From assembly GCA_016875225.1 (NCBI GenBank), contig VGRW01000015.1:1-60514 (forward strand): a stretch of DNA of 60,514 bases, in the 5' to 3' direction. The position numbers were made by a program, and so were the translations under genes. The stretch comes from Deltaproteobacteria bacterium. Lineage in GTDB: Bacteria; Myxococcota_A; UBA9160; SZUA-336. Shown here piece by piece: positions 1 to 60,514 of this stretch (its first letter is position 1; each line of letters opens with the position of its first letter). The notes below the pieces were generated by a model. The model was not told where the DNA came from, searched no databases, and was given only the letters and a program-made list of their open reading frames with translations.

Positions 1-442
1 CCACGTGATGGTTCGTGACGATGTAGCCGTCCGCGGAGATCACGAAGCCGCTGCCCATGCTCGGAACCCGGAACTCGCGAGGCGCCTGGGACCGGGGCGA
101 CCCGCGCCGGCCGGGCCGCCCGAAGATGTCGGGAAAGCCCGGAAACGGAAATCCGGGCAGCGGCGACGGCTGTCGCACCACCGTCTTCGACGTGTGCACG
201 TTCACGACCCCGGGCGCGACCTCGAGCGCGAGCTTCGCGATGCGCGAGTGCGGCTCGCCGGGCTCGCCCTCGATCGGGCCTTCCTCCCAGAACCGACCCG
301 CGGCGGGCGACCCGCCGAGCGCGGGGGGCGGCGTCGCGCTCTGCGTCGACGGCGCGCCCGGCCATACGCCGGAACGGATCAGCAGGAATGCGGCGACCAC
401 GCCGAGCGCCGCGCCGATACCGATCTTCGCTGCTCTGGCCAC
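1..442 (-). CDS. HtrA/DegP-type trypsin-like serine protease, N-terminal part
   Basis: Partial gene; its 3' part lies outside the window. The GTG start is preceded by a GGGAGGA ribosome site. The product opens with a membrane-anchor or signal segment (VARAAKIGIGAALGVVAAFL), then a Pro/Gly-rich linker (PLPGFPFPGFPDIFGR), then the start of the protease fold: GSGFVIS.DGYIVTNHHV, where the final His is the first catalytic triad residue. This order is typical of DegP/MucD periplasmic proteases that handle misfolded envelope proteins. Ser, Asp and any PDZ domains are not visible. It is divergent from the enoyl-CoA hydratase at 555. Confidence 0.88.
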   Translation of the reverse strand, partial: MARAAKIGIGAALGVVAAFLLIRSGVWPGAPSTQSATPPPALGGSPAAGRFWEEGPIEGEPGEPHSRIAKLALEVAPGVVNVHTSKTVVRQPSPLPGFPFPGFPDIFGRPGRRGSPRSQAPREFRVPSMGSGFVISADGYIVTNHHV

Positions 443-470
443 GAGTCCTCCCGCCTGGTCGCGCTCCGCC

Positions 471-476
471 AGCGTA
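471..476 (-). promoter_or_regulatory. candidate -10 box TACGCT for the HtrA gene
   Basis: A TAnnnT hexamer 28 nt before the GTG start. It leaves room for a short leader carrying the GGGAGGA site. It fits the recurrent TAnnnT pattern of this window. No convincing -35 is seen. Confidence 0.3.
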
Positions 477-554
477 GCGAGCGCGCGCGCGCTCGACATC
501 TCTTCGGCTTGCGTCGATGATGCGGGCCGAACGGATCCTGCGCAGGAGTCGGAA

Positions 555-1319
555 ATGGTCGTCGAGTTCGAAACGGATCAGCGCCTCGCCATCATCACGC
601 TCAACCGACCCGAGGCGCGAAACGCCGTGAACGGCGACGTGGCGCAGGGCTTGGAGGCCGCGCTCGATCGCTACGAGGCCGACCCGGATCTCTGGGCCGC
701 GATCCTGACCGCGAACGGGAAGGCGTTCTGCGCGGGCGCCGATCTGAAGGAGATCGCGGCCGGCCGGGCTCAGCTGCTCACCACCGCGAAGGGTGGGTTC
801 GCGGGCATCGTGAGCCGCGCGCGGACCAAGCCGCTGATCGCGGCCATCGCGGGGAGCGCGCTCGCCGGCGGGACCGAGATCGCGCTCGCCTGCGACCTGA
901 TCGTCTGCTCCGAGGAGACGGTGTTCGGGCTGCCGGAGGTGAAGCGCTCGCTCGTCGCCGGCGCGGGCGGCCTGTTCCGCCTGCCGCGCGCGATCGGCAT
1001 GGCGCCCGCGCTCGAGGTGATCATGACGGGCGATCCGCTCCCCGCCGCGCGCGCGCACCAGCTCGGCATGGTGAACCAGGTGGTGCCGACGGATCAGGTG
1101 CTCGGCGCCGCGCGAGCGCTCGCGGCGCGCGTGATCGCGAATGCGCCGCTGGCCGTGCGAGCGAGCCGCGCGATCGCGCTGCGCGCGTTCGTCGACGACG
1201 ACCCGGAGCTGTTCCGCGCCAGCGGCGTGGGTTTCGCCGAGATCGCGAACACGGAGGACTTCAAGGAGGGGCCGCGCGCCTTCATCGAGAAGCGCGCGCC
1301 CCGCTGGACGGGCAGATGA
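555..1319 (+). CDS. Enoyl-CoA hydratase/isomerase family protein
   Basis: A 254-residue crotonase-fold enzyme acting on acyl-CoA thioesters. Visible family features are the N-terminal strand LAIITLNRPEARNAV, the oxyanion-hole segment KAFCAGADLKEIA, the second oxyanion segment AGSALAGGTEIALACDL, and the C-terminal RAFIEKRAPRW. ATG 555 is chosen because AGGAG lies 6-7 nt upstream; an in-frame extension to 57 runs into the divergent HtrA gene and is not protein-like. The stop overlaps the next hydratase by ATGA, so the two are translationally coupled. The exact substrate cannot be read from sequence. Confidence 0.93.
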   Translation: MVVEFETDQRLAIITLNRPEARNAVNGDVAQGLEAALDRYEADPDLWAAILTANGKAFCAGADLKEIAAGRAQLLTTAKGGFAGIVSRARTKPLIAAIAGSALAGGTEIALACDLIVCSEETVFGLPEVKRSLVAGAGGLFRLPRAIGMAPALEVIMTGDPLPAARAHQLGMVNQVVPTDQVLGAARALAARVIANAPLAVRASRAIALRAFVDDDPELFRASGVGFAEIANTEDFKEGPRAFIEKRAPRWTGR

Positions 1320-2113
1320 CCGCGTCCCCGTTCGTGCTGCGCTCGCTCGACGACGACGGCGTTCTGCTGCTCACGCTGAATCGCCCCGAGAAGAAGAACG
1401 CCTTCAACGAGGCGCAGTGGGATGCGCTGGCTCGCGCTCTCGACGAAGCGCGAGCGGACCCGCAGGTGGCCGTGGCGGTGCTCACGGGCGCGGGCGAGAA
1501 TTTCTCGTCCGGCGTCGACCTGTCCTCGTTCACGGGGGAGCGCCCGCCGCCGCGCGCCGACGGGAAGGCGAGCGCGTTCTTCGCCTGCGTCGACGCGGTG
1601 TTCGCCTTCGACAAGCCGCTGCTCGCAGCCGTCTGCGGGGTCGCGGTCGGCGGCGGCGCCACGCTCGCGATCGCATCGGACGTCGTCTACGTCGGCGAGA
1701 GTCTGCGCATGCGGCTGCCGTTCGCGAACCTCGGCCTGGTTCCGGAGATCGCGAGCAGCTACACGCTGCAGGCGGCGATCGGGCGCCAGCGCGCGAGCGA
1801 GCTGATGTTCACCGCCGAGTGGATCGACGCCGCGCGCGCGGTCGAGGTCGGCATCGCCGCCCGCCGCCACCCCGACGCCAAGCTTCTCGACGAGACGCTC
1901 GCCAAGGCGCGCGAGATCGCGCAGTGGCCGGTCTCGGGGCTGCGGGCGATCAAGCAGACGCTTCAGGCCGCGCATCGACCTGGAATCGAAGCCGCGCGCA
2001 AGATCGAGGACGAGCTCATGCTCCGGCTGGCGGGGTCGCCAGAGAACGTCGAGGCGGTGACGGCGTTCATGCAGAAGCGCCGCCCCGACTTCAAGCAGTT
2101 CAGGAGGCGCTAG
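1316..2113 (+). CDS. Enoyl-CoA hydratase/isomerase family protein (second of tandem pair)
   Basis: A 265-residue crotonase-superfamily protein, divergent from its upstream partner. The core reads VLLLTLNRPEKKNAF, ENFSSGVDLSSF (oxyanion segment with Ser-Gly in place of the usual Cys-Ala-Gly) and CGVAVGGGATLAIASDVV. The C-terminus FMQKRRPDFKQF matches the family tail. It starts inside the stop codon of the preceding hydratase (ATGA). Two non-identical crotonases in tandem suggest a hydratase plus an isomerase or a second hydratase of one CoA-ester pathway (inference). Its 3' end overlaps the convergent hydrolase gene by 14 bp. Confidence 0.92.
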   Translation: MTASPFVLRSLDDDGVLLLTLNRPEKKNAFNEAQWDALARALDEARADPQVAVAVLTGAGENFSSGVDLSSFTGERPPPRADGKASAFFACVDAVFAFDKPLLAAVCGVAVGGGATLAIASDVVYVGESLRMRLPFANLGLVPEIASSYTLQAAIGRQRASELMFTAEWIDAARAVEVGIAARRHPDAKLLDETLAKAREIAQWPVSGLRAIKQTLQAAHRPGIEAARKIEDELMLRLAGSPENVEAVTAFMQKRRPDFKQFRRR

Positions 2114-3014
2114 CCTCCGCCTCGATCTGCGCCGCGATCCGATCCGGGATCTCCATCGGCAGGAAGTGCGTGTGCTCGGCGAGGTGGACGTCGCGCCCGA
2201 TCCGGAACTCGGCCGCGAGACCCGGCCAGGTCGGAGAGCTCGAGAAGTCCATGATCGTCCGGTTCTCCGGCGGTCGCTTCGCGCGCAGCACCAGCACCGG
2301 AATCCGCAGCGCGCGAACGCTCTCGTGCACGCGCGCGTTGGTCATGCTCGTCATGTAGATGCTCGCCTCCGTTTCTGGCGGGCAAGCCAGCCGGAAGCCG
2401 TGGCCGTCGGGCTCGGGCAGCAGTCCGTACCTGCAGTAGTCGTCCAGCGCCTCGGGGTGGAACACCGAGTACGGCGGGCGATCTCGAAAGCGCTCGATCA
2501 TCTCCTCGGGACTCTCGAAGTGGCGCTTCCGCTTGGCCGCGGGATGCGGCTCGCCGCCTTCGCTCGGGATGCGCCAACCGCCCACGCCGTAGTCGGAGGG
2601 CGAGGCGATCACGGGATCGACGAGCACGAGCCTGCGGAACCGCTCGGGACACGCGGCGGCCGCCTCGACCATCGCGTGGCCTCCCATCGAGTGCCCCACG
2701 CCGACCACGTCGCGGAGATCGAGCGAGGCGACGAACCCGGCCAGATCCTCGCCAAACACCTTCCAGTGCACGATCTCGGTGACCTCGCTTCGTCCGTGGC
2801 CGCGCTGGTCGAGCGCGATCACGTGGCGGGCGCCGAGCCGTCGGATCACCGCATCCCAGCAGCGCGCGTGGAAGCCCGTGGCGTGCGCGAAGAGCAGCGT
2901 CGGGCCGCGGCCGCGCTCCGACCGTCCCCACTCGAAGTAGCAGAGCTCGATTCCATTCGCGCGCACGCGCTTCTCCGCGGGGGCGTGGCGCTCGGGCAGG
3001 TCGGCCAGGTTCAT
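2100..3014 (-). CDS. Alpha/beta hydrolase
   Basis: A 304-residue serine hydrolase. It carries the oxyanion motif FAHATGFHARCWD, the turn DQRGHGRSE, the nucleophile elbow GHSMGG and a late His in HTHFLPME that closes the triad. ATG 3014 is chosen for the GGAG site 6 nt upstream; longer in-frame starts give Arg-rich, non-homologous sequence. It resembles the hydrolase at 58733 along most of its length, including the LxxxDPVI stretch after the elbow and the YCRYG/YLRYA cap segment, so the two are probably paralogues. Both sit beside enoyl-CoA hydratases. The substrate is unknown. Confidence 0.9.
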   Translation of the reverse strand: MNLADLPERHAPAEKRVRANGIELCYFEWGRSERGRGPTLLFAHATGFHARCWDAVIRRLGARHVIALDQRGHGRSEVTEIVHWKVFGEDLAGFVASLDLRDVVGVGHSMGGHAMVEAAAACPERFRRLVLVDPVIASPSDYGVGGWRIPSEGGEPHPAAKRKRHFESPEEMIERFRDRPPYSVFHPEALDDYCRYGLLPEPDGHGFRLACPPETEASIYMTSMTNARVHESVRALRIPVLVLRAKRPPENRTIMDFSSSPTWPGLAAEFRIGRDVHLAEHTHFLPMEIPDRIAAQIEAEASAS

Positions 3015-3164
3015 CGAGAGCTCCAGCAGCGGTTGAGCGGATCGCGGGCGCCTGCCCCACGGTGACGCGGAGCGTTTTGGTGGTAGCGAAGCCGTTCGAG
3101 GCGCGCATGCGCGCGAGCGGAGATCTCCACCGCGGGCAGCGTTCACGACGAGCCGGCGCCCGCC

Positions 3165-4256
3165 TCAGCGATCCCAGGACGCCACCGCGTCGAGCGACGC
3201 GTCCAGCAGCGCTGCTCCCTGCTCCAGCGACCGGCTCTCCCAACTTCTGTCGTCCGGAGTGAAGCAGCAGCGGTACCGCCAGACGATCTCCGCGTGGGCC
3301 GGGTCGGCGCGATTCCCGTGACGGTGCACCCAGTGCTCCAGAAAAGTCGCCGAGAGCTGCTCGGCATCCGGAACCGTGCCGAACTCAGCGGACGACGACA
3401 CACAATCGGCGTTCGGAAACAGCCCGGCCAGGCCGTTGGCGATCTGGCCCGATTTCAGGCCGGTCGTCGCCTCGGGGTTCCCGGCGGTGGCCTCGACGGT
3501 CCCGACTCCGAGACGGGCGAGGAAACGGGTCTGCGCCGACTCGGACGGCTGGTCCGAGAGCAGCGTCAGTGTCCCGCGCGGACCGTGACCCGTGTGCAGA
3601 TCGATGGTGAGCAGGCGCTCCACCACCCGGAGTCGATCGCGCACGAGGCCTTCGACGATGGCGGTCGACTCCTCCGTCCGTTCGCCGCCGAAGTGCAGTC
3701 CGTCGGGGTGGCGGTACTGGCCCAGCGTGATGCCGTCGCGCACCCAGCCCACGCCACGCGATCGGACCAGCGCAAACACCGAGTTCATCAGATCCTCGAG
3801 CGACGGCAGCTCGGCTGAATCCGGACACGCGAGCGCGTGCAGCTCGTCGTAGGCGTCGTTCCGGGTCGGCAGCGTGACGCTGCGCCGCCAGTTCCGGTTG
3901 AGATCGACATTCGACTCGTTCTGGCGCCTCGACCACGCCATCCCCCAGGGATTGACCGCATGCAGCATCAGGACCGCCATGTCCGGCGGCAGCGATCGCG
4001 GCTCGAGTCGGCGCAGCAGGTCGGTCTGAATGGCGGAGCCGACGAAGCCCTCTACGCCGTGCACCCCCGACATCACCACCAGCGCCCGCCGCGGGCTGGC
4101 AGCGCCCAGCAGAAGCGAATCGACCCCGAGCTGCTGCTGGTCCGGCCCGCGAGCGGCGATCGGGTGGCGCGTCACCGTCGCTCCCGCCTCGCGGGCGGCG
4201 AGCTCGAAGCGAGCCCGGCACTCGGTCCAAGTCAGCGGAAGTCGGCAATGAATCAC
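3165..4256 (-). CDS. DUF2817 (M14-like) zinc carboxypeptidase-fold protein
   Basis: A 363-residue protein of the DUF2817 family, a branch of the zinc carboxypeptidase fold. Visible signatures are VMSGVHGVEGFVGSA (His and Glu of an HxxE-type metal site), MLHAVNPWGMAWSRR followed by NESNVDLNRN, and IDLHTGHGPRGT with a third candidate metal-binding His. No signal peptide is seen, so a cytoplasmic location is likely. The GTG start overlaps the TGA of a 9-codon upstream ORF (GTGA). The substrate is not known for the family; a peptidase or amidohydrolase activity is only inferred. Confidence 0.87.
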   Translation of the reverse strand: MIHCRLPLTWTECRARFELAAREAGATVTRHPIAARGPDQQQLGVDSLLLGAASPRRALVVMSGVHGVEGFVGSAIQTDLLRRLEPRSLPPDMAVLMLHAVNPWGMAWSRRQNESNVDLNRNWRRSVTLPTRNDAYDELHALACPDSAELPSLEDLMNSVFALVRSRGVGWVRDGITLGQYRHPDGLHFGGERTEESTAIVEGLVRDRLRVVERLLTIDLHTGHGPRGTLTLLSDQPSESAQTRFLARLGVGTVEATAGNPEATTGLKSGQIANGLAGLFPNADCVSSSAEFGTVPDAEQLSATFLEHWVHRHGNRADPAHAEIVWRYRCCFTPDDRSWESRSLEQGAALLDASLDAVASWDR

Positions 4257-4282
4257 GCGTCGTCCTCGAGGAACTCGTCCAT
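4253..4282 (-). other. possible 9-codon leader ORF before the DUF2817 gene
   Basis: An ATG at 4282 opens MDEFLEDDA and stops at TGA 4255-4253, which overlaps the GTG start of the DUF2817 gene (GTGA). A TAnnnT box lies 8 nt before this ATG. It could be a translated, coupled leader peptide, or the ATG could be incidental. Confidence 0.3.
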
Positions 4283-4290
4283 TCGGCTCC

Positions 4291-4296
4291 AGCCTA
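4291..4296 (-). promoter_or_regulatory. candidate -10 box TAGGCT
   Basis: A TAnnnT box 8 nt before ATG 4282. That is the same spacing as in other apparently leaderless starts in this window. It would begin transcription at or next to the leader-ORF ATG. Confidence 0.35.
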
Positions 4297-4346
4297 GCCG
4301 CTCACAGGCGCGCACGCGCAGCCGCCGGTGCGACATCGGTCCGTGT

Positions 4347-4352
4347 TAGCCT
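4347..4352 (+). promoter_or_regulatory. candidate -10 box TAGCCT for the amidase
   Basis: A TAnnnT box 7 nt before ATG 4360. There is no Shine-Dalgarno sequence, so transcription would start at about the ATG. It is divergent from the box at 4291-4296. Confidence 0.4.
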
Positions 4353-4359
4353 CGTGCGC

Positions 4360-5802
4360 ATGACCACCGACCTGACCTGGCTGGACGCCGTGGGCCACGC
4401 CGAGCTCGTCGCGAGCGGCAAGGCCTCGCCGCGCGAGCTCGTCGACGCGGCGATCGCGCGCATCGAGAAGCTCGACGGTCGCCTGAACGCGGTCGTCACC
4501 CCGCTCTACGAGAAGGCGCGCGCGGAGGCCTCAGGTGCGCTGCCGAACGGGCCGTTCAAGGGGGTGCCGTTCCTGATGAAGGATCTCGTCGCCGCACGCG
4601 CGGGGGATCCGATCTACAACGGCAATCGGGTCATGAAGGCGATGGACCTGCGTTCGCCGATCACGGCCTACCTCGCGCAGCGCTACGTCGAGGCCGGCCT
4701 GATCGTGCTCGGCAAGAGCGCGACGCCGGAGTTCGGACTCCAACCGACCACGGAAGCGGTCGCGTACGGCGCCACTCACAATCCCTGGGACCTCTCGCGC
4801 TCGCCCGGCGGATCGAGCGGCGGCGCGGGCGCGGCCGTCGCCTCGGGAATGGTGCCGATCGGCCACGGCGGGGACGGTGGAGGATCGATCCGCATTCCCG
4901 CGAGCGCCTGCGGCCTGGTCGGCTTGAAGCCCTCGCGCGGCCGGAACTCGGCCGGGCCGCTGGCGGGCGAGCTCTGGAATGGACTGGCGTGCGAGCACGT
5001 GCTGACCCGCAGCGTGCGCGACACCGCGACGGTTCTCGATGCGACCCAGGGCTACATGCCCGGTGATCCGTACGCGACGCCGGATCCGGAACGTCCGTTC
5101 GCGGAAGAGGCGCGCCGTGCCCCTGGCAAGCTGCGGATCGCGTTCATGGATCGCTCGCCTTCGGGAATCGCGCCCGTCCACGCCGACTGTCGCGCCGCGG
5201 TACACGATGCGGCGAGGCTGCTCGAGTCACTCGGTCACACCGTCGAGCTGCGTCACCCCGAAGCGCTCGACGACCCTGGCTACGCCCGCACGCTGCTCGT
5301 GATCATCGCGAGTCAGACGGAGGCGCTGGTGGAGATCCTGTCCGGGCAGCTCGGCCGTCGAAAAGGAAGCGGCGACTTCGAGCTCTGGACCTGGGCGCTG
5401 GTCGAGGAAGGCCGCAGGCAGACCAAGCTCGACTTCATGGCCGCGGTCGAGTGGCGCAACGTGCTCTCACGCGGCTTCGGCGCGCTCTACGCCTCGGGCT
5501 ACGACCTGTTCCTGACTCCCACGCTGGGGCAGCCGCCGAGTCCGCTCGGGCACTTCGCGCCTGCACCGGACGCGCCGATGGCCACCTGGAGCAAGCTGTT
5601 GGAGTTCATCCCGTTCACGCCCGCGCAGAACATCACGGGCGAGCCGGCGATCTCTCTGCCGTTGTACTGGAACGCAGCCGGCCTGCCGATCGGTGTGCAG
5701 CTCGTCGCACCCTGGGCGCGCGAGGACCTGCTGATCCGCATCGCCGCCCAGCTCGAGCAGGCGCGCCCGTGGCGGGACCGGCACCCGCCGCTCCACGCCT
5801 AG
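4360..5802 (+). CDS. Amidase (amidase signature family)
   Basis: A 480-residue amidase-signature hydrolase that cleaves C-N amide bonds. The Ser-cisSer-Lys triad is visible: K74 in PFLMKDLV, cis-Ser S153 in PGGSSGGAG, and nucleophile S176 in GGDGGGSIRIPA. The C-terminal half has FLTPTLGQPP and ITGEPAISLPLYW, as in family members. No signal peptide. ATG 4360 is preferred over the GTG two codons upstream because a TAnnnT box sits 7 nt away and no ribosome site exists. The GatA role is unlikely, since gatB/gatC are not adjacent; the substrate is unknown. Its stop lies 1 bp from the convergent mutase gene's end. Confidence 0.92.
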   Translation: MTTDLTWLDAVGHAELVASGKASPRELVDAAIARIEKLDGRLNAVVTPLYEKARAEASGALPNGPFKGVPFLMKDLVAARAGDPIYNGNRVMKAMDLRSPITAYLAQRYVEAGLIVLGKSATPEFGLQPTTEAVAYGATHNPWDLSRSPGGSSGGAGAAVASGMVPIGHGGDGGGSIRIPASACGLVGLKPSRGRNSAGPLAGELWNGLACEHVLTRSVRDTATVLDATQGYMPGDPYATPDPERPFAEEARRAPGKLRIAFMDRSPSGIAPVHADCRAAVHDAARLLESLGHTVELRHPEALDDPGYARTLLVIIASQTEALVEILSGQLGRRKGSGDFELWTWALVEEGRRQTKLDFMAAVEWRNVLSRGFGALYASGYDLFLTPTLGQPPSPLGHFAPAPDAPMATWSKLLEFIPFTPAQNITGEPAISLPLYWNAAGLPIGVQLVAPWAREDLLIRIAAQLEQARPWRDRHPPLHA

Positions 5803-5803
5803 C

Positions 5804-6217
5804 TCAGGGCGAGCGCTGGTGGTCGGCCGCGAGTCTCCCGACGGTCTCGACGATTCGCGCCGGGTCGGCGGCGGGGCCGAACGCGGCCGCGACGCCGCGC
5901 GCCTGCACCGCGGTCGCGTCGCCCGGGGTGATCACGGAGCCGCCCAGGACGATCGGCACGTCCAGGTCGAGGGCGCGAAGTCGGTCGAAGAGCTCGTCGA
6001 GATACTCGAGATACTCCCACGAGTGACAGGAGAGGCCGATCACGTCGACGCCCTCCTGCAGGGCGGCCGCGGCGATGCCCTCGGGCAGATTGAAGCGGCC
6101 CAGGTAGACGACCTCCATTCCCGCGTCCCGGAGCAGGCGCGCGACCGCGATCGCGCCGGCCTCGTGCTGGTCCATGCCGAGCATGCCGAGCAGGACGCGT
6201 GGCGCCGGGGACGCCAT
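5804..6217 (-). CDS. Acyl-CoA mutase small subunit, cobalamin-binding
   Basis: A 137-residue B12-binding domain that carries adenosylcobalamin for the large subunit encoded just upstream. The DxHxxG motif (D16, H18, G21) supplies the lower-axial His ligand. The later GG of VPIVLGGSVITPGD matches the dimethylbenzimidazole-pocket turn. The usual SxL motif is replaced by GLSCHS. The start overlaps the large-subunit stop by one base (TAATG), so the two are coupled. The size matches split mutases (hcmB- or icmB-like small subunits). Confidence 0.9.
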   Translation of the reverse strand: MASPAPRVLLGMLGMDQHEAGAIAVARLLRDAGMEVVYLGRFNLPEGIAAAALQEGVDVIGLSCHSWEYLEYLDELFDRLRALDLDVPIVLGGSVITPGDATAVQARGVAAAFGPAADPARIVETVGRLAADHQRSP

Positions 6218-7914
6218 TACCCGACCGCCCGGCCGCCGGGCGAGAACGGATCGGCGGGTCGACCGTAGGCGACACGAAGCGAGGAGGCGATCTCGCCCAT
6301 GGTCGCGCCCGCCTCGAGCGCGTCGACCAAGCCCGGCATCAGATTGGCGTCGCGCCGCGCGGCGAGCGCGCCGAGCGCGGACAGGCTCTCGCTCGTCTTC
6401 AAGGCGTCGCGCGTGCTCTTGTGGTGCCGGATCTCCTCGATCCGCGCCCGGAACGGCTCGATCTTGCCCTCGACCACTTCGCGAAGCAGAACGTCTTCTT
6501 CCTCGGGGATCTGGAAGCAGTTCACGCCCACGCGCGCGAGGCTGCCGTCCGCGACCGCGCGCGCCTCGCGCTCCATCGCGTCGCGGAAGACGCCGCGGAA
6601 CCAGCCGCCGTCGACCAGCGCGGCCGGATCGCCCATCGCCTCGATCTGCGCGACTCGCGACTCGATGCGCCGCTCGATCTCGTCGGTGAGCGACTCCACG
6701 AACCACGACCCGCCCAGCGGATCCAGAACGCGTCCGGCCCGCGCCTCGAGATCGACGATCTGCTGCGTGCGCAGCGCGACCGCGTGCGCCTCCGGGCTCG
6801 GGGTGCGGAACGCCTCGTCGAACGCCGACACCTCGATCGCCTGCACACCGGAGAGTGCGAGCGCGAAGGCCTGGATCGCCCCGCGCACGATGTTGTTCAC
6901 GGGCTGCTGCGCGGTGAGAGACATGCCCGAGGTGTGAACCGTCACGTTCACCGCCAGCGAGCGCGGATCGCGTGCCCCGAACTCGTCGCGCATCATGCGG
7001 GCATGGAGCCGGCGCGTGGCGCGGATCTTGGCGATCTCCTCGAAGACGTCCATGCGGCAGTTCACCAGGAAGGCGATGCGCGGCGCGAAGCGGTCCACCG
7101 GCACGCCCCGGCGCAGCAGCTCGCGGATCAGGCCGCGGGTCTCGACGAAGCCGAAGGCCATCTCGTCCACCGCATCGAGCGCGCCGTCGCTGATGTAGTA
7201 GGTGTCCTCCAGGAAGGCGTGGAAGCGCGGCATCGTCTCGGCGCTGAATGCGATCGAGTCCGCGGCGAGCCGCAGCCGCAGCTCGAAGGGCATGTGCACC
7301 GCGTAGCCGGTGTCCTCGCAGAAATAGGGCGTCTGGATCACCGAGCCGCGCAGCCGCTCGGGCGCGACGCCGCGCCGGCGCGCGATGCACCAGAGCGCCG
7401 CGACAGTGATCGGCGCGGGCAGCGAATGAGAGAGGGTGATCTCGCCGAGCGGCAGGCCGCGGTACAGCTCGTCGAAGTCGTCGAGCCGGCAGAGCGAGAC
7501 TCCCTGCGTGCCGATCGCGTGGCGCGCGAGTGCGTGATCGGGATCCATCCAGGCCATCGTCGGCGCGTCGCCGATCACGTCGAGCCCGCTCTGCCCGTGC
7601 GCGAGCAGCTGCCGCAGCTGCGCGTTGGAGCGCGCGGGGTCTCCCTCGCCGGAGAGCTCGCGCTGGACCCAGCCGCGGCGCACCGTCGACGGCGGCCGGA
7701 CCCCGCGCGCGAAGGGATAGGCGCCCGGATCGCCTAGGCGCGAAGCGTAGTCCGAGCCAGCGAGATCTTCCGGCCGATAGAACGGCTCCACCGGTACGCC
7801 GGAGTGGGTCTGGCCCGCGGCATCCGCCGGAGGCGTCGGCTCCGGAGTGGGCGCGGCGCGGTTCACGCCGACACCATCATCCGAGCAGCGCGCGCCGCCT
7901 ATGACCGGGGTCAT
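6217..7914 (-). CDS. Divergent B12-dependent acyl-CoA mutase, large (catalytic) subunit
   Basis: A 565-residue TIM-barrel subunit of the methylmalonyl-CoA mutase family. Clear family blocks are YPFARGV, RLHARMMRDEFGA, SLTAQQPVNNIVRGAIQAFALALSG and RVLDPLGGSWFVE. Several usually fixed sites differ. The pocket Tyr/Phe that separates methylmalonyl- from isobutyryl-CoA mutases aligns to Thr77. The IQND block becomes IQTPYFCED. The catalytic His of the SGYH motif aligns to Tyr240. The carboxylate-binding Arg aligns to R215. Substrate is therefore unassigned. The start is uncertain: ATG 7914 has no ribosome site, and the first ~40 residues are low-complexity. It is coupled to the small subunit. Confidence 0.87.
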   Translation of the reverse strand: MTPVIGGARCSDDGVGVNRAAPTPEPTPPADAAGQTHSGVPVEPFYRPEDLAGSDYASRLGDPGAYPFARGVRPPSTVRRGWVQRELSGEGDPARSNAQLRQLLAHGQSGLDVIGDAPTMAWMDPDHALARHAIGTQGVSLCRLDDFDELYRGLPLGEITLSHSLPAPITVAALWCIARRRGVAPERLRGSVIQTPYFCEDTGYAVHMPFELRLRLAADSIAFSAETMPRFHAFLEDTYYISDGALDAVDEMAFGFVETRGLIRELLRRGVPVDRFAPRIAFLVNCRMDVFEEIAKIRATRRLHARMMRDEFGARDPRSLAVNVTVHTSGMSLTAQQPVNNIVRGAIQAFALALSGVQAIEVSAFDEAFRTPSPEAHAVALRTQQIVDLEARAGRVLDPLGGSWFVESLTDEIERRIESRVAQIEAMGDPAALVDGGWFRGVFRDAMEREARAVADGSLARVGVNCFQIPEEEDVLLREVVEGKIEPFRARIEEIRHHKSTRDALKTSESLSALGALAARRDANLMPGLVDALEAGATMGEIASSLRVAYGRPADPFSPGGRAVG

Positions 7915-7925
7915 AGAGCGTCGCT

Positions 7926-8002
7926 TGGCGGGGCGGACGGGACTCGAACCCGCAACTTCCGACGTGACAGGCCGGTGCTCTAACCAATTGAACTACCGCC
8001 CC
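7926..8002 (-). tRNA. tRNA-Asp (GTC)
   Basis: A cloverleaf with acceptor GGGGCGG/CCGCCCC, anticodon loop CTGTCAC (anticodon GTC) and T-loop TTCGAAC. Discriminator G and an encoded CCA end follow. It lies 12 bp upstream of the mutase large subunit on the same strand. Confidence 0.97.
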
Positions 8003-8057
8003 AAGCCGGCGATCTAGTTACCGAAGGCGCTCGAGCTTGGCAAACCCGGGCGCGGTC

Positions 8058-8129
8058 TGGGCGGAGAGGGATTCGAACCCCCGGCCCGCGCCGTGTAAAG
8101 GCGCCGCTCTACCGCTGAGCTATCCGCCC
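8058..8129 (-). tRNA. tRNA-Val (TAC)
   Basis: Acceptor GGGCGGA/TCCGCCC, anticodon stem GCGCC/GGCGC, loop TTTACAC (anticodon TAC), T-loop TTCGAAT, discriminator A. CCA is not encoded. It is 55 bp upstream of tRNA-Asp on the same strand and probably co-transcribed with it. Confidence 0.96.
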
Positions 8130-8143
8130 GGACTGATTGACTA

Positions 8144-8275
8144 CGCTCGGCTTCGCCTCGCTGCGCGCCGCTTCGCGGCTTGCCGCTCCGCGCGCGGGCG
8201 GCCGCCCGCTCCGCGCTCTCGCGTTGCCGCACCCTCGCGATTCTGGCTCATCGCGCTCGGCTTCGCCTCGCTGCG
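8144..8275. repeat. 22-bp direct repeat pair around a GC palindrome downstream of lon
   Basis: The 22-mer beginning CGCTCGGCTTCG occurs at 8144-8165 and again at 8254-8275, where the second copy abuts the lon stop codon. Between them lies a perfect 16-bp palindrome (GCGGGCGGCCGCCCGC, 8194-8209) and other GC-rich inverted segments. It may act as lon terminator or be a short intergenic repeat family. No poly-T tract is seen. Confidence 0.6.
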
Positions 8276-10729
8276 TCAGTTGACGTTGGCGGGGGTCTCG
8301 CCGGGGAGGTCCTCGAAGATCTCCTCGAGCGGGTACTCGGGGCGGGTGTCGTCGAGCGAGGCGCGCTTCTCGAACTTGAGTGCGTGGCGCAGTACGTCGT
8401 CCATGCTCTCGACGAGCACGATCTGCAGGCGCCGCTTCACCTTGACCGGGATCTCCTTGAGATCGCGCTCGTTCTCCTTGGGGATCAGCACGGTCTCGAT
8501 GCCGCCGCGGTCCGCCGCGATCAGCTTCTCTTTGAGACCGCCGATCGGAAGCACGCGTCCGCGAAGCGTGATCTCTCCGGTCATCGCGATGTTCGACCGC
8601 ACGGCCATTCCGGTGAGCGCCGAGATCAGCGCGGTCGCCATCGTGATTCCGGCGGACGGGCCGTCCTTCGGCACGCCGCCCTCGGGAACGTGAACGTGAA
8701 GGTCGACCTTCTGGTAGAAGTCGCGCGCCAGGCCGAGCTGCTTCGCGCGCCGGCGCACGTAGGAGAGCGCCGCCTGCGCGGATTCCTTCATGATGTCGCC
8801 GAGGTGCCCGGAGACCTGGATGCGTCCCTTGCCGGCGGTGACGAGCGCTTCGATCGTCAGGAGCTCCCCGCCCACCTCGGTGAACGCGAGCCCCGTGGCA
8901 ATGCCGACCTGGTCGTGCTCCTCGCGCTTGCCGAACCGGTACTTCGGCACGCCGAGGAACTTGCGCACCTGCTTCGGCCCGATCACGGCGTGGATCGGCG
9001 TCGAGCTCGAGACGACCTCGCGTGCGAGCTTCCGACAGATGCCGCCGATCTCGCGCTCGAGCGAGCGCACGCCCGCTTCCTTGGTGTAGCGGCGGATGAT
9101 CTCGTAGAGCCCGGCGTCGGTGAACTCGATCGCCCTCCCCTCGAGCCCGTGGTCCTTGATCTGCTTGGTCACCAGGAAGCGCTTGGCGATCTCGAGCTTC
9201 TCTTCCTCGATGTAGCCGGGGAGCTGGATGATCTCCATGCGATCCTGCAGCGGCCGCGGGATGGTCGAGAGCGTGTTCGCGGTGGTGATGAACAGGATCT
9301 TCGAGAGGTCGTACTCTAGATCGAGGTAGTGGTCGTCGAAGGTCCTGTTCTGCTCCGGATCGAGCACCTCGAGCAGCGCCGACGACGGGTCGCCGCGGAA
9401 ATCGGTCGACATCTTGTCGACCTCGTCGAGCAGGAAGACCGGGTTGCCGGTGCCCGCCTTCTTCAGCCCCTGGATGATCTTTCCGGGCAGCGCACCGATG
9501 TAGGTGCGGCGGTGACCGCGGATCTCCGCCTCGTCGCGAACGCCACCGAGCGAGACGCGCACGAAGTCGCGATCCGTCGCTCGCGCGATCGAACGGCCGA
9601 GCGACGTCTTGCCAACGCCCGGAGGCCCGACCAGACACAGGATCGGACCCTTCATGTGGCCGACGAGCGCGCGGACCGAGAGGTACTCGAGGATGCGCTC
9701 CTTGGGCTTCTCGAGCCCGAAGTGATCGCCGTCGAGGATCCGCTCCGCCTCCTTCACGTCGGTCTTCTCTTCCTTGTACTTCTCCCAAGGCAGCGAAAGG
9801 ATCCAGTCGATGTAGTTGCGCACGACGGTCGCCTCGGCGGACATCGGCGACATCATCTTGAGCTTGCGGATCTCTTTCTTGCAACGCTCCTCGGCGTGAT
9901 CCGGCAGCGCGTGCTCGGAGAGCTTCTCCTCGAGCTCCTGGATCTCGTTCTTGAACTCGTCGCGTTCGCCGAGCTCCTTCTGGATCGCGCGCATCTGCTC
10001 GTTCAGGTAGTACTCCTTCTGCGAGCGCTCCATCTGCTTCTTCACGCGCGAGCGGATCCGGCCTTCGACCTGCAGGACGTCGATCTCGCCCTGGATCAGC
10101 GCGTAGATCTCCTCGAGCCGCGCGCGGGCGCCGGTGATCTCGAGAATCCGCTGCTTCTCCTCGAAGCCGAGGTTCAGGTGCGCGACGACGATGTCGGCCA
10201 GGCGCGAGGGATCGGTCACGCTCGCGACGGTCGTGACCGTCTCGGCCGGAACCTTCTTGTTGAGCTTCACGTAGTTCTCGAAGGAGGCGTTCACCGAGCG
10301 CATCAACGCCTCCGTCTCGACCGTGGTCTCCTCGTTCTCCTCGATCGCCTCGACGCGAACCGAGAGGAAGTCGTCGCCCTCGCCCCACTCGCGCACACGC
10401 GCGCGCTTCTTCCCCTCGACGAGCACCTTCACGGTGCCGTCGGGCAGGCGGACCAGCTGCACGATCGAGCCGAGCGTTCCGAGCTCGTGGATCTCCGCGC
10501 GTCCGGGGTCGTCGGACTTCGCGTCCTTCTGCGCCGCGAGCATGAGCGTGCGGTCGCCCGCCATCGCGCGCTCGAGCGCTCGAACCGACTTCTCGCGCCC
10601 CACGAAGAGCGGCACGACCATGTGCGGAAACACCACGATCTCGCGCAGCGGCAGCAGCGGGATCAGCTCCGACTTGCCCGGTTGGCTCGCGCCACCGTCT
10701 TTCTCGTCGTCACCCTTGAAGAAGGCCAT
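8276..10729 (-). CDS. lon: ATP-dependent Lon protease
   Basis: An 817-residue cytoplasmic AAA+ protease that degrades misfolded and regulatory proteins. Domains in order: N-terminal LAN substrate domain from [23 protein letters not shown]; a coiled central region; an AAA+ module with Walker [12 protein letters not shown] and Walker [11 protein letters not shown]; and a C-terminal protease domain with DGPSAGITM (Ser near residue 691) and the catalytic Lys about 43 residues later in [13 protein letters not shown]. Length matches LonA. It lies 27 bp behind clpX as the last gene of tig-clpP-clpX-lon. Confidence 0.97.
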
Positions 10730-10756
10730 GGCCGATTCCTTGCTTGTGCGCGAGCG

Positions 10757-11994
<1,238 letters not shown>

Positions 11995-11998
<4 letters not shown>

Positions 11999-12621
11999 CC
12001 GGTCGGCTTCCCCTCCGCGCCCCCGCTCGAGGGACGTTCGTGCTTCGAGATGATGCGGTCGACGATTCCGTACTCCAGCGCCTCGCGCGACGACATGAAG
12101 CGGTCTCGCTCCGTGTCCTGCTCGAGCTGATCGGCGCCCTTTCCACAGTGATGACCGAGAATGTCGTTCAGGGTCGAGCGCAGCGTCAGGATCTCCTTCG
12201 CGTGGATCTGGATGTCGGTGCTCTTGCCCTGCACCCCACCCCAAGGCTGATGGATCATCACGCGCGCGTGCGGCAGGCAGGAGCGCTTGCCCTTCGTGCC
12301 CGCCGCGAGCAGCACCGCCCCCATGCTGGCCGCCTGCCCCATGCAGATCGTCTGCACGTCGGGGTTCACGTACTGCATCACGTCGTAGATGCCCAGCCCC
12401 GCGTTCACCTCGCCGCCGGGCGAGTTGATGTAGACGAAGATGTCCTTCTCGGGGTCGTCCGCCTCCAGGAAGAGCAGCTGCGCGATGATCAGATTGGCGA
12501 CGTCGTCGTTGATGGCGCTGCCGAGCACGATGATGCGATCGCGAAGCAGGCGCGAGTAGATGTCATAGGCGCGCTCGCCTCGGCTGGACTGCTCGACGAC
12601 CATGGGAATCAGCAACGACAT
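11995..12621 (-). CDS. clpP: ATP-dependent Clp protease, proteolytic subunit ClpP
   Basis: A 208-residue serine protease forming the tetradecameric chamber of ClpXP. The triad is visible as S99 in [12 protein letters not shown]124 in MIHQPWGG and D173 in DTERDRFM, in register with E. coli ClpP. The N-terminal loop [20 protein letters not shown] is typical. AGGAG lies directly before ATG 12621. It is located between tig and clpX. Confidence 0.98.
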
Positions 12622-12627
12622 GCTCCT

Positions 12628-12633
12628 AGTCTA
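12628..12633 (-). promoter_or_regulatory. possible internal -10 box TAGACT before clpP
   Basis: A TAGACT hexamer 6 nt before the clpP ATG, immediately followed by AGGAG. It could be an internal promoter producing a leaderless clpP message. The adjacent ribosome site is compatible with ordinary readthrough from tig instead. Confidence 0.3.
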
Positions 12634-12704
12634 GCGGATCGGCCTCTCGCGCCCTGTACCCCGAAGCTCGGCGGCAAGTCAGTTTCCGATTGAATTCCGC
12701 ACGT

Positions 12705-13994
12705 TTACCCATCCGACACGTTAGCCGCGGCAAGCGCGAATTCAACCACCTTCTCCTCGAGCAGCCCGGCGCGAACGGCCTCGAGCAGTCCGCGCTCCCG
12801 GTACTCGCGCTTCACCTCGGAGGTCTTGCGTTGATTTGCCTCGGCGATGCGAGCGACTTGCGCATCGATCTCCTCGTCGGCGACCTCGAGCGACTCGCGC
12901 TTGGCGATCTCCGGCGCGAGCAGCGCGAGCCGGACTTCGCGCTCGACCTGCGGGCGCAGCTCCTCTTCCCAGCGCTGCGCGAGCGAGAGCACCAGTTCGC
13001 GATCGAGCTTCGCGCCGCCGAACTGCGCCAGCATGCGCTCGATCCGCGCGCGAAGCTGGGCTTCCACCAGCGCGGTCGGAACCGGGAACGGGTTCGCATC
13101 GACCAGCGCCTGCACGATCGCGGCGCGCTCCATCCGCGCGAGCTCCGCGGCGCGGCCCTCCTGGATCCTGCGCTCGAGATCCGCGCGGAGCTCCGCGAGC
13201 GTCTCGAAGTTCGACACGTCCTTCGCGAACTCGTCGTCGAGCTCCGGGAGCTCGCGGCGCTTCAACGCCACGAGCTTGACCTCGAAGTGGACGACCTTGC
13301 CGCGCAGCTTCTCGTCCCCCTGGTCCTCCGGCATCGTGACGTCGAAGCCGCGCTCGTCGCCCACGCGAAGCCCGAGCAGCTGGTCTTCGAAGCCGCCGAA
13401 CGTCCGGCCGGCGCCAAGCTCGACCTGCGACTCCTGGGCGCTCGAGCCCTCGAAGGGAACGCCGTCGACCGTGCCGACGTAGTTGATCTCGGCCAGATGG
13501 CCGGCCGAGGCCGCGACCCCCGCCTCCTCTTCGACGACCTGTGCGTGGCGCTGGCGCAGATCCTCGATGTGGGCTTCGACGGGGTCCTTCTCGGGCGTGG
13601 GAACGACGGGCCGTTGGAGCGCGAGGCCCCTGACCGCCACGACCTCGATGGCGGGGCGAACGTCGACGTTCGCCTTGTAGCCATACGGGGTCCCTGGCTT
13701 CGGCAGCTCGCCCGCGTCGAGCCGCGGCTCGCCGAGCACGTCGAGCCGCGATTGCTCGATCGCCTTGAAGAGCGTCCCTTCGACCAGCCGCTGCAGAACC
13801 TCCCCCGAGGCCTGCTCGCCGAACTGCTGCTCGAGCACCTCGCGCGGCGCCTTGCCCGGGCGGAAGCCCCGGATCTGGGTGTTGCGGCGGATCGCGCGGA
13901 AGGTGGCCTCGAAGGCCGCATCGACCTCTGTGGTGGGGATCTCGATGCGCAGACAACGCTCGACCGGCCCCGTTTCCTCGACGCTGACGTTCAT
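12705..13994 (-). CDS. tig: Trigger factor (ribosome-associated chaperone and peptidyl-prolyl isomerase)
   Basis: A 429-residue chaperone that binds nascent chains at the ribosomal exit. The N-terminal ribosome-binding domain carries the signature IRGFRPGKAPREVLEQQFG (GFRxGKxP). A FKBP-type PPIase domain spans the middle (VNYVGTVDGVPFEGSS, then FEDQLLGLRVGD), and a helical C-terminal domain follows. ATG 13994 is chosen because the long upstream in-frame extension is Arg/Ser-rich junk over the aminotransferase gene, and GAGGCGAG precedes this ATG. It is the first gene of the tig-clpP-clpX-lon block; 83 bp separate it from clpP. Confidence 0.96.
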   Translation of the reverse strand: MNVSVEETGPVERCLRIEIPTTEVDAAFEATFRAIRRNTQIRGFRPGKAPREVLEQQFGEQASGEVLQRLVEGTLFKAIEQSRLDVLGEPRLDAGELPKPGTPYGYKANVDVRPAIEVVAVRGLALQRPVVPTPEKDPVEAHIEDLRQRHAQVVEEEAGVAASAGHLAEINYVGTVDGVPFEGSSAQESQVELGAGRTFGGFEDQLLGLRVGDERGFDVTMPEDQGDEKLRGKVVHFEVKLVALKRRELPELDDEFAKDVSNFETLAELRADLERRIQEGRAAELARMERAAIVQALVDANPFPVPTALVEAQLRARIERMLAQFGGAKLDRELVLSLAQRWEEELRPQVEREVRLALLAPEIAKRESLEVADEEIDAQVARIAEANQRKTSEVKREYRERGLLEAVRAGLLEEKVVEFALAAANVSDG

Positions 13995-14043
13995 CTCGCC
14001 TCGCTCCCAAGCCTGAAAACGTGTCCGGTCCGGCGCCGTGCCC

Positions 14044-14071
14044 ATGATAGGGTACGCGCCGAGGCGCTCAA
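14044..14071 (-). promoter_or_regulatory. candidate promoter of the tig-clpP-clpX-lon block
   Basis: On the minus strand TTGAGC (14071-14066) is followed after 16 nt by TATCAT (14049-14044), close to a housekeeping promoter. The same stretch reads CTTGAG then CCCTATCA, which also resembles a sigma-32 heat-shock promoter. The predicted start is about 40 nt before the tig ATG. The -35 overlaps the aminotransferase stop codon. Confidence 0.45.
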
Positions 14072-15288
14072 GCCGGGAGACGGACGGGCGGCGCGGAGGT
14101 CCGCGAGGCCACCTCGAACGCCAGCGACTGCGCTCCTCGCGCGAACTCGTCGCTCGGTCCGAGCAGCGACACCACGACATGGCAGCCGTCGAGGTCGTAG
14201 AACGCGCCCGGGTGGACTAGCGCGTCCGCGGCGTCGAGCAGCCGAAGCGCCCACCCCTCGTCATCGAGGCCGTCGAGTCGGGGCAGCCGGACGATCGCCG
14301 ACCAGCCCGCTTCCGCATCGAGCACGCTGGCCGCTCCGCCCGCGAGGGCGCCGCGCAGCGTCGCGAGATTGGCGGTCGTTCGAGCTCGGATCCGCGCGCG
14401 CATCTGCCCCGACTCGGCCAGGATTCGCGGCAGCGCGCGCTGGACCGGGGTGGACACGGAGAGGGTCGTATCCGCGATCACGGCCATGCGCTCGCGCGAG
14501 GACGCGACCGCGTCCGGCGGCCCGCAGATCACACCCCAGGCGAGCTTGAGCTGCGGCAACGCCGCGAGCTTCGACAGCCCCGAGATCACGAACCCGAGCG
14601 CCTTCCGCTCGCCGACCGCGCAACGCGCTCGCTCCGGAGTCTCGCGCAGCGGGAGCTCCGCGAAGACCTCGTCGACCAGGAGCGCGAGCCCGTTCTCGGC
14701 GCAGAGCGAGTCGATCGCCTCGAGCTCGTGCGGCGCCAGGTACGCGCCGGTCGGATTCCCCGGCGCAGTGCAGATGACGGCTCGCGCGCGCGGATGCTCC
14801 GAGATCCGCTCGCGCAGGCACTCGAGATCCACGAACCAGCGGCCGTCGTAGCCGAGCGGATACGGGACCAGCCGAACGTCCGCGAGCGCAGCCAGGTACT
14901 CGAGCAGCGGATAGCCGGGCCGCGGCACCAGCACGACGTCGCCCGGGTCGCAGAGAAGTGCGAAGAGCTGCGCGAAGGCCTCGCTGGTGCTCGCGGTCAG
15001 CCAGACGCGCTCGGCATCGCATGCGCAACCTCGACCACGGTAGTAACCTGCAACGGCCTCGCGCGCGGACCCGAGGCCGAACGGCTCCGGCTCGTAGGCG
15101 GCGCTCGATGCGTCGAGCAGGTGCTCGTAGAACTGGCGTGGATACCGAAAGCCGACCGCGGTCGGGTTGGTGATGGTGAGATCGACGAAGGCCCTGCCAC
15201 TGGCTCGGCGATCCGCGAGCGCGCGGGAGAGCGCGTTCGGCGCGAGCTCCCAGCTGGTGCGCAGCGAGAACATCCGGCGCGAGATCAC
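14068..15288 (-). CDS. Pyridoxal-phosphate-dependent aminotransferase (class I/II)
   Basis: A ~406-residue fold-type I aminotransferase. Visible elements are ITNPTAVGF, CTAPGNPTGAYL (Asn of the PLP ring contact), LLVDEVFAEL (Asp to pyridine N) and ISGLSKLAALPQLKLAW with the Schiff-base Lys. GTG 15288 is proposed because a TAnnnT box lies 8 nt upstream; ATG 15273, five codons in, is the alternative, and neither has a ribosome site. It is divergent from the PBP gene. The substrate is not assigned; the sequence fits the broad alanine/aspartate-type group. Confidence 0.9.
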   Translation of the reverse strand: MISRRMFSLRTSWELAPNALSRALADRRASGRAFVDLTITNPTAVGFRYPRQFYEHLLDASSAAYEPEPFGLGSAREAVAGYYRGRGCACDAERVWLTASTSEAFAQLFALLCDPGDVVLVPRPGYPLLEYLAALADVRLVPYPLGYDGRWFVDLECLRERISEHPRARAVICTAPGNPTGAYLAPHELEAIDSLCAENGLALLVDEVFAELPLRETPERARCAVGERKALGFVISGLSKLAALPQLKLAWGVICGPPDAVASSRERMAVIADTTLSVSTPVQRALPRILAESGQMRARIRARTTANLATLRGALAGGAASVLDAEAGWSAIVRLPRLDGLDDEGWALRLLDAADALVHPGAFYDLDGCHVVVSLLGPSDEFARGAQSLAFEVASRTSAPPVRLPA

Positions 15289-15296
15289 GGGCGCGC

Positions 15297-15302
15297 AGGA
15301 TA
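15297..15302 (-). promoter_or_regulatory. candidate -10 box TATCCT for the aminotransferase
   Basis: A TAnnnT box 8 nt before GTG 15288. This supports that start as leaderless. Confidence 0.35.
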
Positions 15303-15348
15303 GCGGCAGCGCGCAGGCAGCGCGCGCGCCGACGCGGGTGAGCGCGCG

Positions 15349-18300
15349 ATGAGCTCTCGGGCGGGCGCGCCACGCGTCGAGCCGGAACGCCACTCAGAAG
15401 CGGCAGGAGAGTCTTGCCCCGAGGATGGATCCGCGCCGATGCTGCCGTCGCTGCCAGTTCCAGGATCGCGCTCCGGCACCTCGCTGCCGCAGGCCGAACG
15501 CGAGCGCGCGCGCAAGCCGCGGCGCTTGCGCGTGCGCTGGCGCTGGGTCCTGGCTCTCCTGCTGCTCGCAGCCGCGCTGCTATGCGCGCTGCTTCTGCTC
15601 GAGGAGCTGCGCACGTCCGAGTTCCAGGCGCGAAAGCTCGCCGAGCTCGCGCGCGAGGCGACGTTCCGGCTCGAGCCCGGGCCCAGCCCGAGCATCCGCT
15701 TTCCGGACTCGGGACCCTACGACGAGCGGCTCGGCTACACCGGCCTGCCCGACTTCGTCGCGCGGCTGGTCGCCTCGGGCTTCGAGATCGAGTCCCAGGC
15801 GCAGCACTCCCCGCGGCTCGAGCAGCTCGAGGACTGGGGCATCTCGCCCGCGTACCGCGAGAAGGACCGCGCCGGCCTGCGCATCGTCGGGCGCGACGGG
15901 GCGGTGTTGTTCGGAACCCGCTTCCCGGAGCACAGCTACGAGCGCTTCGAGGACGTGCCGACGGCGGTCGTGGACGCGCTCGTCTTCGTCGAGAACCGCG
16001 AGGTTCTCGACGACCGCTACCCGCGTCGAAATCCCGCGGTGGAGTGGGACCGGCTCGGGCGCGCCGCGCTCTCGCGCGCGCTCCAGGTCGCCGGCGCCGA
16101 GGCCGACCGCTCGGGGGGCAGCACGCTCGCGACGCAGATCGAGAAGTTCCGCCACTCGCCGCGCGGGCTCACCAGCTCCCCGGGCGAGAAATTGCGCCAG
16201 ATGGCTTCGGCGAGCCTGCGCGCCTACCAGGACGGCGAGAACACGACCGCCGCGCGGCGCCGGATCGTGCTGGACTACGTGAACTCGATCCCGCTCGCCG
16301 CCGCGCCGCCGCGCGGCGAGGTGATCGGTCTGGGCGACGCGCTCTCGATCTGGTACGGCGCGGATTTCGCGCGGACCAACGAGATCCTGCGGACCGCTAG
16401 CCTTCCGGGCTCGCCGCACGACCTCGAGACGCGCGCGCGCGCCTACAAACGGGCGCTCTCGCTGGTGCTCTCGGCCGGCCGACCGTCCTACTACCTGATC
16501 CAGGATCCGAAGGCGCTCGAAGCGCGCACCGACACGTATCTGCGTCTGCTCGCCGACGCGGGGGCGATCCCGACCGATCTGCGCGACGCAGCGCTGGCCA
16601 CCGAGCTCGACCTGCGCCGGCGCGGCGAGGACGCCGCGCCGCTTCCCGCCGAGGAGCGAAAATCCGCCGGCGCCGTACGGGCGCGACTGGTCGCGCTGCT
16701 CGGCCTCTCCGACTACTACGCGCTCGATCGCCTCGATCTCGACGTCGAGACCACCGTCATCCCCTCGCTCCAGGACGAGATCACCCGCGAGCTTCGCGCG
16801 CTTCGCGACCCCGAGCGCGCGCGCGAGGCCGGCTTCCTGGCCAAGAACCTGCTCGAGCGCGGCGACCCGTCGAAGCTGACCTACAGCTTCTCGCTCTACG
16901 AGCGCGGGCCGGGCGAGAATCACCTTCTGGTTCAAGCGGACAACTCCGACCAGCCGCTCGACATGAACGAGGGCGTGAAGCTCGACCTCGGCTCGACCGC
17001 GAAGCTGCGCACGCTCGCCACGTATCTCGAGATCGTCGCCGAGCTCCACTCGCGCTTCGCCGGCGAGCACCGCGAGACGCTCGCCGCGATCGAGGTCGAG
17101 CCGGCCGACCGGATCACGCGCTTCGTGATCGACCAGCTGATCTCGCGGCCGGGACTTCCGCTCCCCGGGCTGCTCGAGGCCGCGCTCGAGCGCCGCTACT
17201 CCGCGAGCCCCTGGGAGACCTTCTACACCGGAGGCGGACAGCACCACTTCGGGAACTTCAACGAGGAGGACGACGAGCGGGTGCTCTCGGTGCGCAGCGC
17301 CTTCACGCTCTCGGTGAATCTCGTCTTCATCCGGCTGATGCGCGACGTCGTGAACTACTACATCCACCAGGCGCCGGGCTCGAGCGCCGCCCTGCTCAAG
17401 GATCCGCGCGACCCGCGCCGCGAGCAGTACCTGAGGCGCTTCGCCGACCAGGAGGGCCGGATCTACCTGGAGAGCTTCTGGCGCAAGTATCACGGCAAGC
17501 AAGCCGAGGAGCGCCGGGCCGCGCTGCTGCGCGGCGTGAGGGTCACACCGCGTCGCGTCGCGATGGCGCTCCGCGCGGCATCGCCCGAGATGGATTTCGA
17601 GGCGTTCCAGACCGCGATCCGCGCCCAGCTTCCCGAGGGAAAGCTCGCGCCGGGCATCGAGCGCAAGCTGTACGAGAGCTACTCCCCGGCGCGCTTCTCG
17701 CTCGCGGACCAGGGCTACATCGCCGGCGTCCACCCGCTCGAGCTCTGGCTGGTCGGGTACCTCGACTCGCACCCCGACACGACGCTCCGGCAGGTCTTCG
17801 AGGCCAGCTCGGAGCAACGCATCTCGGTGTACCAGTGGCTGTTCAGCCGCCACCGGAAGCGCGCGCAGGATCGCCGCATCCGCAGCTTGCTCGAGATCGA
17901 GGCCTTCCTCGAGGTGCACCGGAACTGGCAGGCGCACGGCTATCCATTCGACTCGCTCGTCCCGTCGCTGGCGACCGCGATCGGAAGCGCCGCGGACCGC
18001 CCGTCCGCACTGGCCGAGCTGGCCGGGATCATCGCGAACGGCGGCCTGCGCGTGCCGGCGCTGCGCATCGCACGGCTCCGCTTCGCCGGCGACACGCCCT
18101 ACGAGACGGTGCTCGCCCCGGCGCCGACCGAAGGCGTGCGCGTGATGCCGGAAGCCGTCGCCGCTGCGCTTCGGCTGGCGATGGTGGACGTGGTGGAGCA
18201 CGGCACCGCCGTCCGCGCGCGTGGCGCGCTCGTGGCCGGCGACGGCCGGCCTGCGGTGGTCGGGGGAAAGACCGGCACGGGCGACCACCGCTACAAGATC

Positions 18301-18513
18301 TTCGGGCCGGGCGGGACGCTGCTCGAGTCGCGCGTCGTGAACCGCACCGCGACCTTCGTCTTCCTGATCGACGACCGCTACTACGGCGTGGTCACCGCCT
18401 TCGTGCACGGCCCCGAAGCCGCGGGCTTCGCCTTCACGAGCTCGCTTCCGGCGCAGATCTTCCGGGTGCTGGCGCCATCGCTCGCGAAGCTCGTGCCCGC
18501 CGGAGCGGGATAG
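15349..18513 (+). CDS. Large divergent class A penicillin-binding protein (GT51 plus transpeptidase)
   Basis: A 1054-residue inner-membrane protein with one anchor (about residues 64-84) and a periplasmic body. The glycosyltransferase domain has VENRE (E215 in place of the ED motif), GGSTLATQIEKF (257-267) and VLDYVNSIPL. The second catalytic Glu of the family aligns to Gln284 in EKLRQM. The transpeptidase motifs are present: S549-TAK552, S655-VN657 and K974-TG976. SxN to KTG spans 319 residues, against about 126 in E. coli PBP1b, so a large insertion sits inside the transpeptidase fold. ATG 15439 is an alternative start. It may make peptidoglycan with an unusual partner or regulation (inference). 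Confidence 0.85.
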   Translation: MSSRAGAPRVEPERHSEAAGESCPEDGSAPMLPSLPVPGSRSGTSLPQAERERARKPRRLRVRWRWVLALLLLAAALLCALLLLEELRTSEFQARKLAELAREATFRLEPGPSPSIRFPDSGPYDERLGYTGLPDFVARLVASGFEIESQAQHSPRLEQLEDWGISPAYREKDRAGLRIVGRDGAVLFGTRFPEHSYERFEDVPTAVVDALVFVENREVLDDRYPRRNPAVEWDRLGRAALSRALQVAGAEADRSGGSTLATQIEKFRHSPRGLTSSPGEKLRQMASASLRAYQDGENTTAARRRIVLDYVNSIPLAAAPPRGEVIGLGDALSIWYGADFARTNEILRTASLPGSPHDLETRARAYKRALSLVLSAGRPSYYLIQDPKALEARTDTYLRLLADAGAIPTDLRDAALATELDLRRRGEDAAPLPAEERKSAGAVRARLVALLGLSDYYALDRLDLDVETTVIPSLQDEITRELRALRDPERAREAGFLAKNLLERGDPSKLTYSFSLYERGPGENHLLVQADNSDQPLDMNEGVKLDLGSTAKLRTLATYLEIVAELHSRFAGEHRETLAAIEVEPADRITRFVIDQLISRPGLPLPGLLEAALERRYSASPWETFYTGGGQHHFGNFNEEDDERVLSVRSAFTLSVNLVFIRLMRDVVNYYIHQAPGSSAALLKDPRDPRREQYLRRFADQEGRIYLESFWRKYHGKQAEERRAALLRGVRVTPRRVAMALRAASPEMDFEAFQTAIRAQLPEGKLAPGIERKLYESYSPARFSLADQGYIAGVHPLELWLVGYLDSHPDTTLRQVFEASSEQRISVYQWLFSRHRKRAQDRRIRSLLEIEAFLEVHRNWQAHGYPFDSLVPSLATAIGSAADRPSALAELAGIIANGGLRVPALRIARLRFAGDTPYETVLAPAPTEGVRVMPEAVAAALRLAMVDVVEHGTAVRARGALVAGDGRPAVVGGKTGTGDHRYKIFGPGGTLLESRVVNRTATFVFLIDDRYYGVVTAFVHGPEAAGFAFTSSLPAQIFRVLAPSLAKLVPAGAG

Positions 18514-18516
18514 ACT
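18511..18516 (+). promoter_or_regulatory. candidate -10 box TAGACT for the amidohydrolase
   Basis: A TAnnnT box 7 nt before GTG 18524. Its TAG is also the PBP stop codon, so coincidence is possible. Confidence 0.3.
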
Positions 18517-18523
18517 CGCCTCG

Positions 18524-20227
18524 GTGAAGCGCCTCGCCACGATCCTCGCCGCGCTCGGAATCGGCTGCGCCCGGCTCTCCGGGCCCGAGCCGGCGGACCT
18601 GGTGCTGCGCCACGGCTCGGTGTACCTGGGCGAGGCGGGCGCGGCGCGCGCCGAGTCGCTCGCGATCCGGAGCGGCAAGCTCGCCTACGTCGGGCCCGAT
18701 TCGGGAATCGCGCCGTACATCGGCGCGGACACGCGATCGGTCGAGCTCGGCGGACGTCTGGTCCTGCCGGCCTTCCACGACGCGCACGTGCACCCGATCT
18801 CGGCCGGGCTCGCGGCGATCCGCTGCCCGCTCGCGGGAATCAGCGACCGAGACGCGCTCGAGGGGCGAATTCGCGACTGCGCGGAGTCGCAGCGCGGACG
18901 AGCTTGGGTCGAGGGCAGCGGCTGGGAGCTGCCGGTCTTCGGCGCCGCGAATCCGCGTGCCGAGCTCCTCGACGCGCTCGTCCCCGATCGGCCCGCGCTG
19001 CTCCGCAGCGCCGACGGCCACTCGGCCTGGGCGAACTCGCGCGCGCTCGCGGCCGCCGGAGTCACTCGCGACACACCCGACCCTGCGAACGGTCGGATCG
19101 AGCGCGATCCGAGCAGCGGCGAGCCGAGCGGCACGCTTCGCGAGGCGGCCATGGAGCTGGTCGCACGCGCGGCTCCCGCGACCACGGCGCAGGATCTGGA
19201 GCTGGCGCTGGGCCGCGGGCTCGCCGAGCTGGCGCGGCTGGGCGTGGTCTGCGCGCACGAGGCGAATGCGACGCCCGCCTACTGGGACGCCTATCTTGCC
19301 TACGGGAAGAGCGGAGCGCCCGGCCCTCGCGTTCGCGCCGCGCTCGCGCTGCCGCCGGATTTCGCGTCCGTCGATCCCCTGCCCGCGCTCGAGGCCGCGC
19401 GGGCAAGCGCGCACGGCGATCGGGTTCGCGCGGAAGCCGTGAAGCTCTTCCTCGACGGCGTGATCGAGGCGCGCACCGCGGCCCTGATCGAGCCGTACGA
19501 GGGCGGGGACGAGCGGGGATCGACTCTCCTGGCCCCGGACGCTCTCGACGCGCTGGTCGCGCGCCTGGACGCCGCCGGCTTCCAGGTGCACATGCACGCG
19601 ATCGGCGACCGCGCCGCGCGAATCGGCCTCGACGCCGTCGAACGAGCACGCGCCGCAGCTCCGGCGGGCGGCACGCGTCATACGATCGCGCACCTGCAGC
19701 TGGTCGCCGCGGACGATCTGATGCGCTTCGCAGGGCTCGGCGTCGCGGCGAACGTGCAGGCGCTCTGGGCGCAGGCCGATCCATACATCACCGAGCTCAC
19801 GATCCCGTTGATCGGCGACGAGCGGAGTCTCGACCTCTACCCGATCGGATCGCTGTTCGCGAACGCAGACGTCGTCGCGGCAGGGAGTGACTGGCCCGTG
19901 AGCTCCGCGGATCCGCTCGCCGCGATCGAGGTCGGAGTCACCCGGCGCGCGGACGACTCCGGGCCCGGCCCCGGCTGGCTCCCGGAGCAGCGCGCCGACC
20001 TGGCGCAGATGCTCGCCGCGTACACGCGCGGCGGCGCCTGGCTCGACGGAGAGGAGCGCGAGCGTGGCAGGCTCGCGCCGGGAATGGCCGCGGACCTGGT
20101 CGTGCTCGACCGCGATCTCTTCGAACTCGAGCCGCACGAGATCTCGAGCGCGCGCGTGCTCTGGACCCTCGCCGACGGCGAGACGATCTGGCTCGACGCG
20201 CCGACTCCGCTCGCGGGCGCGCGCTGA
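18524..20227 (+). CDS. Amidohydrolase family protein (YtcJ-like), probably exported
   Basis: A 567-residue metal-dependent hydrolase of the amidohydrolase-3 group. The N-terminus MKRLATILAALGIGC reads as a signal peptide ending in a possible lipidation Cys, though the lipobox is weak. Metal ligands are visible in LPAFHDAHVHP (H88xH90), in VHMHAIGDRA and HTIAHLQL, and a late Asp in AGSDWPVSS. The block VKLFLDGVIEARTA is characteristic of YtcJ-like proteins. The start is GTG, 10 bp after the PBP stop. Substrates of this family are mostly unknown. Confidence 0.9.
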   Translation: MKRLATILAALGIGCARLSGPEPADLVLRHGSVYLGEAGAARAESLAIRSGKLAYVGPDSGIAPYIGADTRSVELGGRLVLPAFHDAHVHPISAGLAAIRCPLAGISDRDALEGRIRDCAESQRGRAWVEGSGWELPVFGAANPRAELLDALVPDRPALLRSADGHSAWANSRALAAAGVTRDTPDPANGRIERDPSSGEPSGTLREAAMELVARAAPATTAQDLELALGRGLAELARLGVVCAHEANATPAYWDAYLAYGKSGAPGPRVRAALALPPDFASVDPLPALEAARASAHGDRVRAEAVKLFLDGVIEARTAALIEPYEGGDERGSTLLAPDALDALVARLDAAGFQVHMHAIGDRAARIGLDAVERARAAAPAGGTRHTIAHLQLVAADDLMRFAGLGVAANVQALWAQADPYITELTIPLIGDERSLDLYPIGSLFANADVVAAGSDWPVSSADPLAAIEVGVTRRADDSGPGPGWLPEQRADLAQMLAAYTRGGAWLDGEERERGRLAPGMAADLVVLDRDLFELEPHEISSARVLWTLADGETIWLDAPTPLAGAR

Positions 20228-20273
20228 AGCACCGCTTCAGTTCCGCGGTGGCTCGGCCGACGCGAGAGCCGGC

Positions 20274-21128
20274 ATGTCGCGCGCCGCGCTGCTCATCGCC
20301 GGTCTGATCGCGCTCTGGGCGGTCGCGATCTCGGTCCTCTTCGGAGGCGCGCGCGGTCCCGATCGCCTCGACCCCGAGCCGTACCGCGCACAGATCCGCG
20401 CGGTCGAGACCCTGCTCTATCGCGCGACGCCCGCCGCGCTCGGCGACGGCGACCGCGTCGCCGCGGCGCTCGAGGAGCTGGCTCAGGAAATCGCGCAGTC
20501 CGCGGCGCACCCGCTCGCCCGCCAGCGCGGGCTTCGCCTGTACGAAGCGGTCGGCCTGGCCTCGGGCCTCGGCGACGCGGGCTACTCCCTTCCCGATCTC
20601 GGGCTCGTGCGCGCGGAGTGGGAGAAGTCGCGCGACGCGCTGTTCGCGCCCGCGCCGTGGCTCGGTCGAGCCGACGCGACGACGGTTCCCATCGAACCGG
20701 CCTCGCGCCCGACGCGGCTCGAATCGGCCGACCTGGTCCGCGTCCGGCACGCAGCGCACAGGCTCGCGCGCCTGGCCGACGAGGGCGAAGCGGAGGTGCG
20801 CGCGCTCGGCGAGCCGAAGTACGCGCCGCCCGACTTCGACGCCACCGCTCGCGCACAGATCGAGGCCTGGAACATCTGGGCGCGGCGGTGGAACGCGAGG
20901 CTCGACGACGCGCTCCTCGGTCTTCCCGCGCGACTGCCGGCAGACGCGGACTCCGAGCTTCGACGCGCGCACCGCGACGCCCGGCTCGCCGCCGACGAGC
21001 TCCGCGCGGTTCCGCAGGGCGCAGGCGCCTCGCCGACACCGTTTCGCAGCGAGTGGGAGGCGCGCTTCGGGCGCGCGCGCGAGCTGCTCGGCGAACGGGC
21101 CGCTGGCCGATCCAGCGCGGCGCGCTGA
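20274..21128 (+). CDS. Membrane-anchored protein of unknown function
   Basis: A 284-residue protein beginning MSRAALLIAGLIALWAVAISVLFGG, a single N-terminal membrane segment, followed by a charged, Ala/Arg/Glu-rich helical body predicted outside the membrane. No catalytic motif is recognisable. ATG 20274 is chosen because it opens the hydrophobic segment and lies 46 bp after the amidohydrolase stop; upstream in-frame sequence overlaps that gene. No family could be recognised. Confidence 0.75.
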   Translation: MSRAALLIAGLIALWAVAISVLFGGARGPDRLDPEPYRAQIRAVETLLYRATPAALGDGDRVAAALEELAQEIAQSAAHPLARQRGLRLYEAVGLASGLGDAGYSLPDLGLVRAEWEKSRDALFAPAPWLGRADATTVPIEPASRPTRLESADLVRVRHAAHRLARLADEGEAEVRALGEPKYAPPDFDATARAQIEAWNIWARRWNARLDDALLGLPARLPADADSELRRAHRDARLAADELRAVPQGAGASPTPFRSEWEARFGRARELLGERAAGRSSAAR

Positions 21129-21153
21129 TCCGCTCCGAGGCCCGGCGTTCGGG

Positions 21154-21159
21154 TAACCT
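21154..21159 (+). promoter_or_regulatory. candidate -10 box TAACCT
   Basis: A TAnnnT box 27 nt before the CoA-transferase ATG. It leaves a short leader that holds the AGGGGAG ribosome site at 21172-21178. Confidence 0.35.
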
Positions 21160-21186
21160 GGCGCTCCATCCAGGGGAGAGCCGCGA

Positions 21187-22392
21187 ATGACGTCTCCGTG
21201 CGAGGGGCTGAAGGTCGTCGAGGTCGCGAACTGGGTCGCCGGGCCCGCGGCCTGCGCGCTGTTTCGCGACATGGGCGCGGAGGTGTTGAAGATCGAGCCG
21301 CCCGAGGGCGACGCGCTGCGCGCGTTCAAGATGCGAAATCTCGGCTACGACACCGACCTGAACACCGCCTTCGAGGTCGACAACCGCGGCAAGCGCTCGC
21401 TCGTGCTCGACCTCGAGAAGCCGCGCGCGCGCGAGGTGGTGCACCGCCTGGTGCGCGACGCCGACGTGTTCCTCACGAATCTCACCCAGCCGCGGCGCGA
21501 GAAGTACGGGCTGGACTTCGAGCGTCTGCGCGCGGCGAATCCGCGGCTCGTCTACACCTCGCTCACCGGCTACGGCACGCACGGTCCCGAGCACTGGCGA
21601 CCGGGCTTCGACTACGCGGCGTTCTGGGCGCGCTCGGGAATCATGGCGACGCTCGGCGAGCCGCCCTCGGCGCCTCCGCTCTGTCGCGGCGGGCAGGGAG
21701 ACCACACCACGGCGCTGAACCTGGTGCTCGCGACGCTCGCGGCGCTTCGCCTGCGCGACCGCACCGGCGTTGCCCAGTACGCGGACGTCACGCTCTACGG
21801 CACGGGGATGTGGACCATCGCGGGCGACCTGTCCGCCGCGCTGATCACGAAGGCTCACCCGCCCCGGCACGACCGGACCGCGCCGCCGAACCCGATCTGG
21901 AACTCCTACCCGACGCGCGACGGCCGCTACATCCTGCTCGTGCACCCGGACTCGCAGTCGTTCTGGCCGCGCGTCTGCGCGGCGATCGGCGAGCCGGCCT
22001 GGGCAGCCGACGAGCGCTGGGACACGCCGGCGAAGCGGACCGCTGCCACGCGCGAGCTCTCGAGCGCGATCGGCGAGCGCTTCGCGCGCCAGGACTTCGG
22101 GCACTGGGCGGTCGAGCTCGATAGGCACAAGCTGATCTGGGCGCCGGTCGCGACGCTGGACGAGGTGATCGCCGATCCGCAGGCGCGCGCGATCGGCACG
22201 TTCGCGCCGATCGATCACCCCAAGGAGGGGCGCTTCGAGACGGTGGCCATGCCGCTCGCGATCGCGAACAGCCGGATCGAGCCGCGCGGCCCCGCGCCCG
22301 AGCTCGGCGCGCACTCGCGCGAGGCGCTGGCCGAGCACGGCTTCAGCCACGAAGAGATCCGCGCGCTCGAGGCGGAGGGCGTGCTCGGTTGA
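21187..22392 (+). CDS. Family III CoA-transferase (CaiB/BaiF type)
   Basis: A 401-residue CoA-transferase that moves CoA between carboxylic acids through an aspartyl-CoA anhydride. The catalytic Asp is expected at D142 in WRPGFDYAAFWARSG. Other family blocks are LKVVEVANWVAGPAACALFRDMGAEVLKIEPP, NRGKRSLVLDL and YTSLTGYGTHGP. AGGGGAG precedes the ATG. Its TGA overlaps the TTG start of the methyltransferase (TTGA). The acid substrates are unknown; location in the cytoplasm fits the acyl-CoA theme of the window. Confidence 0.93.
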   Translation: MTSPCEGLKVVEVANWVAGPAACALFRDMGAEVLKIEPPEGDALRAFKMRNLGYDTDLNTAFEVDNRGKRSLVLDLEKPRAREVVHRLVRDADVFLTNLTQPRREKYGLDFERLRAANPRLVYTSLTGYGTHGPEHWRPGFDYAAFWARSGIMATLGEPPSAPPLCRGGQGDHTTALNLVLATLAALRLRDRTGVAQYADVTLYGTGMWTIAGDLSAALITKAHPPRHDRTAPPNPIWNSYPTRDGRYILLVHPDSQSFWPRVCAAIGEPAWAADERWDTPAKRTAATRELSSAIGERFARQDFGHWAVELDRHKLIWAPVATLDEVIADPQARAIGTFAPIDHPKEGRFETVAMPLAIANSRIEPRGPAPELGAHSREALAEHGFSHEEIRALEAEGVLG

Positions 22393-23333
22393 GCGAGGCG
22401 CAGGCCGAGATGCTCGCGAACCGGCTGCGCAAGCGTTCGCGTCACCTCGCGAAGTGGGCGCGCCGCAGCGGCGTCTCCTGCTACCGGCTCTACGACTGCG
22501 ACATCCCCGAGATCCCGCTCGTGATCGACACGTACGAGGGGCGCCTGCACGTTTCGGTGTACGCACGCGAGAGCGACGCGAGTCGCGACGACGCGTGGAT
22601 CGACGCGATGACCGCCGCGGCCGCGAGCGCGCTCGGAATCGCGCGCGAGGATGCCTTCGCCAAGCGCCGCGCGGGCCAGCCCGGCGCGTCGCAGTACCGA
22701 AAGCTCGGCGACGCGCGCGCCGAGCTCACGGTGACCGAGGCGGGCCTGCGCTTTCGCGTGAACCTGTCGGACTACGTCGACACCGGCCTCTTTCTGGACC
22801 ACCGCCAGACGCGCCTGCGCGTGGCGAGCGAGGCCGCGGGAAAGCGCTTCCTCAATCTGTTCTGCTACACGGGCGCGTTCACCGTGCACGCCGCGGCGGC
22901 CGGCGCGAGATCGACCACGAGCGTCGACCTGTCGAGAACCTATCTGGACTGGGCCGAGCAGAACCTGCGGCTGAACGGACTGGCCGGGCCGCAGCACGAG
23001 TGGGTCCGCGCCGACGTGCTGGAGTTCCTCGCGCGCGACACCGGACCGTACGACCTCGCCGTGCTCGACCCGCCGACCTTCTCCAACAGCAAGAAGATGC
23101 GCGGGGCGCTGGACCTGCAGCGCGACCACGCGGCGCTCGTGAACGCGACGCTGCGCCGGCTCGCGCCCGGCGGCGTGCTCTGGTTCTCGACCAACTTCCG
23201 GCGCTTCAAGCTCGACGCGGCCGCGATCGACTCCGACGCGATCTGTGACGTCTCGCGCGAGACCCTGCCCGAAGACTTCCCGGACCCGCGCACGCGCTAC
23301 TGCTTCCGGATCGCGAGGCGCGCGGTCGACTAG
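22389..23333 (+). CDS. Class I SAM-dependent methyltransferase, RlmI/RlmK-like (23S rRNA)
   Basis: A 314-residue protein matching the RlmI/RlmK type of rRNA methyltransferase. It has the N-terminal block FRVNLSDYVDTGLFLDHRQTR, SAM-binding KRFLNLFCYTGAFTVHAA, the acidic SVDLSRTYLDWAEQN and the catalytic loop LDPPTFSNSKKM. The C-terminal substrate-side strand LWFSTNFRRFKLD is also typical. The start codon is TTG, overlapping the CoA-transferase stop (TTGA). The exact modified base is not determinable; RlmK-like m7G methylation is the nearest guess. Confidence 0.88.
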   Translation: MSEAQAEMLANRLRKRSRHLAKWARRSGVSCYRLYDCDIPEIPLVIDTYEGRLHVSVYARESDASRDDAWIDAMTAAAASALGIAREDAFAKRRAGQPGASQYRKLGDARAELTVTEAGLRFRVNLSDYVDTGLFLDHRQTRLRVASEAAGKRFLNLFCYTGAFTVHAAAAGARSTTSVDLSRTYLDWAEQNLRLNGLAGPQHEWVRADVLEFLARDTGPYDLAVLDPPTFSNSKKMRGALDLQRDHAALVNATLRRLAPGGVLWFSTNFRRFKLDAAAIDSDAICDVSRETLPEDFPDPRTRYCFRIARRAVD

Positions 23334-24121
23334 CGGCCGGTGAAGCGCGCCTTGCGCTTCTCCTGGAACGCCTTCACGCCCTCGGAATAGTCGTGCGTCC
23401 GGCCCGCGAGCACCTGCAGGTCGCGCTCGCGATCGAGCTGCTCGTCGAGGTCGCTCGCGAGCGACGCGTTCGTCGCGCGCTTGATCAGGCCGAGCGCGGT
23501 GGTGGGCAGCGCGGCGAGGCGAAGCGCGAGCGCCTCGGCCTCCGGCAGCAGCCGCTCCGGCTCGTGCACGGCCCAGATCATGCCGAAGCCGAGCGCCTGC
23601 TCCGCCGTGATCCGATCGCCGAGCAGCATCAGCGCCTTCGCGCGCGCGAGCCCCACCAGCCGCGGCAGGAAGAACGTGCCGCCGCTGTCGGGAATCAGGC
23701 CGATGTTGATGAAGGCCTGGATGAAGCTGGCGTTCTTCGCGGCCAGAACCACGTCGCAGGCGAGCGCCAGGTTCGCCCCCGCGCCCGCGGCCACGCCGTT
23801 CACCGCGCAGACGACGGGCTTCTCCAGAGCGACCAGTCGCCGCACGACCGGGTTGTAGTTCTGCTCGATCGCCGCCCCGATCTCCAGGCCCTTCGAGCCG
23901 TCGGGCGGGAGCATCTCGGCCAGATCCTGCCCGGCGCAGAACGCGCGGCCCTCGCCGGTGAGCAGCAGCGCGCGAACGCCCGGGTCGCGCGCGGCCTCGT
24001 CGAGCACGCCGCGCAGCTCGCGAGCGAGCGCGGAGTTGATGCTGTTCAGCACGTCCCGCCGGGCGAGCGTGATCCGTCCGACGGCGTCCCTGACTTCGTA
24101 CCGGAGGTGTTCGCGTGTCAT
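23330..24121 (-). CDS. paaG: 2-(1,2-epoxyphenyl)acetyl-CoA isomerase (PaaG-like)
   Basis: A 263-residue crotonase-fold enzyme. The stretches [39 protein letters not shown] and [22 protein letters not shown] are hallmarks of PaaG, which converts the ring epoxide of phenylacetyl-CoA to an oxepin. It is divergent from paaA, whose product makes that epoxide. ATG 24121 is chosen; the ATG eight codons upstream overlaps the paaA start and adds no family sequence. A general enoyl-CoA hydratase role cannot be excluded. Confidence 0.87.
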
Positions 24122-24131
24122 CGGCCCATGG

Positions 24132-24137
24132 TACCCT
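24132..24137 (+). promoter_or_regulatory. candidate -10 box TACCCT for paaA
   Basis: A TAnnnT box 6 nt before ATG 24144, with no ribosome site. It lies in the 22-bp gap between divergent paaG and paaA starts. Confidence 0.35.
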
Positions 24138-24143
24138 GCCGGC

Positions 24144-25070
24144 ATGGACGACGCGGAGCGCGAGCGGGCGTTTCAGGCGCGAATCGACGCGGGCGAGACG
24201 ATCGAGCCGGGCGACTGGATGCCCGACGCCTACCGCGGCCAGCTGATCCGCATGATGAGCCAGCACGCGCACTCCGAAGTCGTCGGCACGCTGCCCGAGG
24301 GGAACTGGATCACGCGAGCGCCGACGCTCCGCCGCAAGCAGGCGTTGCTCGCCAAGGTGCAGGACGAGGCCGGCCACGGCCTGTACCTGTACGGCGCGGT
24401 CGAGACCCTGGGCGTCACGCGCGAGGAGCTGATCTCGAGCCTGCTCGCGGGCCGCGCGAAGTACTCGAACATCTTCAACTACCCGACGCTCTCCTGGGCG
24501 GACGTCGGCGTGATCGGCTGGCTGGTCGACGGCGCGGCGATCGTGAACCAGACCACGCTCACCAAGTGCTCCTACGGCCCGTACTCGCGCACGATGATCC
24601 GGATCTGCAAGGAGGAGCTCTTCCACGAGCGGCAAGGCTTCGAGCTGGTCGCGGTGCTCGCAGCGGGAAAACCCGCGCAACGCGAGATGGCGCAGAGCGC
24701 GGTCGATCGCTGGTGGTGGCCGGTGCTGATGATGTTCGGGCCGCCCGACGACGCCTCGCCGCACAGCGAGCAGCTGCTGCGCTGGCGCGTGAAGGTGAAG
24801 AGCAACGACGAGCTGCGGCAGTGGTTCGTCGACCTCGCCGTTCCGCAGGTCCACGAGATCGGCCTCGAAGTTCCCGACCCCCGGCTCGAGTTCGACGCGA
24901 AGACCGGCCACTGGCGCATCGGCCCGATCGACTGGGACGAGTTCTGGCGCGTGATCCGCGGCGGAGGGCTGTGCAATCGCGACCGGCTCGCCGCGCGCAG
25001 GCGCGCGCACGAAGAGGGCCGCTGGGTGCGCGAGGCCGCCGAGGCCTGGGCGAAGAAGAGGCCGCAATGA
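24144..25070 (+). CDS. paaA: 1,2-phenylacetyl-CoA epoxidase, catalytic subunit PaaA
   Basis: A 308-residue ferritin-like di-iron oxygenase subunit that epoxidises the aromatic ring of phenylacetyl-CoA. Two ExxH iron-ligand segments are visible: [12 protein letters not shown] and [38 protein letters not shown] and YGPYSRTM are near-verbatim family blocks. ATG 24144 has a TAnnnT box 6 nt upstream. Its stop overlaps paaB (ATGA). paaABC form a tight coupled operon; the usual paaD (maturation) and paaE (reductase) do not follow. Confidence 0.95.
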
Positions 25071-25362
25071 GCCCGCCGACCGCCGACTCGCAGTGGCCGC
25101 TCTGGGAGGTCTTCGTGCAGGAGAAGGCCGGCGCGCCGCACGAGCACGCGGGCTCCGTGCACGCGCCCGACGGGGAGCTGGCGCTGCAGGCCGCGCGCGA
25201 CGTCTACGCGCGGCGCGGTCCGATCGCCAGCCTCTGGGTGGTCGAGTCGGAGCGGATCGTCGCCACCACGACCGCCGACGCGGCGTCGTTCCTGGAGCCC
25301 GGACCCGAGAAGCTCTACCGCCATTCGCGCTTCTACAGCGGTCCGAAGGCGCGGAAGAGCAA

Positions 25363-25366
<4 letters not shown>
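25067..25366 (+). CDS. paaB: 1,2-phenylacetyl-CoA epoxidase subunit PaaB
   Basis: A 99-residue small subunit of the epoxidase. [41 protein letters not shown] is close to the standard PaaB N-terminus, and the tail [13 protein letters not shown] also matches. It is overlapped at both ends by paaA and paaC (ATGA junctions), giving equal translation of the three subunits. PaaB bridges PaaAC complexes and has no catalytic residues of its own. Confidence 0.95.
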
Positions 25367-26064
<698 letters not shown>

Positions 26065-26077
26065 TTCGCGCCGGAGC

Positions 26078-26884
26078 ATGAGCGAGCTGGCGCCGGGGCT
26101 CGTCGATCGCGTGCTGGCGAAGCTCGGCCTCGCCAGCGACCCCGAGATCGACGTCGCCGGGCTCTCGCGGCTCTACCTCGCTTGGTGTCGCGCGGTTCCG
26201 TTCGACAACGTCCGCAAGCGCATCGCGCTGCTCGAGGGCCGTCCGGGACTGCTCCCGGGCGGCCGGCCCGAGGACTTCTTCTCGGCGTTCCTCGAGCACG
26301 GCGCGGGCGGAACCTGCTGGCCGTCGAGCAACGCGCTGCACGCGCTGCTCGGCGCCTGCGGCTTCGAGGCGCGGCGGATCCCCGCGTCGATGGCCGACCG
26401 CGGCGAGCCCAACCACGGAAGCCTGGTGGTGCGCCTCGCGGGCCAGGAGTGGCTGGTCGACTCCTCGATCCTGAACGAGCTTCCGATCCCGCTCTCGCGC
26501 CACCGCCCTTCCGCGCTCGACGACGCCGTGCATCCGATCCGGCTCGAGCCGGCCGACGCGGGCCTCTCGATCCACTGGGGGCGCAGCGTCTCGTCCGACA
26601 CGATGCCGTGTCGGCTGATGGACGACCCGGTGGACGAGGCCTTCTATCTGGAGCGCTACGAGATCTCGCGCGGGGTCTCGGTCTTCAACGCCTCGCTCTA
26701 CGTGCGGAAGAACTTCCCGGGACGGCTGGTCTCGTTCGCGGGAAACACCCGCTTCGAGAAGACGGCCTCGGGTGTGACGAGCCGCGCGCTCGATTCCGAC
26801 GAGCTCCCCGATGCGCTGGTCTGCGAGCTCGGCCTCTCGCGGGCGATCGTCGCGCGCCTCGCGGCGCTCGGCGGGCTCGGCTAG
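26078..26884 (+). CDS. Arylamine N-acetyltransferase family protein
   Basis: A 268-residue NAT-fold enzyme with a complete Cys-His-Asp triad: C80 in GGTCWPSSNAL, H113 in PNHGSLVV and D128 in WLVDSSILN. These enzymes transfer acyl groups from CoA to arylamines or related nucleophiles. GGAG lies just before ATG 26078. It follows paaC by 13 bp in the same direction, so it is probably in the paa operon. A link to aromatic amine or aromatic acid metabolism is inferred from that context only. Confidence 0.9.
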   Translation: MSELAPGLVDRVLAKLGLASDPEIDVAGLSRLYLAWCRAVPFDNVRKRIALLEGRPGLLPGGRPEDFFSAFLEHGAGGTCWPSSNALHALLGACGFEARRIPASMADRGEPNHGSLVVRLAGQEWLVDSSILNELPIPLSRHRPSALDDAVHPIRLEPADAGLSIHWGRSVSSDTMPCRLMDDPVDEAFYLERYEISRGVSVFNASLYVRKNFPGRLVSFAGNTRFEKTASGVTSRALDSDELPDALVCELGLSRAIVARLAALGGLG

Positions 26885-26942
26885 CCGACTTGCAATCCGG
26901 CCGGATCCGATTCACGGTGCGGCAAGACGCGGAGGGATGGCG

Positions 26943-27311
26943 ATGAAGAGCAACGAGCAGGTGATCCGGGATTTCATCGGCGCGTGGGCGCGCCTCGATA
27001 CCGACGAGCTGGTGGCGTACTTCAGCGACGACGGCATCTACCACAACATGCCGATGGGGCCGGTCGCGGGCCGCGAGAACGTGCGCAACCTGATCCGCGG
27101 CTTCCTGTCCACGTGGACCAAGACCGAATGGGAGATCCGCAACCTGATCGCCTCGGGAAACGTGGTGATCGCCGAGCGGGTCGATCGCACCCAAGCGGGG
27201 AGCAAGCGCGTCGACCTGCCCTGCACGGGGGTCTTCGTGATGGAAGGCGGCAAGATCAAGGAGTGGCGCGACTACTTCGACATGGCCACGTACCAGCGCG
27301 GCATGAGCTGA
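26943..27311 (+). CDS. Limonene-1,2-epoxide-hydrolase-like / SnoaL-fold protein
   Basis: A 122-residue cone-shaped NTF2-like protein. It keeps the residues used by limonene-1,2-epoxide hydrolase: Tyr and Asn in IYHNMPMGP (Y33, N35), Arg and Asp in ERVDR (R79, D81) and Asp in WRDYFD (D110). ATG 26943 is chosen because GGAGGG lies 6 nt upstream; the ATG at 26937 would touch that site. It lies 58 bp after the NAT gene and downstream of an aromatic-ring epoxidase, so hydrolysis of an epoxide is plausible. Confidence 0.85.
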   Translation: MKSNEQVIRDFIGAWARLDTDELVAYFSDDGIYHNMPMGPVAGRENVRNLIRGFLSTWTKTEWEIRNLIASGNVVIAERVDRTQAGSKRVDLPCTGVFVMEGGKIKEWRDYFDMATYQRGMS

Positions 27312-27324
27312 GCCTGACTCGAGC

Positions 27325-27406
27325 TGCCGGGGACAGGGGTCGAACCTGCACGCCTTGCGGCAACGGCTCCTAAGGCCGTCGCGTCTGCCAATTCCGCCAC
27401 CCCGGC
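27325..27406 (-). tRNA. tRNA-Leu (TAG)
   Basis: Acceptor GCCGGGG/CCCCGGC, anticodon stem ACGGC/GCCGT, loop CTTAGGA (anticodon TAG), a long variable arm typical of leucine, T-loop TTCGACC, discriminator A. CCA is not encoded. Confidence 0.96.
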
Positions 27407-27445
27407 AAGAGCTGCGTCCGCCGGCGCGGAGAGTAGCAGAGCCTC

Positions 27446-28210
27446 CTAGCCGTTCGCGGCCGCAGGCTGCTCGGCGCGGACCGTCACGACCTCGCGCATC
27501 GCCGCGGCCGGCACGAAGAGCGAGGGCGAAAGGCGCCGCTTGAGCTCGTCGAGCTCGCGGCGGGCCGCATCGAGCTTCGCCTCGTCGCGGATCGCGCGCA
27601 CGCGCCGCTCGAGTCCCGAGTCCATGTCGAGCTCGATCCGGCTCTCGACCTTCAGGCGCTCGATCTCCTCGCGAACGCTCTCCAGCGCCTTCATCTCGCC
27701 CTCGGTCGAAAGACCCTCGAACGCGGACTGGATCCTGCGCCGCGCGCGCGCGCTCGCGAGCTGCGCGAGCATGCGCACCTTCTCCCGCTCCAGGCTGCGG
27801 ATCTCGGCGCGGAATTTCACCAGATTGGTCTTGGCGCTCTCGCACTCCGCGGAGACCTCCTCGAGCTCGCGCTGGCCGCGCTCCAAGTCCTGAAGCAGCG
27901 CGTCCTTCTGCGCGATCAGCACCAGTGCCACCTCGTCGTCGCCGCGCTGTACGGCTCGGCCGATGTCGTCGTGCAGGCGCGCGAGCTCCGAGCGGCGGCC
28001 GCTGAGCTCCCCCTCGATCTTGTTGCGCATGTACAGGATGCCCGCGACCGCGCGCTTCAGCTCCGCGTACTGGCGCACGCGCTCGCCGATCACGCGCTCG
28101 TAGACCGCGTCGGGCCGCTCGACCTCGCGCTCGCGCATCCAGACCGCGAAGACCCCGTTCACCAGATCGCGGAGTCGGGCGACGATTCCCCGGTGTCCGT
28201 TCGTTCCCAT
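27446..28210 (-). CDS. PspA/IM30 (ESCRT-III-like) membrane-stress protein
   Basis: A 254-residue, almost wholly helical coiled-coil protein. The N-terminal amphipathic segment IVARLRDLVNGVFAVW and the block RGDDEVALVLIAQKDALLQDLE match PspA/Vipp1 proteins, which polymerise on damaged inner membranes and conserve the proton gradient. It has an extended C-terminal tail beyond E. coli PspA. It lies 10 bp after the NtrC-type regulator and is the last gene of a kinase-regulator-pspA operon. No pspF, pspB or pspC is next to it, so control is by the two-component pair (inference). Confidence 0.88.
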   Translation of the reverse strand: MGTNGHRGIVARLRDLVNGVFAVWMREREVERPDAVYERVIGERVRQYAELKRAVAGILYMRNKIEGELSGRRSELARLHDDIGRAVQRGDDEVALVLIAQKDALLQDLERGQRELEEVSAECESAKTNLVKFRAEIRSLEREKVRMLAQLASARARRRIQSAFEGLSTEGEMKALESVREEIERLKVESRIELDMDSGLERRVRAIRDEAKLDAARRELDELKRRLSPSLFVPAAAMREVVTVRAEQPAAANG

Positions 28211-28220
28211 CGGGTCTCTC

Positions 28221-29617
<1,397 letters not shown>

Positions 29618-29621
<4 letters not shown>

Positions 29622-30757
29622 CGCGCCGCCTCGGGTCGCTGGGCGTGCTTGGGGAAGTGCAGCGTGAACTCGCTGCCCTGGCCGGGCGTCGAGCTCACCT
29701 CGATCTCACCGCCGTGCGCGTCCACGAGCTTGCGCGTGATCGCGAGCCCGAGCCCCGTGCCGTTCGCCTTCGAGGTGAAGAACGGCTTGAAGATTCGCGC
29801 CTGCGTGTCGGAATCCATACCGGGGCCGTTGTCGGCCACGCGCACCCAGACCTCGTTGCCGCCCAGGTTCTCGCCGATCGCGATCCGCAGCACGGGGGCC
29901 TGCGTCTTCGCCTCCGCGAAGGCGTCGAGCGCGTTGCCGACCAGGTTGATGAAGACGCGCCGCAGCTGCTCGCGGTCGCCGACCAGCTCGCCCGGCACGT
30001 CGAAGTCGCGCTCGAGCTTCACGCCGGCGCTCGCGCAGCGCTCGCGAAGCGACTCGAGCGCGCTCTCGGCGGCGTCGACCAGCTTCATCTTTTCCGGGTG
30101 CATCTCCTCCTCGCGCGCGTAGCGGAGCAGGTGCGAGATCGAGCGCTCGACCCGGTCGAGCTCCTGCAGCGCGATCTGCGCGTACTCGACGTTCTCGGCG
30201 GAGCCGGGGTCCTCGCCGAGCTGCTGCACCAGGCTCTTCGCGGCGGTGATGGGGTTGCGGATCTCGTGCGCGATCGAGGCGGAGAGCTCCTCGAGGGAGC
30301 GCAGCTTCTCGTCCTCGAGCGCCACGCGCTGGCGCGAGACCGACCGCGAGACCTGCCGCTCGACCTCGCCGCGCACCCACTTGCGGCGCAGGTCCGGCGC
30401 GACGATCGCCTGGAAGAAGTGCGACGCGAGGCCGATGCCCCAGGCGAGCGCCACGATCGGCGCGACGTAGGACCGCACGCCCGGGATCCAGGAGAGCAAT
30501 ACCATGACGAGGACGTACGAGATCAGGTGCTGGATGAAGCGGATTTTGTGCTCCGCCGTGCGGCGCGCCTCGAGCCAGGTCTCCTCTTCCGGAGAGAGCT
30601 CGCGGCCGCGCCGTCGCGCGCGGCGTCGCTCGCGCTCGGCCTCGCGCGCCGCCTGTCGGGCCGCTCGGGCGTCGACCCCGCCGGGTCGGCTCCAATCGGG
30701 CCGGCCGCTCCGGCCGCTCGCCCGGCGCTTGTCCCAGTCGTCCCAGCGCATTGGCAT
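29618..30757 (-). CDS. Sensor histidine kinase with N-terminal two-helix membrane domain
   Basis: A 379-residue kinase. A charged Arg-rich N-terminus (1-70) precedes two membrane helices (about 74-95 and 99-119, 2TM-domain type), with almost no periplasmic loop. Then come the H-box SIAHEIRNPI (H164), N-box VFINLVGNALDAF, and G-boxes ADNGPGMD and GTGLGLAI. Lack of an outer sensing domain suggests it senses the membrane itself. ATG 30757 is chosen for GGAG 8 nt upstream; longer in-frame starts run into the promoter. It is coupled to the NtrC regulator. Confidence 0.94.
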
Positions 30758-30867
30758 CCGCTTCACTCCACAGCGGCCCTGAGACGCGAAAAGAAGCTGG
30801 AGCGACGGGATCGCGGGCCAGGGCCGGACTCGCTGGATTGTAGATCGCCGCATCGATCCAGCCCCAG

Positions 30868-30883
30868 AGCAAAGCGCGTGCCG
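30868..30883 (-). promoter_or_regulatory. Sigma-54 (-24/-12) promoter of the kinase-NtrC-pspA operon
   Basis: The minus-strand 16-mer CGGCACGCGCTTTGCT matches the consensus TGGCACGnnnnTTGCW at 11 of 12 fixed positions, with the essential GG (30882-30881) and GC (30870-30869) exactly 10 nt apart. Transcription would start about 100 nt before the kinase ATG. It is the only strong match I found by eye in the gaps examined. Confidence 0.78.
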
Positions 30884-30940
30884 CGAGCGGCGCGCCGCAG
30901 ATCGCGCCCGGTACGGCGTGCCGAGCGCAGGGGCCGGGCT

Positions 30941-32809
30941 TCAGTGCACCGTTTCCGCTGCGCCCGGCGCGTCGCGGTCCACGAACGGCAGCTCGACCCA
31001 CGAGTCGGCGCCCCGCGCGATGGTCCAGGTCGGGGGCGGGCCCGGCGGGCTCGCGAACTGGTCCCGATCGGCGCCCGCGATCGCGAGCCGGATCCGGTGA
31101 CCGCGACGAAACAGGTGCGAGATCGGCTGCAGGTCGAAGACCAGCTCGGCCGGCTCGCCGGGAACGAGCGGCTCGGCGTCGGCGCGGTCGAAGCTGCGGT
31201 ACGGCACAGTGAGCGCGTAGGGCGACTCGCGATCGGGCCGAAGCCGGCGGTGCAGCGCGCGGATCGTCCCCTCGCTCACGTAGCCGACGTTCCCGCGCGC
31301 ATCGACGTCCTCCAGGTACGCGAAGAGCGCGCCGTCGGCCGCGTCGCAGCGCACGGTGAGCCGGACGAGCGGATGGCCGGTCACCTCGAGATCGCGCGGA
31401 AGCGACGCGCTCTCGTAGACGAGCAGGCGTCGATCGCGCTCCGCGCGGTCGGGGTATTCCGTCCAGGTCGGCACGGCCAGGCCACGCCAGCGGCTGGTCG
31501 CGCCGCTTCCGGTCTCGGGATCGGTCGTGAAGACGTCGTCGCCCGCGGGCGGTGCGCTGGGCGCGGGCTCGAGCGCGCCGGCCGGCCCCAGGTAGAGCCG
31601 CGTCGGCCGCGAAGGCGGAGGCCAGGCGTCCGCGTGCTTCCAGCGCCGCTCTCCGGTCGTGTAGTACGCGACGGGCGGCGAGGCATCGGCAGGCGCGCCC
31701 TTCAGGTGCGGGTCGAAGAAGCGCAGCAGCTCCGCCGCGTGGTCGAAGTCCTCCGAACGCGTCGGCTCGAGCGGCTCGAGGTGCTGGTCACCGCCGTGGT
31801 TCCAGGGCCCGAGGCGGAGCCTCTGGCCGGGATTCGAGAGCGTGCGGAAGCGCTTGATCGCCGCGTGCGCGTAGCCGCCGTCGAGCCAGCCGCTGTAGCT
31901 GTACACCGCCGCGTTCGAGGCCTCGATCGCCGGGCGCCGCGCGCCGTAAGGGCTCCAGTCCTCCGTGCGCAGGCCGAGCCCCGGCGCGAGGTCGTCGCGG
32001 AACGGTGTCGCGAGGGCCTCCGCGTGGACGTCGAAGTTGCCGAGGTGCGCCGCTTGCGCGGAGCGGACCGCCCGCGCTCCGCGGGGACCGTCGACCGGCC
32101 GCGGCCCCGAGACGAAGATCGGCACCCACGCCGGGAACGCCGCGAAGAGAGCGCCGCGGTCGATCGCGGCGTTGAAGCGGCCCCAGGTCTCGGTGAACCA
32201 GTGCAGGTGGACGCCGCCCGGGTAACCGATGTCGGTGTAGCCATCGAAGAGCGCGAAGCGCGGCGCCACCGCGCGCACCGCCGGGTGGCGATTCGCGAGC
32301 AGGAGCTCGGCTGCGGTTCCGTCGTAGGAGTCGCCGAGCGCGCCGACGAGCCCGCTCGACCAGGGTTGTCTGACGATCCATTCGACGATCTCCGCGCCGT
32401 CGCGGACCTCGTCGTCCGACCAGAGCGACGCCTGCACGCCGCCCGAGGCGCCCGAGCCGCGCACGTCGACGTCGATCCAGGCGTAGCCCGAGTCGAGGAA
32501 GCGCTGCGCGACATCCGAGGGCCGGTCGAGAAACGGCCGGACCAGCGCGCGGTAGCGCACGGCCCGCCAGTACCGCGTCATGCGCAGGATCGCCGGAACT
32601 CGCCCGCCCTGCCCCGCTCCCGCCGGCAGGTACAGGTCGACCGCGATCGGCACGCCGTCGCGCATCTCCAGGTAGAACGAGCGGCGCACTCGTCCCGTGG
32701 CGTCGGAGGCTTCGGCCGCGCGGGCGCAGGGCCCCGCGAGCAAGCAGAGCGCGAGTGCAAGCCAGCGAAGACCGTGCGGACCGCGCGATTCTCGACAAGA
32801 GGTGGACAC
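30941..32809 (-). CDS. CocE/NonD family hydrolase, exported
   Basis: A 622-residue protein with a signal peptide (GLRWLALALCLLAGPCARA). The alpha/beta-hydrolase part has DVDVRGSGASGG, nucleophile elbow GDSYDG, Asp in YSGWLDGGY and His in LGPWNHGG. A C-terminal jelly-roll domain (VTGHPLVRLTVR to WVELPF) completes the X-Pro dipeptidyl-peptidase/cocaine-esterase architecture. The GTG start has AGAGGCG a few nucleotides upstream. It probably hydrolyses esters or acyl amides in the periplasm; the substrate is unknown. The gap 30758-30940 on its 3' side holds the sigma-54 promoter. Confidence 0.92.
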   Translation of the reverse strand: MSTSCRESRGPHGLRWLALALCLLAGPCARAAEASDATGRVRRSFYLEMRDGVPIAVDLYLPAGAGQGGRVPAILRMTRYWRAVRYRALVRPFLDRPSDVAQRFLDSGYAWIDVDVRGSGASGGVQASLWSDDEVRDGAEIVEWIVRQPWSSGLVGALGDSYDGTAAELLLANRHPAVRAVAPRFALFDGYTDIGYPGGVHLHWFTETWGRFNAAIDRGALFAAFPAWVPIFVSGPRPVDGPRGARAVRSAQAAHLGNFDVHAEALATPFRDDLAPGLGLRTEDWSPYGARRPAIEASNAAVYSYSGWLDGGYAHAAIKRFRTLSNPGQRLRLGPWNHGGDQHLEPLEPTRSEDFDHAAELLRFFDPHLKGAPADASPPVAYYTTGERRWKHADAWPPPSRPTRLYLGPAGALEPAPSAPPAGDDVFTTDPETGSGATSRWRGLAVPTWTEYPDRAERDRRLLVYESASLPRDLEVTGHPLVRLTVRCDAADGALFAYLEDVDARGNVGYVSEGTIRALHRRLRPDRESPYALTVPYRSFDRADAEPLVPGEPAELVFDLQPISHLFRRGHRIRLAIAGADRDQFASPPGPPPTWTIARGADSWVELPFVDRDAPGAAETVH

Positions 32810-32867
32810 GTCCGCCTCTCATCGTCTCGAGCGCGGCCGGGCTTTCCCCGGCGGGACTCGTCGGATC

Positions 32868-32940
32868 TGAGCGCGGGCGGGCTCGAACCGCCGACCGAGG
32901 GATTAAGAGTCCCTTGCTCTACCAACTGAGCTACGCGCCC
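32868..32940 (-). tRNA. tRNA-Lys (CTT)
   Basis: Acceptor GGGCGCG/CGCGCTC (with one G-T pair), anticodon stem AGGGA/TCCCT, loop CTCTTAA (anticodon CTT), T-loop TTCGAGC, discriminator A. CCA is not encoded. Confidence 0.96.
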
Positions 32941-32986
32941 GGGGCGCATGATAGCGGGTCTTTCTCGCGCGGCGACCGGCCCGCGC

Positions 32987-32992
32987 TAGACT
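32987..32992 (+). promoter_or_regulatory. candidate -10 box TAGACT for the S41 protease gene
   Basis: A TAnnnT box 9 nt before ATG 33002, with no ribosome site between. It is consistent with a leaderless or near-leaderless message. Confidence 0.4.
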
Positions 32993-33001
32993 CGGCGCCC
33001 G

Positions 33002-35407
33002 ATGCTGATTCCGCGACCCGACGCACCGACCCGAATCCGCGCGATCCGACTCCTGCCGCTGGTCGGGCTGGCGTTTGCGGTCGGCTGCGCGACGGCGGGA
33101 ACTCTGCCGTCGGAGCAGGCGCAGCTCGTGGTGACCAAGGACGCCCTGGCGCAGACGGGAAGCTTCTACCTTTGGCCGGACCGGCTCGACCAGCGCATGG
33201 TGGTCGGCGCGCTCGACGCACTAGAGCAGAGCTTCGACTCGGTGATCTTCGACAGCGAGGAGGGCTCCGCCGAGGGCGTGCTGACCGTGAACGGCGAGTC
33301 GGCGCGCGTGCCGCTCGACCCGAGCTTCGACCCCGAGCGCTACCGCGACGTGCTCGCGCGCGCGATCCGCTTCACCGAGCAGCACCTGCCCGACCCGATC
33401 GATCCCGAGAACGACCTCGAGCACATTGCGCTCCGCGGGGCGCTCGGCGCGCTCGATCCCTATTCGACGATCTTCTCCGGACGCGGCAGCGAGGACTTCC
33501 GGATCCGCTTCGAGGGCAAGCTCTCGGGCGTCGGCGCGCGGATCGGCCGGCGCGACGGCGACCTGATCGCGGTGCGCGTGTTCCCGGGCAGCCCGGCCGA
33601 GAAGGGCGGCCTGCGCGACGGCGACGCGATCCTGTCGATCGACGGCGACCCGACCCAGCCGCTCTCGGTCGAGGATGCCGTGAGCCGCATCCGCGGGCGC
33701 GCCGGCACGCCGATCTCGCTCGGCGTGGTGCGCGGAAGCGATCCGAAGCAGAGGCTCGACGTCTCGATCATCCGCGGCGAGGTGATGATTCCGAGCGTCG
33801 AATCGCGAACGCTCCAGGGCGCGGGACGGATCGGCTACGCGCAGATCTACCAGGTGAGCCGCGAGACCGCGCAGGAGTTCCGGGAGCGCGTCTCCGAGCT
33901 CGGCCCGCTCGACGGCCTGGTGCTCGACATGCGCGGAAACACCGGCGGCAGCATGGTCGCGGCGGCGCAGCTCGTGGACCAGTTCCTCGATTCGCACACG
34001 ATCGTGCGAACGGTGACGCGCGACGGCCTGCCGCCGGACGCGCGCAGCCGGATCAGCGCCGATCCCGCGATCGAGTTCGACATGCCGCTGTCGATTCTGG
34101 TCGACCCGCAGACCGCCTCGGCGGCCGAGATCATCTCGGGCGCGCTCGAGCCGCTCGGCAACGTCACGATCATCGGCCAGACGACCTACGGCAAAGGCCT
34201 GGTGCAGCAGGTCATGCCGATGAAGGACGAGAACCTGCTGAAGCTCACCGTCGCCGAGTACCTGCTCTCGGACGACCGCGCGATCAACCAGAAGGGAGTC
34301 GAGCCGCGCATCCGCCTGTTCCCGGTCGCGGCGTCGCGCCTGGGGTCGCTGGCGAACGTGCCGGCCGGCGCGGTCCCGTACGTGCGCGGCGCGGGCGAGG
34401 ACGACGCGTTTCCCGTCGAGGTCGGCGCGATCCTGCTGCGCGAGCCGGGCGAGCGCGGCCTGGCGCGCGTGCGAGCGCAGGCGTACGAGAACATCGCCAA
34501 GCACCTGGAGCCGCTCGGCGTGCGCTGGTCGGCGCGGCGCGGCGCCGACGACTCGGCGCTTCCGCTCCCGCTCGGGGTCGCCGTGCAGGCGCCGACGCTG
34601 GTCTCGGGCGAGGCGGGAACGGTTCGGATCACCGTGTCCAATCCCAACGACTTCGCGCTCCCGGACGTCTGGCTCGCGCTCGATGCCGGAGCGCTGTATC
34701 TGGACAACAAGATCGCCGGACTCGGCGAGCTCGCGGCCCGCGACTCGGTAACGACGGAGATCGAGCTCCTGCCGCCCGACGGAATTTCGGTCGAGCACCA
34801 TCCGATCGATCTGCTCGTCGCCTCCGGCGACCGTCCGCTGCTGAAGCAGCGCTCGGTGCTGGACGTCTCGGTGCAGCCACCCGAGTTCGAGATCGAGGTC
34901 GAGCGGCTCTCGGAGGCCGAAGCCCGGCTCACGCTCACCAATCGCGGCCGACACGCGGCACGCGGACTCACGATCGCGGTCTCCGGCGCGACGCGCTCGT
35001 TCGAGGTGCTCGAGCCGGGCGCGCACGAGCAGATCACGCTACCGCTCGCGGCGAAGCCCAAGACGATCGTGATCGCTCAGCTCGGCCCCTGGGCGCAGCG
35101 GCGGATCGAGGTGCCGATCCCCGAGACCCGCGTGAGCTACACGCCGCCCGAGGTGGTGATCGACGAGCAGTCGGAGAACCTGGGCTTGCGCGCGCGCACC
35201 GACGTGGGGCTTCGCGACGGCTGGATCTCCGTCGATCTGCAGAAGCGCGCCTGGAGCGACTTCGAGGGCGCGCGCGCGGGCGAGATCGAGGTGCCGCTGG
35301 GCAGCGGCGAGCACGACGTCGTGGCGAAGATCGAGACCGCCGAGGGCGTCTCGGTGGTCGACATCCGCCGGGTCACAAGAGAGTCAGCTGCCGCGGCGAG
35401 TCGGTGA
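33002..35407 (+). CDS. S41 family carboxyl-terminal processing protease, lipoprotein-like, with beta-rich C-terminal region
   Basis: An 801-residue exported protease. The signal peptide ends at a lipobox-like LAFAVGC (C29). A PDZ domain (about 175-260, VGARIGRRDGDLIAVRVFPGSPAEKGGL) precedes the S41 core, with GLVLDMRGNTGGS, nucleophile S373 in DPQTASAAEI and base K398 in TTYGKGLVQQ. From about residue 520 the protein carries repeated beta-sandwich-like segments (GTVRITVSNPNDFALPDVWL; EARLTLTNRGRHAARGL) resembling CARDB-type adhesion modules. Likely role is periplasmic protein processing. The last 35 bp overlap the convergent polB gene. Confidence 0.92.
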   Translation: MLIPRPDAPTRIRAIRLLPLVGLAFAVGCATAGTLPSEQAQLVVTKDALAQTGSFYLWPDRLDQRMVVGALDALEQSFDSVIFDSEEGSAEGVLTVNGESARVPLDPSFDPERYRDVLARAIRFTEQHLPDPIDPENDLEHIALRGALGALDPYSTIFSGRGSEDFRIRFEGKLSGVGARIGRRDGDLIAVRVFPGSPAEKGGLRDGDAILSIDGDPTQPLSVEDAVSRIRGRAGTPISLGVVRGSDPKQRLDVSIIRGEVMIPSVESRTLQGAGRIGYAQIYQVSRETAQEFRERVSELGPLDGLVLDMRGNTGGSMVAAAQLVDQFLDSHTIVRTVTRDGLPPDARSRISADPAIEFDMPLSILVDPQTASAAEIISGALEPLGNVTIIGQTTYGKGLVQQVMPMKDENLLKLTVAEYLLSDDRAINQKGVEPRIRLFPVAASRLGSLANVPAGAVPYVRGAGEDDAFPVEVGAILLREPGERGLARVRAQAYENIAKHLEPLGVRWSARRGADDSALPLPLGVAVQAPTLVSGEAGTVRITVSNPNDFALPDVWLALDAGALYLDNKIAGLGELAARDSVTTEIELLPPDGISVEHHPIDLLVASGDRPLLKQRSVLDVSVQPPEFEIEVERLSEAEARLTLTNRGRHAARGLTIAVSGATRSFEVLEPGAHEQITLPLAAKPKTIVIAQLGPWAQRRIEVPIPETRVSYTPPEVVIDEQSENLGLRARTDVGLRDGWISVDLQKRAWSDFEGARAGEIEVPLGSGEHDVVAKIETAEGVSVVDIRRVTRESAAAASR

Positions 35408-37682
35408 CCTCGTCGAAGCTCTGTCCGAGCTCGCACAGGATCGACTCCGCGATCGGCTTCACCACCTTCTCGACGTAGTGCGCGCGGTCGAGGTCCGCCG
35501 GCAGCTCGCCGTCGGGCCCGATCGGCTCCGGTCCGCCGCGCGTCATCACGTAAGCCACGGTCCGCCCGACCTTGACCTTCGAGCGCCGCGCCGCCTCGAC
35601 GTGCGCCGGGGTCGACGCGGTGTAGCGCTCGACCGCCCCTTTGCGCAGCGCCTTGCGGGTCACGAGCTCGCGATCGAGCCTACCCGCGAGCAGATCCACG
35701 ACCACCTCGCGCACGAACTCCGCCACCGGCTCGTCGCGAAACAGCCGCTCGAGCATGCCGCGCTGCAGCCTGCGCGCGACCTCGGGCCAGTCGCGGCGCA
35801 CGGCCTCGAGCCCGACCACGTGCAGGTTGCCGTTCAAGAGCCCCGCGTAGCGCTTGCGACTGCCCTGGGTGCCGCCGCGCAGTCTCGGCTGGTAGAAGCG
35901 CTCGTAGACGTGCTCGAGCTCGAGCTCCAGCCGCGGCTCGACCGCCCACTCGCGGCGCAGCTGCTCCGATAGATCGGCCTGGACCAGCGCGCGGAGCCGG
36001 TCGGCGATCTCGACGGCGCGTTCGAGCGTGGCCTGCTCGTCGACGAGCACGAAGATCGAATCGGTGTCGCCGTAGAGCACGCGCGCCTCGCAGCGCTCGA
36101 AGGCCAGGCGCGTGCGCTCGAGCACGAGCCGGCCGAAGCCCGTGATGGCGTTTGCGACCTCGGGCGCGAAGAAGCGGCAGGACGGCGCGCCGAGCACGCC
36201 GAAGAGCGCGTTCATCATGATCTTGATCGCGAGATCGGCGTGCCGATCGCCGCGCCGCTTGGCCTGCTCGCGCCGCGCGGCGAAGCGCTCCAGGATCTCG
36301 GGCAGGATCGACTCCGAGCGCGAGAAGCGCGCGCCGTTGGGCGCCTCGATCGCGTCGGCGCCGGCGCACGCGTGCGCGAGAGGATCCAGGTTGAAGCTCC
36401 GGATCAGGCTCGGATACAGGCTCTTGAAGTCGAAGACCGCGACGTTCCGGAACAGCCCGGGGTGCGAGTCCATGACCGAGCCGCCCGAGACGCGGCCCGG
36501 CTCGCGCTCGCGCTCGACCGACGGCGCGACCCGGCCGCGGCGGCGCAGCTCCGGCAGGTAGAGCAGATCGAACGAGGCGATGCTCGCTCCGACTCGGTCG
36601 AGCTGCATTCCGCTTAGCAGGCTGCGCTCGACCGCGAGATCGAGAAGCGACTCGCGAGCGATGATCTCCTGCACGAGGACGGCGTCCTCGCGGTTGTAGG
36701 CGACGAAGGCCGCGGTCTCGTCGCGGTACATGCGCAGGATCTCGCGCGCCGGGTTGCCGCCGGTCTTCGCGATCCGCTTGCCGCGCCCGAGCAGGGTTCG
36801 CGACGCCGTCTCGAGCGAGTAGTCGTCGAGCGCGATCGAGGCGTCGCGAACCAGCGCCATTCCGTCGAGCACGACGCGCCCGGGGATCTCCGCGCGCCGC
36901 TGACGGGTGAACGAGCCGTCGCGCGCCAGTCCGATCTCGCCCGGCGCCCGGCCGATCTCGAACGCCACGCCAAGCCGCGATGCGCGCGCGACCAGCACCG
37001 CGAAGTCGAAGTCGACCACGTTCCAGCCGGTGATCACGTCGGGGTCGAGCGCGCGGATGCGCGCGGCGACGTTGCTCAGGAGCGAAGCCTCGTCGGCGTG
37101 CGAGATCGCGCCCGGAACCTCGCGCGTCGCGAGCAGGTGCACCTCGTCCGCGCCCGCGCCGACCAGCGCGGCCGAGAGGACCCGGCCCGCGTCGGGGGTG
37201 GTCTCGAGGTCGAGCGAGAGCACGCGCAGCTCCGGGCGCGCGCTTCCCGGCACCAGCTCGGGATTGCGAAACACGCGAAGTCCAGCGTCATCGCTGCGCG
37301 ACGACTCACCGGTGATCGCGACCGCCGCGCGCAAGCCGCGATCGATCAGGAACCGGTACGGAAAGCGGATGTCGGCCTCGAGCGCGACCGCGCCGGCCGC
37401 CTCGAGCTTCTCGCGCAGGCGCGGGATCGCGGCGGGCTGCCTCGCGATCACGCGCACCAGCGGCGCTCCGCGCAGATCGACCAGATCGCTGTCCTCGATC
37501 TCGACGCCGCGCTCCGCTTCGAGGAAACGCGTCGCTTCGGGGTGCGTGAAGAAATACGGGCGGTAGCGCTCGTCCTCGACCAGGAACGCCTCGCCGCTCT
37601 CCAGGCGGCCGAAGAGCTGCACGACCGCGCGGCCGTTCCGCACGCGGTAGGTCGGGTGCACGATGAAGCCCAGCTCGGCCAC
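35373..37682 (-). CDS. polB: DNA polymerase II (family B)
   Basis: A 769-residue family B polymerase with proofreading. Exo I is LSLDLETT, Exo II GWNVVDFDF, Exo III AYNREDAVLV. Polymerase motifs are DFKSLYPSLI (A), KIMMNALFGVLGA (B) and YGDTDSIFV (C). The C-terminus ends QLTLL, a beta-clamp-binding tail like that of E. coli Pol II. GTG 37682 starts 1 bp after the 5-oxoprolinase stop, so it is translated from the same message. In proteobacteria Pol II acts in damage tolerance and fork restart; no SOS box was searched for. Confidence 0.95.
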   Translation of the reverse strand: MAELGFIVHPTYRVRNGRAVVQLFGRLESGEAFLVEDERYRPYFFTHPEATRFLEAERGVEIEDSDLVDLRGAPLVRVIARQPAAIPRLREKLEAAGAVALEADIRFPYRFLIDRGLRAAVAITGESSRSDDAGLRVFRNPELVPGSARPELRVLSLDLETTPDAGRVLSAALVGAGADEVHLLATREVPGAISHADEASLLSNVAARIRALDPDVITGWNVVDFDFAVLVARASRLGVAFEIGRAPGEIGLARDGSFTRQRRAEIPGRVVLDGMALVRDASIALDDYSLETASRTLLGRGKRIAKTGGNPAREILRMYRDETAAFVAYNREDAVLVQEIIARESLLDLAVERSLLSGMQLDRVGASIASFDLLYLPELRRRGRVAPSVEREREPGRVSGGSVMDSHPGLFRNVAVFDFKSLYPSLIRSFNLDPLAHACAGADAIEAPNGARFSRSESILPEILERFAARREQAKRRGDRHADLAIKIMMNALFGVLGAPSCRFFAPEVANAITGFGRLVLERTRLAFERCEARVLYGDTDSIFVLVDEQATLERAVEIADRLRALVQADLSEQLRREWAVEPRLELELEHVYERFYQPRLRGGTQGSRKRYAGLLNGNLHVVGLEAVRRDWPEVARRLQRGMLERLFRDEPVAEFVREVVVDLLAGRLDRELVTRKALRKGAVERYTASTPAHVEAARRSKVKVGRTVAYVMTRGGPEPIGPDGELPADLDRAHYVEKVVKPIAESILCELGQSFDEVTDSPRQLTLL

Positions 37683-37683
37683 G

Positions 37684-40600
37684 CTAGACCGGCGCCCCGA
37701 AGCCGCCGCCGCCCGGCGTCTCGATCCGGACGCGCTCGCCGGACGCGACGTCGAAGTCGCACTTGCCGCCGAGCTCGCGCCCCGCGTGGCTGTTGCTCCC
37801 GCGCGCGCCCGGCCCGCCGCCGGCCAGTCCGAACGGCTCGCGCACGCGCCGCTCCGACAGGATCGAGACGCGCATCGGCTCCAGGAACTCGAGCTCGCGC
37901 ACGAGCCCGTCGCCGCCGCGGAATCGCCCGGCGCCGCCGGACCCGCGCCGCAGCGCGAACTCGACCAGCCGGACCGGGAAGCGGCTCTCGAGCACCTCGG
38001 GATCGGTGATCCGCGTGTTCGTCATGTGCGTGTGCACGCCCGACGCGCCCGCGAAGCCCTCGCCCGCCCCCGCCCCGCCCCCGATCGTCTCGTAGTAGCC
38101 GAAGCGCGCGTTGCCGAACGAGAGGTTGTTCATCGTGCCCTGACAGGCGGCGAGCTTGCCGAGCGCGCCGAGCAGGACGTCGACGACGCGCTGGCTGGTC
38201 TCGACGTTTCCGCCGCAGACCGCGCGCTCGGGTCCGGGAGAGAGCACGCTCCGCTCGGGGATCCGGATCGTCACCGGCCGCAGGCAGCCGGAGTTCAGCG
38301 GAAGGTCGGTTCCGACCAGCGCGCGGAGCACGTAGATCACCGCCGCGATCGTCACCGCGCGCGGCGCGTTCAGGTTGCCATCGACCTCGGGCCCGGTGCC
38401 GGCGAAGTCGATCTCCATCTCACTTCCGCGCACTCGCAGCGCGACGCAGATCGGTGTGGCGTCGTCGAGCGCGTCGCGGAAGACGTGCTCGCCGTCCGGG
38501 AGCTTCGCTATCTCCTCGGCGACCTTTGCCGCGGCGTTGTCCTGTACAAAGCCCATGTAGGTGTCCACGACCTCGCCGCCGTGCCGCCCGACCATGTCGA
38601 GCAGGAGTCGCGCGCCGGTGCGGTTCGCCGCGATCGCCGCCTCGAGATCGGCCAGGTTCTCCTGCGGATTCCGCGCCGGGAACCGCGCGCCCGAGAGCGC
38701 CGCGAGCACCGCCGCCCGGTCGAACACGCCGCCGCGCACCACGCGCAGCGCGCGCAGCACGACGCCCTCTTCGTCCAGCCGGCGCGAGAACGCAGGCATC
38801 GATCCCGGCGTGATTCCGCCCACGTCGGAGTGGTGGCCCCGGCTGGCGGTGAAGAAGCGCAAGCGTCCGGCGTCGTCGTGCACGGGCGTGACGACGGTGA
38901 TGTCGGGAAGGTGCGAGCCGCCGGCCGCGGGGTCGTTGCTCACGAAGACGTCGCCGGGAAGCGGATCGGGGTGCGCCTCGATCACCGCGCGGACCGACTC
39001 GCCCATCGCGCCCAGGTGCACGGGAATGTGCGGGGCGTTCGCGACCAGGCCCGCGTCGCGGTCGAAGACCGCACAGGAGAAGTCGAGCCGCTCGCGGATG
39101 TTCGTCGAGAGCGCCGTGCGCCGCAGCACGACGCCCATCTGCTCGGCGATCGACATGAACAGGTTGTTCATGATCTCGAGCCGCACCGGGTCGACCTCGG
39201 CGCTCGCCTTCGGGCGCGACGCTTCGCCCTCCAGATCGACGAGCGCGATCCGCCCCTCGGCGTCGATCTCGAGCTCGAAGCCCGGCTCGACGACCAGCGT
39301 GCCGGTCGCCTCGAGCACCAGCGCCGGCCCGCGAAGCCGCCATCCCGCGGGAAGCGCCTCGCGCGCGTAGACCGGGACGTCCTCGGCCCAGCTCGCGCCG
39401 CAGAAGACACGCGCGCGGCGGAGCGGCGCGGGCGCTTCGGAGCCGCGACGCGACTCGTGCGAGACCGACACCTCCGGGTGTCGCCCGCGCACCTCGACGC
39501 GCGCCACCACGGCCTCGACCGGGTGGCCGCTTCGCGCATAGCCGAAGCCGCGCGCGTGCGCGGCCTCGAACTCCGCGCGCAGGCGGCCGGCGTCGCCGAG
39601 CAGGATCCGAAGCGCGGACTCCGTGCCGCGGTAGCGCAGGTCGAGCCGGCGAAGAACCGCGATGCGCTCCGGCGCGAAGCCCTGCTCCGCGAGCGCTTGC
39701 CGCCCGCGCGCCTCGAGCTCCGCGAAGACGGGCTCGAGCTCGCCCGACAATTCCGGCGCGAGCTCCCGGCGGCCGAGGTCGGCCTCTCCGTGCCAGGAGA
39801 CGTCGGCGAGGCCCATCCCGTACGCGGAGAGCACGCCCGCGAGCGGGTGCAGCAGCACGCGCCGGATGCCCAGCCGGCGCGCGAGCGCGCAGGCGTGCTG
39901 GCCACCGGCGCCGCCGAACACGACCAGCGCGTGGTCGCGCACGTCGTAGCCGCGCGCGACCGAGACCTTCCGGATCGCCTCGGCCATGTTGGCGTTGGCG
40001 ATCTCGACGAATCCCGCGGCGATCTCGTCGCGCGCGCGCAGCACGCCTTGCGCGCGCAGGCGCGCTTCGAGCGTGTCGAGCGCCCGCTCGACTCGAACGC
40101 GATCGAGCGGAAACGGAAACCGATCGCCGACGAGCCGGCCGAGCGCGACGTTCATGTCGGTGATCGTCGGCTCGGCTGCCTCGGCGTGTCCGTAGCAGAG
40201 CGGCCCCGGCGTCGCACCCGCGCTCTCGGGCCCGACGCGGAAGCGCTGGCCGTCGTAGCGGCACAGCGACCCGCCGCCCGCGGCGACGGTGTGGATCGCG
40301 AGCATCGGCGCGAACACGCGCACGCCGGCGGTCTCGGTCTCGTAGACGCGCTCGAACTCGAAATCGCCGGCCGGCGCCGCCTCGACGCGCGAGACGTCCG
40401 TCGAGGTGCCGCCCATGTCGAAGCCGATCGCGCGCTCGGCGCCCATCGCCCGCGCGACGTGCGCGTAAGCGACGACGCCGCCCGCGGGTCCGGAGAGGAT
40501 CGCGTGCGGGCCGCGGAAGCGCGACGCGTCGGTCAGCCCGCCGCTCGACTGCATGATCGCGATCCGGCTGCCGGGAAGCTCTCTGCGCAGCCCGGCCACG

Positions 40601-41250
40601 TAGTCGCGGAGCAGCGGCGTCAGGTAGGCGTCGACGCAGGCGGTGTCGCCGCGCGCGAGCATGCCGATCTCGGAGGCGACCTCGTGCGAGAGCGCGACGT
40701 GGCCGAAGCCGACCGCGCGCGCGGCCTCGCCGATCTCGCGCTCGAGCGCGCCGGCCCGGTACGCGTGCAGGACCACCACGGCCAGGCTCGCGAAGCCGCG
40801 CTCGCGCAGCCGCGACAGCTCGGCGCGAAGCCGTGCGGGATCCGGGCGCGCGAGCACGCGGCCGTTTGCGTCCGCGCGCGCGTCGATCTCGAGCACCTCG
40901 CGGTAGAGCTGCTCGGGCTTTCTGATCTCGAGGTCGAAGATCCGCGGCCGCGCCTGGGTTCCGATCGCGAGCAGATCGCCGAAGCCGCGCGTGATCGCGA
41001 GCGCGAAGCCCGTGCCCTTGCGCTCGAGCAGCGCGTTGGTCGCGAGCGTCGTGCCCATGCGGATGTCGCAGGCGGGAATCGGCGCGTCGGCCGCGATGCC
41101 GAGAAGCTCGCGGATCGCCTCGAGCGGCGCGCGGTCCGACGATAGGCGCTTTGCGACGTGAAGCCGCCCGGTCGCGGGATCGCGGCCGATGCAGTCGGTG
41201 AACGTTCCACCGCGGTCGATCCAGAAATCCCACCGCGCGGGCTCGGCCAT
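37684..41250 (-). CDS. 5-oxoprolinase / hydantoinase A-B fusion (ATP-hydrolysing)
   Basis: A 1188-residue fused HyuA-HyuB protein. The N-terminal HyuA part has [52 protein letters not shown] and [14 protein letters not shown] (actin-like ATP sites). The HyuB part starts near residue 675 ([44 protein letters not shown]) and includes [18 protein letters not shown]. Full-length fusion and motif order fit eukaryotic-type 5-oxoprolinase, which opens 5-oxoproline to glutamate in the gamma-glutamyl cycle. A hydantoin or acetone-carboxylase-like substrate is possible. It leads directly into polB. Confidence 0.93.
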
Positions 41251-41262
41251 CCAGGCAGCGTA

Positions 41263-42210
41263 CTACTGCAGGAAGTCGATCGCCTCCGCGCAGCGCGCCT
41301 GCACCGCCGGATCCGTGGCCGGATCGCAGTGTTTCTGCACGATCGGCAGGACCGTCTCGTCACAGGTGAACTCGAGCGAGGCAAGCGCGCGCAGCACCAC
41401 GGCCGGCTCTCGGTCGCCGAGCGCGTCGAGCAGACCCGCGCAGGCCAGGAACCCGTCGGCCTCGCCGCCCTGCTCCGCCGCCTTCTCGCGCACGCGCGCG
41501 TCCGGGTCGCTGCGCAGCACCTCGAGCAGCGCCGCGAGCGCTGGCCCCTCGGGATCGAGCCCCTCGATCGCCTCGATGCGCATCTCGGGATTGCTGCTGC
41601 GCAGCTGCTCGAGCAGGTCGGCCTGGCTCCGCGCGCGCTCCTCGCGCCGCGCCGCGAGCTCCGCCTTCTGCTCCTCGCTGCCGCGATCCTGCTCACGCCG
41701 CTCGCGGATCTGCTGCCGCAGCGTGTCGGCGAGCTCGCGCCGCTTCGCCTTCTCGGCCGCGCTCTCGCCGGTCGCGGCCGCGGTCGCGCCCGCGGCCCGG
41801 ATCTCGCCCACCTCGAGGCGCGCGAGCTCGTGGCGATCGGTCTTCGCGTCGAAACGCCACTGCGCGCGGTACGGCAGGTCCTCGAGCAGCGCCGCGATCA
41901 CCGTCTCGATCGGCTGCCCCCGCAGCTCGAGCGTGAGCGGCCGCGCATCTAGATCCCCGACCAGCTCGAAGCGACCCTCGCGCGCGAGCTTCTCGAGCAG
42001 AAGCCCGCGCGCCGCCGCCTGGCACTCGATCGTCACGCCGCCCTCGTCGACGTCGACGCGCGCCTCGCCAGGTCCGAGCGCCTCGCTCGCGGTCGGCGCC
42101 GACGGCTGCGTCACCGCCTCGTCCGGCCCCTTCCGCTCCGCCCGCTCGCAGGCGAGCGCGAGCAACAGCGCCAGGGCGCACGCGCAGGCGCGCAAGGATC
42201 GCAGCTCCAA
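41263..42210 (-). CDS. Lipoprotein with STN-like domain and HEAT repeats
   Basis: A 315-residue protein. TTG 42210 is chosen because GGAGGAG lies 7 nt upstream and it opens MELRSLRACACALALLLALAC, a signal peptide ending at a possible lipidated Cys21; the longer reading frame runs into tRNA-Arg. Residues ~55-130 (LLLEKLAREGRFELVGDLDARPLTLEL.GQPIETVIAALL) resemble the short N-terminal domain of secretins and TonB receptors. A charged coiled segment and HEAT-like repeats (SSNPEMRIEAIEGLDPEGPALAALLEVL) follow. It is likely a scaffold or pilot-type envelope protein (inference). Confidence 0.78.
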   Translation of the reverse strand: MELRSLRACACALALLLALACERAERKGPDEAVTQPSAPTASEALGPGEARVDVDEGGVTIECQAAARGLLLEKLAREGRFELVGDLDARPLTLELRGQPIETVIAALLEDLPYRAQWRFDAKTDRHELARLEVGEIRAAGATAAATGESAAEKAKRRELADTLRQQIRERREQDRGSEEQKAELAARREERARSQADLLEQLRSSNPEMRIEAIEGLDPEGPALAALLEVLRSDPDARVREKAAEQGGEADGFLACAGLLDALGDREPAVVLRALASLEFTCDETVLPIVQKHCDPATDPAVQARCAEAIDFLQ

Positions 42211-42231
42211 ACCCGGCTCCTCCCCATCGAC

Positions 42232-42307
42232 TGGCGCGCCCGGAGGGACTCGAACCCCCAACCCTCTGATCCGAAGTCAGATGCTCTATCCATTGAGCTA
42301 CGGGCGC
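42232..42307 (-). tRNA. tRNA-Arg (TCG)
   Basis: Acceptor GCGCCCG/CGGGCGC, anticodon stem TCTGA/TCAGA, loop CTTCGGA (anticodon TCG), T-loop TTCGAGT. Discriminator G and an encoded CCA end follow. Confidence 0.96.
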
Positions 42308-42331
42308 GGACCGGCGATTATAGGGACAGAC

Positions 42332-43180
42332 ATGGAACTGCCACTCCCCCTCGCGCTCCGCGCGCTCTCGGACGAGGTCGACGAACGGCTCGCCCGGATT
42401 CCGACGACGCTGAACGAGTACGGCTACGACCCGTTCGGCGCGAGCCTGGACTTCGCGCACACGACCAGCGCGATCGGCGCGTTCCTGTACCGGTACTACT
42501 TCCGGGTCGAGACCCGCGGGATCGAGAAGGTCCCCGACGGGCGCGTGCTGCTGATCGCCAATCACGCCGGGAACACCCTGCCGATGGACGGCGCGATGCT
42601 CGGGCTCTCGATGCTGCTCGAGGCCGAGCCGCCGCGGCTGGTGCGCGCGATGGCGGAGTTCTACCTGCCGCGGATTCCGTGGTGGAGCGAGCTGATCCAC
42701 CGCGCGGGTGCGGTGGTCGGCACGCCGGAGAACTGCGCACGCCTGCTCGAGCGCGAGGAGGCGATCATGGTCTTCCCCGAGGGCTCGCGCGGGTTCATCA
42801 AGCCCTTCTCGCAGCGCTACAAGCTGCAGCGCTTCGGCACCGGATTCGTGCGGCTCGCGCTGCAGACGAAGACGCCGATCGTCCCGGTGGGGATCGTCGG
42901 CTCCGAGGAGCAGAGCCCCGGCCTGGTCGACTCGAAGGCGCTCGCGAAGCTGATCGGCGCGCCGGCGTTTCCCGTGACCTGGTTCTTCCCGTGGCTGGGG
43001 CTGCTCGGCTACCTGCCGCTGCCGGTGAAGTACCGCATCCACTTCGGCGACCCGATCCGCTTCGAGGGCGACGCGAACGAGGACGACGAGGCGATCTCGC
43101 GCCACGTCGGGCGCGTAAAGGACGAGATCTCGCTCCTGATCGAGGAGGGGCTGGCGCTGCGCAAGGGCTGGTTCAGTTGA
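42332..43180 (+). CDS. Lysophospholipid acyltransferase family protein (PlsC-like)
   Basis: A 282-residue acyltransferase. Motif I reads IANHAGNTLPMDG, so His78 and Asp86 are separated by seven residues rather than the usual four; this spacing is seen in diacylglycerol-acyltransferase-like relatives. Motif III FPEGSRG (148-) and IVPVGIVGSEEQSP are standard. No strong transmembrane segment is visible apart from a hydrophobic stretch near TWFFPWLGLLGYLPLP. ATG 42332 follows a TATAGG sequence by 7 nt. Its TGA overlaps the TTG start of the site-2 protease gene. Confidence 0.88.
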   Translation: MELPLPLALRALSDEVDERLARIPTTLNEYGYDPFGASLDFAHTTSAIGAFLYRYYFRVETRGIEKVPDGRVLLIANHAGNTLPMDGAMLGLSMLLEAEPPRLVRAMAEFYLPRIPWWSELIHRAGAVVGTPENCARLLEREEAIMVFPEGSRGFIKPFSQRYKLQRFGTGFVRLALQTKTPIVPVGIVGSEEQSPGLVDSKALAKLIGAPAFPVTWFFPWLGLLGYLPLPVKYRIHFGDPIRFEGDANEDDEAISRHVGRVKDEISLLIEEGLALRKGWFS

Positions 43181-43863
43181 GCGGGCTCGAGCCCGTCGTC
43201 TGGCTGATCGTGTTCGTCGTCTCGATCACCGCGCACGAGGCCGCACACGCCTGGGCGGCCTGGCTGGGCGGCGACCCGACCGCCTATCGCGGCGGCCAGG
43301 TGAGCCTGAATCCGATTCCGCACATGCGACGCGAGCCGTTCGGCATGGTGCTGGTGCCGCTGATCTCGACCATCAGCGGCGGGTTTCCGATCGGCTGGGC
43401 GAGCACGCCCTACGACCCGCGCTGGGAGGAGCGCTACCCGCGGCGCGCGGCCTGGATGGCCGCCGCGGGGCCGGCCGCGAACGCGGCGCTCGCGCTCGCG
43501 GCGCTCGTCGCGCTGCGCGTCGGGCTCGACGCCGGCGTGTTCCTCTCGCCCGACCAGGTCGACGCCACGCGCCTGGTCTTCGCGGAGTCCGATCCGGTCG
43601 ACGGCCTGGGGCGATTCCTCTCGATGATGCTCGTGCTCAACACGGTTCTGTGTCTGTTCAACCTGGCGCCGGTGCCGCCGCTCGACGGCGCCAGCGCGAT
43701 CACGTTGCTTCTGCCCGAGCACGCCGGGCTGCGGGTTCGCCAGGCGCTGCGAACCCCGGCGATCGCGATGGCGGGGCTCTTCGCGGTCTGGTTCGGCTTC
43801 GGCCAGATCGTGCGCCCCGTGTTCGGAATCCTGATCCGCCTGGTGCACCCGGACTTCGGGTAG
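43177..43863 (+). CDS. Site-2 protease family (M50) zinc metalloprotease
   Basis: A 228-residue multi-pass membrane protease. The zinc site HEAAH (H20, E21, H24) lies in the first helix (VFVVSITAHEAAHAWAAWLGG). The third ligand is expected in APVPPLDGAS. Helices surround these, with no PDZ domain. The TTG start overlaps the acyltransferase stop (TTGA). Family members cut membrane-bound substrates such as anti-sigma factors or leftover signal peptides; the target here is unknown. The 3' end abuts remnants of a decayed module. Confidence 0.9.
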   Translation: MSGLEPVVWLIVFVVSITAHEAAHAWAAWLGGDPTAYRGGQVSLNPIPHMRREPFGMVLVPLISTISGGFPIGWASTPYDPRWEERYPRRAAWMAAAGPAANAALALAALVALRVGLDAGVFLSPDQVDATRLVFAESDPVDGLGRFLSMMLVLNTVLCLFNLAPVPPLDGASAITLLLPEHAGLRVRQALRTPAIAMAGLFAVWFGFGQIVRPVFGILIRLVHPDFG

Positions 43864-43869
43864 CCGACC

Positions 43870-43996
43870 GCGCGAAGGCATGCGCGGGATCCCTCGCATA
43901 GAAGTTGATCCCGCCGGCGCCGACGAGCATGAAATCGACGCCGGCCGCGGCCAAGGCTGCGAGGCCGACCTCGAAGGCGCTAGCGCGCTCGGTCAC
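43870..43996 (-). pseudogene. Truncated nucleotidyltransferase-like gene (N-terminal remnant)
   Basis: GTG 43996 opens MTERASAFEVGLAALAAAGVDFMLVGAGGINFYARDPAHAFA. This resembles the N-terminus of small nucleotidyltransferases (VDFMLVGG-type strand before the GS and DxD motifs). The similarity stops after about 43 residues, where the site-2 protease gene ends, so the catalytic part is missing. It starts 17 bp inside the preceding reading frame, as in a two-gene cassette. Confidence 0.5.
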
Positions 43997-44152
43997 GCTT
44001 CGCGCGCTTGATCGCTCGCAGCCACTTCTGGTGCTCGGACAGTGCGGCCAGCACCCAGGTCTTGTCGGTTCCGGGCCGATTCCAGGGTCGACGCTCGATC
44101 CGTTCGGCGAGTTTGGTCAGATGATCCGCCAGGCTCGGATCCAGTGTAGCCG
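43980..44152 (-). pseudogene. C-terminal remnant of a small helical protein
   Basis: A reading frame without its own start encodes LAATLDPSLADHLTKLAERIERRP... and ends ...ALSEHQKWLRAIKRAKRDRAR, then TAG. It looks like the end of a small charged helical protein, overlapping the nucleotidyltransferase remnant by 17 bp. It begins at the hydrolase stop, so its 5' part is lost. Together these fill 43864-44152, the largest stretch here without an intact gene. Confidence 0.4.
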
Positions 44153-44869
44153 CTAGCGGGAGCGCGCGAGCGCAAGGCTGCTCGCGCGCTCGTCCCAGCT
44201 GGCCTGGACGCGGCCGTAGGGCCCGCGCGCGAGGCCCGGCGAGAGGGCGCCGAGCCCCTGCACGACGAGCTCTCCGAGCAGCGGCGTGTGCGCGAGGCGC
44301 GAGGCGGCGCCGGGGCCCGGAAGCGAATCGTCCTCGATCACCGTCGAGCGGACGCGCTCGGGCGCGAGCCGCGCGAGCCGGAGCGCGATCGGCGCGCTCG
44401 ACTTCGAGACGACGAGCTGCACGTCGCGAAGGTCGAGCGCGGCGACCAGGGCCGCCAGGTCCACCGCGTGCGCGTCGATCGCGTCGGCGGGCAGCCGCGC
44501 GGGCTTCTCGGAGAGTCCAAAGCCGACCAGGTCGGGCGCGATCACCCGCGCGCTTCGCGAGCGCGCGCGCAGCACCTCGGCGCACTCGAGCGACCAGCGG
44601 CCGTTGCCGTGCAGGCAGAGCACGGTCTTCCCCTCGCCCTGCTCCGCGTAGTGCATGCGCCCGTGCGGAGTCAGCGCGAAGCGGCTCGCGAACGGGTACG
44701 CGTCCGCGAGACCGAGCCGGGCGAGCGAGCGTCGGGCCTCGTCCGGCGTGCGCGGCTGGGTCGAGATTCGCGGTCGGGTCGAGGCCACGGCGTAGATGCC
44801 GAGCCCGGCCGCGTAGGCGATCAGCGCGAGGCCGAGGACGAACGCGGCGGCGAGGCCGAGCTTGCGCAT
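44153..44869 (-). CDS. Alpha/beta hydrolase-fold protein, apparently C-terminally truncated
   Basis: A 238-residue protein with an N-terminal membrane anchor (about 4-28). The hydrolase core is visible in KTVLCLHGNGRWSLECAEVL and APDLVGFGLSEKP. The nucleophile elbow reads VVSKSSAP where GxSxG is expected (S157 without the flanking Gly). The protein ends about 60-80 residues short of the family, losing the region that carries the acid and His of the triad. The break coincides with the decayed patch downstream, so this may be a pseudogene or a non-catalytic relic. Confidence 0.7.
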   Translation of the reverse strand: MRKLGLAAAFVLGLALIAYAAGLGIYAVASTRPRISTQPRTPDEARRSLARLGLADAYPFASRFALTPHGRMHYAEQGEGKTVLCLHGNGRWSLECAEVLRARSRSARVIAPDLVGFGLSEKPARLPADAIDAHAVDLAALVAALDLRDVQLVVSKSSAPIALRLARLAPERVRSTVIEDDSLPGPGAASRLAHTPLLGELVVQGLGALSPGLARGPYGRVQASWDERASSLALARSR

Positions 44870-44886
44870 CGAGCCCCGAGCTTAGC

Positions 44887-47514
<2,628 letters not shown>

Positions 47515-47600
47515 GCCCTCGCGAAGGAAAGCACCTGCCCCGGGGTGTCAACCAAGCCGAAGGCGCCCCGCGGGCCCGTGGCACGGCCCCGGAGATCGTC

Positions 47601-47606
47601 TAAGAT
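47601..47606 (+). promoter_or_regulatory. candidate -10 box TAAGAT for tRNA-His
   Basis: A TAAGAT hexamer 13 nt before the tRNA 5' end. It is suitably placed for a start just before the mature tRNA. Confidence 0.35.
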
Positions 47607-47619
47607 GGGCGCCCGCGCG

Positions 47620-47696
47620 GTGGATGTAGCTCAGCTGGTTAGAGCATCGGGTTGTGGTCCCGAGGGTCGGGGGTTCGAATCCCCTCATCCACCCCA
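47620..47696 (+). tRNA. tRNA-His (GTG)
   Basis: Acceptor GTGGATG/CATCCAC, with the adjacent G at 47619 serving as the extra 5' G of tRNA-His. Anticodon loop TTGTGGT (anticodon GTG), T-loop TTCGAAT, C73 and an encoded CCA end. Confidence 0.96.
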
Positions 47697-47708
47697 GCCG
47701 GCCTCTCT

Positions 47709-48884
47709 TCAGCGCGGGCTCGTCGCGTAGACCGCGCGCTCGAAGCTCTCGAGCGTGGCGATCACCTTGGCATCGTTCGCGGGCAGGATCTGCATCATCA
47801 GCACCGCCGTGCGGCGCCGCGCGGGATCGATCCAGAAGAACGTGTTGTGCACGCCGGCCCAGGTGCAGCTTCCGGCGGCGCGACCGCCCGCGACGTCCTC
47901 CGTGTTGAGCATGTAGGCCAGACCCCAGCGCTTGATCTGACCCGGCCAGAACTCGTACGGAATCGCCATCGCGGGGTTGTCGCTCGCGAGCGGCGGAACC
48001 GCGATGTCGCCGATCGCGTTCTCGCCCATCCGCTTCACGGTCTCGGGCGCGAGCACGCGCACGCGATCGAGTGCGCCGCCGCCGAGCAGCATGCGCGTGA
48101 AGCGCAGGTAGTCCGGCCCGGTCGAGTAGAGTCCGCCGCCGCCCATGTGGAAGTCGGCGTCCTGCGGGAACTCGAAGTCGATGCGCGCGATCGCGCCGTC
48201 GGGCTGGCGCTGCGTCGCGGCGACGAGCCGCCGGCTCATGTCGTCGCGCAGGACGAAGCTCGTGTCCTTCATGCCGAGCGGATGGAAGAACTCGTCCTGC
48301 AGGTAGCGCTCGAGCTTCCGGCCACTCGCGGCCTCGACGAGCTTCCCCGCCCAGTCGATTCCGATGCCGTATTCCCAGCGCTCCCCGGGCTCGAACAGGA
48401 GCGGCGCGCGCAGCGAGCGGTTCATGCACGTCGCGATGGACGGCAGCCCCTCGTGTTCCATGTACCGGGCCACGTCCTTGTTGAACAGGTCGTACGAGAA
48501 GCCGGAGGTGTGCGTCAGCAGGTGCCGCAGCGTGATCGCGCGCCGCGGCTTGCGCGTGCGCGGCGTGCCGTCGCCGTCGCCGTCGAAGCCGAGCAGGATC
48601 ACGACCTCGGCGAGCTCTGGCGCGATCTCGGCCATCGGCTGCTCGAGCCCTAGCTTGCCCTGCTCGACCAGCTTCATCGCCGCCGCCGACGTGATCGCCT
48701 TGGTCATCGACGCGATCCGGAACACGGAGTCGAGCGCGACGGGCGCCGCCGCGCCGGGCGCCACGCGGCCGCGCGCGCCCTGGTAGAAGATGCCGCTCTC
48801 GTCGGCGGCGAGCGCGACGATTCCCGGCGCGGTGCTGCTTGCGATGGCTTCGTCGAGAACGCGGTCGATGGACGTCGCGGCCAT
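47709..48884 (-). CDS. Serine hydrolase, class C beta-lactamase fold (esterase EstB-like)
   Basis: A 391-residue penicillin-binding-fold esterase. The nucleophile motif is S59-MTK62, the Tyr motif lies in GERWEYGIGIDW, and LRHLLTHTSGFSYD is a family block. HMGGGGLYSTGPDYLRF precedes the third conserved segment. There is no signal peptide, which favours an intracellular esterase over a periplasmic beta-lactamase. GGGAGG precedes the ATG and a TAGACT box lies 19 nt upstream. It is convergent with tRNA-His. Confidence 0.92.
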   Translation of the reverse strand: MAATSIDRVLDEAIASSTAPGIVALAADESGIFYQGARGRVAPGAAAPVALDSVFRIASMTKAITSAAAMKLVEQGKLGLEQPMAEIAPELAEVVILLGFDGDGDGTPRTRKPRRAITLRHLLTHTSGFSYDLFNKDVARYMEHEGLPSIATCMNRSLRAPLLFEPGERWEYGIGIDWAGKLVEAASGRKLERYLQDEFFHPLGMKDTSFVLRDDMSRRLVAATQRQPDGAIARIDFEFPQDADFHMGGGGLYSTGPDYLRFTRMLLGGGALDRVRVLAPETVKRMGENAIGDIAVPPLASDNPAMAIPYEFWPGQIKRWGLAYMLNTEDVAGGRAAGSCTWAGVHNTFFWIDPARRRTAVLMMQILPANDAKVIATLESFERAVYATSPR

Positions 48885-48903
48885 GGTCCCTCCCTTTGCA
48901 CGC

Positions 48904-48909
48904 AGTCTA
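48904..48909 (-). promoter_or_regulatory. candidate -10 box TAGACT
   Basis: A TAnnnT box 19 nt before the serine hydrolase ATG. It leaves a short leader that contains GGGAGG. Confidence 0.35.
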
Positions 48910-48949
48910 CCGGCGTGCGGGTGGATGGATCCAGACCCGACGCGGAGGG

Positions 48950-49564
48950 TCAGCGGACGACGACGACCTCGAGCACGATCCAGCCTTGGCCCACTTCGGA
49001 TAGCGCCGCCTCGACCGCAGCTTCCTGGGTGACGCCGCTCGCCACGATCTGACAGGTGCGAGGAGCGCCCTTCTGCTGGATGCGGATCCGATACTCGCGA
49101 ACTCGGGGCGGCTCAGGGCTCGCGAGCTCGAGCGAGTCTCGGGCGCGCGCGATCGCGCCCGGGGCCGAAGGCCGCGACTCGCCGGATCGTAGCGGCGCAG
49201 GCGGCGGCGGGCACGGCGCGGACGTGGGCTGCGCACGCTTCGCACAGAGCCGCGCCACCATACGGGCGAACTCCGGCGCGCTGTCGGACACCACGAGCCC
49301 GAAGACGCGCTCGCCCTTGTCGCCCGCGGCGCGGCTCGGCGTTCGCACGTGCCAGACGAGGGCGCGGACCTCGATCTCGAGCCCGTCCACCCGCAGAGTC
49401 ACTGTGACCGCATCGCCTTGGTCGGCCCCGGGAGCCTCCGCCGTGACACTGAGTCCGCTGGCCGACACGTCCCGGAGCTTGCCTCTGAGCGTGCGCCCCG
49501 CGATGCGGAAGTCACACGGAATGTTGCAGCGGATTCGCGGATCCCGTCGACGCTCCGAGCCCAT
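48950..49564 (-). CDS. PilZ-domain protein (predicted cyclic-di-GMP receptor)
   Basis: A 204-residue protein. The PilZ signature is complete: R6xxxR10 in ERRRDPRIRC and D32xSxxG37 in LRDVSASGL. That supports c-di-GMP binding. A Pro/Ala-rich linker (about 125-150) leads to a small C-terminal domain (VREYRIRIQQKGAPRTCQIVASG.TQEAAVEAAL) resembling single-strand-annealing or dsRBD-like alpha/beta folds, not identified. ATG 49564 is preferred over an in-frame TTG 12 codons upstream because it directly precedes the signature. The output partner is unknown. Confidence 0.85.
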   Translation of the reverse strand: MGSERRRDPRIRCNIPCDFRIAGRTLRGKLRDVSASGLSVTAEAPGADQGDAVTVTLRVDGLEIEVRALVWHVRTPSRAAGDKGERVFGLVVSDSAPEFARMVARLCAKRAQPTSAPCPPPPAPLRSGESRPSAPGAIARARDSLELASPEPPRVREYRIRIQQKGAPRTCQIVASGVTQEAAVEAALSEVGQGWIVLEVVVVR

Positions 49565-49670
49565 ATGGCGCTTCTTCGGTCGCCCCCGCGCGAAACCCAA
49601 CGGGGACGCAAGCGCGGTTGTCAGCGCTCTCGCGACTGGCCAGAAAACTGGACGAGCGCCACGCGCGGCC

Positions 49671-52058
49671 TCAGCGAGCGGTCGACTTCGCCGCGGGAGC
49701 CGCCTGCGACCCAGGTCCGATCGTGCGGTCGAGCCAGTCGAGCATCTCTGCCGAGGTGTGGAGCACGTTCTCCCGCGCGCGGTAGTGGTGCCGCTCGTGC
49801 GGCAGCTCCACGTACCGCACGTTCACACCGTTTCCGACCAGAGCGTGGAAGAAGCGGCGGGCCTGCAGCGTCGGCGTGCCCGGGTTGTCATCGACGCCGC
49901 CGTGCATGAGCAGGAAAGGCTCGTCGATCTCGTCGGCGCGATAGAACGGCGACATTCGCGTGTAGAAGTCGGTCGCCTCCCAGAACGAGCGCTTCTCGTG
50001 CTGGAATCCGAAAGGCGTGAGCGTGCGGTTGTAGGCCCCGCTGATCGCGATGCCGGTGCGGAACAGGTTCGAGTGCACCAGCAGGTTCGCGGTCGAGAAG
50101 GCGCCGTAGCTGCGCCCCGCCACGGCGATGCGCCCGCGGTCGGAGATCCCGTTCTCGACCAGGTAGTCGATCGCCGCCTCCATGCTCGAGACCAGCTGCG
50201 GGACGTAGGTGTCGTTCGCCGTCTCGCCCTCGCCGATGATCGGCACCGTCGGATTGAGCAGAAGCGCGTAGCCTTCGAGCACCGCGGCGATCGGCGAAGC
50301 CTCCTTGATCTGGTGGAAACGGAAGCGCCGCGCGTCCATCTGCTCGGCGTACTGCTCGTCCGTGAACTCCGCCGGATAGATCCACACCAGCGTCGGCAGA
50401 GGCTTGGCCGGGTCGCGATCCCGCGGCAGGTACAGCATGCCGTTCAGCCGCACGCCGTCGTTGCGCTCGAAGCTGACGTTCCTGCGCTCGACGCCGTCGA
50501 GCTCCGGAAACGGGTTGGAGAGCGCTCCGATAGGGGTGTGCTCACCGGTCGCGGTCTGCACGGAGAAGAGCCGCGGCGGCTCGGTCTCGGACTCTCGCAC
50601 GGTCAGGATCGTGCTCATCTTCGCGTCTACCAGCGCGACCATTCGCTCGTAGACGCCCTCTCGCGCCGTGAGCAGCCGCTCGATCTCGAGCGTGTCGAGA
50701 TCGAGCGCGTCGACGTGGGGTCGAGGGCCGTCGTCGCTGAGTCCGTCGCTCATCAGGAGGATGCGCCGATCGCTCTCGACGATCGGTCCGCGATTTCCGT
50801 CCCGCCTCACCGCGCGGCCGGGGTCGTCGTGGACGTCCTTCACCGCCCCCTCCCAGGCGAGCTTCGCCGATCGGTCCGGCGCAACGACGAAGTAGCGGAT
50901 CTTCGTGCCGTGCTCCGCGAGCTGGGTGAAGAGCGCCGTTCCGCGCTCGGTCCAGCCGAAGCGGCCGATGCCGCCGGCGCTGCGCGTCACCTCGCGCGGC
51001 GCCGCGCTGTACGGGGGATCGAGCGCGACCCAGCGCTCGCCGCCACCGTCGAGCACTTCGGTCCAGCCCAGAGCCTGGGAGTCGTGCTGCCAGGCGAAGC
51101 TCGGCAGGCCCGGGCCCTGCGTCGGCGTGATGCCGCGCGGCTGCGGCAGCGAGGGTGCCTCGGTGCGCCGCCCACGCTCGAGGTCTCAGAGCTCGACCTC
51201 GCGGCCGAAGTGAGACGCAGTGAGCAAGTGCGAGTACGGACGCGCAAGACGGATCACCAAGGCCCGCTTGCCATCGGGCGACGGAGTCACACGGGCCAGC
51301 AGACCCGTTGCCCCTTCGATGCGCTGGACGCGACCGCCGACGTCGACGACCGCGAGCGTCGAGCTGAAGTAGTGCTCGAAGAGGGCCTCCTCGTAGGCAT
51401 CGTCCAGCAGATTGCTGTAAGTGCGAGTCCGGGCCGCGCCACCGGCGTGCTCGATGATGTTCGGCGACACGAACGCGGCCGGCGGCGGCGCCTGCTCGTC
51501 TGGCACCACCCGACACAGCAGCGCTCCGTCGGCGATCCAGTCACAAGGCGCTTCGAAGCCGGGATTGACGGCGACCGGCAGCACGCGCTCGGCGCCGGCA
51601 TCGACGTCGAAAAGCGCCAGGCGCGGCCCGCCGGTTCGGAAGCGGATCGCACTCAGGTGGCGGCCGTCGGGCGAGAACTCGACATGGTCCAGCGCCGGCT
51701 CGCCCGCCGGCACCCAGGTCGCGAGCGTGGCCCCGGTGCGCGCGTCGAGCACGACGACCCGCTCGATCCAGGAGTCGTAGCCCGAGCTTCTGATCTCGGG
51801 ATCGAGCCAGAAGCCCGCGAGGCCGAGGTGCGGCCGCGCGATCCGCCCGACCGGAACCAGAGTCTCGCGGTAGACCAGCGCGATCCGACCGGACCGCGCA
51901 TTGAACACGCCCTGTGGCGTCTGGGTCGCGGTCAGGAGCCGCACCACGGCCGCGCTCTTTGGCACGCGGTATTCGCCAGGGGCGGGCGAGTCCGCGCGTG
52001 AGGCCGCCGCGATGAGCAGGAGTATGAAGAGAGTCACCAGCCGGGTCGCACGAGTCAT
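49671..52058 (-). pseudogene. S9 prolyl-oligopeptidase family peptidase interrupted by an in-frame TGA
   Basis: One 796-codon frame, split by TGA at 51188-51186 (codon 291). Residues 1-290 give a signal peptide (LVTLFILLLIAAASRADS) and half of a beta-propeller ending SHFGREVEL. After the TGA the same frame continues DLERGRRTEAPSLPQPRG, then the rest of the propeller and the catalytic domain with Ser in VAGRSYGAFS, Asp in HGGVDDNPGT and His in PHERHHYRA. In plant and bacterial glutamyl-endopeptidase relatives the interrupted spot reads V-x-V-W-(T/D), so TGA replaces a Trp. ATG 52058 has GGAG 6 nt upstream. It is probably a nonsense mutation. Confidence 0.8.
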
Positions 52059-52094
52059 CAAAGTCTCCAATCGGATGTCCGGTCGCTTCTCGCG

Positions 52095-52325
52095 CTAGCG
52101 AACGTGGTACGTGAGCGCGTTCGGGCTGAACTCGTGCGGGTCGCTGCCCTCGGCGAAGCGGTAGCGGCGCCGGCCGTCGTCGAGCCCCGTCACCAGGTAG
52201 CGGTCTGCCGCAAGATCGTGAAGGACCTCGAGCGTGGTCCGGAGCACGGGCACGCCGTGGCAGTTCAGCGCGTGCGCTTCGCTCACGCTGCAGGGCCGGC
52301 CTTCTGCGTCGTAGCTCTCCGTCAT
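52095..52325 (-). CDS. Small protein of unknown function (76 aa)
   Basis: A short frame, MTESYDAEGRPCSVSEAHAL to EFSPNALTYHVR, with strong GC preference at third codon positions and a GGA-type site before the ATG. No family is recognised. It contains two Cys and a Tyr/Arg-rich patch (DDGRRRYRF). It sits 36 bp upstream of the S9 peptidase start in the same direction. The 135 bp between it and the acyl-CoA dehydrogenase show nothing recognisable. Confidence 0.6.
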   Translation of the reverse strand: MTESYDAEGRPCSVSEAHALNCHGVPVLRTTLEVLHDLAADRYLVTGLDDGRRRYRFAEGSDPHEFSPNALTYHVR

Positions 52326-52460
52326 GGAGATCTTCCAGCTGCCCGCGTCGAGTGGAAGACGCGTCGCGTGTACCTGTGCACGACGGCGTGCTTTCCCACG
52401 CGCGTCACCGCGGCGCAGGACGCAAGCGCGATCGCGACCGAGCGCCGGCTGCGCGCCGCC

Positions 52461-53786
52461 TCACGGACCGCTGAAGACCTTGCCTTCGCTCGGACGCGAC
52501 AGGAAGCTCGCCTTCAGGTCGTAGTCGCTCGCGCCTTGCTCGGTCCAGTACGCGAGCTCCGCGCGACCGACGACGAACCAGTGCACTTCGTCGGGCCCGT
52601 CGGCGAGCCGCAGGGTGCGCTGGCTCGCGTACATCTCGGCGAGCGGCGTCCACTGCGAGACGCCGGCGGCGCCGTGGAGCTGGATCGCCTCGTCGATGAT
52701 CTTGCACACGCGTTCGGGCACCATCGCCTTCACGGCGCTGACCCAGGAGCGCGCCTGCTGGTTGCCCAGCACGTCCATCGCTTTCGCGGCCTTCAAGACC
52801 ATGAGCCTCATCGCCTCGATCTCGATGCGCGACTTCGCGATCGTCTCGGCGGTGCGGCCCAGGTTCGCGAGCCGCTTGCCGAACGCCTCGCGCGTGAGTC
52901 CGCGCTTCGCCATCAGCTCGATCGCGCGCTCCGCAGCGCCGATCGAGCGCATGCAGTGGTGGATCCGGCCGGGGCCGAGCCGCACCTGCGAGATCTCGAA
53001 GCCGCGCCCCTCGCCGAGCAGGAGATTCTCCTTGGGCACACGGCAGTTCTTGAAGCGGATGTGCATGTGGCCGTGCGGCGCGTCGTCTTTGCCGAAGACC
53101 TGCATCGCGCCGAGAATCTCGTAACCCGGCGTGTTCGTCGGCACGAGGATCTGCGACTGGCGCAGGTGCTGCGGCGCGTCCGGATTGGTCTGCACCATCA
53201 CGATCATGATCTTGCAGCGCGGATCGCCCGCGCCCGAGATGTAGAACTTCTCGCCGTCGATCACCCACTCGTCGCCGACGAGCACCGCGCGGCAGGCGAT
53301 GTTCTTCGCGTCCGACGACATGCGGTCGGGCTCGGTCATGGCGTAGGCGGAGCGGATCTCGCCGTTCAGCAGCGGCTCGAGCCAGCGCTTCTTCTGCTCC
53401 TTGGTGCCGACGCGCTCGAGCACCTCCATGTTCCCCGTGTCGGGAGCGGAGCAGTTCAGGCACTCCGAGGCGAGCGGGTTCTTGCCCAGCTCCGAGGCGA
53501 TGTAGGCGTAGTCCAGGTTCGCGAGCCCCTGCCCCGTCTCGGCGTCGGGCAGAAAGAAGTTCCAGAGCCCGTTCGCCTTCGCCCGGGCCTTCACCGAGTC
53601 GAGCAGCTCGAGCTGCCCCGGCGCCCAGGACCAGCGCTCCGCGCGGTCGGCGCCGAGGCGGTAGAACTCGGTCGTGATCGGCTCGACCTCCTTCTGGATG
53701 AACTCCTTGACCCGGCCGTACAGGGGCCTCGCGCCCTCCGACATGCGCAGGTCGTTCATCTCGGGCGTGGTCGGCAGACCGGACAT
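52461..53786 (-). CDS. Acyl-CoA dehydrogenase (ACAD10/11-like)
   Basis: A 441-residue flavoenzyme that introduces the 2,3-double bond into acyl-CoA. Family blocks are YAMTEPDRMSSDAKNI, WVIDGEKFYISGAGDPRC, LGPGRIHHCMRSIGAAERAIELM and IQLHGAAGVSQWTPLAEMYASQRTLRLADGPDEVH. The GRIHHCMR form and length match the ACAD10/11 and bacterial FadE11-like group, often acting on longer or hydroxylated chains. ATG 53786 is chosen for GAGGAG 6 nt upstream. It is divergent from the FabH-like gene across a 195-bp gap in which I see no clear promoter. Confidence 0.93.
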   Translation of the reverse strand: MSGLPTTPEMNDLRMSEGARPLYGRVKEFIQKEVEPITTEFYRLGADRAERWSWAPGQLELLDSVKARAKANGLWNFFLPDAETGQGLANLDYAYIASELGKNPLASECLNCSAPDTGNMEVLERVGTKEQKKRWLEPLLNGEIRSAYAMTEPDRMSSDAKNIACRAVLVGDEWVIDGEKFYISGAGDPRCKIMIVMVQTNPDAPQHLRQSQILVPTNTPGYEILGAMQVFGKDDAPHGHMHIRFKNCRVPKENLLLGEGRGFEISQVRLGPGRIHHCMRSIGAAERAIELMAKRGLTREAFGKRLANLGRTAETIAKSRIEIEAMRLMVLKAAKAMDVLGNQQARSWVSAVKAMVPERVCKIIDEAIQLHGAAGVSQWTPLAEMYASQRTLRLADGPDEVHWFVVGRAELAYWTEQGASDYDLKASFLSRPSEGKVFSGP

Positions 53787-53981
53787 CTCGCACTCCTCGT
53801 TTCGGGGTTGGGATTGTCCCAGATCGCGCCCCGCCCTGCCCACCCGAGGGCAGTCCGACGCCCATTTTGGGAGGCAGGCAGGATCTCCGACCCGCTGGCG
53901 CACGGCCGGCGCGGCGTTCCGCGCCGGAACGGATCTCGCATCCCCTCACCGCCGTTGAACCGACTTGCGGATGGATTGCCG

Positions 53982-55019
53982 ATGCTGCCGCGCAGAGTCT
54001 TCCTGAATCACGTCAGCCACTACGTGCCCGAGACCGTGCTCGACAACCGCTTCTTCGAGGGGATCCTCGACACGACCGACGCGTGGATCCGCGGCCGGGT
54101 CGGAATCGCCGAGCGGCGCACGATGAGCGACTACCGCGGCAGCTTTCCGGTCTTCGAGATCGGTCGCCGCGCGGTCGATCGGCTGATCGAGACGACCGGG
54201 TTCGATCTCGCAAGCGTCGATCTGATCCTGTCCGCGAGCTGCACGGACGACCTGCAGTACCCTGGGCCGGGCAACATGATCTCGCAGCACTACGGGCTGC
54301 GCGTGCCGGCGTTCCAGCTCAAGAACGCGTGCTCGTCGGTGGTGTACGCGCTCGAGGTCGCGCGCGGCCTGCTGCAGCTCGGCAGCTACCGCAGGATCCT
54401 GATCGTGAACGGCGAGCCGTTCACGATCCAGACCGACTACGCCGACCGCACCTCGGCGATCCTGTTCGGCGACGCGGCGTCGGCGATCGTGGTCTCGAGC
54501 GAGCCGGGCCGGCTCGAGCTCGTCGACGTCGCGATCGGCGGGCGCGGCGCCTGCGTGATCAACGCGAGCGCCCCCGGCGCGTCGCCGTCGGTCTCGATCC
54601 GCGACGCGATTCCGGCGCCGCAGGGCGCCACGCGGGACGATCACTTCGGCGGCGTCGCCCCGCACTTCGGCCGCTTCCAGCAGTCCGGCCGCGAGGTCTT
54701 CGACTTCGTCGTGAACGAGATCCCGGGCGAGATCCAGGCCTTCCTCGCGAAGCACCGGCTGTCGATGGACGACGTCGACTTCTTCATCGGTCACCAGGCG
54801 AACCTGTCGATGCTCGACGCGCTGTGCAAGACGCTCGGCATCGACGCGAGCCGGCACCTGTTCAACATCGACCGCTACGGCAACACGAGCTCGGCGGGCT
54901 GGGTCACGGTGCTCTCGGAGGCGCTGGCGGCGGATCGCTTCGAGTCGGGCGATCAGCTGCTGGTCGCGGCCTTCGGCGGCGGCCTCGCCTGGGGGTCGCT
55001 GCTCGCGCGCGCGGCCTAG
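53982..55019 (+). CDS. Beta-ketoacyl-ACP synthase III (FabH-like)
   Basis: A 345-residue thiolase-fold ketosynthase. The triad is Cys117 in KNACSSVVYALEVA, His271 in FFIGHQANLSMLDAL and Asn301 in RYGNTSSAGW. The N-terminal stretch YVPETVLDN, DAWIRGRVGI is standard for FabH/KASIII. It could start fatty-acid synthesis or condense an acyl group in a secondary pathway; genes of the core fab operon are not nearby. Its 3' end is 4 bp from the convergent peroxiredoxin gene's overlap point. Confidence 0.92.
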   Translation: MLPRRVFLNHVSHYVPETVLDNRFFEGILDTTDAWIRGRVGIAERRTMSDYRGSFPVFEIGRRAVDRLIETTGFDLASVDLILSASCTDDLQYPGPGNMISQHYGLRVPAFQLKNACSSVVYALEVARGLLQLGSYRRILIVNGEPFTIQTDYADRTSAILFGDAASAIVVSSEPGRLELVDVAIGGRGACVINASAPGASPSVSIRDAIPAPQGATRDDHFGGVAPHFGRFQQSGREVFDFVVNEIPGEIQAFLAKHRLSMDDVDFFIGHQANLSMLDALCKTLGIDASRHLFNIDRYGNTSSAGWVTVLSEALAADRFESGDQLLVAAFGGGLAWGSLLARAA

Positions 55020-55543
55020 CGGCGCGGGAAGCCGAGCTCTTCCAGCGTTCGCGCGATGTCCTGGCCGGCGGTCGACGTGCTCACGTTCTTGTCGATCTTG
55101 CGCACGATTCCGTCGGAATCGATGTAGAAGGTCCAGCGCTTGGCGAAGAGCCCGCCGAGCCCCGACACGCCGTACGCCTTCGCCGTCTCGCCGGTCGGGT
55201 CGGAGAGCAGCACGTGCTTCGACTCGAGCGACTTTGCGAACTCGGCGTTCTTCTCCGGCGAATCCAGGCTCACCATGAAGACGGACGCGCGGAACGCCCC
55301 GATCGCCTCGGCGCTGTCACGCAGCGCCGCGAGCTCCGCGCTTCAGCCAGGGGTGAAGGCCTTCGGGAACCAGGCCAGGACCACGCCTTCCTTCCCGGCG
55401 AACTCGGCGAGCGTCCAGGTCTTGCCGTCGCTGCCCTGCAGCGCGAAGTCGGGCGCGCGCGCGCCGACCGCGAGGTCCGCGCTGGCCGCGCCGCCCGAGG
55501 CGCCGAAGAGGACCGAGAGCGCGGCGAGCGCGCGTTTCATCAT
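55016..55543 (-). CDS. Selenocysteine-containing peroxiredoxin (BCP/AhpC-TSA type), exported
   Basis: A 175-residue thioredoxin-fold peroxidase read through an in-frame TGA at 55345-55343. The protein runs MMKRALAALSVLFG (signal peptide), APDFALQGSDGKTWTLAEFAGK, then WFPKAFTPG-U67-SAEL. The TGA stands exactly where BCP-type peroxiredoxins have the peroxidatic Cys (TPGCTxE). The same frame continues with VFMVSLDSPEKN, LLSDPTGETAKAYGV and RWTFYIDSDGIVRKID, all family blocks. No Cys occurs anywhere, so it is a 1-Sec enzyme needing an outside reductant. A SECIS-like hairpin follows the TGA. The ATG overlaps the SnoaL stop. Confidence 0.9.
55309..55345 (-). promoter_or_regulatory. SECIS-like hairpin directing UGA recoding
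   Basis: On the minus strand the TGA (55345-55343) is followed by 13 nt and then a perfect 8-bp stem, CGGCGCTG (55329-55322) with CAGCGCCG (55316-55309), closing a 5-nt loop CGTGA. Bacterial SECIS elements are short hairpins in this position, with a GU in a small apical loop bound by SelB; both conditions hold. Confidence 0.65.
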
Positions 55544-55956
55544 CCGAGCGCCTTCGCGTGCTTGGCCATCCACTCGCCCATCGCCTTCTGCGCGGCCGGA
55601 TCGAAGTCGTCGCGAAGCAGCGCGATCCGATCTCCCTCGAACTCGGCCGTCTCCACGCCCGAGATGACCAGATCCGGCAGGCCCTTCTTCGTAAAGGAGA
55701 CCGACCACTTCATCGTGAGCGTGTCCCCCTTCACGGCGGGCCGGGCGAAGTCGGGCGTGCGGCTGTCCATCCGACGGTCGAATCCGTCCACGCCCGCCTT
55801 CAGCTTCGCGAGCACGGCCGCACGGCCGCGCGCGGCGGGCTCGCCTTCGTAGACGGCGCCCGGGGTGAAATAGACCTCGAGGCGCGACCAGTCGTCGTCG
55901 TGAAGGCTCTCTTCGAAGGCGTCCGCATACGCGAGATAGCGATCCAGGATCGTCAT
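55540..55956 (-). CDS. SnoaL-like / NTF2-fold protein
   Basis: A 138-residue NTF2-like cone fold: helix-rich start (ILDRYLAYADAFEESLHDDDWSRLEVYFTPGAVYEGEP), a conserved loop with GRAAVLAKL, and paired strands (LTMKWSVSFTKKGLPDLVISGVETAEFEGDRIALLRDDF). No fixed catalytic set is evident. It lies 18 bp after the acyl-CoA ligase and is coupled to the selenoprotein peroxiredoxin by ATGA, so it belongs to the alcohol dehydrogenase-ligase operon. Function unknown; a small-molecule isomerase or hydrolase role is possible. Confidence 0.85.
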   Translation of the reverse strand: MTILDRYLAYADAFEESLHDDDWSRLEVYFTPGAVYEGEPAARGRAAVLAKLKAGVDGFDRRMDSRTPDFARPAVKGDTLTMKWSVSFTKKGLPDLVISGVETAEFEGDRIALLRDDFDPAAQKAMGEWMAKHAKALG

Positions 55957-55974
55957 GCAGGTGTCCTCCCGGGA

Positions 55975-57549
55975 TCAGTTTACCCTTCGGCCGCCCTTCC
56001 AGTACTTCTCGCGCAGCATGAATTTCTGCAGCTTGCCGGTGGCGGTGCGCGGGAGCGCGTCCATGAAGTCGACCGAGGTCGGGCACTTGAAGTGCGCCAG
56101 GTGCTCGCGGCAGAACGCGATCAGCTCCTTCTCGTCGGCGGAGCTGCCGGGGCGCAGCACGACCAGCGCCTTCGGGGTCTCGCCCCACTTCTCGTGCGGA
56201 ACGCCGATCACCGCGCACTCGAGCACCGCGGGGTGGCGGAACAGCGCGGCCTCGATGTCGGGCGAGCTGATGTTCTCGCCGCCCGAGATGATCACGTCCT
56301 TCTTGCGGTCGACGATGTGGATCGAGCCGATCTCGTCCCAGACCGCGAGATCTCCCGTGTGGAAGTAGCCGCCGTACACGGCCGCCGCGGTCTCCTCGGG
56401 CTGCAGCCAGTAGCCGGCGAAGACGACGTTGGAGCGCGCGCAGACCTCGCCGACGGCCTTGCCGTCGCGCGGCACGGGCTGCTCGTTTGCGTCGAGCACG
56501 GCGATCTCGACGCCGAGCGCGGGCACGCCCGCGCGCGAGCGGCGCGCCCAGTCCTCCTTCTCGGTCGCGAAGTCCGGGTGCGAGACGGTCAGCACCGGCG
56601 CGGTCTCGGTCAGGCCGTAGATCTGGATGAAGTCCCAGCCGAGCTCCGTCTCGAGCCGCTCGATGAACGCAGCCGGCGGCGGCGCGCCCGCGACCGTGAA
56701 GCGCGGCTTCGTGGCGATCTCGTGCTTCGCCTTGTCGGGGTAGTCGAGCACCGTGCGCAGCACCGCAGGCGCCATACACGCGAAGGTGACGCCGTTCTGC
56801 TCGATCAGCTCGTAGATGCGCTTCGCGTCGATGCTGCGCAGCACGACGTGCGTGCCGCCCATTCCGGTGAGCGCGTACACGCCCCCCCAGCCGTTGCAGT
56901 GGAACATCGGCAGGGTCCAGAGCTCCACGTCGTCGTGCGAGATGCGCAGGTGCGCGATCAGGTTGTACGCGTTCAGGTAGCAGTTGCGGTGCGTGAGCAT
57001 CACGCCCTTGGGGCGCGCGGTGGTTCCCGAGGTGTAGTTCAGCGAGACGACGTCGTTCTCCGAGCGCGCCGGCGCGGGCGGAGGTTCGTCGGACTCGACC
57101 GCGAGAAGCGCGTTCCAGTCCAGCCAGCCCGCCGGCGCCGCGCCGCTCTCCTGCGCCACCACGTAGCTCCGCACGGTCGAGAGCCGCGGCCGGATCCCGT
57201 CGACGACCTCGACGTACTCCCAGTCGACCAGCACCGTTGCGACACCGGCGTGGTTCAGGATGTACTCGTGGTCGGCGGCGAGCAGGCGGTAGTTCAGCGG
57301 CACCAGGATCGCGCCGATCCAGCTGGTCGCGTAGAAGCTCTCCAGGAAGAAGTGCGAGTTCGGCGAGAGGATGCAGACGCGATCGCCCGGCCCGACGCCG
57401 AGCCGCTGCAGCGCGCGCGCGAGCCGGTTCACGCGCGCTGCAAGCTCCCGGTAGCTGAAGCGCCGCTCGCCGTCGACGACCGCGAGCTTCTCGGGATACA
57501 CCTGCGCCGCGCGGCGCAGGAAGTCGTCGACCAGGAGCGGGACCTCCAC
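55975..57549 (-). CDS. Acyl-CoA synthetase (AMP-forming, long/medium-chain type)
   Basis: A 524-residue ANL-superfamily ligase that activates a carboxylic acid via an acyl-adenylate. The P-loop-like motif is LNYTSGTTARPKGVMLTHRN, followed by QIYGLTETAPV, YFHTGDLAVWDEIGSIHIVDRKKDVIISGGENISSPDIE (hinge) and the catalytic Lys in LPRTATGKLQK. It lies 13 bp after the Zn alcohol dehydrogenase and 18 bp before the SnoaL-like gene. The neighbouring dehydrogenase could supply an aldehyde or acid precursor; the acid is not identifiable from sequence. Confidence 0.94.
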   Translation of the reverse strand: MEVPLLVDDFLRRAAQVYPEKLAVVDGERRFSYRELAARVNRLARALQRLGVGPGDRVCILSPNSHFFLESFYATSWIGAILVPLNYRLLAADHEYILNHAGVATVLVDWEYVEVVDGIRPRLSTVRSYVVAQESGAAPAGWLDWNALLAVESDEPPPAPARSENDVVSLNYTSGTTARPKGVMLTHRNCYLNAYNLIAHLRISHDDVELWTLPMFHCNGWGGVYALTGMGGTHVVLRSIDAKRIYELIEQNGVTFACMAPAVLRTVLDYPDKAKHEIATKPRFTVAGAPPPAAFIERLETELGWDFIQIYGLTETAPVLTVSHPDFATEKEDWARRSRAGVPALGVEIAVLDANEQPVPRDGKAVGEVCARSNVVFAGYWLQPEETAAAVYGGYFHTGDLAVWDEIGSIHIVDRKKDVIISGGENISSPDIEAALFRHPAVLECAVIGVPHEKWGETPKALVVLRPGSSADEKELIAFCREHLAHFKCPTSVDFMDALPRTATGKLQKFMLREKYWKGGRRVN

Positions 57550-57562
57550 GGCTCGCCTTCCC

Positions 57563-58645
57563 CTAGCTCATCATGATGACGCTGCGCGCCACCTCGCCGG
57601 TCTCGAGCTGCGCGAACGCCTCGTTCACGTCCTCGAGCTTGATCCGGCGCGAGACCAGGTCGTCGAGGTTCAGCTTGCCGTTCAGGTACATGTCGACGTA
57701 CTTGGGCATGTCGGTGCGGAAGCGGTTGCTGCCCATGTTCGAGCCCTGGATCTTCTTCTCGAACAGGAAGTCGACGCCGGGCAGCTCGACCTTCTGACCG
57801 ATCGGGATCATTCCGATCACCGTCGCGGTGCCGCCGTTCTTCAGCATGCCGAACGCCTGCTCCGCGGCGATCTTGAGCCCGATCGCCTCGAAGGAGTAGT
57901 CCACGCCGCCGCCGGTCAGATCCTTCACCTGCGCGACCGGATCGCCCTTCTTCGCGTTCACCGCGTCGGTGGCGCCCATCTTTCGCGCCAGCTCGAGCTT
58001 GGAGTCGAGCATGTCGACCGCGATCACGCGGCCCGCGCCCGCGATCGCCGCGCCCTGGATCGCCGACAGGCCCACGCCCCCGCAGCCGATCACCGCGACC
58101 GTCGAGCCCGGCGCGACCTTGGCGGTGTTGAACACCGCGCCGACGCCCGTCGTCACGCCGCAGCCGATCAGCGCCGCGCGGTCGAGCGGCATGTCCTTGC
58201 GGATCTTCACGATCGCGTTCTCGTGCACCAGCATCTGCTCGGCGTACGAGGACAGGTCGAGGAACTGCCACACCGGGGCGCCGTCCTTGGACAGACGCGG
58301 CGGATCGGTGAACGGCCTGCGGGTGGCCGCCTTGTCGCAGAGCGAGGGCCGGCCGGAGAGGCAGTACTCGCAGGAGCCGCAGAACACCGAGAGGCAGGTG
58401 ATCACGTGGTCGCCGGGCGCGACGTAGCGCACGTCGGAGCCGACCTGCTCGACGACGCCCGCGGACTCGTGGCCGAGCACGGCCGGCATCGGGTACTGGT
58501 AGGCGCCGGTCCAGAAGTGCAGATCGCTGTGGCACACGCCCGCGGCGACGGTGCGCACCAGTACCTCGCGCGGCCCGGGCTTCGCGATCTGGATGTCTTC
58601 GATCGAGAGGGGCTGCTTGATCCCCCGCAAGACGGCTGCCTTCAT
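57563..58645 (-). CDS. Zinc-dependent alcohol dehydrogenase (MDR family)
   Basis: A 360-residue medium-chain dehydrogenase. The catalytic zinc site is in GVCHSDLH and GHESAGVVE. The structural zinc lobe has four Cys (FCGSCEYCLSGRPSLC). The Rossmann fold is VAVIGCGGVGLSAIQGA, with an acidic residue at the strand-2 end (AVDMLD), favouring NAD. The style is close to class III / S-hydroxymethyl-thiol and NDMA-type alcohol dehydrogenases. ATG 58645 is chosen since the upstream extension runs into the divergent hydrolase promoter. First gene of the four-gene operon. Confidence 0.93.
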   Translation of the reverse strand: MKAAVLRGIKQPLSIEDIQIAKPGPREVLVRTVAAGVCHSDLHFWTGAYQYPMPAVLGHESAGVVEQVGSDVRYVAPGDHVITCLSVFCGSCEYCLSGRPSLCDKAATRRPFTDPPRLSKDGAPVWQFLDLSSYAEQMLVHENAIVKIRKDMPLDRAALIGCGVTTGVGAVFNTAKVAPGSTVAVIGCGGVGLSAIQGAAIAGAGRVIAVDMLDSKLELARKMGATDAVNAKKGDPVAQVKDLTGGGVDYSFEAIGLKIAAEQAFGMLKNGGTATVIGMIPIGQKVELPGVDFLFEKKIQGSNMGSNRFRTDMPKYVDMYLNGKLNLDDLVSRRIKLEDVNEAFAQLETGEVARSVIMMS

Positions 58646-58718
58646 GACGTGACCTTCCTCTGCGCGGCATCGCGCGGCTGCGATTCTGAAGCGATACGCG
58701 CCGCGGGTCAAAGCCGTC

Positions 58719-58724
58719 TAGAAT
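58719..58724 (+). promoter_or_regulatory. candidate -10 box TAGAAT
   Basis: A TAnnnT box 8 nt before GTG 58733, with no ribosome site. It is one of the clearest leaderless-type starts in the window. Confidence 0.42.
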
Positions 58725-58732
58725 CCGCCGCC

Positions 58733-59638
58733 GTGATCGAAGAGCGCGAGATCCGACGACGACGACTCCGGCTGCCCGAACGCGGCATCGACCTCGCGCT
58801 GGTCGACTGGGGCGGGAGCGGGCCGCTGGCCCTGCTCTCGCACGCGAACGGCTTCTGCGCCGACGTCCTGGGGCTGCTCGCCGAGCGGCTGCGCCCGCGT
58901 TTTCGAGTGATCGGCTTCGACTCGCGCGGGCACGGCGACTCGGAGAAGCCCGCGCCGCCCGGCCCGTACGCCTGGGAGGAGTTCGCGCTCGACGTGATCG
59001 CGGTCGCCGAGCGCGTGACGCGCGATCTGGCGCGGCCGCGGGTGGCGCTCGGCGTGGGGCACAGCTTCGGCGGCACCTGCGTGCTCACCGCCGCCGCGCG
59101 CAGGCCCGACCTGTTCGAGCGCATCGCCCTGCTCGATCCGGTGATCCTGCCGCGGGCGGGCGATCCGAGCGGCTGGCGCCCGCCGGCGAACGCGCCCCAC
59201 CCCGCGGCCGAGATCGCGCGCAAGCGCGCGCACGTGTTCCCGTCGCGCGAGGCCGCGCGAGAGAAGTGGCGCGCGCGCGGGACCTTCGGCGACTGGGATC
59301 CGCGCGCGCTCGAGCTCTACCTCCGCTACGCCTTCGCCGATCTGCCCGACGGCCGGATCGACCTGAAGTGCCCGGGCGAGGTCGAAGCGACCGTCTACGA
59401 GACCGGCGGCGGCTTCGATCCGTGGCGCGAGATCGCGGGCCTGCACGTGCCGGGGCTGCTCCTGCACGCGGGCCGCGGCAACTTCCCGCTGCCGTTCATC
59501 GAGAAGTTCTGCGCCGAGTCCGACACGCTCGAGTGTCGCTCGCTCGACGCGGGCCACCTTCTGCCGATGGTCGCGCCGGACCTGTTGGCCGACGCGCTGC
59601 TCGCCTGGCTCGGTCCGGACTCGCCCGGCGCAGCCTGA
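58733..59638 (+). CDS. Alpha/beta hydrolase (paralogue of the one at 2100-3014)
   Basis: A 301-residue serine hydrolase. It has LLSHANGFCADVLG, GFDSRGHGDSEKP, nucleophile elbow GVGHSFGGTC and the terminal His in DAGHLLPM. The cap contains RGTFGDWDPRALELYLRYA, matching the layout of the hydrolase near the left end of the window. The GTG start is supported by the TAGAAT box 8 nt upstream. It is followed, convergently, by a small methyltransferase. The substrate is unknown; neighbours suggest ester or thioester compounds. Confidence 0.9.
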   Translation: MIEEREIRRRRLRLPERGIDLALVDWGGSGPLALLSHANGFCADVLGLLAERLRPRFRVIGFDSRGHGDSEKPAPPGPYAWEEFALDVIAVAERVTRDLARPRVALGVGHSFGGTCVLTAAARRPDLFERIALLDPVILPRAGDPSGWRPPANAPHPAAEIARKRAHVFPSREAAREKWRARGTFGDWDPRALELYLRYAFADLPDGRIDLKCPGEVEATVYETGGGFDPWREIAGLHVPGLLLHAGRGNFPLPFIEKFCAESDTLECRSLDAGHLLPMVAPDLLADALLAWLGPDSPGAA

Positions 59639-59651
59639 CGCGGAGCGGGAG

Positions 59652-60221
59652 TCAGGTCGGGGACGTCCGCCGCGCGACGACGCGCGCCTGGCAGCGGTCG
59701 CCCTCCCAGCCCTCGCGGTAGTAGACGATCTCGAGCGGGGCGCAAAGACGCAGCAGCTCGTTCGGCTCCAGCAGGAAGCGGCGCGACGGCCGCTCGCGGC
59801 GCTCCAGGTTTCGGACCGTCGCGATCTCGCCCACCAGCACGCCGTACGGGGCCAGCCGTTCGACGAGCGCCGGGAAGAGGTCGCGTTGCAGGTAGTGGAA
59901 GCAGCTGATCGCCGCGAAGCCCGACTCGCCGATCGCCTCGCGCTCCAGATCGATCGCGCGCGTGCGGAGCCGCAGGCTCGCTCTCGCCGCGGCCTCGCGG
60001 GTGCGCGACAGCCCGGACTCGGAGATGTCGATCGCCAGCGTGTCGAGCCCGCGCACGGCCCAGTACAGCGCAATTCGCCCCGCGCCCGCGGCGACGTCGA
60101 GCGCGCGCCCGGCGCGAGGCAGCTCGGCGTCGAGCTCGGCGAGCCAGGCCGGAGGGGCGAGGTCGGCGGACCCGGCCTCGCGCCAGATCCGGTCCCAGCG
60201 CTCGCGCTCCGCGTCCGCCAT
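59652..60221 (-). CDS. Class I SAM-dependent methyltransferase
   Basis: A 189-residue methyltransferase. Motif I is ALDVAAGAGRIALYWA, motif II ends LAIDISESGLSRTRE, and the post-II block FAAISCFHYLQRDLFPALVERLAPYGVLVGE matches TehB/UbiE-type small-molecule methyltransferases. ATG 60221 is chosen; the upstream extension is antisense-like and overlaps the enoyl-CoA hydratase gene. It begins 9 bp after that hydratase's stop, so they are likely co-transcribed. The substrate is unknown. Confidence 0.87.
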   Translation of the reverse strand: MADAERERWDRIWREAGSADLAPPAWLAELDAELPRAGRALDVAAGAGRIALYWAVRGLDTLAIDISESGLSRTREAAARASLRLRTRAIDLEREAIGESGFAAISCFHYLQRDLFPALVERLAPYGVLVGEIATVRNLERRERPSRRFLLEPNELLRLCAPLEIVYYREGWEGDRCQARVVARRTSPT

Positions 60222-60229
60222 CGCCCGGC

Positions 60230-60514
60230 TCAGCGCCCCTTCCAGACCGGCTTGCGCCTGGCGACGAACGCGGCCTGCGCCTCGCGCGCGTCTTCGGTCC
60301 TGCGCAGCGGGTGGCCGAGCTCCTCCTGGCGTCGCCACGCCTCCTCGAGCGGGAGCGCGAGCAGCTCGCGTACACCGGACCGTGTCGCTCGGACCGCGAG
60401 CGGCGCGTTGGCCGCGATCGCGTCCGCGTACTCGAACGCCGCGTCGAGAAGCGACCCGGCCGGGACGATCCGATTCACCAGCCCGATCTCGAGCGCGCGC
60501 TCGGCCGGGATCTT
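60230..60514 (-). CDS. Enoyl-CoA hydratase/isomerase, C-terminal part
   Basis: A partial crotonase-family gene that enters from beyond the window end. The visible C-terminal 94 residues read KIPAERALEIGLVNRIVPAGSLLDAA, then AANAPLAVRATRSGVRELL and the tail EAQAAFVARRKPVWKGR, the standard family ending. The catalytic and oxyanion segments are outside. It is the fourth crotonase in the window and is next to the hydrolase/methyltransferase cluster. Confidence 0.9.
   Translation of the reverse strand, partial: KIPAERALEIGLVNRIVPAGSLLDAAFEYADAIAANAPLAVRATRSGVRELLALPLEEAWRRQEELGHPLRRTEDAREAQAAFVARRKPVWKGR

Follow-up and report, generated by a model that had tools for sequence, protein, structure and literature searches.

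Selenocysteine (Sec)-containing peroxiredoxins with a TxxU active site form a long-catalogued family (COG1225 Bcp / pfam00578; PMC1088965, PMC1794560, PMC2398784, PMC9312934, PMC13188914), and few bacterial selenoproteins are commoner or have been known for longer. The Sargasso Sea set holds 43 of them (PMC1088965), the GOS marine metagenomes 253 genes (PMC2398784), and the deltaproteobacterium Anaeromyxobacter dehalogenans carries three copies (PMC1794560), in agreement with the statement in the original prediction for the present locus that such proteins are known in some deltaproteobacteria. PrxU of Eubacterium acidaminophilum is also a peroxiredoxin selenoprotein.

The gene described here lies in a 60,514-nucleotide stretch (the window; contig VGRW01000015.1) of a Deltaproteobacteria bacterium genome of 3.87 Mb (182 contigs, 97.8% complete). 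It shares the Pfam family, TxxU motif, peroxidatic Sec and bacterial SECIS (bSECIS) with the catalogued proteins, but its product is Cys-free and predicted to be exported; the published papers print too little sequence for a comparison at subclade level. The protein is not a PrxU equivalog (NCBIfam peroxi_PrxU, NF040737; 50.9 bits versus a cut-off of 270) and also falls below the NCBIfam Bcp cut-off (74.7 versus 140). It is 32% identical to E. coli Bcp (PrxQ), U67 aligning with the peroxidatic Cys; whereas Bcp has a further Cys at C+5 (TPGCTVQAC), the corresponding residue of the window protein is Ala, and Leu occupies +4. M. tuberculosis AhpE shares 32–33% identity (TM-score to target 0.84–0.88), each protein having a single redox residue, Cys in AhpE and Sec here. 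The novelty first claimed for the locus was overstated, TxxU Sec-peroxiredoxins having been catalogued for years (PMC1088965, PMC1794560, PMC2398784): the family itself is already known, and the distinctive part is the Cys-free, predicted exported subclade. We found no description of such a subclade in the literature searched, where little sequence is printed, nor any paper in that search naming Myxococcota together with selenoprotein and selenocysteine.

The complete gene occupies 55543–55016 on the reverse strand and encodes 175 residues, starting at ATG 55543 or ATG 55540. Its translation (MMKRALAALSVLFGASGGAASADLAVG...WFPKAFTPG-U-SAELAALRD...VFMVSLDSPEKN..., ending in RR before the stop codon) has a single internal TGA, at residue 67 (55345–55343, reverse strand), in an AhpC/TSA frame that is otherwise unbroken. 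The read-through product matches Pfam AhpC-TSA (PF00578) with 105.5 bits (E = 2.3e-30, cut-off 26) over residues 26–149, one domain match that crosses the TGA and bears out the predicted continuity of the frame on both sides. In a BLASTP alignment with E. coli Bcp, residue 67 falls on the peroxidatic Cys (motif TPGC), the BCP-type position originally proposed for it, and homologues carry either TGA or Cys there. Four positions are invariant in the family alignment: P60 and T64 (codon 55354–55352, reverse strand) of the active-site motif PxxxTxxU, residue 67 itself (Cys or Sec), and R136 (55138–55136, reverse strand), the candidate catalytic arginine of peroxiredoxins; together they supply the PxxxTxxC/U motif and the conserved Arg. 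The window protein contains no Cys at all, as had been noted, and no second Sec. A standard gene caller would probably break the gene in two or overlook it.

An AlphaFold2 model, with Cys in place of Sec, adopts a peroxiredoxin fold (pLDDT 93.1) in which residue 67 sits in the first turn of helix 65–76. Among solved structures, Foldseek places it closest to Bcp1 (6.6e-15), BcpB and the 1-Cys peroxiredoxin AhpE. Residues 1–22 (MMKRALAALSVLFGASGGAASA; 55543–55478, reverse strand) form a predicted signal peptide, identified from the sequence and a hydropathy heuristic, and model confidence is low over residues 1–20 (pLDDT 58–59) and above 90 thereafter. A simple hydropathy plus A-x-A heuristic, on which support for the originally proposed signal peptide depends, is consistent with the sequence and finds a signal-like N terminus in 94 of 107 family rows. 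Export of the Sec-peroxiredoxin is very likely on these sequence features. Immediately upstream lies a SnoaL-like gene (55956–55540, reverse strand) whose stop overlaps the Sec gene start (ATGATGA), and the two probably form an operon; this neighbour is not conserved beside the relatives' genes. When neighbouring genes were clustered, with a minority of them scanned for families, we found only lineage-local neighbours and no conserved redox partner or reductase beside the gene, and none in the clusters read looked redox-related.

The BCP/PrxQ 2-Cys subgroup is marked by a resolving Cys (C+5 in E. coli Bcp), and the Cys-free window protein has none; a single peroxidatic residue with no resolving residue is instead the 1-Cys (here 1-Sec) arrangement of AhpE. 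By this analogy, we infer an exported 1-Sec peroxiredoxin with a mechanism like that of 1-Cys AhpE. After export, Sec67, held in the PxxxTxxU pocket with Arg136, would reduce H2O2 or an organic peroxide and become a selenenic acid, as expected from the family. With neither a Cys nor a second Sec in the protein, recycling should need an outside reductant. An outside thiol would then reduce the selenenic acid; the likeliest candidates are a thioredoxin-like protein of the periplasm, which a DsbD/CcdA-type membrane protein could feed, or a small thiol. Two DsbD_TM matches in the window's genome make a periplasmic reducing route possible, with no tie to the Sec-peroxiredoxin. Sec might also be decoded and then recycled through an inter-subunit Sec–Sec diselenide or a selenenylamide, with no direct reduction by an external thiol. 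Such chemistry fits a chain with a single redox residue, but AhpE, a close structural analogue, is a 1-Cys enzyme and uses external thiols; we regard the diselenide or selenenylamide route as unlikely and recycling by an external thiol as likely.

The genome is equipped to insert Sec. It has one tRNA-Sec above the Rfam cut-off (75.6 bits; confirmed by ARAGORN, anticodon TCA), selA (512.6 bits), selB (290.5 bits, above cut-off, with SelB winged-helix and β-barrel domains) and selD (334 bits), so that all four components whose presence the original prediction proposed to check were found. The selD gene (L018; G000 C36, 1531) has its own in-frame TGA (..APGGG-U-ARKLG..) and looks like a selenoprotein gene itself. 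The genome contains three further AhpC/TSA matches with one TGA each: an AhpC/TSA gene with FFRGHW-U-PFCMSEL (L133; G000 C13, ~1612, reverse strand), a probable second selenoprotein; an AhpC/TSA-like gene with VRHFG-U-LFCREQ (L140; G000 C120, ~1606, reverse strand), also a probable selenoprotein; and a ResA/TlpA-like gene with the motif WASW-U-GC (L134; G000 C53, ~1606, reverse strand), which resembles the NCBIfam WAxxUGC selenoproteins. The WASW-U-GC protein is a possible exported partner of the Sec-peroxiredoxin.

Downstream of the UGA, a candidate bSECIS hairpin (55329–55309, reverse strand) begins after 13 nt, with an 8-bp stem (CGGCGCUG/CAGCGCCG) and a 5-nt apical loop, CGUGA (55321–55317). 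Published bacterial SECIS criteria specify a loop of 3–9 nt with G in its first two positions, a stem of 4–16 bp, a distance of 16–37 nt from the UGA and a minimum free energy at or below −7.5 (PMC13188914); the window hairpin lies within these limits (CGUGA, 8 bp, UGA-to-loop spacing 21 nt, −18.9 to −20.4 kcal/mol). Taken alone, the window hairpin is no more stable than synonymous recodings of the same sequence (p = 0.56). The DNA is very G+C-rich, which makes a single-sequence fold unexceptional, and the case for a SECIS therefore rests on comparison between relatives.

That comparison used 92 distinct family members drawn from 60 related genomes and GTDB species genomes (Myxococcota/deltaproteobacterial, gammaproteobacterial, planctomycete, acidobacterial and other MAGs), of which 59 have TGA at aligned codon 67 and 33 have TGC or TGT. 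The apical loop is CGUGA in 53 of the 59 Sec genes and CGGGA in the other 6, and varies at the same position in the Cys genes; all 59 TGA genes, versus few Cys genes, have a hairpin with one of these loops at the required spacing. Every Sec gene (59/59) uses CGT or CGG for Arg75, which the loop encodes, whereas these two codons make up 170/476 of the other Arg codons in those genes (p = 1e-24) and 4 of 16 where Cys genes have Arg at that position. Stem positions pair in 84% of cases in Sec genes versus 49% in Cys genes, and folding z-scores relative to synonymous recoding are −1.14 and −0.26, respectively (p = 1.7e-4), although these p-values overstate independence, the genes being related by descent. 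Synonymous differences drop to 0.16 in hairpin codons 71–79 versus 0.49 downstream. The contrast between Sec and Cys genes and this reduced synonymous change agree in pointing towards a SECIS. Directed by the hairpin, SelB and tRNA-Sec would decode UGA 55345–55343 as Sec.

No stop other than TGA and no residue other than Cys occurs at codon 67 in any of the 92 members, so the relatives show Cys or Sec throughout, as the original prediction had asked, and no decay of the frame was seen in them. Within the class, 22 genomes (counting the source genome of the window) encode relatives with TGA at this very codon, which argues that the TGA is not there by chance. TGC and TGA differ by one base and the frame is mechanically broken, as a nonsense mutation in a former Cys peroxiredoxin or a sequencing error would leave it, but a TGA recurring at one codon in 59 distinct genes from several phyla, a nonsynonymous/synonymous ratio that is 0.48 before the TGA and 0.54 after it, and the presence of both a SECIS and the sel genes make either origin highly improbable. 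Because the TGA and the sequence downstream of it are both conserved, we rejected a pseudogene and a sequencing error. Least credible of all, and discarded, is the reading in which translation ends at the TGA and the two ORFs that exist mechanically on either side of it (66 residues upstream, 86 downstream) are separate proteins: the TGA interrupts a single AhpC-TSA domain within the first turn of a helix, the TGC relatives encode one protein and the hairpin is conserved in TGA genes only. The central claim, that this is a selenoprotein whose peroxidatic residue is Sec, is accordingly supported by the sel genes, the codon 67 pattern and the undecayed frames. Judged from these comparisons, the window gene is almost certainly genuine and intact, with UGA decoded as selenocysteine at the active site of a peroxiredoxin.

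The TGA form occurs in 22 genomes of the class; 18 of them have a strong tRNA-Sec match, and the remaining 4, MAGs in which tRNA-Sec was not found, have selA. Across the class, at least 63 of 91 genomes have a strong tRNA-Sec match, with two matches each in G061 and G030. A genome of the same genus (G001, 95% complete) has a best homologue 62% identical to the window protein with TGC at codon 67, and tRNA-Sec, selA and selB above cut-off are all absent from it. The relation between Sec machinery and TGA is one-way, as expected, because another genome (G024) keeps tRNA-Sec and selA with a Cys form.

A second Cys at U/C+4 (C71) is present in 55 of the 92 members; in the window's clade the position is Leu, Ala, Met or Ile. 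This putative resolving Cys is kept in the gammaproteobacterial and planctomycete relatives and is Leu in the window protein. On a maximum-likelihood tree, whose outgroup branch is long (2.22) and whose deep branches are weak, C71 changes once and Sec/Cys six times. Three sequences (L023, L027 and L095) form a small Cys clade beside the window's Sec form, with Leu kept at 71; L023 and L027 thus share the lack of Cys at 71, and L027 has no other Cys. From their sequences, the Cys forms of this clade are likely Sec-to-Cys reversions.

We tentatively suggest, with less confidence than for the gene itself, a class-wide, Myxococcota-related subfamily of exported Cys-free 1-Sec peroxiredoxins that may have dedicated extracytoplasmic thiol recycling, perhaps selenium-containing, and may revert to Cys upon loss of the Sec machinery. 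The locus is an example of how a whole protein could be lost to routine gene calling, in a little-studied class rich in tRNA-Sec. Its relatives, with Sec or Cys at residue 67 and with or without C71, offer a ready comparison for the benefit of Sec to an exported one-residue peroxidase, and the same relatives bear on the fate of such a protein after the Sec machinery is lost, with Cys in the same-genus homologue.
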